Shown here one piece after another: positions 1-64,000 of a DNA stretch of 64,000 nucleotides. The DNA comes from Branchiostoma floridae. Taxonomy: Eukaryota; Chordata; Leptocardii; Amphioxiformes; Branchiostomatidae. The notes beneath the pieces are model-generated. The model was not told the DNA's origin, did not search any database, and saw only the letters and a program-made list of their open reading frames with translations. Positions within the stretch are counted from its first letter, which is position 1, and each line of letters starts with the position of its first letter. A program made the position numbers and the translations under genes. The stretch covers positions 1 to 64,000 of the forward strand of contig NW_023365788.1 in assembly GCF_000003815.2 (NCBI RefSeq), given 5' to 3'.

Positions 1-22
1 TTTGTTTTATGATTACCGATAG

Positions 23-26
<4 letters not shown>

Positions 27-61
<35 letters not shown>

Positions 62-95
62 CCCCATCACACACACACACACACACACTCACACA

Positions 96-154
<59 letters not shown>

Positions 155-165
155 GCATACACACA
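27..165. repeat. (CA)n microsatellite
   Basis: Long CA dinucleotide tract with scattered CT and C interruptions. No gene signal is seen in it. Confidence 0.95.
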
Positions 166-185
166 CACTTGATGTCTGTATATAT

Positions 186-500
186 AGGCGGGGTCACACC
201 TGCGTATATATTTAAGTCCGTATTAGGCGCGCATGTGAGTATTTACCTCCACCAGGCCCCACAGGTCGCTGTAAAAATAATAGAAATTCGACAAACGTAC
301 GTAAAACAGGTAACATGTCAGACGAGTTAGCTTGGTCGCTAACCTTACTTCTCGGTCAGCTAACTCATCTGGCATGTTATGTATCTATATTTGTCCAATT
401 TGTACCATTTTCCTCGCGACCTGTGGAGCCTGGTAGAGACTAAGAGCTTCATACGCACCTCAAACGGACCTCAATATATACGCATGTGTGACCCCACCTT
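186..500. mobile_element. MITE-like inverted repeat
   Basis: The left end (AGGCGGGGTCACACCTGCG, then ATATAT) is matched in inverted form by the right end (ATATATACGC..GTGTGACCCC). A second smaller palindrome (about 306-380, GTAACATG..CATGTTAT) lies in the middle. There is no coding capacity, so it is read as a non-autonomous DNA transposon. Confidence 0.65.
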
Positions 501-710
501 ATCACATATCCACCCTGCACAAAGAGAATGACGTCGTGACACGGATAAACACTCGACTCGACATTGGATACCAATTTTATTAACACTTAACACGAAGCTA
601 GAAAGTTTACCTATTTCCTGTTAGAATAAACTTTTGGGCGACTTCTTGATTACGTGACCACATCGCATTTATCTGATCCAAACTTTACTGATATGAGATG
701 CAAAATTGAC

Positions 711-915
711 GCGACGCATTATATTGAAACATATCAACGTGCCATTACCTTTATGTATTAGTTATATATCGTATTTTTACCGTTGTTACTTCAATTGGTT
801 TTATTCGCAGAACACTTGCAATTGTTCTCTCAATAACGTATTTAGGACCTCTGCATTGCGATTTGGGAATATGATAATAAATTTTCGCTGTAAACAAGCT
901 GAATATGAAATTGTC
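711..915. repeat. Dispersed repeat, copy 1 (pairs with 3718-3915)
   Basis: About 200 bp that reappears, diverged by eye to roughly 80% identity, at 3718-3915. Shared landmarks are ACATTATATTGAA (GACGC or GACAC before it), TTTCAATTGGTTTTA and AATTGTTCTCTCAATAA. No stable reading frame is shared. It could be an old segmental copy or an unclassified repeat; together the copies flank the small Cys-rich gene. Confidence 0.55.
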
Positions 916-1392
916 ATTTCTGATCATCAAAAAATGTGTCCATACTGGCAAGCGTATTACAGCAGATGCTGATACAAGTAAGAGACTTCAAACGCAAACA
1001 CTGCGGATACAAACATATTGGGGGCCTCTGGTAATAGCGACACTTTGAGCTAGATTATATATTACGCCACGAAGCATGTGCAGCACTGGATGTCGTCTCA
1101 CCATTCTTCAGTCATCACAGCAAACGAGGCCCAGCACACAGCAATCTAATGGGTTCAACAGTGTTGTGTTTCAGTATTAGATGTATCTTACAGTAGCTGA
1201 ACAGTCGTGCAGAAAAGAATAAAGTAATAACACATTATACTGAGTTTTTTGACAATGCAGGAAACGGTTCCGTATCTCATGATAGTTTAACTGGGTTTGA
1301 AGGAAATTACAGTATAGAATGAAGTGGATTTGATTATCAGGAAAAAGACATGTAGCAAACGTACCACTCTTATCTGCTCACTTCGGTGTGGA
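916..1392. other. Stretch without recognised gene
   Basis: AT-rich sequence in which I see no supported exon, repeat or RNA gene. Confidence 0.5.
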
Positions 1393-1551
1393 TCAGGGTG
1401 CCTTTCCAAGCTTGTAGAAGGGCGCATCTTTTGCCCTACCATCCCCTGCTTTATCATTTACCTGTAGAACATCTGGGACGAGCATGAACATGATTAACGT
1501 TTCATCCCCGATCTTCTGATCAATACGCCTCCCTTCGTAACGATTTGCCAT
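1393..1551 (-). CDS. Candidate terminal exon or small ORF (52 aa), unknown
   Basis: An open frame on the minus strand runs from an ATG at 1551 to TGA at 1393-1395: it begins MANRYEGRRIDQKIG and ends KLGKAP. The frame stays open upstream to a TAG about 60 bases further, with a possible AG acceptor there, so it may be a last exon rather than a free ORF. I do not recognise the protein; it is charged and lacks cysteines, signal peptide and membrane segment. It lies just downstream (minus strand) of the tandem exon-like duplication at 1561-1882, so the three segments could belong to one decayed gene. Confidence 0.3.
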   Translation of the reverse strand: MANRYEGRRIDQKIGDETLIMFMLVPDVLQVNDKAGDGRAKDAPFYKLGKAP

Positions 1552-1560
1552 CCGGCATAT

Positions 1561-1882
1561 ACATGGAGGTAATCGGCCCTATGTACTTTGTATTGTGAAA
1601 CAGGTCATGTTTTTATGGCCAATTGATTAAACAGCTGTTGATCCAGATGGACCATCTTTTACTGCTTTAGTTACTATGCCACTGTTATAATAAACAACTA
1701 CAGTTCCAGCATCTTCCTCCTACATGGAGGTAATCGGCCCTATGTACTTTGTATTGTGAAACAGGTCATGTTTTTATGTCCAATTGATTAAACAGCTGTT
1801 GATCCAGATGGACCATCTTTTACTGCTTTAGTTACTATGCCACTGTTATAATAAACAACTACAGTTCCAGCATCTTCCTCCT
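1561..1882 (-). repeat. 161-bp tandem duplication containing an exon-like segment
   Basis: Two head-to-tail copies (1561-1721 and 1722-1882) appear almost identical; the visible difference is tatggcc versus tatgtcc. On the minus strand each copy encodes the same open segment after an AG (EEDAGTVVVYYNSG, then about 16 residues to a TAA). Near-identity implies a recent duplication or an allelic assembly artefact. No family is recognised. Confidence 0.75.
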
Positions 1883-1883
1883 A

Positions 1884-2001
1884 CTCTCCAAGCAGAGGTT
1901 GAGTCGCGTAGATTTGTAGTAGTCGGAAAAATTACAAGAGGAGCGCCGGTGTAATTTTTCCGACTACTACTATATCTACGCGACTCAACCTCTGTTTGGA
2001 G
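1884..2001. mobile_element. Short MITE, CTCCAAGCAGA-type ends
   Basis: A nearly perfect hairpin: CTCCAAGCAGAGGTTGAGTC on the left matches the inverted right end, with arms of about 50 bp meeting near 1938. The terminal motif resembles those at 10737, 13198 and 19030, suggesting one family. Confidence 0.75.
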
Positions 2002-2044
2002 CGTACTTCCTCCCTCATGCGAGAAAATACGTCACGTCAACTTA

Positions 2045-2577
2045 GGCCACAGCAAGTAAATTTTATGGATGACATCAGCGCGCATTAATTTTCGCCTGAT
2101 TTCAGAAAAAAAAAAGATTTTTTTTCTTCTTCAGGGATGGCCAACATGACGATAAAGTACCAAAATGAGCAAATATGTTGTGTTGTAGCCTAACGATTGT
2201 ACTTGTAGAAGTGACACTCGCGAGGCACCCAGGACTGTAGTTATAGAAATGAAACTTATTGGATAGTTGTAAAATTGACACCAATATGGAAGCTATGAGT
2301 GTGGTTGCCAACTTTATTGGTAATGCCAGTCTACCACACTAGTGTAACTTTTACCACACCAGTACATGCCTTAAATATAGGAATGAATGGTCTTGTTGGC
2401 TCTGATACCATGTTTTGTCCCTTTAATTTTATTTACAACAGTCATCACAACATTATGGTGCCTATTTTTGAAAATGTAGCCATCTTGTTTTTTTCACCCA
2501 TCTTGTTTTTTTTCGCCCTATCGCACTATTTTGCGGTCTGCAGAGGGTGGCATCCATAAAATTTACTTGCTGTGGCC
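2045..2577. mobile_element. PIF/Harbinger-like MITE, copy 1
   Basis: The TIR is GGCCACAGCAAGTAAATTTT, continuing ATGGATGACATC with an inverted right end. It is flanked by TTA on both sides (2042-2044 and 2578-2580), a 3-bp target duplication. Copies 2 and 3 are at 13348-13901 and 51099-51685. The 3-bp T(T/A)A duplication fits PIF/Harbinger by family knowledge. There is no transposase. Confidence 0.8.
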
Positions 2578-2618
2578 TTAGAATAAAATCAGAGATAGGG
2601 TTTTCAAGTTATCGCATA

Positions 2619-2807
2619 ATACCCCCGTCACATGTAGCGAAAATCGATCGGACGACGAGTTTGCGAGCTCTAAATTACGAGAAGCCATGAGCCTGATACC
2701 GACGAAGAAATGGAGTTCCACCTTCCCGTCAGGGTCATGCCTCCTCGTAATTTACAGCTCGCAGACTCCTCGTCCGATCGATTTTCGCTACATGTGACGG
2801 GGGTATA
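2619..2807. mobile_element. MITE with ACCCCCGTCACATGTAGCGA ends
   Basis: Inverted repeat with arms of about 65 bp, including AAAATCGATCGGACGACGAG. Its right arm overlaps the 3' end of the minus-strand Cys-rich ORF and supplies its TAG stop codon. Confidence 0.75.
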
Positions 2808-3150
2808 AGGAGCACTTTAAGCAAAAATGCATTACAAGTCTTGTCGGCGACATTACGCTGTGTAACCGTAAAACATTTTGTACAATGTGTTTCGTCCTGT
2901 AGACTGCCTGTGGGTAATTCAAGCTTTCCACATCGGTCTTTAGCGGCACAAATCCTACACTACCTTCTGCCAGGTCTCGCTGCTTGCGCTCTGCTGCGGC
3001 GTGAATGTTGTAATCACCATGAAGTCTGCGGCCGATGCAGCAGGGGCAGTATGAACGGCATACAGGGCAACATAGCTGTTCGGCGTCGACGTCGTCCAGT
3101 GCCAAGACCAAGGCGACCAACAGGAGCAAGAGCGTCAGGGATCCCCTCAT
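2788..3150 (-). CDS. Small secreted Cys-rich protein candidate
   Basis: The start was chosen at ATG 3150-3148 because it gives a clean signal peptide (MRGSLTLLLLLVALVLAL), rather than the in-frame Met five codons upstream. A likely cleavage after DVDA leaves EQLCCPVCRSYCPCC, six cysteines within about 12 residues, then a basic stretch. The unspliced frame runs 120 aa and ends in LYPRHM, whose last codons and stop come from the inverted-repeat element at 2619-2807. A possible donor (GAAG|GTAGTG) after RDLAE suggests the true transcript may splice out before that. The Cys cluster could be a metal-binding or disulfide-rich peptide; no family is recognised. The opposite strand also has open frames, judged to be shadows. 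Confidence 0.5.
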   Translation of the reverse strand: MRGSLTLLLLLVALVLALDDVDAEQLCCPVCRSYCPCCIGRRLHGDYNIHAAAERKQRDLAEGSVGFVPLKTDVESLNYPQAVYRTKHIVQNVLRLHSVMSPTRLVMHFCLKCSLYPRHM

Positions 3151-3573
3151 CTTTACCCTACACAACCTTCAGATACCCTTTTTACCTGGTCTAAGACGAC
3201 TTGATCTTGTAGTTAGTTGTGTACAACGAGGATATCTAACAAAGCTGTCAGCTGTGCGGTACCAATTCCTGAAGGTATGCTTCAGTTACTGAAGGTGTGC
3301 TTCAATACGTCTCTGGTAGTGTTTGCTTTATCCCCCGGAGCTGTGACTTTAGTGGGTCTTAGAGGTCATGACCTGGTTTCTTTGGTCAAACTAGTCGTAA
3401 TGAATACGTCAACGGACTTGTGTTGGATAAATGGAAGTAACCTGAGAACCGTGTAGCCCTTCAGGGAGCGGTCACACCAGTGCATGATATGCAACTATGA
3501 GATGTGTATTGGCATTCTTCTGGTTTTAGGTTAGCGGGAAACGAAAATTGTATTTTACTTTGCAGCCTGGTTC

Positions 3574-3608
3574 TTGACACACAGACACACAAACACACAC
3601 ACACACAC

Positions 3609-3698
<90 letters not shown>
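3574..3698. repeat. (CA)n microsatellite
   Basis: About 125 bp of CA repeat. The long CV/TH-rich frames across it are repeat artefacts. Confidence 0.95.
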
Positions 3699-3699
<1 letters not shown>

Positions 3700-3717
3700 A
3701 CAAGCTTAAGCTTTTAT

Positions 3718-3915
3718 TGACACATTATATTGAACCATATCCCCGTACCATTAGCTTTGTGTATAGTTATATATTGTGTTTTACCTGTTTTTATTTCAAT
3801 TGGTTTTAGGTGAAGAACACCTTGAATTGTTCTCTCAATAAAGTATTTATAGGACCTCTGCATCGCGATTTTGGAATGATGTTTACATTTTTGTTGTATA
3901 AATGCTGAATATAGA
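3718..3915. repeat. Dispersed repeat, copy 2 (pairs with 711-915)
   Basis: Diverged direct copy of 711-915, sharing AATTGTTCTCTCAATAA and GGACCTCTGCATYGCGATTT. On the minus strand an AATAAA (TTTATT at 3713-3718) could serve the upstream secreted gene as a poly(A) signal, but it is far from the stop. Confidence 0.55.
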
Positions 3916-4164
3916 TTTGCCACGTCTGTATATGTGTATCTGTGTAAGTCTATAGATGACCAGTATAACATGGTAATGCCTGGATTGATTGTATTGATTT
4001 AGTACGCGGATAGGTCTTGATGATACCTCAAAATGTTCAGGTATTGGTTCCACTTGCGTCTTGTGACGGTACTGCACCGGAACTTCCGGTTTTGATATCT
4101 CGTTAGAATTGTGATTTTCTGATCTATTCTCAGCGCAATGGCGCACATGCGTACAGGGGCATGT

Positions 4165-4378
4165 AGAGCTAGTTCACCTTTATCCGCGGGGTAACCTATA
4201 TCCGTTGATTTCATCAATAGGTATTAGGATGTCAAGTCGACGGATGCTGGTTTCAAAGTGCAATATCGTCAAAGTATTGTAGTCTGAAACCACCGTCGGT
4301 TGACTTCATACCCCTAAATACCCTGATTTTACAACGGATATAGGTTACCCCGCGGATAAATTTAGGTAAACTGATAGC
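4165..4378. mobile_element. MITE with AGTTCACCTTTATCCGCG ends, copy 1
   Basis: The left end AGTTCACCTTTATCCGCGGG and a degenerate inverted right end enclose two inner inverted segments (CCGTCGGTTGACTT-like). Copies are at 18577-18780 and 23517-23733. Its right end abuts the stop codon of the collagen-C4-like gene, so it forms the start of that gene's 3' UTR. Confidence 0.75.
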
Positions 4379-4379
4379 G

Positions 4380-7300
4380 CTACTTGGTGCAGACGACACA
4401 GGTGAGCTCCCTCCCTTCCACGTAGCTCGGGCACGGCAGGGACCCACAGCGGGCTTCCACCAGGTAAAACAGCGCTCCGTTCTGGTTCGCGTCCCCATCC
4501 GGTACGGTCTCCGGCTGTCCGTCCATGCAGACGTACTCCTTGGCACTGGCGTGACTGTAGTGACTCGCCATCAAGTAGCCATCGTACTCCTTGATCCAAC
4601 CGGTAGGGCAGGTGTTACGGGCGGGGATCATCAACTCACTGCCGCGGGTTGGGACGTAGCAGACCGCGCAGGGGACGTCCTGGGCAAACCCGGTAGGGAA
4701 GGAGGCGAAACTGGCGTGGTCTTGGTGATCCATCTGATACTCTGCACCGTACATGAACGCCGTCCCTTGCACGCCGTCTTGGTAATACGTCCCCCACTGA
4801 GGCTCGGTGGGCAGGCACTGGTAGTTCGTCCCACCGCCTGTCTGTGTGTGACCGGTACCCCCTGCCACACCTGATCAAGTAAAAGGAAAAACGGCATGTT
4901 TAGAAACGTCAACCTTTTTCTTATGTATCATAAATCTTAGCTTACACAGTCTCTCCGTCTGGGGCTGGTTGGGCCCCTGACCGGTGAAAGGGCTGCTCGA
5001 AGTGTGATCAGGCTATCAGAAATCTTTTGTTGGAGAGATCTGGATTAAACGGTGTGCTTTCTCTTTAAAGAAACAAATGCCAATGTTGCTTGGTGCAGAT
5101 ACCACTACAGATGCATTTATAATACGTACTACGTGACATGTAGAAATCACTTATGCTATAGCAGTTAGCCTGGCCACCACCCTCCGTAGTTATACCCCCT
5201 TTCCACTAGGACGGCGCTCTCGCGGCGCTCTCTCTGCGACCTCAAATTTGGAAGAGCGCGGTGAGAGCGCGGTGGTATCGACAAGGTCGCCATGAGAGCC
5301 CGAAGAGAGCGCGGTGGGAGCGCCATGGTCGCCATCACCTCCGCGACTGTTTTGCGCCGTGAGAGCGCCGTTGACGGCGATCCTCCGGTGATCACAGAGA
5401 GAGCGCCAAGAGAGCGCACAGCGAGCGCGGTGAGCGCCAAGAGAGCGCACAGCGAGCGCGGTGAGCGCCAAGAGAGCGCACAGCGAGCGCGATGAGCGCA
5501 ATAGGTCTCAACAGTGGTTTATGATACCAATTTATAATTAGCTAGGACGGCGCTCTCACCGCGCTCTCTCTGCGCTCTTAACTGAGGTTTGTGAAGAAGT
5601 ATATTTGACATACACAGAACCCGGAGAAATGTCGAAAATGTACAGGTGATGAACAATTAAACAAACTGAGATGGCATAAGCAAGGTTAAAAAAGCAAATG
5701 TTTATCATTTCTGAACTTATTTTTTAATTTCAATGATGACATTGGGTTTTCTTGTTCTCCATCTGTACATTTAGATTATTGGAGTCCCACTTTCAATTAA
5801 ATTGAAGTGTTTCAGTGTTGCATAATTTACACTAATAACGTGGCATGATAAAAGAAATTTATGCTGAACAAGCTACATGACAGATTTAAGAAAAAACAGC
5901 AAGACAAACGTGTATATTTCAGTCTGAGTGACTGTACAGTGACCGAAATTTGATTTGATTACAGCCTTGATTTTATACTTTGAATGTTATGTAAGACGTA
6001 AAAGGATGGCTTCAAAGATACCGAAATACACTATACGTCAAAAGATTCGTTCTTTATCTCTGAAATACGTTGAGTAATCTTTCGAATCTTTGCTAGCTCA
6101 TAAAAAGATGCTGACATTTGAGTTTTTCGTCGCGGTGAGAGCGCGCTGGGGTCGCCGGAGAGATTCCACTAGAGCAGCTTTTTCGGTCATCGCGAGGCTT
6201 TCGTCGCGCTTTGGCCAATTTTCTATCGCAGCGAGAGCGCCGTCAAGTGGAAAGGGGGCCTTACTGCTGCAGGCCAATGGATGCATGTTGAATACTGGTT
6301 GGATCTTTGGCTTTGCCACCGATAGATCTGCTTGGAGATTAGTCACTGTTTGCTCCTCGGATCGCTTGGTTACCATAAGTTACTACGGAGGTACCCTGGA
6401 GTCAATCCAGTTATGTTACCTTAAAATGGTCCGCTTCCAATGACTGAATTCCAGGCTAGCGTTCACTTATTTGAATCCAACGTATCTTAAACCAAGGATA
6501 AGAGCGCCTTGCTTAAACAAGCCTATGTACTTGATTAGAACAAACAGGCATTTCAAACAGGAATGTGCTTTTAAGAATGTAGAGATCGACTGAAGTCAAA
6601 AGCACAAAGTCCCATGCGTCACGTACAAAGGTTACTACGTAGCTAAGGCTAAGGTCACATTTGCACAAAGGGGCCCGGCCGGGCAGCTCTCGGGAACGAT
6701 AATTATAATTTGAAAAAACAACAACAACACAAAACGACCGAAAATAATTCAACAGCATGCATTGTGCATATTAAATTTTTCGTTTCCGCAAATATCCCGG
6801 CCGGGCAACGGGTAGGAAATGTGACGAAGGCTTAAGCTCAATCAAAAAGAGATTGAATGAAGAATAACGATATTGTGATTTGAATCTCACCAGAGTAAAC
6901 GGTTTCCGTGAGAGCTTCGTTGTCACACGTCGTCCTGCCCCATCGAACGTAGACGGCACCTTTTTTGTGTGAAAAAATTCTCCTATAAGGGCTCGGTCAC
7001 ATTCGCCGTACAACAGTCGTACGACCGTCGTACAATCGCATTTTTTTCTATTTGCTTTTGGACAGACGAGGACAATGTAGCACTGAAGTCAAGTTAGAAA
7101 CTAAAGCCCCGGTCACAAAGCGCGTACGATTCCTTGCGATTCCTTCCGATGCGCAGGATAAGCGCAGTGCGTCGTAAGTCGGGGGAGAATCGGAAGCAAT
7201 GGTTTAAGTATATAAAGCCGTGGTCACAAAGCGCGTAGTGCATCGTACGATGAGGTCATAAGAGCGTGCCTGCGTCAATCGCAGTGAATCATAGTAAATC

Positions 7301-9608
7301 GGGGAGCGTCGTATGGCGAAACATAGAGCTGAAATGGATTTTGAACATGTTCAAAATTTCGCTATCGTCGTAAGATTTTATTTGCCCCCATAGCAGACTT
7401 CATTACGGCAATTTTTGTCTACTGATGAGGTTATAGATTTATGATTTTTTAGCATGATGTGATGGTTTCAGTTTTCCCTGATATTGTAGATATTGACGAA
7501 AAGGGGAAATATATCAGTCGCAACTGCCACAGTCGCAACCAGAGAACAGCGCGCCCCGCACAGGTGATGCAGACAATTGTTTGATCGCTTCATACACGTG
7601 AGTTTATAATTAGATCAAATCTCAGCTCTCGTCGGTCTTGGGTCAGTTTACCATAATCGTAATAACCATGGGGACAACTCGAACATAAAGGCAGGCTCTA
7701 TGAGTCGGAAATACATATGATATAATGCTTATCATATGATTTTTGTATGATGGCATCTTTTTGTTGATAGCATATCATGATACGATCTTCGAAAGAGCCT
7801 GACACGTAGCAGGCCGAGATAACCATACCAGTACTCACGCTTGATTTGAACTTTTGCTTGTAATACTCTTGTTGTCATGGTCTTTTTTCATTTATTTTTA
7901 CAGTTAAAGATATTATAGGAAGGTATTTAACAGCTATGTCCACATTTTGTTGGTTAAAGAAGCACAAAAGCGGTCAGACGGCTATACAGAAGAGACACAA
8001 GTAAAAAATCTTGCGACGCTGGAAAAATTTTGAACACCATCCGATGCGTTGCGATGGCTTGCGATGCTTACGATTTTCTTGCGATGTACTGTGCTCATCG
8101 TACGATATGCGGAATAGTCCATCGTAAGAAATCGTACGCGCTTTGTGACCGGGGCTTTATATTCACAGTTCCACATACACAGTACAGACTGAAGGTAAAG
8201 GTAGCCTTCTCTTTTGCCTCCCCCACCGATGCCAGGTACCCATTTTACACCTGGGTGAAGTGAGGAAGGTCGTGTAAAGTGCATTTCCCAAGGGCATAAC
8301 GCCGGGGGCACGGCGGGTATACAAATCTGGACGTCAGGATTCCAAGCCGTGCATATGTAAGTACTCAGTTCAGCTGTCTCACTACTCTCCGATCCTTGTC
8401 AGAGGTGATTTTGTCACAGCTTGGAATTTCTACGACATCAAAACCGTACAGCGCGATCTACGACGCATTGTTCCATCTATATGCAAATAGCAAATATGCG
8501 GGTGATGATTAGAATACCCAAAAACTCCTGGTTAAAGCGTTCTGCCATTCTGGCGAAGGGAATAGATTGGCAAGCTTGTCTAAAAGCGAAGTCGTTGTGA
8601 ATATTATGATAATGTATGTTGAGCCTATGCAAAACGTACCGTTTCCCTTCATCATTGCGTCGATCTGCGTTTTCTGGTCCTCTAGTTGAGCTTTTTGTTC
8701 GTCAAGCTGCGCCTAAAACAAACGATTCAAAACTCACCCAACGTTCAATCAGTAAGATGTATAAATCGAAATATGAAGACTAAAAGTTTCACTGTACTAC
8801 CACAACAATCTCAAATATGATTTCTCGGTTTTATCAAGACCTATCTATAAAGCAACTATCAAGACCATTCACATAGGACTCTTCCCCAGGTTACCACACA
8901 ATAACGACAATGACAATGACAATGAAGTTTATTGCATATTCATGCCCCATTGGGGCTAAATGCAGTCAGTTTGGTATAAAAGGTAGTAAACGCAAAGTTA
9001 TATAATTTCTTATACTATAGTTTACATGCATCTTCTCTCTTCCTAAAACATTTAAATTTGTAGATGAACTTACAGATATTTTCCAGTATATCGTAATAAT
9101 AATAACAGAAGAAAGGACACACACTCACGAACGCTTCCAAAACATGACCCCCATTTTTCATGTAGCTAAATGCCTCCTGGGGCGCTACGGCACATTTGTA
9201 TTGGTATATCAGGCCCCATCTTTATCTACTCATTCGGCATATGCCCTTACAGTGGGAAATTTCTTAACAGTTCAGTCTGTACTCTGACTCAAAATGTTAG
9301 CTGTGGACATTTCGTCCCAAGACGTTCTTATTTTGCGCCAATCGAAATCAAAAGCCTTCTTCAGCCGACAGACTTGAAATTCCACCGAAAAATAACCAAG
9401 AAGGTCTAAGGCCAAGATACAACAGTCTAGTTCCGTTAGATATAAAATCTTTCGTCTCTAAAGAGCCAATGATGATGCTAAAGATACCTACCTGAAACTC
9501 TTGAAGAAGTGTGACAACGTGAACATCTCCGGACTCTAAATGTTCCGGCTGAAACTGGCCAAGGGTTCCACAGAAAAGCAGTAGGAGGCAGAACATAGAC
9601 AGTTTCAT
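4380..9608 (-). CDS. Secreted short-chain-collagen-C4-like protein (3 exons, 226 aa)
   Basis: Exons on the minus strand: 9608-9492 (39 codons), 8712-8640 (73 nt) and 4870-4380 (to TAG). All junctions are GT/AG and the phases match (0, then 1/2 rebuilding a Gly codon). Exon 1 is a signal peptide (MKLSMFCLLLLFCGTLGQ). Exon 2 is a short coiled-coil or heptad segment (LDEQKAQLEDQKTQID). Exon 3 starts with a Gly/Thr-rich linker and a globular domain with NYQCLPTEPQWG, PCAVCYVPTRGS, CPTGWIKEYDGY and a C-terminal CVVC. That arrangement resembles the non-collagenous domain of sponge short-chain collagen C4 and its many amphioxus relatives (family knowledge). No Gly-X-Y triple-helix repeat is present. 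Likely role: a secreted, coiled-coil-oligomerised extracellular protein. Intron 2 (8639-4871) is packed with transposable elements. Confidence 0.8.
5194..6260. mobile_element. 1.07-kb non-autonomous TIR element with GAGAGCGC arrays
   Basis: The ends CCCCCTTTCCACTAGGACGG (left) and its inverted, slightly diverged partner at 6225-6258 bound a unit. Near the left end are many GAGAGCGC/GCGCTCTC motifs and tandem copies of about 30 bp around 5395-5490. The centre is AT-rich and non-coding. It lies in intron 2 of the collagen-C4-like gene. Confidence 0.7.
6640..7010. repeat. GGTCACATTT / CCCGGCCGGG repeat segment
   Basis: Contains AAGGTCACATTTGCACAAAG with GGGGCCCGGCCGGG, an inverted counterpart around 6795-6830, and a similar motif near 6990. 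A related end occurs at about 23757-23790. Probably a MITE with incompletely visible borders. Confidence 0.45.
7044..8335 (-). mobile_element. SINE copy split by a TIR insertion
   Basis: The flanks (GGACAGACGAGGACAATGT at about 7060, and the block GGTACCCATTTTACACCTGG near 8235) match the intact SINE at 18056-18327. The two halves are separated by the element at 7104-8157. The tRNA-like head is degraded near 8300-8335. Confidence 0.7.
7104..8157. mobile_element. TA-inserting TIR element, AAGCCCCGGTCACAAAGCGC ends
   Basis: The left end AAGCCCCGGTCACAAAGCGC and its exact inverse at the right end are each flanked by TA. Comparison with the uninterrupted SINE at 18056-18327 supports the insertion point. 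Internal, partly degenerate copies of the terminus (about 7212) and CGTACGAT/TTGCGAT motifs are scattered. There is no transposase frame. The TA duplication is compatible with Tc1/mariner-type insertion. Confidence 0.8.
8336..8639. other. Intron 2 remainder of the collagen-C4-like gene
   Basis: Nothing beyond intron sequence is seen here. Confidence 0.5.
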
Positions 9609-10043
9609 GGTGACGGTCCTGGTACTGCGGATTGTGCGTTGCAGATCGTAAAGCTTGTCCAAACTAAAATACCGAATGCATGCGCTCTGTTGAATGTATA
9701 GAAACCTTAGTAGTTTAGCATATTTGCCAACACATTTTCTCAAGATGTTTTTTGTCTTCTTATGAAGTTTAGAATGGTGGTTAATTTCATGGTTTGTTCA
9801 AACTTCAGAACGTTAAGTGTGCTTAAGCCGAAAAAAACGAAGATTGGCACGTTTTGAATAACAAGCCATTATATACCCCCATTTTGTTGGCTAATGTGTT
9901 TAACCTAACCCGTTAGTTGGAACTTTATTCTTTGCTTTCAGGCAGGATATGTCAATAGCAACGTAACCAACATAGTTTGATCAATCCTGCAAGAACCTGT
10001 TTTTCAGATTCCTTTCTTTGACCGGCATAAGGGGGCTTTAAGC
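9609..10043. other. 5' flank of the collagen-C4-like gene
   Basis: The minus-strand promoter of the secreted gene should lie here. I see no convincing TATA box or initiator, only AT-rich sequence. Confidence 0.4.
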
Positions 10044-10365
10044 TAAAGGCACAGCCCGTCGTACGTGCAATTTGTCCGTACGTTTTTTGGGAGGCCACGT
10101 ATTTTTGAAAACGTTCAGGTTGTACAGGGCAGGCGAGTCGCCCGTACTGGCACGCAGGGGGGGGGGGGGCGAATCCGTAGCCCCAAGGCACACAAAGATT
10201 TGCCTGCACGTAAATTCTACGGCGTGTCTGCTTGCTCCAAAATCCGTCGGATTCCCTACGAGTTCGTACGGAGGCGGTACTTAACACTTACGGATCCCAA
10301 AAGATTGCCCACGTTTTGGCACGTAGACAGCACGTAAATTTGCACGTACGGCAGTTGTGCCCTTA
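10044..10365. mobile_element. MITE with TAAGGGCACARC..GTACGTGCAA ends
   Basis: The left end TAAAGGCACAGCCCGTCGTA is matched in inverted form by TACGGCAGTTGTGCCCTTA. The inner part contains GGATTCCCTACGAGTTCGTA, repeated at 12955 in a partial copy. A short poly-G lies at 10157-10169. Confidence 0.75.
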
Positions 10366-10736
10366 GATTTACAGTTGCTATGTACGATTTACAGTATGAT
10401 AGAAAAAATTTTGTTGGAAACGGTCGAAAATTGATACGCACGTCGAAAATTGATACGCACGCGGATGTCATCTATATAATAAAATCATAATGGCCTTATA
10501 TTACCACCTGAACAGTGAACTCTGAACCAGTGGGCTATGTCATTTACCAAAAGGGGAGTGTCTGGGGTTCGGATATTGTGGCCGCGAAAGAACCTTTGGA
10601 TGGATTGTGATCATAGAGTATGTGGATACGTTTTGAGAGGACAAAGGTCAATTTTGGCCCCCTGGCACATTATTCTTGAACTGCAAAGGCATTTCAGAAA
10701 ATAACTGAACAAAGAAACTACAGATATAAACCTAAT

Positions 10737-11066
10737 CTCCAAGCAGATCCTACAATGGCATAAGATAGTACCAAACTGGCCAGGAGATAGTCAGCCAAGA
10801 GGTGACCATTTGCCATGTAGATACATGATACAATACAGATACAATACAATCAGGCTGGCGACAAGTGCTGGTCAGTGGTGTAAGTCGCTCGTAAAATCAT
10901 TAGCACATGGCATCAGGGAGGGGCAGCAACACCATTGTTGAATAGAAATGCTCCTCCCTGTTTCAGTGCAGGCAGATCCCCGGTAGCGAAACACACTCCT
11001 AAGCCGGCTTCACTCCTCTGCCAGCTTTTGATACTATCTTATGCTACCGTAGGATCTGCTTGGAGA
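10737..11066. mobile_element. MITE, CTCCAAGCAGATCCTAC ends
   Basis: The left arm CTCCAAGCAGATCCTACAAT and the inverted right arm (GTAGGATCTGCTTGGAG) flank about 330 bp. Arms match over about 35 bp (GCATAAGATAGTA). No coding potential. Confidence 0.75.
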
Positions 11067-12820
11067 TTAATATAAACCCATTATATTCGGCATTCTGGTA
11101 TCTTAGACAGACATGTATTTAGCCATGAAGTATGCATATTAAGAATGGATATATACGTAATGAGGAAAATCTACTATTACAACGTTTTCCATAATGGGAA
11201 GTTTAATAACATGTGACATTTGTAGTTTATGACAGGCGGAACATTTACGAGTGACAATTATGCAAACTAGGGTCTAATTTGCATAGTTCATGCGAGCATC
11301 CCATAATTTCTTAGTAAGTGACGTGAATGCCTAACAAGTTCCAAGATAAAACAAGAAGTATACAAAAACTGAATGTTTCATGGAGATATGAGATCTCCGA
11401 ACTCTTCTGTTTTACGTAGGGCACGCAGAGGGGCAGGTGACACTTGGAAAGCTGTGCTTCTTGTTTCTGCTATTCTGGACCAGAGTAATGTGTGGCACCG
11501 CGCGCTGTTACATCAAAGGAGGTTAAGATTTTGCTTCCATATTTGAGACATTTTTACTATTCCCTCGGGCCTGGTCAGTCTTCATTTCGGAAAGTTTTTC
11601 TGGCCATTTTGAAATTAAACCATATATAGAGGCCCGGGTCCCATTGAAATCTGTGTGGGTAGTTATATATACGATAACAGTTGTTCTTGAGGATTAGTCT
11701 CGTTTCATAAGCATTGTTAGTCGCGCTTCTAATTACAGAACTATCCAAACAGTCATCTTAGTATTCCCACGGGCGGGGCTAGGATTCAAGCTACGTGGTT
11801 GGTCAGAAATATCACGTGACAGGCAGAAGGACACAAATAGCTTAGTATTTTTCCATCCTTAGTTTCTCGACCCCTCCAAGACAAGACGTATTTCTAGAAG
11901 CGTCCTTTACCTAGGTCACCGCCAGAGACATCTATCCCTACTCGGTATGTACCGGTTGCTTCAAAGTGTTTGCATGTTTTAGATACTGATCAGTTTAATT
12001 TTTGGTAACGTTGTAGTTGATATAACGGTGAATGTTGAGAGACAGACACGTGTCTTTGTACTGGTGGAAGAACACAATCGCACCTGTCGGAATCGGGGGA
12101 GGGCAATGCAGAAAAAAGACGTTGTAGTTGGGGGGGGGGGGGGTTAATGCTTCCATAATACTGCAGTACGGCATATAAGACGTTTCGAACTGTGTTTAAG
12201 TGGACAATTGGGTGCCGTTAGTAGGTAAAATAGACGTTTTGTGAGCTTTGTTGATCGTACTGAGAGCTAGAGGTCCGACATTAATCTGCGGTAAATGTAA
12301 AGCCACATGTAAATTGTAAACTTTAAGATGGTACTGACATGTCGAAGTGTTCGTTTCAGATATTTTCTTCGTCTTGATATTTTCCTTTTTTTAAGTAAAA
12401 CATGAAGAGGCTTGAGGTCACCTTAAAATCAAATATGTGTATCAGGTGTAATGTTTATAGAGATTAACAATGGTTGTAAAATGGTGATGAATTTCCCCCG
12501 CCTTTTTATGGCTATTACTGACTTTGTTGGGCGCGGTCATAAGTTTTTTTTCTGACTACCTTTTTTCGAAATAAGTCACATGTATAGGTCAGAGGTCGGA
12601 ATATCTGCTGGGTGCAACTACGATTGAATGGTCAAATATTTATGACAACTAAACATGACAACTTTGAACCCCGACAAATTTAGCAACAATTTATCATCTT
12701 TACAAATTCAACGAAATATTCATTAAAAAGATCGGGTTGAATTGTAACAAGACAAAAACCACATTGCGCCGGTGTTCAGTAACCGAAGTGTTTTACTTTT
12801 CGTTTTGGGCGACGAGCCTC
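11067..12820. other. Intergenic stretch; possible promoter and 5' UTR exon of the CBM gene
   Basis: No coding exon is recognised. Around 11785-11815 a CCAAT-type motif (inverted, GGTTGGTCAG) and a CACGTGAC E-box lie upstream of a possible non-coding exon ending at a donor (CTACTCG|GTATGT, about 11943). The first coding exon of the CBM gene at 15322 is preceded by a good splice acceptor, so an upstream exon must exist; this is one candidate, not proof. A poly-G tract is at 12131-12143. Confidence 0.35.
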
Positions 12821-12920
12821 AATGTTAAGGAAATATACTTTGCTAATAACCATGTGTATGAATTTGTTTTGTTCGTACGTGCACCCAATTTTCACAATAA
12901 GCACTGATAATGTGTTTCTA

Positions 12921-13075
12921 GGGTCCTACGGCGTGTCTGCGTGCTACAATATCCGCCGGATTCCCTACGAGTTCGTACGGAGGCGGTACTTTAACAATAC
13001 CACTTACGGATTCCGAAAGATTGCCCACGTTTTGGCACGTAGACAGCACGGCGGGTTGTGCCTTAATAGCTTTAG
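12921..13075. mobile_element. Partial copy of the 10044-10365 MITE
   Basis: Shares GGATTCCCTACGAGTTCGTA and TTGCCCACGTTTTGGCACGT with the copy near 10250-10330. The left half is missing. Confidence 0.65.
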
Positions 13076-13194
13076 ACTAACCGGTACAACGCGTAGACAG
13101 CTGCAGCTTACAAATTGCAATATGCAAGTTAAAATGGAAATATTTTCGATACTCAAGTCTGCCAGGCTTATTCCCTCATTCAACTTTCTACTCT

Positions 13195-13320
13195 CCATGC
13201 AGAGGTTGGTGGGGAAGATTGTGACCTTTTTCTCATGCCCCCCTTTTCTGCCCGTACTCCCCTTATAGATAGACTTTTGGGAAAATGGTCACAATTTTCC
13301 CACCAACCCCTGCGTGGACA
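13195..13320. mobile_element. Short MITE, TCCATGCAGAGGTTG ends
   Basis: The left arm CCATGCAGAGGTTGGTGGGG is inverted at CCCACCAACCCCTGCGTGG. A homologous unit is at 19028-19165 (both contain TGTGACCTTTTTCTCATGCC). Confidence 0.75.
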
Positions 13321-13347
13321 ATATACATTTCCCGAACTTATAGGTTA

Positions 13348-13901
13348 GGCCACAGCAAGTACATATGGATGACATCCTCTGCAGACGGCAAAAAAAGTGA
13401 GATAGGGCGAAAAAAAAAAACAAGATGGGTGAAAAAAAAAGATGGCTAAATTTTCCAAATATACGCACTAAATGTAAACAAAAAAGAATCGAAGCGACGA
13501 AACATGGTATCACAGCCTACAAGCCAGGCATTCATTTCTGTATTCACGACGTGTACTAGACTAAGTGTAGCAAAGGTGACACTAGTGTGGTAGACTGGTA
13601 TCACTTACCAACATGGCAACAACACGCATGGCTTCCATGTTGGGACCACTTTAATAACTATCTAATTAGATATATTTTGAGTTTCACTTCTATAACTACA
13701 ATCATGGCTACCTGGCTAGTGTCACTTCAACAAGTGCAACCATTAGCCTACAACACAACATATTTGCCCATTTTGGTACTTTCTCGTCATGTTGACCATC
13801 TATATCTCCGAAGGAAAAAAAAAATCTTGTTTTTTTTTCTGAAATCAGGCAAAAATTAATGCGCGCGCTGATGTCATCCATAAAATTTACTTGCTGTGGC
13901 C
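13348..13901. mobile_element. PIF/Harbinger-like MITE, copy 2
   Basis: GGCCACAGCAAGTA left end and inverted right end; flanks TTA (left) and TGA (right). The body is homologous to 2045-2577 and 51099-51685 (for example CACTAGTGTGGTAGACTGGT). Confidence 0.85.
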
Positions 13902-13946
13902 TGACTACGGTAAAGAGGGTTCACTCCTGACTCCTGAGGAAATATA

Positions 13947-14355
13947 CACCTTTCTCATGCGGCGGCCATGATAGATCGAAGACGAGGTCAATGAGGCAAA
14001 CAGACAAAACTAATTTGTAAAATCAGTTCCAATTTAGTTTTCCCCCAAACTACACAAATTCTCACAATATAAGATCAAACTACTAATGTTATAACTAGTG
14101 TTATGGACCGAAAGACGTAGCCAATTTAGACAAAAGACAATTCAGAGTAGCGTAGACGGATTCCATAGCTTTAGGAGATGCAAAATAAAAACATAATAAT
14201 GCAAATATTTGACGGACATGCAGCAGTTCTCTTGTTGGTCGATTTTCTAATTACCAGACTATCTTTGGTTGAACTGCTAATTATGATGGACAGTCTTTTG
14301 TTTGCCTCGTTGAATTCGTTTTAGATCTATCATGGCCGCCGCGTGAGAAAGGTGT
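13947..14355. mobile_element. MITE with ACACCTTTCTCATGCGGCGG ends, intact copy
   Basis: The TIR continues CCATGATAGATC and is inverted at 14325-14355. This uninterrupted copy is the reference for the split copy at 31726-35823; a third, 5'-truncated copy is at about 36650-36888. Confidence 0.85.
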
Positions 14356-14389
14356 ATTATAGTGGGTGAACAATAATATTCCTTTCTTG

Positions 14390-14959
14390 TATTCCTTTAT
14401 TCCGATACCCTTTAGCCCTATTTAGGGCTAGTCTACCAGGGTTCATATGAAACAATGAAACATACATAAACAAACGCAAATATATACTCAAACATACATG
14501 TATATATACAAACAGATAACAATAGATACACAATCATTAAAAAAACTATTGGCTTGAGAAGACTTGATACATTGCCTTTTTAAAGGGTGAGATGTTGGGC
14601 AGGGATTTGATGTATGGTGGTAGGTCATTCCAAAGACTGATGGCACGGTAGAGAAAAGTTCGCTTTTTTGAGTTTGTTTTTGGCTTAGGAAGTTTAAAAC
14701 TGAAGGAGTTGGATAATCTAGTTGAATATGTGTGGGTAGAATGGACAGGAATAATGGAACTATAAATGTTATGGGGCTCCTTACTGACAAGTATTCTGAA
14801 AAACATAGTCAATGTGCTGATGGCGAATCTTTCTCTTACCATGGGCCAACCCAAGTTTGAATGCATTTGCTGAACAGGTGTTTCTAGTGGACATTTAAGC
14901 ACCAATCTACAGGCTCTGTTCTGTACAACCTGGAGCTTTCGAGCATTTGATTCAGACAT
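14390..14959 (-). mobile_element. LINE 3' end (ORF2 C-terminus and 3' UTR)
   Basis: The minus-strand frame 14959-14546 encodes RKLQVVQNRACRLVLK near the start and FLYRAISLWNDLP near the end. These are hallmarks of the region after the reverse transcriptase domain in CR1/L2/Jockey-type non-LTR elements. The truncated start (a Ser-rich segment) has no upstream RT domain in the window, so this is a 5'-truncated copy. Downstream is a short 3' UTR. Confidence 0.75.
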
Positions 14960-15335
14960 GTTTGCTAGAACTGGGAGACAGTACTGTGCTACTGATAATA
15001 CAAGTGCGCATAAAACCGTTTTGCTGTTCGCAGCTGTATCTCCCGATCCATTTGATGCATTCGTATGTAGTTTGGCATATATATATATATATGCGTATGT
15101 CGTCTTGCCGTATGTGCGAGATGATGCACGTTATTTACCTTACACCGTAGCCGTATATATTGATAAATACTGTAATATTTCAGAAACCACCCGAATTGTG
15201 TCACGGTGCCTGACTTTTGTGGGCATTTAGAGATCGCCAAATTCGTTGTTGGATCAATATTCTCGCAATGTGTCAGGTGTATGTATACCGCACTGATGTA
15301 TTTATCATCTTCTGCTTCTAGTATTTATCTACCTA

Positions 15336-18300
15336 ATGTCGAGCTACACTGTGATGAAAGGCCCCCTGGCGGAAAAGTTTGAAGGTGCAGGTCACCACGA
15401 CCATGGAGATGCCACGTCCCAGGTAAGGCTGAGGTCACTTCGATTTTATTATCAAAGCATGGACTCCAACAGAGCATCAATACTCTGGAAATATATTGTA
15501 ATAATTGGAAACTAACTGTTTATGTGTCTAAAACGAAAATTATCATTTTATCTAAAGGTGCTACAAAGAAAATGTCAAAAGAATTCTATATTTATAATAA
15601 TGTAATAGAACTATTAGAAGTCACAGACAGTTACACCTACCTTGGTATACCTCTTACGTCCTCAGGTAACTTTAAAACGGCTAGAAATTTTCTAAAACCA
15701 AAGCTATGAGAGCTATATTCAAATTAAGAGTCATTGTACGAGAAAACCAGGCAAAACCAGGCAGAGGCCGGAAGATGGGGGTCGGCCAAATCGACTCAAA
15801 CTTTTTATGTACATGTGTGATAGGTATGTGGAACTATGAACAGCCCTATAGTTAACACCCTCCAGCTATTTTTCATTATAGCGTTCTGGGACCCCCCCCC
15901 CCCTCAGAGACCCTCTAAAATCCATCTATCTATATGTATGATTCTACATTCTTTACTGGGAGGTTTGACTTCTTTTTTGGAGGCAGTGGCTGATGAAAAG
16001 TCACACGTCTTTAATGAATAGTGGGTTGCTCTGTGATTTTAACAGGAATGCAGTTTTTTGGAGGTCATATACGGTGTATGTTTGATCATTTTATAGCTGC
16101 TTTGTACAATTTATAGTGTGGTCAAAAACTTTTTAACGTTTTTTTAAGGGATAAAAATTAAAAGATTACCAAAGCAGAATGGCCTAAACTGTGAACAAGT
16201 CTCTAAAGACATACGAACTACCGAAAATAGTTTCATCAGGTTGGTAGAATATAGGATATAGGAGAATTCTTTATATTACGAGGGGGGATACAAGCTTAGC
16301 CAGGTTTGGGATTGTTTTCTCACCGCAAAAGCGCCACCTACATCGGCTACATATAGCGGTGAGAAGCAGAACTCCAGTTAGAAGCTCTGACGAAGGTGTC
16401 TGAGAGACATAGAAACGTAAGCAATGTAAGTACCTGCTAGCTGGTTGTGTAATAAGAATTCTCGTATATCCAACATGCGAACTTGTCCAGGTGAGCATAA
16501 TCATGTTGACTAAACATGTATTAATATTAATATTCCTCCTCAGATGTTGCTGGAGGAATGGAACACCACGTGGCCTGTGAGAATAGTCTGGAATGGACAT
16601 CTTGATGAAGAGACGTACATCGTCGGGAGTTGGGATTCTTGGAAGAGCTGGAATAAAGTCACCAAAATGTAAGATCATGTCACAGTTATCATCATCAGGA
16701 TATATATGCTTATGTCTCAATTACACCTGTGCCCGTCAGGGATGTAGCCCCGACCGGGCTCCGTAGCCACAAATTTGTCCAGGTGGACTGCCGGATACCG
16801 GGGGTAACCCTCGGTGTTTCCTGCGGGTAGTCATGGCGCCTATTTGTTACCGGGTCCCGGTTTCATTTTAAATCAGATCTGACTTAATATATAAGTTCAA
16901 CCCGGTGCCCTAGAGCTACAATATGTCCACAAGGCCACGTAGGGGTCACGCACGAAAGTGCAAAAAAAAATAAAAAAGCCCGTGAACTACCCGGCAGGGC
17001 CCCTTTTTTCATTAACTCACAGGGCATACCGATCCCTTCGAATGTCGGACACTTCGGCACATGTACACTTCGTTCCCCTGGCAATCAGGACATTTCGGCC
17101 CCAAGCCGAGTACACTTCGGCCCCAAGCCAAGGACACTTCGGCCCTGGGTCCAGTCCACAAAATACAAAGTACAACCTGCTAGTTGAAATTGTCTGACAA
17201 AGAAACGCGGCCTCTACTGAGAATAATCTTGATTTTACAGGAGAGCGTGTTGCTTGTTTCAGATGTAACTGGTAGGTAAGTGTGCTTGCTATGTTTCAAG
17301 ACTTATTTATTTGTTTCAAGACTTAATGCTCAATATATTCTACCGTTGCCTTTCATATATCTTTTCGATTAATTTGTACACTGCATAGCATGCCCACGCA
17401 CATAAGAACTAGCGGGGCCGAAGTGTCCTCTGAGCCAGGGCCGAAGTGTCCTCGGCCTGGGGCCGAAGTGTCCTGGACTTGGGGCCGAAATGTCCGGGCC
17501 GAAGTGTCCATGTGCCGAACTGTCCTGATACCATCCCTCTGTTCTTAGCCTGTAGTCCACCAGGACTTGTAATTTGGTGAAAGTGTCTTCTTTGTAACAA
17601 ATGGAAGAGTCTGTAATTTTCACACGATTAGAAAAGAGATGTATGGTGCAAACATGTCAAAATGTACCCAAATCTAGTCTCTACCAGACTCCGGATCGCT
17701 GGAAAAATCGTAGAAATGGAACAAATAGAGGAGTAAGCCGGCCAGGGGAATATAACCGGCCAGGGAACAGCACGCGATCCACGGATCGCGAGCTGGGCCC
17801 TGGCCGGTTATATTCCTCTCTATTTGTTCCATTTCTACGATTTTCCAGCGATCCGGAGTCTGGTAGAGACTACCCAAATCCAGCTTGTGTATTTCTAGTT
17901 TTTGCAGTGACCGTGACGAGGAGTCATACAAGGTTGAATTGGAACTCCCGGCTGGACTTTATGAATATAGATACAGGACCGCGAGTGGAAGTTGGTTCCA
18001 CAACCAGGACATGGTAAATACATGGTCATTATTGATTCTAACTTGTAGTCTATTTTTTTTTTTCTATTTTGCTTTTTGGACAGACGAGGACAATGTGGCA
18101 CTGCACTCGAGTTTGAAACTTATATCAACAGTGCCACATACACGGTACAGAAAGAAGGTAAAGGTAGTCTTTTACCTCCCCGACCGAAGTCAGGTACCCA
18201 TTTTTACACCTGGGTGAAGTGAGGAAGTGCCTTTCCCAAGGACACAACGTCGGCGGCACGGTGGGGATCGAACTAAGGACCTTTAGATTCCGAGCCGAAC

Positions 18301-19819
18301 GCTCTACCAGCTACACCACGCCCGATATGTAGTCTATTCAAAAGTCAGTTTAAACACTGCTGTGATAACTCAATTATTGTAAATATTGAGAACTTGCATT
18401 TGATCAACATGACGGAATCTACCATGGATTATTGAAAGAAATAAAAGGCAACATGATTATGCTTTGTATTTTTAAGATTAAAAACGTTCAGCTTTCCTGA
18501 AGGACATCCTAAAACTGTATCTGTTACTAGATATTTAGGATATTTTCACAAGTTACAATATTTGATTTCAAAGGGTTAACGCCAGTTCACCTTTATTCCG
18601 TTGTACCTAAAATGCAGGATATTTAGGGGTATCACGTAGATGGACGGTGGTTTCAAATTGCTTTTTTGTTCAACATATTGTAGTTTGAGACCACCGTCAG
18701 TCGACTTGATATCCCGAAATACCCTGGTATTGAATACAACGGATATAGGTTACCCTGCGAATAAAGGTGAACTAGCGTTAAGTGCATTAACTTGGGACGT
18801 AATTGGGAAAAGTTGAAAAATAATTGTCCTGCTTGTGTTTTTTGACAATTCTCAACTCTTCTGAGTACTTTGTAAGCCGTGCACAGAGCATGGAAATCTA
18901 AGGCTAACCTTATAACCTGGATAATGTTGTAGACAGTTTACATTTAACTGCATAATGCAAGTTAAAATGGAAATATTAAATGTTGAATATCCCTATACCA
19001 CGCAAGACTGAGGCTTATTTCCTCCTCTAGCTTGCAGAGGTTGATGGGAAAGTTTGTGACCTTTTTCTCATGCCCCCCTCCCATTTTCTGCCCTACATAA
19101 CGTTATAAGATTAAGATATTAAAGATGTCACAGTGTTCCCCAGCAACCTCTGTGTGGAGAGTCTACATTTCTCCACACGTTTATTTGATTATATGGATGG
19201 CATCCTCTGGGAACCTCAAAACCGTGTGCAAGGGTGTGAACTAAAAACGTTTGGCAAAAAAACAACAACATTAGGCTATCGTTGAAGAGGTTCATCAGTC
19301 ACGTATGTTTACAGTTACTATCAATTTTCTTTTAATAGTGACTATTTATTAAAGGTAGAGAACGTACATCCAAATTTTCGATGTCTATCAGTACATCTTG
19401 GACGCGGAGAATGGTCTAGTCTCAATCTCGTGAGGGGGGAGGGGGCAGGTGATCTACGCAAGCCTGGTCTAGTCTCGTATTCTTTCACGAGATCGAGACT
19501 AGACCATTCTCCGTGTCCAAGATGTACTGACAGACATCGAAAATTTGGAGGTACGTTCTTTACCTTTAATAAATAGTCACCGTTAGAAGAAAATTGATAG
19601 TAACTGAAAACATTAGGCATGTGAAACCAATACACATGATTGTGTGCTCAGGGTTTTAAATAACTTGTCTTTATCTTACTTCAGCCCACAACAATGAATC
19701 GCTTCGGAACGTTCAACAACATCTTGGATGTGCCAGCTGCGGCCACTCCGACCAACGAGGAGATGTCTGTTCCCACTGGCGACAGCTTTTGGAGTAGAAT
19801 GTTATCAATGGTTTATTGA
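15336..19819 (+). CDS. Stand-alone AMPK-beta-type glycogen-binding (CBM48) protein, 150 aa
   Basis: Four exons: 15336-15422, 16544-16668, 17908-18013 and 19685-19819 (TGA). All introns are GT/AG and the phases close exactly (0, 2, 0). The N-terminus is short and His-rich (GAGHHDHGDATSQ). Residues about 37-108 form the carbohydrate-binding fold: WPVRIVWNGHLDEETYIVGS, then WDSWKSWNKV, then ELPAGLYEYRYRTASGSWFH. The aromatic positions and 'GSWDSW..' match AMPK beta, where 'GSFNNW' binds glycogen. The tail RFGTFNNILDVP echoes the 'G..NNII.V' that closes the AMPK-beta CBM. No C-terminal ASC domain follows; the protein ends after SFWSRMLSMVY. It should therefore bind glycogen or starch-like glucans but not scaffold AMPK alpha/gamma. 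The coding exon begins at acceptor TTCTGCTTCTAG|T (15321), so a 5' UTR exon lies upstream. Confidence 0.85.
15440..15735 (+). mobile_element. LINE reverse-transcriptase fragment
   Basis: The plus-strand reading gives SKTKIIILSKGATKK, then VTDSYTYLGIPLTSSGNF, the 'KTK..(V/I)F...' and 'YLGI' region at the end of the RT domain in CR1/L2-type elements. It is short and interrupted by a stop, in intron 1 of the CBM gene. Confidence 0.7.
17035..17530. repeat. Inverted clusters of GGACACTTCGGCC units
   Basis: At 17045-17150 several CACTTCGGCC units point one way; at 17413-17526 the same unit recurs inverted (GGCCGAAGTGTCC). The spacer is unrelated. Probably a TIR element with repeated ends, in intron 2 of the CBM gene. 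Confidence 0.65.
17675..17872. mobile_element. hAT-type MITE with exact 8-bp target duplication
   Basis: The ends TAGTCTCTACCAGACTCCGG are perfectly inverted over a long arm. Flanks are CCCAAATC at 17667-17674 and again at 17873-17880, an exact 8-bp duplication typical of hAT. It sits 35 bp upstream of CBM exon 3, next to the branch-point and polypyrimidine region. A related end remnant (GGAGTCTGGTAGAGACTAG) is at 63244-63262. Confidence 0.9.
18056..18327 (-). mobile_element. tRNA-derived SINE (minus strand)
   Basis: Read on the minus strand it begins GTGGTGTAGCTGGTAGAGCG (A-box-like) with AGTTCGATCCCC (B-box-like) about 40 bp on, then the body CCTTGGGAAAGGCACTTCC, CACCCAGGTGTAAAAATGGG, and an A-rich end. 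It lies in intron 3 of the CBM gene. It is not a functional tRNA: no acceptor stem pairing or CCA-type end is seen. Confidence 0.8.
18577..18780. mobile_element. MITE with TAACGCYAGTTCACCTTTAT ends, copy 2
   Basis: The left end AACGCCAGTTCACCTTTATT matches the inverse of AATAAAGGTGAACTAGCGTT. Inner inverted GACCACCGTC segments match copy 1 (4165-4378). Confidence 0.8.
19028..19165. mobile_element. Short MITE related to 13195-13320
   Basis: Contains GCAGAGGTTGATGGGAAAG, TGTGACCTTTTTCTCATGCC and the inverted right side CCCAGCAACCTCTGTGTGG. Confidence 0.65.
19310..19607. mobile_element. Long hairpin MITE
   Basis: Arms of about 100 bp (ACAGTTACTATCAATTTTCT at left; inverted at right) pair with few differences. 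The loop includes GGGGGGAGGGGGC. It ends about 78 bp before CBM exon 4. Confidence 0.8.
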
Positions 19820-20304
19820 GCAAAAGTTAGCCTGGAACCCAGCCATGTTCTGCTTTAGTCGCTTCTCATATAGATAGGTGTTGGCAGGAAGCAGAGCGAC
19901 CAAAGCACAACACTGCTGGATTCCAGGCTAGCAAAAGTGGCAACCAAAGCTAAATTGTTTCCTGCAACAAGTTAAAAGCAGAACTAGGGAATCATTTACT
20001 AGGAAAACTGTGCTACTAAAAACATGAATATACAGGGCAACATTACAATATTAAAATGTTTTGTCTGTTAACATGCTTATGTTATTGGCCAACATCATGA
20101 TATTGATTGGTCACAGTTTACAAATTTGATAAATGCTTTAAGTCTTGCCAAACGTCTATGAATGACATAGATAAGTCTCGTTTACCTCTGTATAAGTGCT
20201 CATACAAGTAGCCATACAGCACTACAATATTTGTATTTCCCGTCTAACTCAATGATTAACTTAACGCAAATGCCCAAAGCGTAACCCACTTGTACTTGTA
20301 CTGT

Positions 20305-20945
20305 ACAGCAATCTATATGTCAGAAAGCCGACAGCAATCTATATGTCAGAGAATTAACCGGCATCAATCTAGATGTCAGAGAGTTAGCGAACAGCAATCT
20401 AGATGTCAGAGAGTTAGCGAACAGCAATCTAGATATCAGAGAGTTAGCGAACAGCAATCTAGATATCAGAGAGTTAGCGAACAGCAATCTAGATGTCAGA
20501 GAGTTAGCGAACAGCAATGTAGATATCAGAGAGTTAGCGAACAGCAATCTAGATGTCAGAGAGTTAGCGAACAGCAATCTAGATATCAGAGAGTTAGCGA
20601 ACAGCAATCTAGATGTCAGAGAGTTAGCGAACAGCAATCTAGATATCAGAGAGTTAGCGAATAGCAATCTAGATATCAGAGAGTTAGCGAACAGCAATCT
20701 AGATGTCAGAGGGTTAGCGAACAGCAATCTAGATGTCAGAGACTTAGCCAACAGTAATGTAGCTGTCAGAGAGTAAGTCGACAGCAATCTAGCTGTCGGA
20801 GTGTTAGCGGGCAGCATTCTAGCTGTCGGAGAGTTAGGCAACAGCAATCTAGCCATCAGAGTGTTCGACGACAGCATTCTAGCTGTCGGAGAGTTAGGCA
20901 GCAGCAACCTAGCTGTCGTAGTGCCAGGCGACAGCAATCTTGATC
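20305..20945. repeat. 30-bp minisatellite, about 20 units
   Basis: The unit is GTCAGAGAGTTAGCGAACAG plus CAATCTAGAT. Central units are nearly identical and alternate between AGATGTCA and AGATATCA variants; outer units are diverged (about 20750-20945). Because the unit is a multiple of three, long frames stay open on both strands (QSRCQRVSEQ; LLFANSLTSR); I regard these as repeat artefacts. Confidence 0.95.
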
Positions 20946-21443
20946 GATGTCAGAGCTTCAGCGAAAGCAATTTAGTTTTTAGCCACCAGAGAGATGCCAG
21001 AGAGTCAATCTACAGAGAGTTAGCGACAGTAATCCAACCGTTAGAACTCGTCCAAATCAGAATATACTTTAATACATTTTATTTATTTATTTATTGAATT
21101 TTTCAGACAACTTGGTGTGCCATTCCAAGATGCTGAATTGGTTTTCAACGGGTCCAAAAAGGGAACAAAATCAATATCACAAAGAAGATGAACAAATAAG
21201 TAACAACCGATAAATTTGGTAACACATGCACAGGATGTTGTAGCATGATAGAGTAGTCTAAACAACAGAAAGTATGTAAACAAAATATGTGTTACATGAA
21301 AAACAAATACAAAAGCCAAAGAAAACAGACCAAAATCGTAATCCTTACTCATGTCAATTACCGGTCCATCTTCGAGAAAATTATCATATTTCACTCCATA
21401 CCGTAGTTAACGTTGTGGTCGGTATTTTGTGTAAATGTAACAT

Positions 21444-21450
21444 GCAAAAC

Positions 21451-21482
<32 letters not shown>

Positions 21483-21497
21483 TGTCTGTCTGTGTGC

Positions 21498-21541
<44 letters not shown>

Positions 21542-21720
21542 CTGAGTGTGTCAATGAGTGTCAGAGAGTGAGTGAGAGTGAGTGAGTGTGTCAATGACTG
21601 TGTGAGTGATCGAGTGAGTGAGTGTGAGTATGAGTGTGAGTGAGTGTGAGTGAGTGTGAGTGAGTGAGTGAGTGAGTGAGTGAGTGAGTGTGAGTGAGTG
21701 GGTGGAGTGAGTGAGTGAGG
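21444..21720. repeat. Compound simple repeat (TG)n-(AG)n-(GAGT)n
   Basis: TG tract, then GA tract at 21510-21537, then GAGT/GTGAGT tracts. No gene. Confidence 0.95.
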
Positions 21721-21724
21721 TACT

Positions 21725-22113
21725 GTGACACATCAATCAGTTACAAAAAGACTTCATTTTGGAAACCAAGAATTCTTTTTAATACAAATCCATTTTGCTT
21801 CCTTGTCTTCAAATAAATCTCCTAACAACGTCAAAAATAATAACTGTTGAAATACACTTGAAATATAGAATAATATATATAAATGTCAGCGATTACATCG
21901 CTTCAGTATAGGTACAGTATAACAAAACATTAAAAAATGTAATACTGAAGGTATTCTTTTTTTTTGAACGTATTCTGCATACTAATTTTCTAGGTGATTA
22001 TTATCATCATCTAAGCTGCCGTTTTGTTATTCAATATGAATATATTAAATAGTTGTTACTATCTGAAAAAAATACACCTGGTTCGCTGAAAAATGCCTCA
22101 TTATGAGCAATAT
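21725..22113 (-). other. Probable 3' UTR of the PPxY membrane-protein gene
   Basis: AT-rich sequence downstream of the TAA. A minus-strand ATTAAA variant (TTTAAT at about 21777) could be a poly(A) signal. Confidence 0.35.
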
Positions 22114-24501
22114 TTAGCCGTCACTGATTTTAGTAGGAGTTATGGAATAGTTCATGTAAGTGTCATATGTTGGAGGGGGGTCTTCAAAATCGTCATCGGC
22201 GTATTGTTCGTTTTGCTGCCGCCGGTCTTGCCTCTGTCTTTCCGCCGAGTCTTGCGCCACTAACCGGGACATTCTAACACCCCGCAGTAAGGCTTGTACG
22301 GACAGCGGTGTTATGACTTGCTGTGAGCTCTGCAGCTGTATGGGTGTATAGACAAAGTCCTGGGACACTGTAGGTCCACCGGGGGAAGAGGAAGGGAAAT
22401 CTACGGGGTGTGTCGGCGAGGCTCCCGTCTCGTCCACTATCTCTACCGGTTCCGTCACGACGTCGTAGTAACTCGGAGGAGGGGCATTCAGTGCTTCTTC
22501 GTGAGCGCGTTCTTGAGCTGAAATATAGCATAGAATAGGGATGATACCTTTAAAGTACAGAGAGGCACACTGCTGAATGGTATAAATGTAACGTAACTGA
22601 TACTTTGCAGGCATCCTATCATAGTATCATATGATCCTGACTTTATTTAGAGGCCACTAAAGAAAGACGTCCCCGCACCCTTCTCCGTTTGTATAGCCCT
22701 TGGGCCGCACAGCTTTAACTTTGTGAAATCGAATCCATGCCATATGATTGTAGTTGAATATTACAGTTGTACATGTACACAGCAACAAACCGCAAGTGTA
22801 CTGTAATCATGATCTTCTACACTTATGTCAAAGAATTACCCTCCAAATGTATAGTGCTGTACAGCGACAAAAAGAATAACTAAATTACGCCAGGATATAT
22901 AAAGGATATATGTCCTATTTGAAAGTCATTTCGCATTTTTCCGTGACGAAGTTGTCTTAGTTTATACTTCACCCCAATCCTTTAATGTGACGAGTGCATT
23001 AATTTGAAAGGTGACCGTTCGATCGGTCACTGACCTCGTATATTTTAAGGTCGTTTCGCAAATGTTTATTTTTTTCGTGACAAAATTGTCATATTTGCAT
23101 TTATGCTTGCCCCCCTCCATCCTTTAACATAGCTAGCACTGTTAATTTTTCTCCAAAATAAGCCTAAATTCTTACTCTTGTCACCGCAAATAAACGCATT
23201 TCACAGATTTCAAATAGGACAAAGCTAAGTCAAGAAATGAAATTTTGACATTTTGGGGAAAACCTTAATCATCAGTTTAATCATGGCGAGTGCATCGTTT
23301 GAAAGGTGACTGTCCGATCGGTCACTGACCTCGTATCCTCCTCCTGTAGCAGACTCCGAAGCATGCGCAGGCCAGGATGATGCAGACCGTGAGGATGCCC
23401 ATGATGACCAGGGTCCGGTGGACGGTCAGGGGGAGCTCCTGATGACCCGGTGATGACTTACCTGTACGAAAATAGGGCAAATGTCAAAGGTCATTGTCAT
23501 CTTCACTTTCAGTTTATTTAACACTAGTTCATCTTTATCCATAGGGTAAACTTTATCCGTTCTTCTTAAGCTTAAGAACAATGTATTTAGGGATATCAAG
23601 TCGACAGATAATGGTTTCCAACTGCAATATTTAAAAAATAAAAATACCATCCATCGATTTGATATCACTGAATACAATGTTTAGCAACACAACGGATATA
23701 GGTTACCCCGCGGATAAAGGTGAACTAACGTTACATTTCGCCTTGTAGGCCTACGTCACATTTCCAAACCGGGGCCCGGCCGGGCTGTTTGTGGAAACGG
23801 AAAATAGAAATATATACATAAATTTTAGTATCATTTGCTAAGCATTCCGAGGTACTTTGATTTTGTGATTCGAGTATTATTTGACAGTTTTCTTGTATTT
23901 TGTTTGTATTTGTTCATCTAATTTATTATTAATGTCTGAGGGTTTCCACAGTGCTACATTGAAAAACGCCCATTGAAGGCTCATTGGTTAAAGGTAACCT
24001 AAGCAATATTACAGCGTCAAAGTGGAAATATTCTGAATAAGACAATTTGCATGATATTGACATCTACTGCACTGTATTCTCACATTTACATCATAATTTG
24101 ATACTTTGAGCGGTTAAAAACAGCCCAGAGACAAGTTGCACGAGGATATTCCTTATTATTGTACCCCCCCAAAATAAGGACTTGATCTGGAATCCTTGTG
24201 CAACTCATTCCCGCGCTGTTTTTAACGGCTCAATTTATGAAATAATGATGTAAATGTGCTAAAATAGTGCATTAGATGTCAATATTACAGACTGCCTTAT
24301 TCAGAATGTTTACACTCTTAACAATGTGATATTGCTTAGGTTGCCTTTAAATAAACAAACAAACAAACAAAGAAGCAAACAAACATGTTCCTTACCGGAG
24401 TCAAATCCAATGTCGTCCTGTGTTGCGGCTGGGAAGAAGGTGAGGAAGGTGATGAGTAAGGTGAGGAGGGGAGCGAGGTGAGCACTCATCAGTTTCATCA
24501 T
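22114..24501 (-). CDS. Single-pass membrane protein with two PPxY motifs (213 aa)
   Basis: Exons on the minus strand: 24501-24396, 23461-23330, 22517-22114 (TAA). GT/AG junctions are phase-consistent (1, 1). Residues 1-30 look like a signal peptide (MMKLMSAHLAPLLTLLITFL, then TFFPAATQ). A short extracellular segment follows, then one membrane helix (TLVIMGILTVCIILACACFG) ending in VCYRRRIR, with several juxtamembrane cysteines that could be palmitoylated. The cytoplasmic tail carries PPPSYYD and, near the C-terminus, PPPTYDTY, separated by a Ser/Pro/Gln-rich linker. Two PPxY motifs are the classical ligands of WW domains of NEDD4-family ubiquitin ligases. I infer an adaptor or trafficking protein; no orthologue is recognised. 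The frame is open upstream to an acceptor (CCACAG|AT, exon start 24566) that would join in phase to a mini-exon at 26898-26868, so the true start may be upstream. Confidence 0.75.
22620..23329. other. Intron 2 of the PPxY gene
   Basis: Contains two copies of a segment around GAAAGGTGACYGTYCGATCG (about 23007 and 23300) with GGTCACTGACCTCGTAT after each; the second copy runs into the donor of exon 2 (GAG|GTCAGTG). Otherwise nothing is recognised. Confidence 0.5.
23517..23733. mobile_element. MITE with AGTTCACCTTTATCC-type ends, copy 3
   Basis: The right end GCGGATAAAGGTGAACTAAC matches the other copies; the left end is diverged (ACTAGTTCATCTTTATCC). It lies in intron 1 of the PPxY gene. Confidence 0.75.
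23990..24349. mobile_element. 360-bp MITE
   Basis: The left AAAGGTAACCTAAGCAATAT is inverted at ATATTGCTTAGGTTGCCTTT; arms continue (GCGGTTAAAAACAGC near the centre, inverted at GCTGTTTTTAACGGC). No coding. Confidence 0.8.
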
Positions 24502-24629
24502 CACCAACGTGCAGGTATGGCGCAGTAGTGTAGCGGTTGGCGGGAATTTCTCCATGTCATCCGTATCTGTGGCGACAAATATGGAGTGTTCTTCTATCAT
24601 TAAAAGTACTGCAGCGACTGTTATTGAGT

Positions 24630-24843
24630 ACTGTAAATGCAGAAACGTTCGCGGTGGTTTAATGCTCGCGGTTTTCGCGGTGGCTGCTTCACCGCGAATT
24701 CAAAACCACCGCGAACATTTTTCCATGGCAGTGAGAGACTACAGTGCATGGTGCTACCGCGAACTTAAAACCACCGCGAAAAGTCATTTTTCCCGCTTCC
24801 GCGAAATTAAATCCCCGCGAACTTATATAAAATGCATTTACAA
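24630..24843. mobile_element. MITE with ACTGTAAATGCA ends, copy 1
   Basis: CTGTAAATGCAGAAACGTTC at left and an inverted TGCATTTAC right end, with internal CGCGGTGGTTT/AAACCACCGCG inverted pairs. Copy 2 is at 40391-40573, a relative at 39178-39402. Confidence 0.8.
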
Positions 24844-24849
24844 TTTTCT

Positions 24850-26860
24850 TATCTTTCTCTGTCAAAGAAAGGATCTTCTGCCATGGTGGCTCTGGTGTCA
24901 GAGTAGGACTGGCACCCGACGTAACGTTAAACGTATGTAAAATCAAAGAAAGAAAGAAAAGTAAGACAGTGTACCCAAGAAAATGCTGTGTTGAAGAACA
25001 CGAGACTATATTCGGCTCCATGCGAGTCAAATTTGTGAATCGGTGACCTATATATCTCCAGGTCCGTGGCCACGTGAACACTCAAGATCCGGGTCGCTTG
25101 TTATTTGAAATTTTGATATTTACAGACGTAAGGCGAAGGCGAAGACCTATATGGTCCTGAAAAATTAGGGTCAGTCGGTACAGATTTTCTTCATTTTCTT
25201 GTTGAGATTTTGTGGGAATCGTTGTCCAATTGCACTGATAAAAATTAGGAAACAAGATCGAAAGGTGTTTTTTCTTTCGTCCCTTGCCCAGCGCTAGTAG
25301 TCGACAAAAAAGGATCGGCAGGAATTGAAGGGAACACGACATTTTTTTCTTAGGCCTATTATAGTATTAACAATAGTAGGTTCATGGTATTGTATAAACA
25401 GGGTGGTACCAAAATAGCAAAAAACGGCGCTCAAAGGTTTGTGGTTTAGAAAAATACACATTCAACATGAACTACTGCTTTTAGGTCATTGGAGAAAGCG
25501 TAACAAAGACCACATAATGTACAGCTTAGTGAAACTGTTGTGCGTGGCGAGCGACACACGTGAAGATCTTATAAATTTGGAAATCACAAAGCAGACGTCA
25601 CAATGTCATCTAATTTTCTAACAATTTTTAAAACTCTGTTATGCCTTTTTAAAGTAACGTTAAAGGTCAAAGATATCTAGGAGATGGTAGATAATTCTGG
25701 CGCCATTTTTGCACACCTGGTACGCACAGGTACGCAGTGTTGTTGTGCGGCCATTGTATAACCTGGAATGACCTGGAACCGCCCCAGGCACGGCAAAAGT
25801 GCTATTAAAGTGTTCTTAAATTTGTACCCATGCGAGTCAACCGTAATGAACACAAGCGCTACTTTCTTGTAGTAGATCAACACTTGGAATGCGACGTTTG
25901 ACATACGTACGTTACAAAGTGGCTATAGATAAAAGATAGGAAATATATATGGGCATATAAATTTAGTTTTACAAACTAGTAGCTTCGCGCCAAAACGTTA
26001 AAAGAAATCCGGGTCTTTGTCATGTGCAATCGAGCACGGTACCGTACCTATCATCAGTGAGACACTAAGGGTCGCAGCTGAAAGAATTGTACTAAATACC
26101 TTACTTTAAGTTTGCTCCTTCCGTGCCTAAATACAGGGTAAATATATGTAGGGTCATGTAGGGCCACAATATGTTACAAAATAATATGACAGTCCATATG
26201 CCAGTCGTTTGACAATTTTGTGAGCCGATCGTGCCGTGCTGCGGTTGTTTTACTCAGAACGTGACAGAATTTCGTCCGAAATCACTGACCCGTGCAATGT
26301 GCTAACAAGGACCGAGAAAAGGCGAAGCAACGGTTACGTATACTATATCGTTTATGGCCTAATTGTATTCTTGAACTGCGAAAGCACCTTGGCGAATCAT
26401 TGACAGTCAATGCACTACATGGTGTACCCTGTAACTAACATTTTAAAAGGACACTTCCGTCCATGACAATATCATGAGATCTTAAAAGTGAAAATAATCC
26501 TACGGACTTTACAATGTATCAAACTCACACTAGTAGTCTAACAACCCGATAGAGAATGTTATTGACGAAAGTAGAATATTCAGCTAACGTAACACAGCAT
26601 CAAAGACGGTCAGCTACACTGTACTGTCGCGAAACGCCAGTTGGACTTGCCGTCGTTTTATGTAATGTAAATGGAAGTAACCCGATGCTAGTAGGACATG
26701 ACAGACATGGAAAATGGCTAGTGACTTCCGGGTCAGTTTGATTTTTGTATTTTTTCAATTAGATATTCAAGACAGTTCATATAACAGGTCTACATTGTTT
26801 CTTTGTGCGTACCAATAATCATATAAGGAAATATCCTTCCGCTAGCTTTAAGGAGAGAAC
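24850..26860. other. Stretch without recognised gene
   Basis: Only short unsupported frames are seen. If the mini-exon at 26868-26898 is real, this is part of a long first intron of the PPxY gene. Confidence 0.45.
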
Positions 26861-26867
26861 GCCATAC

Positions 26868-26898
26868 CTTTTTCTTTGCTTGGACGGCTACTCGGCAT
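26868..26898 (-). CDS. Possible first coding exon of the PPxY gene
   Basis: The minus strand reads ATG then PSSRPSKEK and a donor AAAG|GTATGG in phase 1. The 24566 acceptor needs phase 1, giving MPSSRPSKEKDTDDMEKF. If used, the hydrophobic stretch MMKLM...FFPAA would be an internal membrane segment or signal anchor instead of a cleaved signal peptide. Evidence is limited to splice motifs and phase. Confidence 0.3.
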
Positions 26899-26899
26899 T

Positions 26900-27175
26900 T
26901 TGTTTGCTTGACGTGGTAGACTAAAGGTGTCGGATTCTACCTGTCGGGCGGGCCACTCTCCCGGTTTGCACGTCATAATGCAGTTTTCTTGGTAACCGCT
27001 AGGCGTCGTCTCTGCTGTACTGGTCAACGGATGAACCTTGACCCTGCAGTTCTGATATCTACCGCTAAGTGTCTCTGCTTCACGGTCATCACCAACCGAA
27101 CGCTAGGTCAGATCGATCTGGATACTGTCGACGCATGAATAAACTTGGCCAGACAACAGCACCTGGACCAGGTAC
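26900..27175. promoter_or_regulatory. Candidate divergent promoter region
   Basis: It lies between the possible minus-strand first exon (26898) and a possible plus-strand non-coding exon ending at a donor (ACCAG|GTACGG, about 27170). The transporter's first coding exon starts at a strong acceptor (TTTACTAG|T, 29820), so it does need an upstream exon. The region contains a CACGTCA half-CRE and GGGCGGGCC. Speculative. Confidence 0.25.
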
Positions 27176-27732
27176 GGAATTACTGTGTTTTTGTCTTCTT
27201 TCCAGTTTTATTTTTGCGTGTATCTTACTTATCATTTACCTTATTGGACACCTTGTTGGCGCAAAAGGCGGTGAAAATGTTGGCAATTGGCTTGCTTTGT
27301 CAGGTGAACGTCCTGTCGGTTATAAACGTCATATTGCCAAAAGTTGCGATTTTCCTTTGATACGAACGCCCAAATGTCGTTTATAGCTGTTGCAATTTTT
27401 TTGCGGTTTTTGTAACACTGTCTATGATGTGTCACGTACGTCCCAAGTAATTGGCCGACTTATGTATGTTACACAAATTATATAACGTTTAATATTATAA
27501 GGTTACGTAAGGTTATAGAACTGACGTGTTCTTACTAAGTGCTGAGTCAGACTGAGTTTAGGTTAGTTCGTGATCAGTACGGTCTTTCTGCGTTAAAGTG
27601 TAGCAATTTTGCCCCCTTTGGAAGTTTGACGTCTTGTCAGTGCTATACTATTATAATAGCATATCCATGCACAGTATGGGGAGGGGGGCTATGAATTTAG
27701 GAGGGCGCATGATTTGTGTGTGTGTGTGTGTG

Positions 27733-27832
27733 NNNNNNNNNNNNNNNNNNNNNNNNNNNNNNNNNNNNNNNNNNNNNNNNNNNNNNNNNNNNNNNNNNNN
27801 NNNNNNNNNNNNNNNNNNNNNNNNNNNNNNNN
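27733..27832. other. Assembly gap (100 N)
   Basis: Exactly 100 N flanked by a TG tract and a poly-G run: a standard-size placeholder gap, probably caused by the simple repeat. Its true length is unknown. Confidence 0.99.
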
Positions 27833-27844
27833 GGGGGGGGGGGG

Positions 27845-28410
27845 TAGTTGCAGGGGGTGTTACACCTTTCTAACCAGAAGAATGCCATCTTCACCTGTCA
27901 ACCCTATGAAAGCAAATTCTATACATTTCACCTGGTGGACAACATGTCATCTCTTAGTCTTATACATATACATATACATATACATGTAATAATTAACTTT
28001 GTACAAGTAAAGTTCAAACCTTAAGGTCTTAAAGTCCACCTTGTGTAATGTTTTATCCTAACTGATCGTAAGGTTAACAGGAAGTGCCCGGCTCAGTGAG
28101 TTAACCAAAGAAAAGTTTACGGATGACATAGCTCCTAGGAATCCTTTGCTATGACTCATGCTTATATCTAGATGCTGATACAGTTAACTGTAAGTTAGTG
28201 AGTTATATGCACCTGTGTTTTCACACATTTGTCTACTTTGGGCTACAGAAGAACAGTAGAACTTCAACATCTACTTTAGTAGGAATCTTGGGCCGGGATT
28301 TCTGGTAAGAATTTAAAATTTCAGTCTATCCTCGATCAGTCATTGAATATTTATTGATCTATCCCAGTCTATACCAGTTTTCTTTTTTGCAAACCCTGTA
28401 TATATAGCAG
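27845..28410. other. Stretch without recognised gene
   Basis: AT-rich; includes a short (CATATA)n at 27964-27986. No exon or element borders are seen. Confidence 0.5.
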
Positions 28411-28725
28411 GGCTCGAAATACTCCAGGTGCATGTGCACCCAAACATTTTCTTATATGTTTATCTATGTAAAAATATCAAAGTATACTAAGTCTTATAGT
28501 CTAGTATACATCATATTCTTGACATCTAAGTGTTAGAAAGACAATAAAGATGTCTGTCATGGTACTTGTTTAAGAATTTAATAGCTTGTAACTAAGTTTT
28601 GTTATTAGCAAATTAGGTTTTTACTTCAATTTAAGTGGTGCACCCAAAATTTTGTTGGTGCACCCAATTTTTTAAGCTGGGTGCACCAGTGCACCTAATC
28701 CCAAAAATGAATTTCGAGCCCTGTA
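28411..28725. mobile_element. MITE with CAGGGCTCGAAAT ends
   Basis: CAGGGCTCGAAATACTCCAG at left, inverted ATTTCGAGCCCTG at right; internal GGTGCACC palindromes. A relative with the same terminus is at 49850-50187. Such CAGGG termini are often hAT-like. Confidence 0.75.
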
Positions 28726-29103
28726 TAGGGATAATTTTGTATGATTCAATGATGTTTCCGTACTTTAATTGAGATCCACAAAATTGTATGTTGGAAAGGA
28801 TTTCTGGCCTGGCTGTATGAAAACCTACTTTCTTATCATATATTAAAAACTGATGAGAGCAGCAAAGATCCAAAAATTAGTAAAAGTTTTCTTTTACCTT
28901 GTCATCTTTACAAGTAACGTTATAAGTTTACACAGTTTAAGGTACTTGCCTTGTAAGGGCAGACATGTTTATCACATTTGTGTAGCTGCCAAAGTCAATA
29001 ATTCTGTAAGTCAAAACTTGAGTTCAAGTGTTGTTCCACTGTTGAAAATTGGTACTACTAGTGATAAGACAAGTTCAGGTTCAACTACTGAATGGGTCAT
29101 TAA

Positions 29104-29632
29104 AGGGGCATTCCACTCCAGTAGGGAGTCTTGTTTTCCAATAGATAATGTGTCAATGAATACATAATCAGCTGAATTTTGTGGCATTCACCTTGGGATG
29201 AATTGCGCGATGTGTGTTTTTTAAAACAATATGACACTCACTAAACCCATGCAGACCCTTCCCATGCATTCCCAATACGCATAGACACCTTGTTTATCGT
29301 GCATATTTTCGGAATAAATGAGGTTCGCTTAAGCACACCGAGAAGGCAAATTGCTCATAAGATAGCAAAGAATACAAGAACAAGATGAGATTTCTTAGTG
29401 AACCTGAAATTAATTTTGTAACCGTACCTAAAAAGTTTTGCAAATTTGTATTCAGCCATAGGATTAATTCAATTAGAGGGTACTTGGGGAGTTTAGTGGA
29501 AGAGTGGATGCTTTTGAGGCACGTGGAGCAACTGGGTACTTGATCGTATAATGTGAAGTAGTATGCATTTATTACTTCCTAAAATTAATATCTATCAGAA
29601 AATAACACTCCTGTGTGGAGTGGAATGCCCCT
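29104..29632. mobile_element. TTAA-flanked MITE
   Basis: AGGGGCATTCCACTCC at left and its inverse at right, each bordered by TTAA (29100-29103 and 29633-29636). TTAA duplication is typical of piggyBac-type insertion. No transposase; it lies 5' of transporter exon 1. Confidence 0.8.
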
Positions 29633-29861
29633 TTAAGTAGCAGACAGTCAAGTTAAAGTAGTGCTATGTTAAAGAATAAGATAGAATTTAGATGTTTTAA
29701 GCATTTAAATAAATTTACTAGACATGATACATGATGTATGATACAGTGGACATGGTGATATGTTTGACCTAAATTTAAAGTTTCCAATATTTTTGTCTTT
29801 TATTGTTTGTCTTTTACTAGTATTAGTGTGAAGTCTAAGCTGGAAGACTACAACCATCAAA

Positions 29862-32800
29862 ATGGACGGCAACCGGGCGTACTACACCCTACCGTTCTTC
29901 CGATTCACCAACTTCGTCCGTATTCTGGTGTTCCTTGACGGAGTTGTCTCTGTGGCACTTTGGCTCGCAGGTAATACATACAAGTGCACCAGTAGAACTA
30001 CATGTAGAAGCAGCAGAATTATTGGTGGACATTTTTGCTAATAAAAAGGCTCAACATATTTCAAGGTAATTCAATTTCTATAACTACAGGTAGATGAAAT
30101 ATGGTGATTTTGTTTTGAGTGACATCCAACTAGATCTCCTCTATTGTTACTAGTACACTACAATTCAAGTTAGTGGGACCGCGTAGCACAGCGGGACAGT
30201 GTTTGGCCCGTTCATGAGAGGTCGCGGGTTCGAATCCGGCTGCCGTGTTACCGATCTTGTGCCCTTGGGAAAGGCACTTTACACAACTTTCCTCACTTTA
30301 CTCAGGTGAAAATGAATACCTAGCTTCGGCTAGGGCCGTCCCTCGGATAGGACGTTAAATGGAGGTCCCGTGTCTGGGGAGAGCCATACCCCAGGCACGT
30401 TAAAGAACCCACCACACGTGCGATGGTGCGGTGTGAGTGGTCCAAAACCTACAGTACCTTGGCCGCACCTGGGGCAATTACTGTCGTATTGAGGTCACCT
30501 GAGTGGTGCCGAATGGCAGCTTGCTTACCCTTGCGATTTAGCCCCGCCTATAGTAAGCTCCTCGCAATTCAGCCCCTGGCTGCAAAGAGTGAGTAGTCGG
30601 CCCACCCAATAACCCAATAACAATAATCTTGAGATTGGACTGCCTTTAGATAATTGTTAAATCTAGCAAGGCTCAAAAATGTTTTCTGCTACCTAAACTT
30701 TTTTTGTTCATAATAGTCTTTATGAAATCTTAGAAAACATTGATTTGAATCAAATAGTTGTAATGTTTGTTTGCCAATAATAAACAATCTTTTATTCATA
30801 ATAGTCTTTAGGCCTAGGAAAAAAATGTTGTGTTTCCTGTTTCCCTACCTACCCTAAAAAAACCTGCCGACCCTAGACTTTTTTTTGGGGGTGGACAGTG
30901 GAGTCACATAGCTTCCAGTTAGAATTTTTATTTAGCCTCCCTGCTTCCTATTGAAGTAAAACAATGCTTGTTCCATCTAATGAAGGATAAATGTATCTAT
31001 CATGCACAAAATTAAAGTTTGACATTGAAAGACAAGTGTCATTATACATTTCATTTTACTTTGTTCAACTGTATTGTAAATATGTATCACTAGAATTTTG
31101 GCCAGCCTAAAAAAAATACAAGAAAAAAAAAGATAATCCCTACCTACCGACCCTAATTTTTTCAGGACTGAAACAGGAAACACAACATTTTTTTTCCTAG
31201 GCCCTATGAAAGCGAGATAACTTTGATCTGAGTCAAATAGTTGTAATGTTTGTTTGCTAATGATAAAGGATCTTTCCATACAATTTTTGGTTAAGCCAGT
31301 GTATTGACTGTATTTTCCATTTTGAGATCACAATCACTCAGCAAAACACTCAAAAATTTCCAAACGCTTACCAACGAAAACAAAACTGTAACGCTGTTAA
31401 CGTCACATAACCCACTCATCATAGAAAAAGTGGGGTACTTCGTCTTCCACTGCCTCCAGAAAAGAAGTCAAACCCAAAATGCGTAGAAGTCAAACCCAAA
31501 ATGCGTAGATTGTAGCTCTCAGCAGTCCATATCATTGATAGAATAGTCACTCGTTTACACTTGTCATCATTGCTATCTATACCAAATTACTTTATTTTAT
31601 GTATGTTTACTATATTTTCTGTATGTTTCATGTTGCAATTAGCCCTCGGGCAAGAACTTGCAAATAAACTTCTGTTATATTTAATAATGAATGAATCCAC
31701 AGTGATAATGATAACATTATAGTATACACCTTTCTCATGCGGCGGCCATGATAGATCTAAAACGAGTTCAATGTGGCAAACAAAAGGCTGTCCATCATAA
31801 TTAGCAGTTCGACCAATGGTAGCCTGCCAATTAGGAAATCGACCAATAAGTGACACTGTGCGAAAGGGTGTCATTTCCGGACGTTTCTATGTTTGTATAC
31901 ATCCGGATCGGGACCGTTTCTGGATATATCCGGACAATATCCGGACGAAATCTGACATGACTCATCCCCTGCGTTTTCGGAAAATTTCAGGAGTCCGGAA
32001 CGGGACCATTTAATTCCTGCCTCATATCCGGATTTCCAGTAATGGAACGTTTTCGGACTCTTTGGAGACAAACCACGTTCCGAATATTTCGTATATATCC
32101 GGATAATTTCAGAAGTCCGGAACGGGACCAAATAATTACGTCTCATATCCGGATTTCCAGTAATGGAACGTGTTCGGACTCTTTGGATACAAATCACGTT
32201 CCGAATATTTCGTATTAATCCGGATAATTTCAGGAGTCAAGAATGGGACCATATAATCATGTCGCATATCCGGATTTCAAGTAATGGAACGTTCTAGGAC
32301 TCTTTGGAGACAAAACACGTTCCGAATATTTCATATTTTCTGAGCGCGTTCGGGGCTATTACGCCCCGGAAAGGTTGCATAAACTTAAGATATACTGAAA
32401 CATCATAGGAACAATACAACACATTATTTCAGAATATCCAGTAACTTTACGATCATGCTAAATACCTAATATTTAACGTTTCCTGTCCGTTTTAACCCCG
32501 AAAATGCTAACTCGGTAAGGCTACATTTTGTGAAAGCTTTTCAAAGACTTTCCTGTATAAATCAGATGACACAAGTATCACAACAAATACATTATGTGGA
32601 GGAACAGATCATGTTAACGTCAAGGGGCAAATCAATATGCATTTGTCTCTTAGTCTTACCAAGGAAGTTTTAGCTCACTACAACCTCATTGGTCTTCACA
32701 AAAAGTGAAGCTCGAATGAAGCCAGAGTTAAACAGTTCACTGTCAGATCCAATAATATCAAGCCCAAGTCAATAACATCATAACAAAACTGATCAGTTTA

Positions 32801-35800
32801 AATGTACAATATCAAATGTACAGTATCCGACACAAGTCTAACGTTATATACCATACAATCAATATTCGTAGGATAAAAATGTCATTACGAAATCAGTACG
32901 ACAGTCCATTTTCAAGTCCTCTATAAGTCCGTATCGTGTTGACTGTGGAATCATCGTCCGGGGCGCCCTCTTCTGCGTCTTTGTGGTAGTGGACGATCAT
33001 TGGCGACGGAAGATGCTCTGGCAAGACCCCGCAATATCGACGGCACGTCTCGAGGACAGTCCGCTCCATTGCATAGTCCAGGCACCGTCCGTCTTCAGAG
33101 TAGAAACAGTTCTGGCAGGATACAACGGCACCAGGCACAGACTGTCGTAAGTGTTACCAGGAGGTAGGCCTCGGTCGTCGGCATGGCAGGACAGGCGATT
33201 GGGAAACAGAGGCTCAGCGGCTGGAATGGAAAAAAACGGCTAGTAACTGCCCCGAACCCATGAACGGTACATGTAAAATTATTCAAACAACACGGCCATA
33301 AAAATCACAGCAGGACAAGACGGGGACAAAGGCAGGAATCTGGAGTCGGCTATCATCACAGGGCGCGGGCCACACAGATGGCACAGATAAGGACCCCCAG
33401 AGAACGAATGGAATTTTATATGCACACAATCACATTGGTCCTAGCAAGGAGGTTGAAAAAGGGGACCTAGTGAGGAGATTACAGTTTCTCCTTGGTTCTA
33501 TTACAGATTTAGCCAGCCAAAACAACAGGACAGGAAAGTTTAGAAGAAGCCGTTACGGCACATACAGCACAAAATAATATGAGAATTTAACTAACTATGG
33601 AACGGGCAATTTGTAAACAAGCCGGGGATGACACGCGGGGGTTCCAGCTGAAAGAGAAGTGATCTATCATACAACAATCTTTACAAAGAGATCACACTAC
33701 TAATTATTAAATACACAAAACACTAGGGAAGGGATAACAGACATTGCTGACAGACATATAGTATATACGGAGCTAAGAACGGTAACTGCTATGTATACAC
33801 AATCTATGTACTAGAGAGCTACACTACTCACTTCTTGGTCCGGTAGCGGCTAGCGGCAGCAGCAACTGAGATTCAAATCTAGTTTCAAACCTAACTGCTG
33901 TCACCAGCTGGTCTACTATTGGTCTAGTCAAGTCATGTGACTTCCTAATATAGTCTTGTTACCTAAGGACTCCTCCAGATGGTTCCAAGCAAGTTAGTGT
34001 CATCCATCATGCCTGTTTCACGGAAACACATGGCATTGTGCATTATTTTTGTGAATAAATGCATCATGTACTTACCAGTTTCAAAGTTGTACACAGCAGC
34101 AAACGCTGTGGCGCGGTACCGGTGTAGGCTGTTATCTGCAACGACTGCCCCAGTAGGCGCACCGTTGACATGCCAACGTACTGGTCTGCTCGGCACTTTG
34201 CACAGCTTGCATAACCGCTTTACGAGTAAAGTTGCCTCGGGCCATTCCCACACAGCAACGCTGGTATTCAATATCATGAGTGACTTTTTGTCATGATATT
34301 GTCCGGATATGGACCTATCCCAAACTGCACCGCTGGTGTGGAGTGTTTTGACTGAACTTTTTCAAGATATTGTCCGGATATGGACCTATCCCAAACTGCA
34401 CCGCTGGGGTGGAGTGTTTTGACTGAACTTTGTTCAAGATATTGTCCGGATATGGACCTATCCCAAACTGCACCGCTGGGGTGGAGTGTTTTGACTGAAC
34501 TTTGTTCAAGATATTGTCCGGATATGCAAAGAAACAATAATACTTGACTCATAATTGTTACCATCGCAAAGATTGCTTTCTGTGTCATTTGATTGTAAAT
34601 GTCGATGTCAGTAGATTTGCACATGGAAGCTTAAGCTTCAATTACCAGAAAATTAAAGAGTAAACATACATTGACATCGGGCATACTCGTTGTAGAATAA
34701 AAACACATATACAGAAGCAAAAACGTTAATGACGTGTATTTGACAAGATAGGAAACCTTTTTAAGGATACCCAACAAAACAATCTCAGATTCATGTATGA
34801 CAAGAAAAGTAATTTGTTAACCATTAAGTTGTCCGAAAACTGATCTCTGGAATGTGTTTTGGACATCTGTCGTAAATGGAACGGAATATGAATTCGGAAG
34901 GAGCGAAAATTTCGGCAAAAAATGCAGTCTTATTTGTTCAGATGCGCAATAAAACAATCACCGATTCACAATTCACGTATAGAATACCTTTATCGGTAAC
35001 GGTCAGAATATGCTAACTTCGAATCTGTCCTAAAACTAATCCATGGAATATCTGTCGCGGATATGTCTCGTAAATGGAAAGAAAAGAAAATAGTATGAAT
35101 TCGAAAACATGAAACGTCCCTGACACGTATTCGGAAGAACGGCAAATTCTATCCGTCCCGGCATGTGCTGAAACATTTCATGACTCATGATATTCTGAGA
35201 TCGACATAATGAATTGAAAATGTCATCTGACAATGGCCCAGAAATAATGCACATCATGCTTCGTGCAAACTCCTAATTTGTCCGGGTATTCCTTATCGAA
35301 ATATATGGACCTTGGATATGTAAAGAATGTAGAACATATCACGTATTCGGAGGCAAGAAACGTCAATGGCGCGTATCAAGAAAAGCAGGAAAGCCTTATT
35401 TGTCCGGATACATAACAAGACAATTCCTGACTCATGATATTCCCAGATATGGGAAATATTGAACATCGTGCCCGGACACAGTCCGAATATTTAGCATGTC
35501 CAAAAATATGTCAACTCCGACTTTGTCCGGAAATCACACCCTTTCGCACAGTGTGAATGGCTGCAAATTCGTTAAAAATTTGCATTATTATGTTGTTATT
35601 TTGCATCTCTTAAGGGACTATGGGGTCAGTCTACACTACTCTAAATTGCTACATCTTTCGGTGCATAACACTTCTTGTAATATTTATCATTCTATCTTAT
35701 ATCATGAAAATTTTTGTGGTTTTGGGGAAAACTAAATGGGACCTGATTTTAGAAATAGGTTTTGTCTGTTTGCCTCATTGACCTCTTCTTCGATCTATCA

Positions 35801-37416
35801 TGGCTGCCGCGTGAGAAAGGTGTATAGTGGCTGTGAAGGGACTGGTCTCAACTTGCAGTTCATGATTGTTCCCCTAGGTGGCCATACCCAGTACCTGGAG
35901 GACAATGTGGTTCATTTCGACTTCTACCGCTCGGTGTTCGAGCTGGCCTGCCTGTCTCTGCTCCGCATGTGCCTCCTGTTCCACTTCTTCACCAGGGTCG
36001 AGGAAATCTCCATGAAGCTTCTGGACGAGCCGTACGATCGCGGTCTGATGAAGAAGAGGCGCGCGTACTACGTGTCGGCCATTTTCTTCACACTGCTGTC
36101 CACGGCGTACGCTGTCACCAAGGGAGTGTTCGTCCTCCATAAGGAAAGTTATAAAGAGGTGAGATGGTCGTGGATAACCTCATATAGATAGATTAATGTT
36201 TGTTTTTCAGAAATGGTTAACTGTCTTAAACCCTTCTTAAGTCCCTAACTTCCAGGGTTCGTGCGCTACGTGCGCGCAAAGTTGCTACTTCGGGGGAATA
36301 TGCTATCCCGGATATATCATATATCCGGGCACGGCACACAGGACATGTATATGTGTGCCGGATATATCCAGGTTTGGCAGTTAAAGGGTTAAGCAGCTGC
36401 AGGGTTGTAGCAGGAGCATCGGTCCTTCCGTCCTTTGATGGAATTTTGAAGCTGGGGACGGAAAAACATTTGCCCATTCTGTTCTCTATGACAGATGAAA
36501 ATTGATATGTAAAGATATTATGATAATAAAATGAGGCAACAAAAATATATATATATATTTGATATATAAAAAATATTAATAGAATCATATCCCATTCAGT
36601 TTTTTCGCCAACTATGTTGTATACTAATTCTAAATCAACTGATAAATATCATAAGTTAAGTGTTATGCACAGAAAAGATGTAGTAATTTAGAGTAGCATA
36701 TAGAGATGAAAAAAATAAAAACACAATAATGCAAATAATTTCACTGACATGCAACCATTCTCTAATTGGTCAATTTGCTAATTGCCATGTTATCATTGGT
36801 TGAACTGCTTAATATTATGATGGACAGTCTTTTGTTTGCCACATTGGCCTCATTTTCGATCTACTTGTCTTCTGTGTGAAAAAGGTGTCAGGGTAGGACA
36901 ATTCTACTAGCCCTATTGTCCAGGGCAAGTGAAATTGCTAATCGCGCAAGTGCATGACCTACCCCACTTGTCCGATAAGACAAGTAAGATTTTTCCATTG
37001 AGTGACATCAAGCATTGGTCAAATAGAGGCAGTAATGAGAATTCCATTGCTAGAAGTGAAAATGCATTTTAAAGTGACATTTGAATTTTGGGCAAGTGAA
37101 AAATTGATTCGGGCAAGTAAGTTTTTTATGTGCTTGCCCGATAGTACAAGTGAAACCCGTCCAACCCTGGGTGTGTTGACAACCCCCCTCCCTCTCTCCC
37201 CAGATGCACAGCACCTACGTTGCCGTCTGCATAGCGTCGTTCGTGTTCAGCGTACTTGAGCTGCTGCTGGGGCTGGTGTTCCTCCGCATGGCCCGGAGGC
37301 TGCAGCTCATGCGCATCATCCACCGCATCAACAGTGACGGGCAGGAGATAGACGAGGAAGGAAACACCATCAAGAAGAAAGTCAACCTCAAGAGACTGTT
37401 CACCATGGCTCGAGAT
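29862..37416 (+). CDS. ABCB9-like: Transporter exons 1-3: TMD0
   Basis: Exon 1 ([18 protein letters not shown]...) gives helix 1 ([19 protein letters not shown]). Exon 2 gives helices 2 ([20 protein letters not shown]) and 3 ([20 protein letters not shown]) with a basic loop (LMKKRRAY). Exon 3 gives helix 4 ([20 protein letters not shown]) followed by a charged linker ([18 protein letters not shown]) into the core. In TAPL the TMD0 is dispensable for transport but directs lysosomal targeting (family knowledge); the same role is inferred here. Introns 1 and 2 are 5.9 and 1.0 kb. Confidence 0.85.
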
Positions 37417-40400
37417 GTGAGCATCTTTTAATGATTGAATGTAGGAAATTGTATATATCAGGGCTCTACTACTCTAGCCAGCTCGAAATCTTTTTCCGTC
37501 AGCCAATTTCCATTGCTGCAAAAACACTATTCCAGGACTTAGAGAGACTGAACTGAGGCCTTGAAAAACGTTGTTTTAATGAGATTATTGTATGCGAAAG
37601 GGTGCAGATACACATTGTCAAAAATCATAACAATAGCAAAACAAACAGTGTGTGGCTTTTACGGCTGTGGACGGCGTCCCCAAGCCACCTGTAGCTTCCA
37701 CCAAGGATTTTTGTCTGTCAAGGTTAACGGATTGGTTTTAAAGTTTTCTGTCACAAGCAGCAAATTTCTGTCAATTGACGGGAAAACGTATGCTAGCTAG
37801 ATCCCTCGTACCGGTACAGAAAATTCAGGTCCAGGTCTGGTCAGGTCCAGAGGATGAGGTCCAGGTCCAGACCTAAACCTGGACCTGATTATCTGTGAAA
37901 ACTTGTGAATGGGTAAAACTAAGAACAATGGTCCATTTCACTACAATAAAATCTGTTTTGTGAAGTATCCAACTCCCACTGGCATTTTGAAATCCTAATA
38001 CGTGAAAAATGCTAACTGACTCAGTCTGTTATCTTTAGTTAGTGTTTCCTTAATTCCTTATAGATAATAAATTTGTCCAGGAAAACTTACTGAATTACAT
38101 AGCTATTGTCATAGGTATACTTCAAAGAAAGTAAACGCAGGGCATTTTCATTATCAGTGTTCATCTGTTAGGTATTCAAACACAATCCCAAAATTTTAGT
38201 TTTTATAGCATCTGGAAATAACTGCAATAAAATTTTAAAAACATTATAATTTATCACTAAAATATATAACAAACACACTAAATGCATGTGCAACACAAAA
38301 TAAGAAAGTTGGTTTTTATTACCACTTTCCGCATCTCTTTGTTTTGAGTATCAATGATGTTGTGTTTTTGGCGATGCCTCAGGGGCTAGCCTTATAGTAT
38401 TCTTTATCTTCATCATTTAGGAATGGTGGATTCTGGGCCTGGGGTGCATAGCCCTGCTCATCTCTAGTGCATCCAACATGATGGCGCCACTGTTCTTCAG
38501 TTTTGTGGTGGACGCAGCTCTAACCAGCATAGGTAACTTAAGCAAGAACTTCGCCCTCAATAACTAAGTAAACACTAAAACCATGTGTATTGTTAATTTT
38601 CTGGCAGCAAAAGTTGCCCCTCAAAATGCAGGAAATGGCATTTGAAACTTTTTCCGGGGGTTCATGCCCCAGGACCCCCCTAGAAGGGTCATGCGATTTC
38701 GGCGCTCGCCTCGGTGATACGCAAAATTTTTACCCCCACAACCAAAAAATGGTGCCCCCGCCTCTGCTGTAGTATATCTCATCTTTCCATCAATTTAGAT
38801 GTTAACTGTTGAGGCACTTCGGAAGATCTGACAACCAGTTTTCTCCACCCTCCTTGGTTTTCTATTTCTTCTCAATGTTTTAACTGTACTAGTAATACTA
38901 ATAGTATGATGCCTATCCATTCTCTTACAATTTATCCTCCTATCTTTCCCATTGCCTTATTCTTTTTCCCTGGATTATCAGGTTCCTAAATGACTGCAAT
39001 TGCATGATGACATTTATGAATATATTCCCCAAAGATTTGACTTTGGTTTAAAAATTGAGTGAAGAAATGAATGAATAAAAGAATGATTGAATGAATGACT
39101 AAGCCAACAAATGAATGAATGATACCACAGATATATTTCAAGATTACCAGATAATTTTTGTGTTTTGTCTAAGTATGTGTACTGTAATTCACTTTGTCTT
39201 CTTGGTACCAAACTTTCACGGTCTGAGAAAATTTAACTTGTTCTCGGAACTAAATGTTCACGGCGAACAAATTATTTGTTATTGTGACCAAGACGAATTA
39301 TTTGTTATCAGTAATGATAAGTACTTTTTTTGTTACAGTCATCACCGTGAAAACCGTGAACATAATTTAAAGTAGATAGAAAAAATCAGGAATTACAGTA
39401 CTTACTTTTTGTCAACCTTCTCACCCACAGACAAAGTGAACCACACAGTGCTGGTCCTGTTGCTCATTTACATCGGAGGCGCGATCGCCGCGTTCTTCCG
39501 TTCCTGGCTCTTCACGCTGGCCGGGATGCGTTTCGTGGCCAGACTTCGGGAGGAATTGTTCGCAGCCATCGTTAAGAACGAGATCGCTTTCTTTGACACT
39601 ACAAGGTACCCGTATCTGTATTGTGTATTATGTATAGCCTCCTTTGGCATAACACACCAGCTTCTGTATCTGTATCAGATTCTGTATATAGCATGGCTCT
39701 TTGGTGTAACACACTAGCTTCGCAGGTGTTCTATAAGATGAGTTCCACTGTACGCTAGCCTAACTAAAACCGCACCACTAGTGGCCGGCCCTACACTAGC
39801 TGCCGTCCTACCCTCTCGGGGAGGGGGTCATTAACCCCAGCCAACGAGAAATTGTGTAAACACACTCAGGCTATACTGTAGGCTAGTACGATAGATTTTA
39901 ATTTCAAAGTTTTGACTTTGTTGATACAGGGAATATTTTATGATGTCCTCATCTGTCTTTTTTCTAATAGTAAAAAATACCTGCCGACAATCTTGATGAC
40001 CAACTAAAGACAGAAACTAAGACCAAGTGTTTGTGAAGTTTGTCATGACATACTTTATTGCAGGACTGGAGAGTTGACCAACCGCCTGGCTTCAGACACT
40101 GGTGTGGTGCAGAACTCTGTTACTGTAAGTCTATATTTATGCAATATAGAATAACTTTATAGCAGAAGTACCTAACATAGTTCTATTCAAAAGAAAACAA
40201 GGCAAGCAACTGTTCTGAATTTTCTGAAGAATCAGACATTTCAGGAATCATTTGTTTATCTTTCATCAGACTCAGAGACAGAGGTTGATTCTAGGCCGAT
40301 ATTCACAATAGCATCTCTCCAGACTTGTTTTTCCATTGCTACTGTGACGTGTACATGTAGATTAGTCTTCTTTGGTTCCATTCACAAGATACTGTAAATG

Positions 40401-43400
40401 CAGAAACTTTCGCAGTGGTTTAATGTTTGCGATTTTTGCAGTGGCTGCTTCACCGTGAACTTTAAAAACCACTGCAAACATTTTAAGAGACTACGGTGCA
40501 TGGTGCTCCCGCGAACTTAAAACCACCGCGAAAAATCCTTTTTCCTTTTCCACAAAATTAAATGCATTTACAGCAGTCTCATCTCAACTATTTCCATGAG
40601 GTCACCCTCCCACTGAGACTACTGTTCCATTTACATGGCTGCCCCCCTCCCCACAGGTGAACATCTCCATGTTGTTCCGGTACCTGCTCCAGATTGTCGG
40701 TTCCCTGTCAATCATGTTCGTCCTGAGCGCCAAGCTGACGGGCGTGCTGCTCTCCTGTGTCCCCATCGTGTCTATCGGGGCCATGGTCTATGGTAAGAAC
40801 ATGTTGACATATTTGAACTCCCAGTATTCCTGTGTTTTTTTTCGGTGCAAAATAATGCAAACTCGCTACTTGGTCATATGTATAGAGTGCCAAGCTGATG
40901 GCCAGTGAAGGGTGTGCCATTGTAATATGTGGTCTACAGTAAGAATACGTCAACTTTTTTTAACAACGGAAGTATTCCTGCTTGGTACCAATGGTAAGGT
41001 AACTTTGTTCCTACCAGGAAGTTTGCAGACTATGAACTAGAACTGCCTGTGTGAAAATTTGCCCGTCCCGGACTAGTCCGGACCGGCATGAACCGTCAGT
41101 TCGAACCATGCAATAGTCCGAGGGTCGGACTGGTCGGTCGGACGGGACGGACGCTCGACAGTTCGCAGAACGGTTCGGACGGCCATAAAGGGTCCAGATT
41201 GGCCGCTTGGACTAGCCCGGACTACGTCCCGGACTGGTCCCGGACGGCATGGTTCGAACGCTTTCGGGCGGCGGCCTGGAGCGGGCCGTTCGAACGGTTC
41301 GAGCCGGTACGGCTCCGCCCGGGCCGGACGGCCGAACGGGCGGTTCCCATAGCAACAAAGCGATCCGAACCGTCTGGGGGCGTGCAGAGCACCGCGGGGC
41401 GCCGGTTCGGACGTCTGCGGACGTCTGCGGACGTCTGCGAACCACCAATTTACATGGCAACTGTACCTCCCAAACACCCGTGAAATGCGTAAAATCGTGC
41501 TGTTGTGAGGTGGAAATCGCTGCCCAAACAGTTCGGACGGTCTGAACCGCCGGAATGCCGTCACAAAATAGAAAGAATTTGAATGCAATTCATCCCTCTG
41601 CCGCCAGCGCTCCTATAGACAAAATATTAATGACGGCTTGAAGTTACTAGTACAGAATGACACCAGCCGCAAGACAAGCAATGTAAATCACATGTGCCCT
41701 CACTTTGACGTTATGTGCGTGCGGAGTCCCAGGAAACATTTGATTGCCCGCACAAACCATGTACAAAGCGTAAGTAATGGATTTCTGATGTCTTTCCGAC
41801 TGAAGCGTGGTTACCAAACATGTGGTGGAGACACTATCACTAATATATGATATACATTCAAGTCCATAATCTAAAAGATTCATTTATAAACATCATTGAA
41901 TGCCCTAATATATTCATGCCAACGCTAGGCACGTTACGCACCCAGCGGCGGCGAGGGTTCAGTGACCCCATCTCAAACGTAAACAAGAAGACGATCCTAT
42001 GAAGAAGCCAAACATTTTGTTGGTGTGTGTTGAACTTTATTGTATTTTGTTGAAAGAAAGTTGTATCTAAATATTGAATGGCAATATATGTTAATCTAGT
42101 GCCACAAAATAGTATTCTACGTGTCTAAAATAAGACTAGTTTTGATATAGGTGCTGGCCCCCATACGTGAATTGAACTCTCCCACACTTGATTGAAGCCT
42201 CCCGGTCCTTTGGGACAGCCGCCCGACAAGTGCGCACATGTCTATAACTCGTTGTTTGTTGTTTATTTTACGTTCCATGTGTTAATTTTTGGCACAGTTT
42301 GCACATCCATTGACAGGAATACCACTAAGAATGATGTCGTCATTATACCCATTTCCTTTGTGTTTCTTGCCTTTTTTCACGAGCAAGTTATTCAAAGACG
42401 GGAAAATACGATCCAGATATCAATTTGCGAGCCAGTGGCTAGGCCACACCCACACAGCGCGAAACTTTAGGTATAGAGGCGTGCCGCTGTCCATCATCGC
42501 GTGGCGACCGACAAAATAATTAGCAACCATATCTCCGCTAGCTGGGTGTCATGCTGTCCGTATTATAAAACGTCTGCACAATTATTATTGGAATCTTTCG
42601 TCAGTAAATTTACTTTGCGCACTTGTAAGCGACTTTTGACAAGACTGGCCGGTGTTCCCGTAAAGCTTTCCTTCTGTCCTAATCCCAGCAAAACTGGTCT
42701 CCGGGGACAGCCGCCTACCAGACCGATTCGTAGGGCAGTAATCAAAATGTCACACTACAACGGGTCTCCAATTTCTGGAAGGGTGGCAAAATCACCAACG
42801 TCCGGCCGCACCTTTGAGCTTCGGCCGTAAGTCTAGAATCTACTTAAATTATTCAGCAAAGCAAATAGGATGTAAAATCTGCTTGTCTCTAGTGTATAGT
42901 TATTGTGCATGTGATTTCATTAACTTTTGTAAAATCAACGATATTCAGAAGGCTTCAGAAGTACCACGAGTGTTATCATACAATGTTGATTGAATGAGTA
43001 GAGATTAAAAGACGTCACCCTAGAGGATTATTGTTAACCTACGCCATAGACGTTTCAACTTTCACATCGCTTGATAGATTTTTATGCCCGTCAAAGGCAC
43101 ATGTGTGAATAGCAGGCGAAATCTTTACTTGCGGCACAAGTAAATAAACGCTTTTTGAAAAGTTGGTAAGGAGGAACAATATTAAACGGGGAGGATTATT
43201 GTCGAGGAAATTCCGCTCGTGAAGACATGGATATAACGTCCTTGGGAGGAAGTTACTACATGTAGTATGCCATGGTGAGGAGAAGTAATTCTATGGAACG
43301 TTGATATTAATATTTTTCAGTTGTAGTTGTACTCTACTCTCTCTACTCTATATGAAGCATGGATATGGACACCTGACGTGCTAATTCAGATTACGCTTAG

Positions 43401-46400
43401 TCTACAGTTTAGTCTTTGTTCTGTGCGTTTAGTTGTTACACAACATTGGGCATGTACACAACCAAGATACGCTACTGAAGTACAGAGAAGAAAACAACTT
43501 CGCTGGAATTTCACAGGTTTTATCCCCAGGGGCAGGCAGGCGAGTTTCTAAAGCTTGACTCCCTGCTGACAATAATCCCGATAGCCCGTCCGAACGGTTC
43601 AAACGGTTCGGGATTTACTGTGGCGTGTCCAGAGATCCGCCTGGCTCCGACATGTCCGACCCGTGAGAACGTTGCCCCCAACCAGGGAGGTTTTATCAAA
43701 CCCGGGACATTGAGGAAACAACTTCGTTACCTTCGTCATGGATTTAAAATTACCTCCGATCAGTGGTGTATGCGGGAATTGTAAGACGATCATAATCACA
43801 TCATTATCTTCGCCGAGAAGGTTATATTTATGATATAATTTGCAACGGTACGTGGAAACATGACTTCCTCTTTGCTGCAACAAGTGAAAATTACGTCATC
43901 ATACTACTGTGTTTCCACGAAAATGGGCGCTGAAACAACACTGTGCATAATACAGCCCACAGGAGTCCCAGTAAGTGCGGAAAAAATACATGGATACTTC
44001 AGTTAGCCAGGATTTTGACTGTGCTGTTGATAATTTCACATCTAACACACTTGGTAACACAGCTTAACGATGTAAAACAGTTTCTTACCAGTTCAGTCTT
44101 GAACAAGAAGGGATGTTTGTATTCCAGTCCGTTCGTATTCCACGGAAGTTTCGGCAGTCGGTTGGAACAGCATCAGAACATAATTCCACACAAATTGTTT
44201 GTGTTGCTAGTCCTTTTCCATCTCTCCATGGCAGTTTGATGCATCCTGACCCGAAACGACAACGTACAAACCCCTCACGCGACACCTCTTCCAACTTATC
44301 CATGATAGTCTGTACATTTAGCCTTAGTATAAGACTAAAAAGCGGAAAAATAACACAGGACATCAGGAAACGGTTTACTGATGAGTTTTCAATTTGAAAT
44401 GACCGCGACGCACGCGCAATGCTCATGTTATCCCCAGGGGCAGACAGGGGAGTCTTTCAAGCTTGACACCCTGCTGACAATAATCGTGATAGCCGGTCCG
44501 AACGTTCAGAACGGTTCGGGAGACACTGTTGCGTGTCCTGAGATCCGCCTGTCCCTGGCCCGATCCAGGGCAGTTCTCTAAGTCTAACCTTTCATATTAC
44601 GAAAGATGAAGCGTCCAAATTTCTCAGGGGAACATGACACCGACCCGTAGATTGTGCGTCACCATCCCCAACCCCTATCACTACTGAATGATTTGCGACG
44701 CACGGGTAGTGAATTGTCTCTCCTTCTGTAAGTGTAACGTGGATGCAGCCATCCTGCCATCCACGGCGTTTCTTTATCCGGTCGTCGCTTCGACTAACGA
44801 GTAATATATTTTCGAATTTATTGTACATTTGTGCTCCTCAAGCTAATTACAGGTCAATATGATAAAGTAGTTCTAACCCTTCTAACAAGAAAATAAGTCA
44901 TTGATTATTCATGTAAAATGGTGGCGTTAGATGTTCGGCTAACCGTTACCCGTGCCCTGTTTTGGATACTGTACTCCAGCGTGACACAGCACTGCACTTG
45001 TTTTAAGTCCCACTTTCTTCATATAATGTCAAGGGGAATATTACTGGTCAAAATCAACAAGTTTTAGATAATTCAGAGGACCAAAACTCGATTGAAGTCT
45101 CGCTGCAAAGTTACCGGTAGGCAGGTCGTCCAACAGGTGCTCCAACTGGTACGACTCGCAAAAAAATTCCTCTTTGGCCAAAGCCTGCGCTTTGACTCCA
45201 AACGGTGGTGGAAATTTTAGAAAGTGAGAAACATTTAAAATATATTGCACTTCACAAATCATGTTAGGTATTGTCCACAAGGCCGGACGTCATGAAAGGT
45301 AATAAAGATACTAAATACGTTTTCAAAATTGTCTCCCGTATCATTGCACATTTGGACAGAATCGCCGCTTGGTACCATGACAATCATTGGAAACGTAGAG
45401 CTACTCAATGTCGTCCTATTTGTAAAGCGCCAGGGACAATTATTTAATCCTAGGGTAGAAAGATTAGTTCTACAGAGAACAATGGTGGTCTAGAGATCTG
45501 TTAAACTTTTCTCCGCCCGTTTTAACGCCGTGCAAGCATGATCAATCCCGGGGTGTGTGGTGCACCGGTGAAAACTTGTGCCAATGGTGACCTACAATAG
45601 TATTGTCTTTTATTCTTCTTATAGTACTTTGCTGCACTGCGTTTGGAAGACAACGGTTCTATAGGCGCGGGCAATGTAGTTAGCAAATCAAACAGTGCAG
45701 CAGAGTGGAGAATGTAGCGTTCGTGTGAGTTAGAAACGAAATACGGAGTGCCGAATTGTAATTCGCCATGCCACTGCGTGACTATCCACAAGGTATCTGC
45801 TGTTACGTTTTTCTCATTTACCGCTAGAGAAAAATAAAGAGACAAACAGAAACAGGACTAAAACATATTCATTCTTCATAAGAACAGATTTCGTAACAAA
45901 AACTTATTCATTATGTTCCTATAGATATTCATATGTATATTAAGTTATAGACCTGACAAAGTCGCTTTACTTTTGTCGTGTCAACAAAGATTTTATATGC
46001 TGCATGCACGGCATTGGTGTACGAGATGCGATGGAAAGACTGGTACGTCGAGAGGGTAAACATGTAGGTGTGATCCGCGCACTCAACGCCGCATGGGCGT
46101 GATAGACAATCCAAACTCCGCTGCAAGTCAGAGCAAGCCGACTTCATTAGACCGCCCGGCATGCAGGACCATAAACAGGCATTTGTCGCAGTTCTCCCAG
46201 ACTTATTTTCCCGTCCATAAAACTCGGACAGGGCCCACAACCTAAATTACGTCGCAAAATGTGCCAATGTAACTGCGAGAATTTTGGCATTGTCTGAATC
46301 ACTTATATTTATCGTAAAATTTCCCCTTTGTCACATTTCTGCGAATGTTTAAAAGTTCTTATTGACGACCAGGGGGGTCGTGGTTGAACAGCGTGTTTTG

Positions 46401-49400
46401 GCTCGGCATATTCGGATGAATTTCCAAGAAACTTGATAGTGGGGCATAGGATTTCAGTTGCAGTTTCTTACAACCAATCATGTGGCTCATTATGTGCAGT
46501 GAAAATCGACGTCTCCGGCTCATTTCGTACAAATCGTAGCGATTGGCTAGCCAGTAAATAGATTGTCTCACACTGTACAAATCAAACGGCTGCCGCCAGC
46601 ATGGCGCCATGGCAACAGCCAATGTGTGGCGGGAAGACCACCAGAGCGCCGCTCACGTGCGCCTCACAGGCGGGATGTCAATCAACCCGCTGTTTATTTC
46701 CGCGGGTGCGGCCTGGAACTGGGATGGCCGTATTTGCCAAAATCATCTCGCGCACGGAACAGTCGGCTTTCCGAGCAACGCTCGCATATGCAGAAAAACT
46801 GCACTGAGTAGCGGAGCAGACTCTTCAAAGGGTGACTCAACACAGTGTAAGCTGGAAATTGGAAAATGAACAGCATTTTATAAGTGTATGTAAACTTTAC
46901 TAGAACTTGTAGAAGACCCATCAGTTCGTTTTGCTACTCTATTGAGTATCGTATTATACTCTACTCTTCACTTCAGATAGCCGTGCGTGGTGACTATATA
47001 AATTAATGAACGAATATGTACAAGAAAACACGTCACCCATTCATTAGTCGCGGCCAAAATAGTATAGAAGAAAAGTTGTAGATGTGAAGGTAGAAAAATC
47101 TCATTTTAAATTTTATTTTCATAGTATTGTTCAGGCGATAGTGCAACGCTATTACTATTAGTGTTCGCCCGCTCTGGCTGTTGCCCCGCAATAATGGACG
47201 TAATGCATGCCTCTAACAATGTCTAATAGTCTTACCTACGGACTTTATTGCTCTTCTGGTCGCTGCGCTTAGTGTACGGAAGGGGGCGCTGTCGCACGGC
47301 TTCATACAATTTAGGGACTTAGACAAAATTTGGCCGGGCGGCGGCAATTTTTTCTAAGTGTTTTACGGCGCCCGAAGCGTCCGGCGGTCCTGAACTGCCG
47401 AACGTGCTGAACCACTTAATGACGGTTCACCGCCCGGCGCTCGGACCGGCAGCCTCGCGGGCCGGACGGCTTTCACGTAGGCGGACCGTGTGGACTGCCC
47501 TTGGACCGGTCCGAACCGTTCGGTGCGAGTTGATTTTCACACAGGTAGAACTAGAACTAGAGTAGGAATCGATTCCAGGGTCGAGCTCAACTCAGACAAT
47601 TTTTAATGACTTGTATTCGTTATGTTGGATGGTGGCATAAAGCCGGCAGCCCCATATTTGAGAGGGCTCGGGCATACATGTAACCCATAAGCATCAAATC
47701 TCTGCATGTATTATAAAAGGGACCCAACTCACTTATTGAGAAGAGTAGGGATTGACCCAACATGCTTAAAAAGCTTAACACACAAGCCATAGAGACTGCA
47801 TTGCATAAATATCCGAGGTTAAACTCACGTTCATGTTCAAAGCTATTTCTAAACACCTAAATTTACAATTATTATTAAACATTGCCAGGATCCCCCCATG
47901 CAGACCCTCTTTATAGGGAGACTGTATTGCATGAATATCCAAGGTTATACTCAAGGTCATGTTCAAAGCCAATTGTAAACACCTAAATTTACAATTATTA
48001 TTAAACATTGCCAGGATCCCCCCATGCAGACCCTCTTTGAAATTCATCCTATCTAAAACTCCTATAGGAAAGTATGTCCAGGGCATCAGGAAAGCCTTCC
48101 AGGACGAGCTGGCAGCAGCCAGCACCGTAGCAGAGGAGTCTATCTCCAGTATCCGGACGGTACGAATGTTTTCTGGGGAAGAGAAGAGCAAGAGGGACTA
48201 CAACGTCAGCGTGGACAAGAGCTACGGCTACGGCAAGAAACTGGCGCTGGCTGGCGGAGGGTTCAACGGCATTGTGGGAGTGGTGGCGTTTGTAAGAAAA
48301 ATGTTTGATTTGTTAATCCTGCAATCTTGTATACGATAGATTGTTAAAAACCGTTGTTATTGCAGTCAACCTTAAAAACTTTTTAAAAAGTCTTTACGTA
48401 ACTCAGCAAGGCAGACAATAATCAGGGCTTTGAAACATTGGTTGTTCTATCATTGTAATGTATGATCACAAACTGAGAGCATTCCTGGGATAGTGCATGT
48501 GTCACATAAATTTCCAACTGTCGTGTTACAGTACAAGTCATCTTCGATCCCAATTGGTTCTCGCACAGCCTGATTGAAAATTCTTTAACATAAAAATCGT
48601 ACGTTGGCCTAAGACTTCATAATTGTAATGATGACTGCTACTTCCTGCAGTCAAGTGGCGCAAGAATGCAGTTGCAGTATCCTCAAGTCTTTATCCTTCT
48701 GTTCTCTGATATTTATTTTTGATAAGATTGAAAAAGACTGATATTTGTTTGATGTATGAATGTGTGTTCCACTGATATAGGGAGCCATAGTGCTGGTTCT
48801 GTGGTACGGAGCCAAACTGGTCATCATGGAGCAGGAGCATCCCGGCACAGGGATCACTATCGGCACCCTCACAGGTCAGCACTATCACTGTAGATTACTG
48901 CAGTTAAGTTTGCAGGCAAAAGTTTCTGCTTTTACAGTACTTTGATGCCCGTAACACAGTCAAAAAGCATTTTTGGACGCCTAATTCAAAAATTGCCGGG
49001 AACTTGAGCAGATTGAGCAAATGTCTTTAGAGCTAAATACCTTCGAAGTTGTCAGCCAACCAATATTACTGTAACTGTTGTGTAACTGTGGCATTATGTG
49101 ATTGTTTTCAGGCCATTGTATTCAATGAGTGTATCACACCCCTTATGTAATTAGTGTCCAAACTGCTGCAGCAGTGGGAAATTTGAAAGCTTCATACTCT
49201 TTAAATTATTGTGTTACAAAAAAGTTTCAGTTCAACACTATATGTTGAATAATATCTCTTCAGAAGCGGTGCTCTTCTTGTAGGTCATTGATGAACGTGT
49301 TTTTCTTTCCTCAGGTTTCATGATGTACACCCTGAATGTGGCCATGGCTTTTGCCTTCATCTCCAGTCTGTATGGGGACTTTATGCAGGTGGGTACATGT

Positions 49401-52400
49401 TGGATGCCCTCAAATCACGTATCTCCTAATTCTTGCCTCTGTACATGAGTGTGCAGGGAGTCTATTTGTTTGTTTATTTGAACCTTTATTTATTCATGAA
49501 AGCTCAAATTGGCCTGCAAGCCGCTTTTCATTGAGGTCATGATCATGAGGGAAAAGGCATTAGTGTCACTGACAGACAAAGCATATTTTTTCGGTGTGTC
49601 TGTTTTTGATGGTGCGTGTCCGTAGTTAATTGAATGTAGATAAAGTATAAAGTGAGTGGGAAGATGACAGCAATGGGCAGGAAGTTCAGTTCAGAGTTGA
49701 TAGAAATAGACTAAACTGTGCATTCCACATGAATGACTAACAGTAGTGTCTTCTACGTACTGTTTATCATGTCTCAGATGATGAGAAACTTAAATTATTT
49801 CAGAGGCATAGAGAGCGAGATCTTCGAATTCTTGTATGTAATAATGTCAGGGCTCGAAATAGTTTTTTCTGCATACCTGCACTGGTGCACGTAACACTGA
49901 AAATTACCTGCACCAGACAAATTATACCCACACTACTCTGAATTTATGAAGTATGGATCATACTAAAATTGTTCAGGAACCATTGCTCTTTTTTCTTCTA
50001 TACTTTATACGTAACAGTCAATGCAGCTAATGACAATCCACATACACCTACATCATATGACATTTATGTATGAAACCCAGCACATGGACCAGTGCAGGTT
50101 TGGTGTAGGTAGACACCAGAAATACCTGCACATCTCCAATTTTACCTGCACTAACCTGCATATGCAGGTAGTATTTCGAATGTGCCCTGAATGTGCATAC
50201 AGTGTATTAAGTGTTGTAACATTTATTTCGTGTTTTTTTTTTGCACAATATCTAAGACATATTGAACACAAATTTTCTGCTCCCTGTCAAGGCCTTGGGA
50301 GCCTCTGAACGTATCTTTGACCTGCTGGACAGGAAGGCAGAAGTGAACATGTCTGGTGGGAAGGTTTTGGATGGACTGCATGGAGGTTAGCACGTTTACA
50401 CTTACGCTTACACTTACGCTTACACTTATGCTTACACTTACGCTTACACTTACGCTTACACTTACACTTACACTTACGCTTACACTTACACTTACACTTA
50501 CACTTACGCTTACACTTACACTTACGCTTACGCTAGACTTGTAAAGCTGCGCTCCCACCGCACTTGTGTCAAGCTTCCGTCACTGCGGGGTTCGAAAGAT
50601 GCTTAACGAATTTCAGAAATAAAGAATGAATTTTCTTTATTTTTGTGTATTTTGTCGTCTTCTAAGTATAAAAAATTGGAGAAAATAACATAACAGTGAC
50701 GCAGTGAATGAACCCCGCAGTGACGCAAGCTTGACACAAGTGCGGTGGGAGCGCACCTTTACTCACATAATGAATAGCTTAAAATATCAATTAAAAACAG
50801 AATGAATGACAAATCCAAATATATTATCTATTATTCATCATACATTCTGTTTTTGATCATTGATTGTTTCAGAACATTTTTTCTTATCTGATATTTTGTT
50901 CAGCATTTATGATCATCGACAATTTAAAGTAAAGAAATTTTTTATAAATGTCCTGTTGTTTTTTAAACCTTTTTCAGGGATTCTGTTCAAAAATGTGTCA
51001 TTCACTTATCCATCCAGACCTGACTCTGAAGTTCTGAAGGTGAGAGAGCTACTTTACTTTGGTCATGATATGGAATCACATTTTTTGATAACAATTAAGG
51101 CCACAGCAAGTAAATTTTATGGATGACATCCTCTGCAGACTGCAAAAATAGTGAGATAGGGCAAAAAAAAAACAAGATGGGTAAAAAAAAACAAGATGGC
51201 TAAATTTTCAAAAAAGACACCATAAATGTTTAAGAAGAGTTAAAGTGACAAAACATGGTAGTACTGACGACAAATCATTCCTGTATTAAAGAAGTGAACT
51301 TATCTAGTGTAGTAAAAGTGATACTAGTGTGGTAGACTGGTAATCTCGAACCAGATCCACGGTGCGTAATGTATAGTATCAAACTTCCTGTAGGTATCAC
51401 TTACCAAGTTGGCAACTTAACTTATGACTTCCATAGTGGTGCCACTTTTCCAACTATCCAGCTGGTTTCACTTCTATAACAGTTACTACAATCATGGCTA
51501 CCTCGCTAATGTCACTCCTACAAGTACAATCATTAGGCTCCAACACAACATGCTTTCCCATTTTGGTACTTTCTTGTCACGTTGACCATCTCCGAAGAAG
51601 AAAAAAAATCTTGTTTTTTTTTCTGAAATCAGGCAAAAATTAATGAGCGCACGGATGTCATCCATAAAATTTACTTGCTGTGGCCTAAAGGTAATAGTCA
51701 GTGGGACATTTGCTGGGACCTTTGACCTTATTTCCTGTCAATGTCCCTAGCTGCCTTGCATGAGGAAATAACACAATATTGTACAGTGACTGTATTTGAA
51801 CCACTTAAACGTGATTGGAACCTTCGGATCCAAGAAACATCATTATGTACATGTATGGTTGATCCTGCTGTTCTTTTCCGCACCCCAGGAAGTGTCCTTC
51901 GCTGTAGAGCCAGGTAAGGTGGTGGCTCTGGTGGGACCCTCGGGTGGAGGCAAGTCCACCATCGTCAGTCTCATTGAGCGATTCTACGACCCCAATTCAG
52001 GAACAATCTTGCTGGGTGAGTTTTGAGGACTGTTGTACTCTTTTAGATTGTAAGGTTTTCAGTTGTGTGTAACTCATGTCTGAGATGTCCTCCCCTTTTG
52101 CTTGTTGAAATGATCTTCTTTAAAGCATAACAGCATTGAAACAGCCTAACGCTAATTTTTTTACCTCAGACATGATTCTTACTTCTCTACTTCATAGCAG
52201 TTTTATTAAATTCTTTTTCAAGATTAACGGTGTCATTTACTCCATATTTCATGTTCATACTCCATTTTCATGTCCATACTCAATTCAACCTTAAAGTTTA
52301 TTCTTGATACGATTATAGAAAATTATAATTCTGCACATTTGGAAGTTTGAGGGAAAATAGTTCATCTTACTTTCTCTATTTCAGGTAACATCCATTGGCA

Positions 52401-55400
52401 TAATACCGGTCGGTTTACTGCAATTTCTCAAGCAATGCTAATTTGGCAAATGATCAACGCATCATTTTCTCCAGTTACATGTTGCTGTTACAGCTTACCT
52501 TTGCCACTTCTTCTGTGTAAATTATTTTGTCTCTCTGGTCCTGCTAAAAACATAATATCGTAATTGGAACACACCGCGGAATTGCACGGAGAACGGGCGC
52601 GTGGTTGGAAGGGGGTGCACTATACCGGCCGAACGAAACACGGCACAATTAACTGCCGCTATGTACCTTTATACATCCTCTGTTGTTCGTTTCTTTCCTG
52701 TTAGTAGTTGCACAAAACAAAAATCTGCATGAGCATACAAAAAGTCATGAGAAAATGGGCGTATACTGACAAGAATTTTCATTTAATTTTGGTCCGTCAC
52801 AACCGCTATGACGTAAAACTTTACTGCTGGCGTAGCATTAAAAATGGCGGGAAAATGGCGGCGTACGTTCAATTTGACCCATTCAGCCGTAGATCCGGGC
52901 GATAATGCAACGGTTCCTCACACTTTTACATGAGTTGTAGGTCACCAAAAGAAATTCAAGATTGCTGTTGAATCATGCTCGTCTTGTGCCGTGAGCACAT
53001 GTGATTATTATCTACAAATCTGGCGATGAACGTGACAGTGTGTTTGTCCCACGACGAGCTCGCCTGCCCCGAAAATGACCTGAAGACTTTTGGCCTTGTT
53101 GTCTTCGAATGCATTGTTATCGATGCTTTGTAAATTATGTATTGGACACCTAGATGTCTGAAGTGTGCATACCTCAGAAATAACTATAATTGTTGCATGT
53201 GTAGATCTCTTTAAGTTCCACTATTTTTAATCGACCGGTATAAGGCTTATGACCGGTATTATGCCAATGCATGTTACATGTTACTTGCTGTTATGTTGTG
53301 CTCCAAGCCTTCATTCTCACTTTGCTGTTAAGATATTAGTTATCAACAAGAGTTTTATAGGTTACAGAAAAGTTAGCAAAACCTCGTTTTCTAAGGTGTC
53401 AATCATTCTGTTTCCATGACAACAGAGGTGCATGTTACTTGTCTTTTACTCTTGTGCTCCAAGCCTTCATTCTCACTTTACTATACTGTTAATGTATGAG
53501 TTGTTAACAAGTTTTTATTAGGTTATAGAAAAGTTAGCAACTTTCTAAGGTGTCAATCATTCTGTTTCCATGACAACAGAGGCGCATGTTGCCTTTTACT
53601 GTTGTGCTCCAAGCCTTCATTCCCACTTTGCTGTGTTATACAGTTGTCAACAAGTTATTATTAGGTTACAGCAAAGTTAGCAACCTCACTTTCTAAGGTG
53701 TCAATCATTCTGTTTCCATGGCAACACAGGTGGACATGACCTGTCCACGCTGGATCCCAAGTGGTTCCGTCAGCACATCTCCATGGTGAGCCAGGAGCCC
53801 ACGCTGTTTGCCACCACCATCAAGGAGAACATCGCGTACGGGCGGGAAGCCACCGACGAGGAGATCGAGGACGCTGCCAGGCAGGCCAACGCCCACCAGT
53901 TCATCTCCGAGTTTGAGGTATGGTTTGTTTGTTTTATCCTTTATTTATTCAAGAAAACTCAAATTGGCTGCTGGTCGTTTATCTTTGAAATCATAAGGGA
54001 AGAGGTAAGGGCTGTACAAAATGTAACAAAGATACAGCTTACTTGATTGATGTCCCAATGAATCAATAGTCTCATGATCCAAATAAAACCATAAACGTGG
54101 TGTCAATGAACATCCCATAGCTACATTGTAAATTATCTTGTTGCCTGCAACTTGCAAATTAAAGCTTCTTCATAAATTTAATGGTAAATTCTTGATTTTG
54201 TAGGTGGGATTGATTTTGACTCAGGTTTTTCTTACAAACCTCAAAGACTCTTTACTTATTTCTGGTAAGTGTTTCAGTAACTGTGACACCATGTATATTG
54301 TAGTGGAGAGAGGTAATTCATCTGTTTGTTCTACATTAAACCACAAAAGACTGAGTCAGACTTGTTCCTGTGTTGTTTATTTCTCCTGTAGGAGGGCTAT
54401 GACACCATGGTAGGGGAGAGAGGTGTGCGTCTGTCCGGAGGTCAGAAACAGAGGGTCGCCATCGCAAGGTCACTCATCATGAACCCCACCATCCTGCTAC
54501 TGGATGAGGTCAGAACTAAGTTGGTTATTTTTTCCTTCTCCAACCAAAAAATTCATCTCACAGCAGCAAATGTTGGTAGTTGTGATTTCAAAATACATGT
54601 AGAATATAACAGCTGTCTATTCTACTCTGACTCCCAGGCTTTTAGCCAGGCATGCGTCAACGCGTCATTTGGACGCACATTTCTTAGAATAACAAGAAAT
54701 TTGATGCCCCTAGACGCCCTATCCTGCGGAGAAAATCGTCTGACAAGCATGAAATTCTGATTGACCAGGGATGCTACCAGGTCATCTGTGGTGGCAGTCT
54801 TCTACTGTGACATCTGTAAAAGTATCTTTGCCTCCTTGGGATACCTTAGAATGCACTGTTTTAACTCAAAACCATCAAAAACTCTGCACCATGAAGAGTG
54901 GATGCCCCCAGACCCCCCTACAATAGTCACTTACCGCGACTCACCAATAAGTTTGGACTCCCTATTATAAAATCCTAGCTAAAAGCCTGCTGACTCCTAC
55001 ATGTACTTCTGAACTAGAGATCCAGAACCACCCAGGGTGTGTGTAGCCCTGGTGGTTAAGTGACCCTGCCTCTCTCTGTTCTCTAGTTCAGTAGTTCAAA
55101 TCCCTTTTTTGTCACTCAACTAAAAAGGAAAACTACCATAATGGTTCATAATCGTTAATGTCATAAAGTCATTTCCCCAACCATGAACCAGTCCTGTAGT
55201 CTGTACATAGTGACTGTCTTCTCTGTCAAGATCAGTAGAAGATTTAACTTAGTTTTTTTTTTTAGCTGACTAAAACGTTATGATCGTGATCCCTTTATTT
55301 ATTTTCATATCATACTTTTGCTAACCTTTTACTTGAATTGTCAAAAATCATGCAATGAATTGGTGTGGCGTGATGTGAGATCGTAATTTTTCTGCCCCCC

Positions 55401-56662
55401 TCCCCAGGCGACCAGCGCCCTGGATGCTGAGAGTGAGCACCTGGTGCAGGAGGCCATCGACCGCGCCATGAAGGGACGAACCGTGCTGGTCATCGCGCAC
55501 AGACTGTCCACGGTCAGGAACGCTAACGAGGTCAGGAAACAGTCAATTTATTTGTTCCAGAATTGTAAACAATATCATAGTCTATTCAGCAGTATTATAT
55601 CTAGCATTGTCCATTTTAGAAACAGTTGATCCATTGGATGAAATGGGTGAGTGATAGCAATTTTAATGCAGATGATCCTCTTTTGTTATATTTTTCATGT
55701 AGTGTTCTACATATTTCCTTACCCTGATAAGTTGAAAAAAAAATTCCTTTCCAATATGACAATTAACTCAATAGAAATAATAATATTAATAAATACTATA
55801 TTAGATAATCAAACCAGTGAACAATTTTTTGATTGTCATTCTTATCTTAGAAAGAAATTGCAAATCCATACACACTTGTATAGATTTAAGTACTGGTAGT
55901 ATGCATGATATTCTATATGGAAAAGACACCAATATCAACCCAAACATTTGACTGTGTTAACTTGAAAGTTCATCTGTTTTGGTAGAAGTCATTATTGAGC
56001 TAGTTTAACTGTAAAATCCAACAGAAATATTGGACTCACCCAAATTTTTGACTGAACAGCATGCGCACCAGTCTTTGTCAAGGAATGAACAATCCACTGC
56101 TGTCGTGACATCGCGTTATGCAGATAGAACACATGACTCAGTATGCAGTGGATCATAGGTTGCAGGAAGTCTATGGCGCCTACCGTCTCTGTTCAGGGAT
56201 GGTTGTAAAGCTCTGATGTAGATTGCTTCTTTGATCCCTCTAAGTAAAAAGTCTGGCTCTATGTTTAGAATATTTTGCTAAGATTTTAACTTTGTCCAGT
56301 GAGACCAAATGAAGGGATGGTTGTAAAGCTCTTTATCAGATGTAGATGGCTTCTTTGATCCCTCTAAGGAAAAAGTCTGGCTCTATGTCTGGCATTTTTC
56401 GCTAAGATTTTAACTTTGTCCAGTGAGACCAAATGAATGTGTGTTGTTTCAGGTTGTTGTTATTGACAAGGGGAGGATTGCGGAGAGAGGGACCCACGAA
56501 GAGCTGCTACACAAAGGCGGTGTGTACAAGAAACTGGTTCTACGCCAGCTCAGCGCCGGCCACGCCATGCCATCCATCAACACCGACATCGCGGATATCG
56601 AGGAAGAAGGCTCACAGGAGGGGTCCGAGGGAAGTAACGAAAGCAACGGCACCGAAAGATAA
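29862..56662 (+). CDS. ABCB9-like: ABCB half-transporter with TMD0, TAPL/ABCB9-like (17 exons, 799 aa)
   Basis: Exons: 29862-29970, 35878-36158, 37204-37416, 38421-38532, 39431-39605, 40064-40124, 40657-40792, 48068-48291, 48781-48874, 49315-49388, 50292-50385, 50978-51039, 51889-52015, 53730-53917, 54392-54508, 55408-55530, 56453-56662 (TAA). Every junction is GT/AG and phases close, giving 2400 nt. Order: TMD0 (four helices, about 1-165), six-helix TMD (about 202-490), NBD (about 525-780). TMD0 resembles that of TAPL/ABCB9 ('[16 protein letters not shown]'), a lysosomal peptide exporter acting as a homodimer; the core also resembles ABCB10 and plant ALS1-type transporters, so orthology needs a tree. 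All ATPase motifs are intact. The first coding exon follows a strong acceptor at 29820, so a 5' UTR exon lies upstream. Many introns contain transposons. Confidence 0.9.
30176..30630 (+). mobile_element. tRNA-derived SINE (plus strand)
   Basis: Head GCGTAGCACAGCGGGACAG (A box TAGCACAGCGG), B box GGTTCGAATCC at about 30228, body with CCCTTGGGAAAGGCACTTTA and CAGGCACGTTAAAGAACCCA, and a (CAATAAC)n tail. It shares the 'GGGAAAGGCACTT' body motif with the SINE at 18056 but has a different head. It lies in intron 1 of the transporter. Confidence 0.85.
30811..31204. mobile_element. MITE with GGCCTAGGAAAAAAATGTTG ends
   Basis: The left GGCCTAGG..ATGTTGTGTTTCCTG is inverted at right (CAGGAAACACAACAT..CCTAGGCC); inner pairs CCTACCTACC/GACCCTA. 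The flanks repeat a longer unit (TCAAATAGTTGTAATGTTTG at about 30750 and 31227), suggesting a larger repeat or a duplication around it. Confidence 0.75.
31980..32335. repeat. Subterminal tandem repeat, about 121-bp period, 3 copies
   Basis: Repeats of a unit with TTTCAGGAGTCCGGAACGGG, CATATCCGGATTTCCAGTAA and TCTTTGGAGACAAACCACGT near the left end of the CACTA-like element. Confidence 0.85.
32997..34260 (-). CDS. Two Ig-like exons inside the CACTA-like element
   Basis: Exon A 34260-34076: AG acceptor, strong donor ACTG|GTAAGTAC; it encodes [16 protein letters not shown] and [19 protein letters not shown]. Exon B starts at 33220 after a good tract (TTTTTTCCATTCCAG) and joins in phase 1, continuing [16 protein letters not shown] and [12 protein letters not shown] before a TGA at 32997. 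The 'VRW.VNG', 'YRATA' and 'LSCHA' spacing resembles an Ig C-type domain of invertebrate receptors. Another frame of exon B (to 32893) is also long and Cys-rich ([13 protein letters not shown]...), so an indel may have shifted the real frame. I read this as a captured or degraded gene fragment; function is unknown. Confidence 0.45.
33230..34070. other. Spacer between the two Ig-like exons
   Basis: Acts as the intron if the two-exon reading is right. The minus strand near 33840-33940 also has CCAAT (GACCAATAG) and a possible AA|GTGAGT donor; otherwise nothing is seen. Confidence 0.35.
34290..34525. repeat. 72-bp tandem repeat, 3.3 copies
   Basis: Unit contains GATATTGTCCGGATATGGAC, CCCAAACTGCACCGCTGG and GTGGAGTGTTTTGACTGAAC. 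The copies are almost identical. On the minus strand the frame stays open in each copy (artefact). Confidence 0.95.
34530..35520. repeat. Right subterminal region of the CACTA-like element
   Basis: AT-rich sequence with scattered TTGTCCGG(A/G), GTATTCGGA and ACTCATGA motifs, the dispersed counterpart of the left-end repeats. No coding exon is seen. Confidence 0.6.
36225..36390. mobile_element. Small hairpin MITE
   Basis: AACTGTCTTAAACCCTTCTTAA at left and GGCAGTTAAAGGGTTAAG at right are inverted. The centre holds GGATATATCATATATCCGG-type palindromes. Confidence 0.55.
36650..36888. mobile_element. Truncated copy of the ACACCTTTCTC MITE
   Basis: Right part only: ATAATGCAAATA, GATGGACAGTCTTTTGTTTG and a decayed end (GTGTGAAAAAGGTGT). 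It abuts the next element. Confidence 0.7.
36889..37169. mobile_element. MITE with CAGGGTAGGAC ends
   Basis: CAGGGTAGGACAATTCTAC at left, inverted GTCCAACCCTG at right; inner GGGCAAGTG/CACTTGCCC pairs. It ends 34 bp before transporter exon 3. Confidence 0.75.
37459..37804. repeat. CAGGGCTCTAGCCAGCTCGAAA repeat, copy 1
   Basis: Homologous over its whole length to 57199-57540, with TTTTTCCGTCAGCCAATT, GTGTGTGGCTTTTACGGC and CCACCAAGGATTTT. Both copies keep a similar open frame ([20 protein letters not shown] here), discussed as a finding. The right terminus is degraded. Confidence 0.85.
37805..38410. other. Remainder of transporter intron 3
   Basis: Starts with a purine/pyrimidine repeat of CAGGTCCAG/CTGGACCTG units (37825-37885) that can fold on itself; the rest is AT-rich and empty. 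Confidence 0.5.
38421..49388 (+). CDS. ABCB9-like: Transporter exons 4-10: core membrane domain
   Basis: Exon 4 carries the first core helix with [16 protein letters not shown]; exon 5 the next, ending [20 protein letters not shown], the conserved first cytoplasmic coupling region of ABCB proteins; exon 6 [19 protein letters not shown]. Exons 7-8 continue through [16 protein letters not shown] and [18 protein letters not shown]; exons 9 and 10 carry the last helices ([20 protein letters not shown]). No residue block appears missing between exons 7 and 8 despite the 7.3-kb intron, judged by comparison with ABCB10 and TAPL. Confidence 0.85.
38590..38770. repeat. Dispersed repeat with GCCCCAGGACCCCCCTAGAA motif
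   Basis: Contains CATTTGAAACTTTTTCCGGG, GGACCCCCCTAGAAGGGTC and AAAATTTTTACCCCC. The composition differs sharply from the flanks; similar GGCATGCCCCnGGACCCCCCTA motifs recur in many animal genomes as old repeats. Class unknown. Confidence 0.45.
39178..39402. mobile_element. MITE with TACTGTAATTC ends
   Basis: GTACTGTAATTCACTTTG at left and GGAATTACAGTAC at right are inverted; inner TTCACGGTCTGAG/CACCGTGAA pairs. Related in style to 24630 and 40391. Confidence 0.65.
40391..40573. mobile_element. MITE with ACTGTAAATGCA ends, copy 2
   Basis: ACTGTAAATGCAGAAACTTT at left; AAATGCATTTACAG at right. Clear homology to 24630-24843. It lies in intron 6, about 80 bp before exon 7. Confidence 0.85.
42747..42826 (+). 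CDS. Candidate first coding exon, unknown gene
   Basis: ATG (context AAAATGTCA) opens [20 protein letters not shown], then RTFELRP and a strong donor GGCC|GTAAGTC in phase 2. The frame is also open upstream for about 80 codons, which weakens the start choice. No matching downstream exon was identified, so it could be a captured exon 1 with promoter, or a real nested gene. Confidence 0.35.
43500..44590. repeat. Direct repeat pair inside the 6.5-kb unit
   Basis: 43505-43660 and 44428-44560 are homologous (ATCCCCAGGGGCAG, CCCTGCTGACAATAATC, GTGTCC(A/T)GAGATCCGCCT). Each contains a CCGAACGGTTC-type palindrome. Confidence 0.8.
43796..44334 (-). CDS. Candidate exon pair, unknown gene (minus)
   Basis: Exon 44334-44089 has acceptor CGCTTTTTAG|T and donor AACTG|GTAAGAA; it encodes [19 protein letters not shown] and [20 protein letters not shown], then [11 protein letters not shown]. 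It ends in phase 2 and joins in phase to 43874, after a good acceptor (CTTGTTGCAG), where [20 protein letters not shown] leads to a TGA at 43796. Six cysteines suggest a folded extracellular domain. No family is recognised. Confidence 0.45.
44592..45280 (-). CDS. Further exon-like frames on the minus strand
   Basis: 45280-45041 (containing [20 protein letters not shown]) and 44828-44592 ([20 protein letters not shown], slightly Ig-like) are open but lack decisive splice pairs. An acceptor TTTGGAG|TC near 45210 would join in phase 1 with the 45823-45596 exon. Treated as parts of the same uncertain gene. Confidence 0.25.
45596..45823 (-). CDS. Candidate internal exon, unknown gene (minus)
   Basis: Excellent acceptor (TCTTTATTTTTCTCTAG) and donor ACTATT|GTAGGT; phase 1 at both ends, 228 nt. 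It encodes [20 protein letters not shown] and [20 protein letters not shown], then a Lys-rich end. No family is recognised. Confidence 0.45.
45953..46241 (-). CDS. Candidate Cys-rich exon, unknown gene (minus)
   Basis: After AATTTAG the frame reads [15 protein letters not shown], then [34 protein letters not shown] and so on to LCQ, with six or more cysteines. A TAA lies just upstream in frame, so translation must enter by splicing (phase 2). The donor CAG|GTCTAT is weak. Possibly part of the same gene as the exons at 45.8-43.8 kb. Confidence 0.35.
46472..46622 (-). CDS. Candidate first exon with promoter motifs (minus)
   Basis: ATG at 46622 (or 46610) gives [20 protein letters not shown] and runs to a strong donor GGTT|GTAAGAA in phase 1. 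The start lies in GTTGCCATGGCGCC (RFX X-box/YY1-like) next to ATTGGC (CCAAT box). The phase does not fit the next exon candidate (46241), so the model is incomplete. Confidence 0.3.
47800..48058. repeat. Tandem duplication (about 121 bp) abutting exon 8
   Basis: Two copies of AGACTGYATTGCATRAATAT through CATGCAGACCCTCTTT. The second ends about 25 bp before the exon 8 acceptor (CCTATAG|GA, 48067). Confidence 0.9.
49850..50187. mobile_element. MITE with CAGGGCTCGAAATA ends
   Basis: Left CAGGGCTCGAAATAGTTTT and a degenerate inverted right end (TATTTCGAATGTGCCCTGA); inner ACCTGCA/TGCAGGT palindromes. Related to 28411-28725. Confidence 0.7.
50292..56662 (+). CDS. ABCB9-like: Transporter exons 11-17: nucleotide-binding domain
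   Basis: A-loop FTYPSRP (exon 12); Walker [10 protein letters not shown] at residues 561-569 (exon 13); Q-loop VSQEP with Gln609 (exon 14); signature LSGGQ 664-668 and Walker B ILLLDE 684-689 with catalytic Glu689 (exon 15); D-loop SALD 692-695 and switch His720 (exon 16). All are canonical, so the site should be ATPase-competent. After Walker A the usual 'LLDG' reads LLGG across the exon 13/14 junction. The C-terminal tail (from about 758) is acidic and Ser/Glu-rich ([18 protein letters not shown]). No degenerate site is seen, unlike TAP1. Confidence 0.9.
50391..50535. repeat. (CTTACR)n minisatellite next to the exon 11 donor
   Basis: About 24 hexamer units alternating CTTACA and CTTACG (mostly a 12-bp unit), starting a few bases after the donor GGAG|GTTAGC. 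Not telomeric (no TTAGGG). Confidence 0.95.
50542..50760. mobile_element. Hairpin MITE, 50-bp near-perfect arms
   Basis: GCGCTCCCACCGCACTTGTG, continuing TCAAGCTT and CACTGCGGGGTTC, is inverted at 50710-50756. AT-rich loop. Confidence 0.9.
51099..51685. mobile_element. PIF/Harbinger-like MITE, copy 3
   Basis: GGCCACAGCAAGTAAATTTT at both ends (inverted), flanked by TAA (51096-51098, 51686-51688). Homologous to 2045-2577 and 13348-13901. In intron 12 of the transporter. Confidence 0.9.
52385..53277. mobile_element. 0.9-kb TIR element with promoter-like interior
   Basis: The ends GTAACATSCATTGGCATAAT, continuing ACCGG, are inverted over 25 bp with one mismatch. The interior differs from normal MITEs: at 52840-52905 GGCGGGAAAATGGCGGCG (E2F-like plus ATG in good context) opens [16 protein letters not shown] then stops. 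It looks like captured promoter/first-exon sequence. In intron 13. Confidence 0.65.
53330..53725. repeat. Tandem near-triplication (about 145-170 bp) ending at exon 14
   Basis: The unit runs GTTAGCAA..CTAAGGTGTC, AATCATTCTGTTTCCATG(A/G)C, AACA, then CTCCAAGCCTTCATTC. Three copies of the ATTCTGTTTCCATG segment lie at about 53405, 53557 and 53707; the last is the real exon 14 acceptor (AACACAG|GT). Earlier copies read GACAACAG|AGGTGCATG or AGGCGCATG, decoy-like acceptors. Confidence 0.9.
54627..54997. mobile_element. MITE with GACTCCCAGGCTTTTAGCCA ends
   Basis: Left CAGGCTTTTAGCCAGGC and inverted right CCTAGCTAAAAGCCTGCTGA. The interior includes GATGCCCCCAGACCCCCCTA, like the repeat at 38590-38770. 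In intron 15. Confidence 0.7.
55531..56180. other. Intron 16 body
   Basis: AT-rich; no element borders or exon are seen. Confidence 0.5.
56185..56436. repeat. Tandem duplication (about 125 bp) abutting exon 17
   Basis: Two copies of GGGATGGTTGTAAAGCTCT through TTTGTCCAGTGAGACCAAAT. The second ends about 16 bp before the exon 17 acceptor (TTTCAG, 56452). Confidence 0.9.
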
Positions 56663-56764
56663 TGTGGGGAATGCTCGTTTATTAATTGCTGAGGCCACAC
56701 TAGTTTAATTTGTTGGTTCTCGGATTTTTTTCATGAAAAAATATGGAGTGACAGGGCAAAAGAA

Positions 56765-56770
56765 AATAAA
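56765..56770 (+). promoter_or_regulatory. Candidate poly(A) signal of the transporter
   Basis: AATAAA about 100 nt after the stop codon. Other AATAAA motifs lie far downstream (60847, 60868), so a long alternative 3' UTR is possible. Confidence 0.4.
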
Positions 56771-57198
56771 ATAGAATAATTTGCAACAATTTCGGGGTAA
56801 AGACAGGGCTTACATAACATATTAAAGAATTGCAAATTTCAATCTGAAAAAAATGCGACCACTGTACAGTCAGAGCTACAACTGTTTGTTTGAAATTATC
56901 AAAAGTGCAGTTTTCATATGATGTTATGTACTTAAAAGGAACAGGCATGTAGGTCAATATACTATACGGAATTGTTGAATGGCTTCATATATAATAATTC
57001 TATGGTGAAAATTTCCCGAATGGCTTTTTTCTTTTCTTTTTGGAGCGGGCAGTTCCGAGAGTCAATTGATTGAATTGGTGTAGCCTTGATAATAATGAAT
57101 TGGTAATAAGTCACTGTCACACATTAGTCTCTCAACCACTCCACAACCTGTGGCTGTTGACTTACCGTATTTTCTCAATTAAAGTATCCACCCCGGCC

Positions 57199-57540
57199 CA
57201 GGGCTCTGGCCAGCTCGAAATTTTTTTCCGTCAGCCAATTCCCATTGTCACGAAAACACTATTCCAGGAGTTAGAGAGACTGAACTGAGACTTTGAAAAA
57301 CGGGTTTTTAATGAGATTATCGTATGCGAAAGGGCACCGACACACATTGTCAACAATCATAACAATAGCAAAACAAACAGTGTGTGGCTTTTACGGCCGT
57401 GGACGGCGTCCCCAAGCCGCCTGTAGCTTCCACCAAGGATTTTTATCCGTCAAGGTTGACGGATTGGTTTTAAAATTTTTCCGTCACACGCAGCAAATTT
57501 CCGTCAATTGACGGAAAAACGGACGTTGGCTAGAGCCCTG
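57199..57540. repeat. CAGGGCTCTGGCCAGCTCGAAA repeat, copy 2
   Basis: Complete copy with inverted ends CAGGGCTCT-GGCC and GGC-TAGAGCCCTG. Homologous to 37459-37804 throughout; the internal frame [20 protein letters not shown] is preserved. Confidence 0.85.
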
Positions 57541-58850
57541 ACCCACCCCCAACCAGTTCCCAACCCTTTCCAGAAAGTTTGAAACATTTGAAATGTTCGG
57601 CTGGCACTGTAAGCCAATCAGCATCTAACCTTGGAGACCAACTGTCAACCTTTAAAGGCTACCTTGTTCCCAACTAACGCCCAATTATAATTATTATATT
57701 TCATTGGTGCAGGAATTTTAGCCCATTTTAGCAGAATAAAACAGCAACAGAATGTTGAGAGCACATAACAGTTACTCTGCATTAAGTATTTTGGATGGTT
57801 TATTTTCTCTGTTTTGTAACACATTCAATGAAAAAGTCTTACTTAATAGGTATCAGACTTGTTTTGACTGTCATTGAAGAATTTTCAGGGATATTACAGT
57901 ACTAGGATATTTCACATTGCACTTACAGACAGTTAACATACAAGCTACGTCGGAAGAGCTGAAATAGGTCTTTTAACTATTTTGTGGAAATATCATTTTA
58001 CAGTTCTTTACAATTTGCAGTTCTTTCAAATTTATATCTGCATGAATCTCATTCTATTCAGGGTATCAGTATACTGAAGGCAAAATACTATTTGTTGTGG
58101 AAAAATTATGAACCAGGGGATCTTTCCCTTTTGCTACAGTCTACATATACTTAGTCTAGTTACTGTTAGTACATTTTGTACATCTCTGGCCCTTCTGATC
58201 ATCAAAAACTTTGACCAGAAAACTTATGAGAAAAAAAGGCGAAAGAAGTGTTGTTGATTGCAAAGTATACTGTGTTGTACTGTTCTTATTACAACAATGC
58301 ACCCTCGTTGGGAATTTTTTTTTCTTCACAGAACTAAGGCCTTAGAGGTAGATTAGCACACTTATTGAAATTTCGGCATATGGGAACTATCATATGTTAC
58401 TATGAATAGATTATCTTGGAATTGTTCAAAAATGTATATTTATGATTCATAGCATTAATATCTATGAGATGTACGTTACACACTATGTGGATGAAATGAG
58501 TTATCAAATAACCCAAATCAAAAGACTAAAAAGTATATCTTTTTTCAATTTACTTTTAATGGAAATGTGAATATGACAACACCTGTACATGTAACTAATA
58601 CTGACACAGAGGTTATGCAGAAAGCCATTGCTGCTATGGGCTCTTGGAAAATTGAACTAGAAAATTAAAAGACATCAAAAAGATTTAATGTTACTGGGTC
58701 CTGGTTACTATAGTCTAGATTTTGTGTCATTCCTAGTGCTTAAATGACCATTTTGTAAAAGTTTTGTCACTGCATAACTATGATCATTTTGTGTATTCAC
58801 TAAATCTTAGTTCATAGTTTACATGACTGTACTTAAATCAACAAATTGGA
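57541..58850. other. Intergenic, no gene recognised
   Basis: AT-rich; may be an extended 3' UTR of the transporter. Nothing else is supported. Confidence 0.45.
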
Positions 58851-58853
58851 GTA

Positions 58854-60374
58854 CAGTCAAACCTGGTCTACCGACCACCTGTGCATAACGACCCACTGTC
58901 CACTACGACCGCCGAAAAGCGGTCCCTTGAATTTTCCCATAGACGTAAGCATTAACATTTCTGTATATGACGACCACTGTCCAACGGGACCACGACCACC
59001 ACTAAAGGCGACCGCACGTTACCTAAACACTGCCAAAACGACCGCGGCATGTGATTTTGTCACGCTACTTTAATGTTCACGGCGAAAAATGAGCGTAATT
59101 ACCACAAATTATTTACCGCTATGCCCCCTCGCATTCTCATTACTTCTGGATCGGCACTTCACTCTACAAATTTTCGGTGGCTTCGTGATGAGAATCTCAG
59201 GCTAAAATGCCATTATATCCAGGGAGCAGACATGAAAGCGTTTAGTTTCACCAGGCTTTTCGAAGATAAACTAAAAAAAACGCATTTTCTGTCATAATAA
59301 AACATCTGACTCGCTGTTCTTCCCGAGAAATACGTATTTTGCACAGCGCGGTTCTGAATCGCGGCGTCTGCAGGTCGGAAATACGCACCTCTGATTGGTT
59401 GAAACCACCAAAACAACAACAACTGCATGTATTAGGATATCAAGTCTTATTCTCTACACCTATTTTGTACTTTGTGTAACAGTCATTGCCATACTTTGTA
59501 CCATGTACAAATGTCGAGCAATAAAGTTCTATCTGTATAATGACGGGGAATCCCCTGCGATCTCGCGCTCTGATTGGTTGGAGCGGTGCATCATGGGAAC
59601 TTTGCTGCCAGCTCGACGCCATCTTGTTTCAAAGACTGTTTCAAAGACTTACGTTTTAAAACGCAAAAGAACGCTATTTTCCACGATTACGTAGCACCAT
59701 CCTAGTTGAAAATGCATAATCCAAAGAACTTTTCGTGGAAACGTGTTAATATGTGAATTTATGGCGTCTCTAGCGTAATTTTGGGTTTCGATGCAGCCGT
59801 AAAGTGTGCTGAGAGTTAGCGTGGGTTTCCAAAATAAAATTACCCCGAAAATAATGTCGCATTTTTCACGTCACACAAAAACAAAACTCCCGCAAAGAAG
59901 AAGTCTGCAACATTTTCTGATCATAGCGATTACGTTTTGGGTAGAAATGTTCGTCGATGTGCCGGCGTGCACCTGCGTGATACCTCAGTTACAGAATATT
60001 TGTTGTCACATTAGGGCCGCGGTATGAGAAAAAATTATGCCGGCACGGCACGGCACGCTGCAAAAATCCGGACGAATTACCAGCGTTTTTCTTTTTCAAA
60101 TCATTCTTATAATATATCTATTATAAATATCATTACAAATATAATACTTTTTAATACGAAGAATAACATAAGTATACGTAATTTTAGCATTATATAACAT
60201 CGTGTTATCTTGTAAATAATAAGAAAGACAAATGCGTTTCATGCATAAATTATCGATGTTCTGACTTGTCAGTTTCTTTACTGCCGCCACGTTGTTTTCT
60301 ATATAAAGACCACCTATGTATGAAGACCACTTTTGCTGGGTCCCTTGAGTGGTCTTCATATACAGGTTTGACTG
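58854..60374. mobile_element. 1.5-kb TA-flanked element with CAGTCAAACCTG ends and promoter-like interior
   Basis: CAGTCAAACCTGGTCTACCG at left; inverted CAGGTTTGACTG at right; TA on both sides. Subterminal GACCAC motifs face inward from both ends. Around 59385-59640 the interior has two GATTGGTTG (CCAAT) boxes, GCATCATGGGAA (ZNF143-like) and GCCATCTTG (YY1-like), which together resemble a housekeeping promoter. No transposase. Confidence 0.75.
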
Positions 60375-60375
60375 T

Positions 60376-61840
60376 AAATGTATTTGGATGAAATGTTATT
60401 TTCTTACACATGTAGTGTGCTGTATATTTTGGATTGATTATGGGTATATGACATTGTGATTAAGCAATCATTCACATTCAGCTTGCAGCAGAAGATATAT
60501 AATTATATATATGTATTACATCATTTTGCATTCATTTCATCTATTAATACTTGTATCTGTCATTGAATGTATATACAGCACATCACACATACAGTAGAAT
60601 CTACTCGGAAGCTTCATTGACATTCAGACTGATTTCAGGAGTGGTTTCCAAATGTACAAATCAACCAGGCGTGATTTAGTCTTAGTAAAGACTTGGTGTT
60701 AGAATTATTACAACAGAGTATATTGCAAAATATAGATAATTATATGATGAATAATGACATTACATGTCAGGTTTTGAATTAGGGATGTGCAATTATGTAT
60801 GTATATGGGGCAATGTGATAAGAGGATGCAGTGTATGCAAACAAGAATAAAGTTGAATCCCACTGGAATAAAGTATGAAATTTAAGTTTTTGTCATTCTT
60901 TTTGAACAAAATAAGAATTTCAGATATTATAAAGGGAACTAAGTACGATTGACATTAAACTGCACGCATTAACACCAAACCTCATAGACTTTTCTTTGGT
61001 ATTTTATTATCTTATTACACTCTTCTAGTACAAGTCACCTTTACCAGTTGTTACATGGGCCTTAGATTACTAGACATCGATTTCTAACTTCTACTCACTC
61101 AGACAGAGTTTTTGATAATCGAGAAATCACACAAAGTGCCAGATGCCCTCTCTTGGTCCATATCGTTTTCAGAAGCAGAGATCTATTGGGGAGCACATAC
61201 ACCAGGTACCTTGATCAATTTCTTTTTCCCAAACATATATAGAATTATTATAGAATAAATATACAGAATGGAAAGTCCTCTTCTAAGCCAAGTTGAAAGT
61301 ATGGGAATAATAGAGCATCGTCGTCAATAAACCTGCAGCTAGAATTGATGGTTAATTGTGTGAATAGGTCTATTTACTTGTTCTTCCAAACTGTCAATCA
61401 AATAGCTAATTTGCATACACTCAAAACTTCACAAACACTTACCTATAGTAAGGCTGTATACTAGATAAAGGTTTGAATGTTAAATTTGTGGCCTGTCATT
61501 CTTTACTTGTTTGGGCTGTACTTTTCTTGAAACATTTCTTAACATCCTGGGTTTCACACAAGTCTGCAATGTTCCACATGATTCTTTGGGTTTCTCTTCA
61601 CCATTTCTATGTCAACAACAGGGGGCATGTAAAGCCTTTTGCCTTATTCTCTCATAAGTTCTGACAGAAATGACAACATAACATGTTCATACAACATCTA
61701 CGACTATGATATCAAAGACATAACTTTTCCTTGCTGACACCTATTTACAAATATATATTAAAAGAATTGTAATGAATCTTTCCAGAGAGTCACATGATAA
61801 AGTTTAAGAGTGTATTTTACATAGCATGGCTTCAGTGTGC
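60376..61840. other. Intergenic / probable FBA-gene 3' UTR
   Basis: AT-rich; the part nearest 61840 is likely 3' UTR of the minus-strand F-box gene. Plus-strand AATAAA occurs at 60847 and 60868. No exon recognised. Confidence 0.45.
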
Positions 61841-63734
61841 TTACTGAAATATCAACTTTACACTTGCACAAGTCATCTTACTGCCGTAGTGTCCTGCCCA
61901 GAATTGCGTATCTGAGCCCTTGTCTTTAAACAGTACATACCGCACTCCAGGTCCGTAACTACTGAAGGTGTGCATCGCCTGCAAAGAGAGAAGAAGGTAT
62001 AAGTTCACACTGTCCAGAAGGAAAGAGAAACAATTTCGACTATATACAAGATTGGAGATTGACTGTGCACATAAGGCAGCAAGTTTCCTTGTTTCCATTT
62101 CGCAGCAAGAAGCAACACTTCAGTGAAAAGCTCTGTGGAAGATCACATCTAAATCACGGTGTAAGCAGGTAAGACATAGCACTGGTTAGAAAACTCCCAT
62201 GTCCAAATTTCCTGCAGATGTCAGTACTCAAAATACTTTAAAATATTTTTATATTTTGTACAAGGAGGTGTTGCTAGGACACCTTCTCAAAGATGGGGGC
62301 AACCCCTACGTATACCGAAATGCCCTTCCCAGAATTGAACCAGGTTCTGCCGGCGCCAGTTTGCAACCTGGAGCTCAAATGTTTAAAACTGCTACCACTT
62401 GTGCTACAAGGACATCCCTGACATAAAAAGTATAAAACAAATGATGACCATAAAGTAACCCTACACATGTGATTTTCACTGTGACAGCAAATTCATAATA
62501 CATGCACTGCAAAATTGTTCCCCTTCTATAAGTCTGAATACAACACAAAAACCTTTTTTCCCTCTTCCAAAAAGACAGCAACCATAGATGTTACAGTTTC
62601 TTACTTGTTTCCACTGTGAGTCATTCCACTGAGGTGTGACAGCAGGACCATAGCTGAAGGTGTCCACAACCTTCTTTTCTTTATCCAGCAGTTGAACCTC
62701 CAGCTCGTACTGACTGCCACAGTCCCATCTAGGGGCATACCTGTGGGGAACATAAAAGATAACATAACTGTTTTACAAAGTAAGAAGAAGTTGAACTTGT
62801 CTTTTACATACTAGAATGTATTAGGATATGTAGAGGTGATAAGATACCTTTTTCTTATATCAAAATTGTGCCTAATCACTAACGCTACTAGCTGTTTAAG
62901 CACAAATGTACAATAAAGGCCATTCATTCATTCATTCATTCATTATTATTTGATTTCATTTCATTTCGATTCCTTTGTGATAGCCTGATTCAATTGTGCA
63001 TAAAGCAGCCAGACAACTTTTGTCGGCCATAATAGAAAGGTATACGTAGTAGACAGACCTGTCAGCTGGATGAAAAATGAGAAGAACTGGCATAGCCAAA
63101 CAGGGAAATGCCATGGGATTTCAGTCAGTCTATCCAGCTACATGTATATCATCACTGGTCGGTTAGTTCACTCCTAAGCCATTTAACTCCTACTAGGCAT
63201 TTATTGCTAACTTGGCCAAAGTTCCCTGTTGCCTTTTGGCCAGGAGTCTGGTAGAGACTAGTAGAAAGGGGCCTGTTAGTGTTACAGCCACAGACAGCAG
63301 AGTTTGCATTTAACACAATGTAAATTTACATGACGATTGTATACATGCACATATCTATACAGAAAGACATCAAACTTTAACAGATTCCAACTTGCAAGCA
63401 CATAAATCACACACACAGACACACACACACACACACAGACACACACACACACAAATGACAAGGGCATTTGTGGTTTTCCCAGTCTTGGATTGCCCAGCTA
63501 GATACAACTTTACTCACCATTCGGACACCTCGATATTTGGTTGTGTTTCGTCGAGACACTTTTCCAGGCACCCCTCGGCAACGAGGTCAATCTCCTGCTG
63601 TCGGGAACACCAGCCGTAGGACGTGACAAAATTGTCCCGTACGGCGGGATTGGGGAACGCCTTACAGCCCACAAACCTCTCCACCTTCCAGCCCTGTCCT
63701 CCGTTTTCCAGCACCTCCCAGTGGCGCATCCCAT
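61841..63734 (-). CDS. F-box protein FBA domain, 3' exons (FBXO2/6/44-like, partial)
   Basis: Minus-strand exons 63734-63518, 62740-62605 and 61978-61841 (TAA), phases 2 and 0, all GT/AG. They encode nearly the whole F-box-associated (sugar-binding) domain: WEVLENGGQGWKVERF, then FVTSYGWCSRQQEIDLVAEG and LDETQPNIEVSEWYAPRWDC, then YELEVQLLDKEKKVVDTFSY and AMHTFSSYGPGVRYVLF ending WAGHYGSKMTCASVKLIF. The 'YGPGVR' and 'W.G.YG..(M/V)T..SV' signatures are those of FBXO2/FBXO6, which recognise high-mannose N-glycans for SCF-mediated ubiquitination in ER-associated degradation. The F-box exon must lie beyond the right edge of the window; the first exon here begins in phase 1. Confidence 0.88.
62900..62960. 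repeat. (CATT)n simple repeat
   Basis: CATTCATTCATT tract followed by TTTCATTTCATT, in the first visible intron of the FBA gene. Confidence 0.85.
63244..63262. mobile_element. Solo end of the TAGTCTCTACCAGACTCC MITE
   Basis: GGAGTCTGGTAGAGACTAG matches the terminus of the hAT-type MITE at 17675-17872; no second end nearby. Confidence 0.5.
63408..63453. repeat. (CA)n microsatellite
   Basis: CA tract with two CAGACA interruptions. Confidence 0.9.
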
Positions 63735-64000
63735 CTAGATTGGACGTAAAACATTCACAGGTGTTATAAACAAGACATAGACAAGCCTCCCGTGCAAGCA
63801 ATCTAGCTGTGACCTGAGCATTTTTTGTGACTATCAGGGAGACACCAATCTACTTGCTTATACAAGTGATACAGTAAAATCATATTGTGTTACCAAAAAA
63901 TTAGCACATTTGGACTGATTCGTAAATACTGCAATCGAATAATGAATTCTGTTTTTCTATTGCACATGTTGGGTTAAAGTTTGATGCACAAGCAGTTAAC
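63735..64000. other. Upstream intron of the FBA gene
   Basis: No further exon is seen before the window edge. Confidence 0.5.

Follow-up and report, generated by a model that had tools for sequence, protein, structure and literature searches.

A target duplication of 8 bp would point to hAT, P, Merlin or Zisupton, mariner is specific for TA targets, and maize En/Spm has a 13-bp terminal inverted repeat (TIR) and subterminal repeat arrays. Duplications of 2-5 bp are described for the EnSpm/CACTA group, and PlavakaA is given a 2-bp duplication with TGT..ACA termini (PMC12730594). A 2-bp duplication is also given for Tc1/mariner (PMC3706591), and Merlin is described with an 8-9 bp duplication and a 5'-GG terminus (PMC8101967). 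Maize Ds2 and Ds-like elements (hAT) are described as non-autonomous, with an 11-bp TIR, subterminal AAACGG hexamers that bind the transposase and an unrelated interior filler (PMC3260210). Hermes, also a hAT element, is described with terminal repeats and dispersed subterminal sites in quasi-palindromic pairs (PMC10368747). The window analyzed here, a 64,000-nucleotide stretch of the Branchiostoma floridae genome, contains an element that very probably belongs to a non-autonomous family of TIR DNA transposons that is young, comprises about 45 copies of large size (about 6.5 kb) and is moved in trans.

The first-pass annotation of the window had placed the termini of a TIR-bounded unit at 41046 and 47545, and these were confirmed: CCTGTGTGAAAAT is present as an exact 13/13 match at 41046-41058 (plus strand) and 47533-47545 (minus strand). 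The element and its borders are laid out as follows:

41044..41045, no strand: left flanking dinucleotide TG, in a GAACTA repeat context (flank comparison)
41046..41058, plus strand: left terminal inverted repeat CCTGTGTGAAAAT, the first 19 bases of the element being the same in 20/20 printed copies
41059..41560, no strand: left subterminal array of CGGACGG, CCGAAC and GTTCGG sites (motif counts against shuffles)
43520..43643, plus strand: internal 124-bp direct repeat, copy 1, with CCGAAC...GTTCGG at 43590 and 43606 (repeat search, motif scan)
44428..44551, plus strand: internal 124-bp direct repeat, copy 2 (87%), with CCGAAC...GTTCGG at 44498 and 44514 (repeat search, motif scan)
47330..47532, no strand: right subterminal array, containing CCGAACCGTTCGG at 47511-47523 (motif counts)
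47533..47545, minus strand: right terminal inverted repeat, CCTGTGTGAAAAT inverted (also genome search)
47546..47547, no strand: right flanking dinucleotide TA (flank comparison)

The termini read CCTGTG..CACAGG, that is CC..GG, in 20 copies. GC content is 43% in the core and rises to 61% in the left 550 bp and to 60% in the right 260 bp. The ends contain 8 CCGAAC/GTTCGG sites (shuffle mean 1.20) and 11 CGGACG/CGTCCG sites (shuffle mean 1.68), both counts being reached by 0/500 shuffles; furthermore, the end counts of CCGAAC, CGGACG, GGACGG and CCGGAC were each reached by 0/500 shuffles of the same ends. Palindromes of 8 bp showed no clear enrichment in the ends (7 against a mean of 4.0, with 45/500 shuffles reaching 7). 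The earlier description of hundreds of bases of palindromic motifs at the ends stands as regards GC-rich ends dense in CCGAAC and CGGACG; the right array covers just 200-260 bp or so. The subterminal CGGACGG, CCGAAC and GTTCGG sites are probably binding sites of a putative transposase.

The whole assembly (513,431,437 bp in 431 contigs) was searched for related sequences. The exact 13-mer CCTGTGTGAAAAT, for which the annotation had proposed a copy count, occurs at 68 + 70 places and its reversed control at 10 + 8, and among the first 100 places there are many inward-facing pairs spaced 6.3-6.9 kb apart. The right-end 20-mer, with one mismatch allowed, was found at 46 places and its reversed control at 0; one of the 46 is a doubled end beside N (L030), and this copy was excluded from the copy alignment on account of the N and the doubled end. 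A search with the left 200 bp returned 44 candidates, and the 40 that were scored match at 93-100%, all covering position 1 to 198 or 200; the interior segment 42300-42900 also had 44 candidates, and scoring 40 of them yielded 42 matches. The length is 6392-6607 bp in 15/20 paired-end copies (the first 20 fetched), and in the 19 other copies aligned identity to the window copy is 92.0-99.3% throughout. There is thus strong support for a family of TIR DNA transposons with about 45 members, which share both ends and interior as expected of the transposon first proposed; the element is multicopy, the opposite of a single-copy locus with no related termini elsewhere. Nearest-neighbor divergence averages 1.03% among 20 aligned copies, and the family is therefore young. 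The window copy and copy L022 differ by about 1-2% up to 44545 and by 3-14% past it, which suggests that copies are mosaics and that subfamilies have exchanged sequence. Lone 13-mer places were rejected as relatives: 11 of the places fetched did not resemble the element and carried no more than one motif in 600 bp. A genome search for an empty allele of the window insertion gave 0 matches.

The interior had been credited with minus-strand exons with strong splice sites, belonging either to an unrecognized transposase or to captured genes. Three minus-strand frames bear on these claims:

44088..44456, minus strand: frame free of stops in 19/19 other copies but unsupported as coding, its dN/dS against copy L034 being 1.14
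45525..45857, minus strand: frame of a proposed exon, with stops in 14/19 other copies
45932..46246, minus strand: frame of the proposed Cys-rich exon, with stops in 16/19 other copies

With generic splice matrices, acceptor and donor scores were 1.6 and 2.0 for 46241-45953, 9.1 and 4.1 for 45823-45596, and 8.2 and 8.9 for 44334-44089. The best spliceable interval of the element scored 17.1, a value matched or exceeded in 33/100 locally shuffled elements. Exon-like open intervals were at chance level (21 against 16.0 +/- 6.1, with 26/100 shuffles reaching 21), at a cut-off of 14.5 chosen after the splice scores had been seen and with the 100 N at 27733-27832 read as A. Fickett scores averaged 0.751 over the 58 frames of the element and 0.773 over 449 frames elsewhere. 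Frame density was slightly higher in the element (8.9 per kb against 7.8 outside), and by amino-acid composition some of its frames, chiefly those in the GC-rich ends, rank within the top 2-9%. No clear purifying selection was seen in the long frames, whose ratios scatter around 1, with low values on few changes; the power of this comparison is limited by the youth of the copies, and it disregards bases that other copies have in excess of the window copy, which hides part of their frameshifts. Between the window copy and L034, frame 44088-44456 shows 15 non-synonymous changes and 4 synonymous ones. On the plus strand, frame 42477-42827 has a dN/dS of 0.84 and a stop in 1/19 other copies, and the low ratio of frame 43714-43830 comes from 3 synonymous changes and 1 non-synonymous change.

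Six frames of the element had no Pfam match at E <= 1, by the same read-through method that did detect the ABC exons of the host gene, and there was no Rfam match. Matches to PDB were attributed to chance: two of the six read-through frames had none and three had one each (E 2.1, 0.21 and 0.058), while the sixth had 63 (best E 0.025), of which the 60 shown were all capsid or polyprotein chains of picornavirus type, and the stretch concerned has four stops. In viral_contigs, 19, 21 and 6 pattern stretches were retrieved for three frames and none was confirmed as a relative; a 16-mer retrieved 11 stretches, the longest shared run being 18 bases, and these were likewise rejected. The claim of an unrecognized transposase inside the element thus found no backing in Pfam matches, coding signal or selection, and the proposed exons are unsupported, two of the three being broken by stops in most other copies. 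That the element is autonomous, with a transposase split over many exons and too diverged to be recognized by Pfam, appears quite improbable. The uniform copy length of about 6.5 kb, the frame 44088-44456, open in the 19 other copies aligned and with good splice scores, and the 18-31 exons described for Zisupton transposases in one nematode (PMC9297572) are in its favor; however, no frame is under clear purifying selection (the dN/dS of 44088-44456 being itself above 1), the exon-like intervals stay at the level of 100 shuffles, and Pfam gave no match. Highly improbable is a gene-capturing element with an interior made of host gene fragments. A promoter-like CCAAT cluster (46474-46619) does lie beside CACGTG and CCATGGCAAC (46607-46659), and the region 45860-46760 gave 516 first-look genome candidates, of which 40 were scored. 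However, the rest of the window has 6 more CCAAT clusters of this sort, the 82 matches listed for 45860-46760 also appear to fit family copies, segment 42300-42900 matched family copies only among its 40 scored candidates, and there was neither a Pfam match nor a credible PDB match; gene capture was left unsupported. In view of the absence of any coding sign, the family is best read as non-autonomous. It thus has the inverted terminal repeats, dispersed copies, target duplication and lack of a transposase that define a non-autonomous TIR (class II) element.

The flanks do not agree with the 8-bp target duplication first assigned to this insertion. Both flanks were read for 39 insertions, and the flanking dinucleotide is identical in 24 of them (about 2.4 expected at 1/16): TT in 8, AA in 5, TG in 3, AT and CT in 2 each, and TA, CA, TC and CC in 1 each. 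The flanks match at 3 bp in 0/39, at 4 bp in 1/39 (AATT) and at 8 bp in 0/39. As 24/39 share 2 bp and none shares 3 bp or the full 8 bp, the target stagger is 2 bp. The 7/8 match between TAGAACTG and TAGAACTA at the window element is real, and among the 386 inverted pairs of 13 bp that match perfectly and lie within 10 kb, 3, this element included, have flanking 8-mers matching at 7/8 or better, with 0 such pairs in 60 shuffled windows. It is nevertheless a coincidence of the target, because the element sits in a GAACTA tandem repeat, which gives the appearance of a longer duplication. A tandem-repeat target can in this way fake an 8-bp duplication and put an element in the wrong superfamily. 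The targets show a weak palindromic preference, A-n-C-[T-A]-G-n-T, in 23 sites with strands combined (L030, L031 and L039 left out).

The 2-bp duplication also bears on classification. Membership in hAT was rejected, with 8 bp duplicated in 0/39 and 2 bp in 24/39; the hAT dimerization domain had no Pfam match in six frames, although it is not expected in a non-autonomous copy. Merlin was rejected on the CC terminus and the 2-bp duplication, and Zisupton/KDZ (8-bp duplication, PF18758) on the 2-bp duplication and the lack of a Pfam match in six frames. The element resembles EnSpm/CACTA in a duplication within the 2-5 bp range, a 13-bp TIR and subterminal repeat arrays, but termini there are 5'-CA..TG in most cases, whereas CC..GG was found here in 20 copies. 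The CCTGTG..CACAGG termini likewise differ from those of PlavakaA. The 2-bp duplication is shared with Tc1/mariner, but 23/24 identical pairs are not TA (TT, AA, TG, AT, CT and others). Ds2 and Ds-like elements are similar in being non-autonomous, with short TIR and subterminal repeats, but have 8-bp duplications, and the interior of the present element is uniform across copies over 6.5 kb. Hermes is similar in its terminal repeats and dispersed subterminal sites, but uses 8-bp nTnnnnAn targets in place of a 2-bp stagger. Neither CCTGTGTGAAAAT nor a description of the family was found in a literature search; Repbase lay outside this search, and the family may already be catalogued.

In 15/39 pairs the flanking dinucleotides differ, at one base in 12 and at both in 3. 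The single-base mismatches are TA/CA (5), TG/TA (4), TA/GA (1), TT/TA (1) and CA/TA (1). TA/CA and TG/TA are one event viewed from opposite strands. TA is present in 12/12 of these pairs, while TA/TA makes up 1/24 identical pairs (Fisher p = 1e-8, three double mismatches left out), and with TA as the target the mismatched base touches the element in 11/12 (binomial p = 0.006), both p-values being descriptive, since the hypothesis was formed on part of the same data. In the tandem-repeat targets of the window copy and L036 the original dinucleotide is TA, and the left flank TG of the window copy would be such a TA with its last base changed. The double mismatches TT/AA, CA/TT and GT/AG fall outside the TA rule. 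An assembly error is possible at L031 (N run) and L030 (one N).

Later mutation fails as the source of the TA mismatches, because 0.8-1.6 would be expected among 39 pairs at the observed divergence. A rather doubtful alternative is survivorship, in which insertions flanked by TA/TA are re-excised and those with a changed flank or another dinucleotide stay. It requires no new chemistry and agrees with the flank counts, where TA/TA is found in 1 of the 13 insertions that have a TA flank and the other dinucleotides provide 23 identical pairs; however, it requires many lost insertions, given the same 0.8-1.6 mismatches expected from mutation. In another reading, the 2-bp overlap may have to nearly pair with the target, with G-T tolerated. 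Our tentative preference is for a carry-over, in which a single base from the donor flank stays with the element and is ligated at one end of the TA target; of the three readings, this one fits best the position of the changed base. The general proposal that the enzyme either makes the target pair with a 2-bp overlap brought along by the excised element or adds one donor base by ligation, with TG/CA-flanked donors at TA leaving a lasting mismatch at one end, is unlikely; if true, such recombinase-like overlap behavior in a TIR element would represent an integration chemistry new to animal DNA transposons. What could be new here is the TA anomaly, and mismatched duplications are a readable trace of how a transposase cuts and joins.

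As a transposon the element is ordinary, a large passenger without transposase, and no transposase or autonomous partner of the family was found. It is large for a non-autonomous DNA element, about 45 copies having stayed uniform over 6.5 kb with no evident coding capacity. Ac/Ds and Hermes, in which sites of this kind are bound, offer an analogy: a putative transposase encoded elsewhere would bind the 13-bp TIRs as well as the CCGAAC/GGACGG sites of the subterminal arrays. The same trans-acting enzyme would excise the element, and insertion would follow at AnC[TA]GnT-like targets, which are weakly palindromic, with a stagger of 2 bp; where the target is TA, one donor-flank base may be carried along and ligated in beside the element. 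The analogy concerns a possible mode of working and not membership in hAT, which is not implied because the 8-bp duplication is missing.

Finally, an upstream exon (40657-40792, open frame and splice score) and exons for ABC_membrane and ABC_tran at and downstream of 48064 (read-through Pfam) place the element in a predicted intron of an ABC-transporter gene. The CpG observed/expected ratio is 0.93-1.22 in the seven 1-kb bins of 41001-48000, against 0.36-0.90 in the eleven neighboring bins printed. Since host stretches farther upstream reach 1.09, high CpG alone is not diagnostic; the undepleted CpG inside the element is as expected of a recent arrival.

Within the element, the stretch 46474-46659 holds a cluster of three CCAAT/ATTGG boxes followed by CCATGGCAAC and CACGTG. 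By its motif content this cluster looks promoter-like, but six more CCAAT clusters of this kind occur elsewhere in the window. When the window copy is compared with the copy at L022, another genomic location of the family, divergence is 3-14% across 44546-47545 and about 1-2% to the left of there, a mosaic pattern of divergence between subfamilies. The L076/L077 insertion of the same family (C218:114167-120917) has AATT at both flanks, possibly a 4-bp duplication. In host DNA, CpG observed/expected reaches 1.09 in the stretch 4001-9690, level with that of the element.

Other repeats are present in the window. A MITE-like element of 198 bp (17675-17872) has long, perfect inverted ends (TAGTCTCTACCAG...) and is flanked by an 8-bp repeat, CCCAAATC, matching at 8/8 positions. 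The inverted pair CGTCACTGCGGGG (50578-50725) also seemed to have 8-bp flanks, but these belong to a longer inverted repeat; a target duplication was therefore rejected in favor of a hairpin. A 335-bp repeat has two copies, 90% alike (37472-37806 and 57204-57539), and a 0.55-kb inverted-repeat family, with the end (T)TAGGCCACAGCAAGTA, has three:

2042-2580, copy of the 0.55-kb family
13347-13902, copy of the 0.55-kb family
51096-51688, copy of the 0.55-kb family
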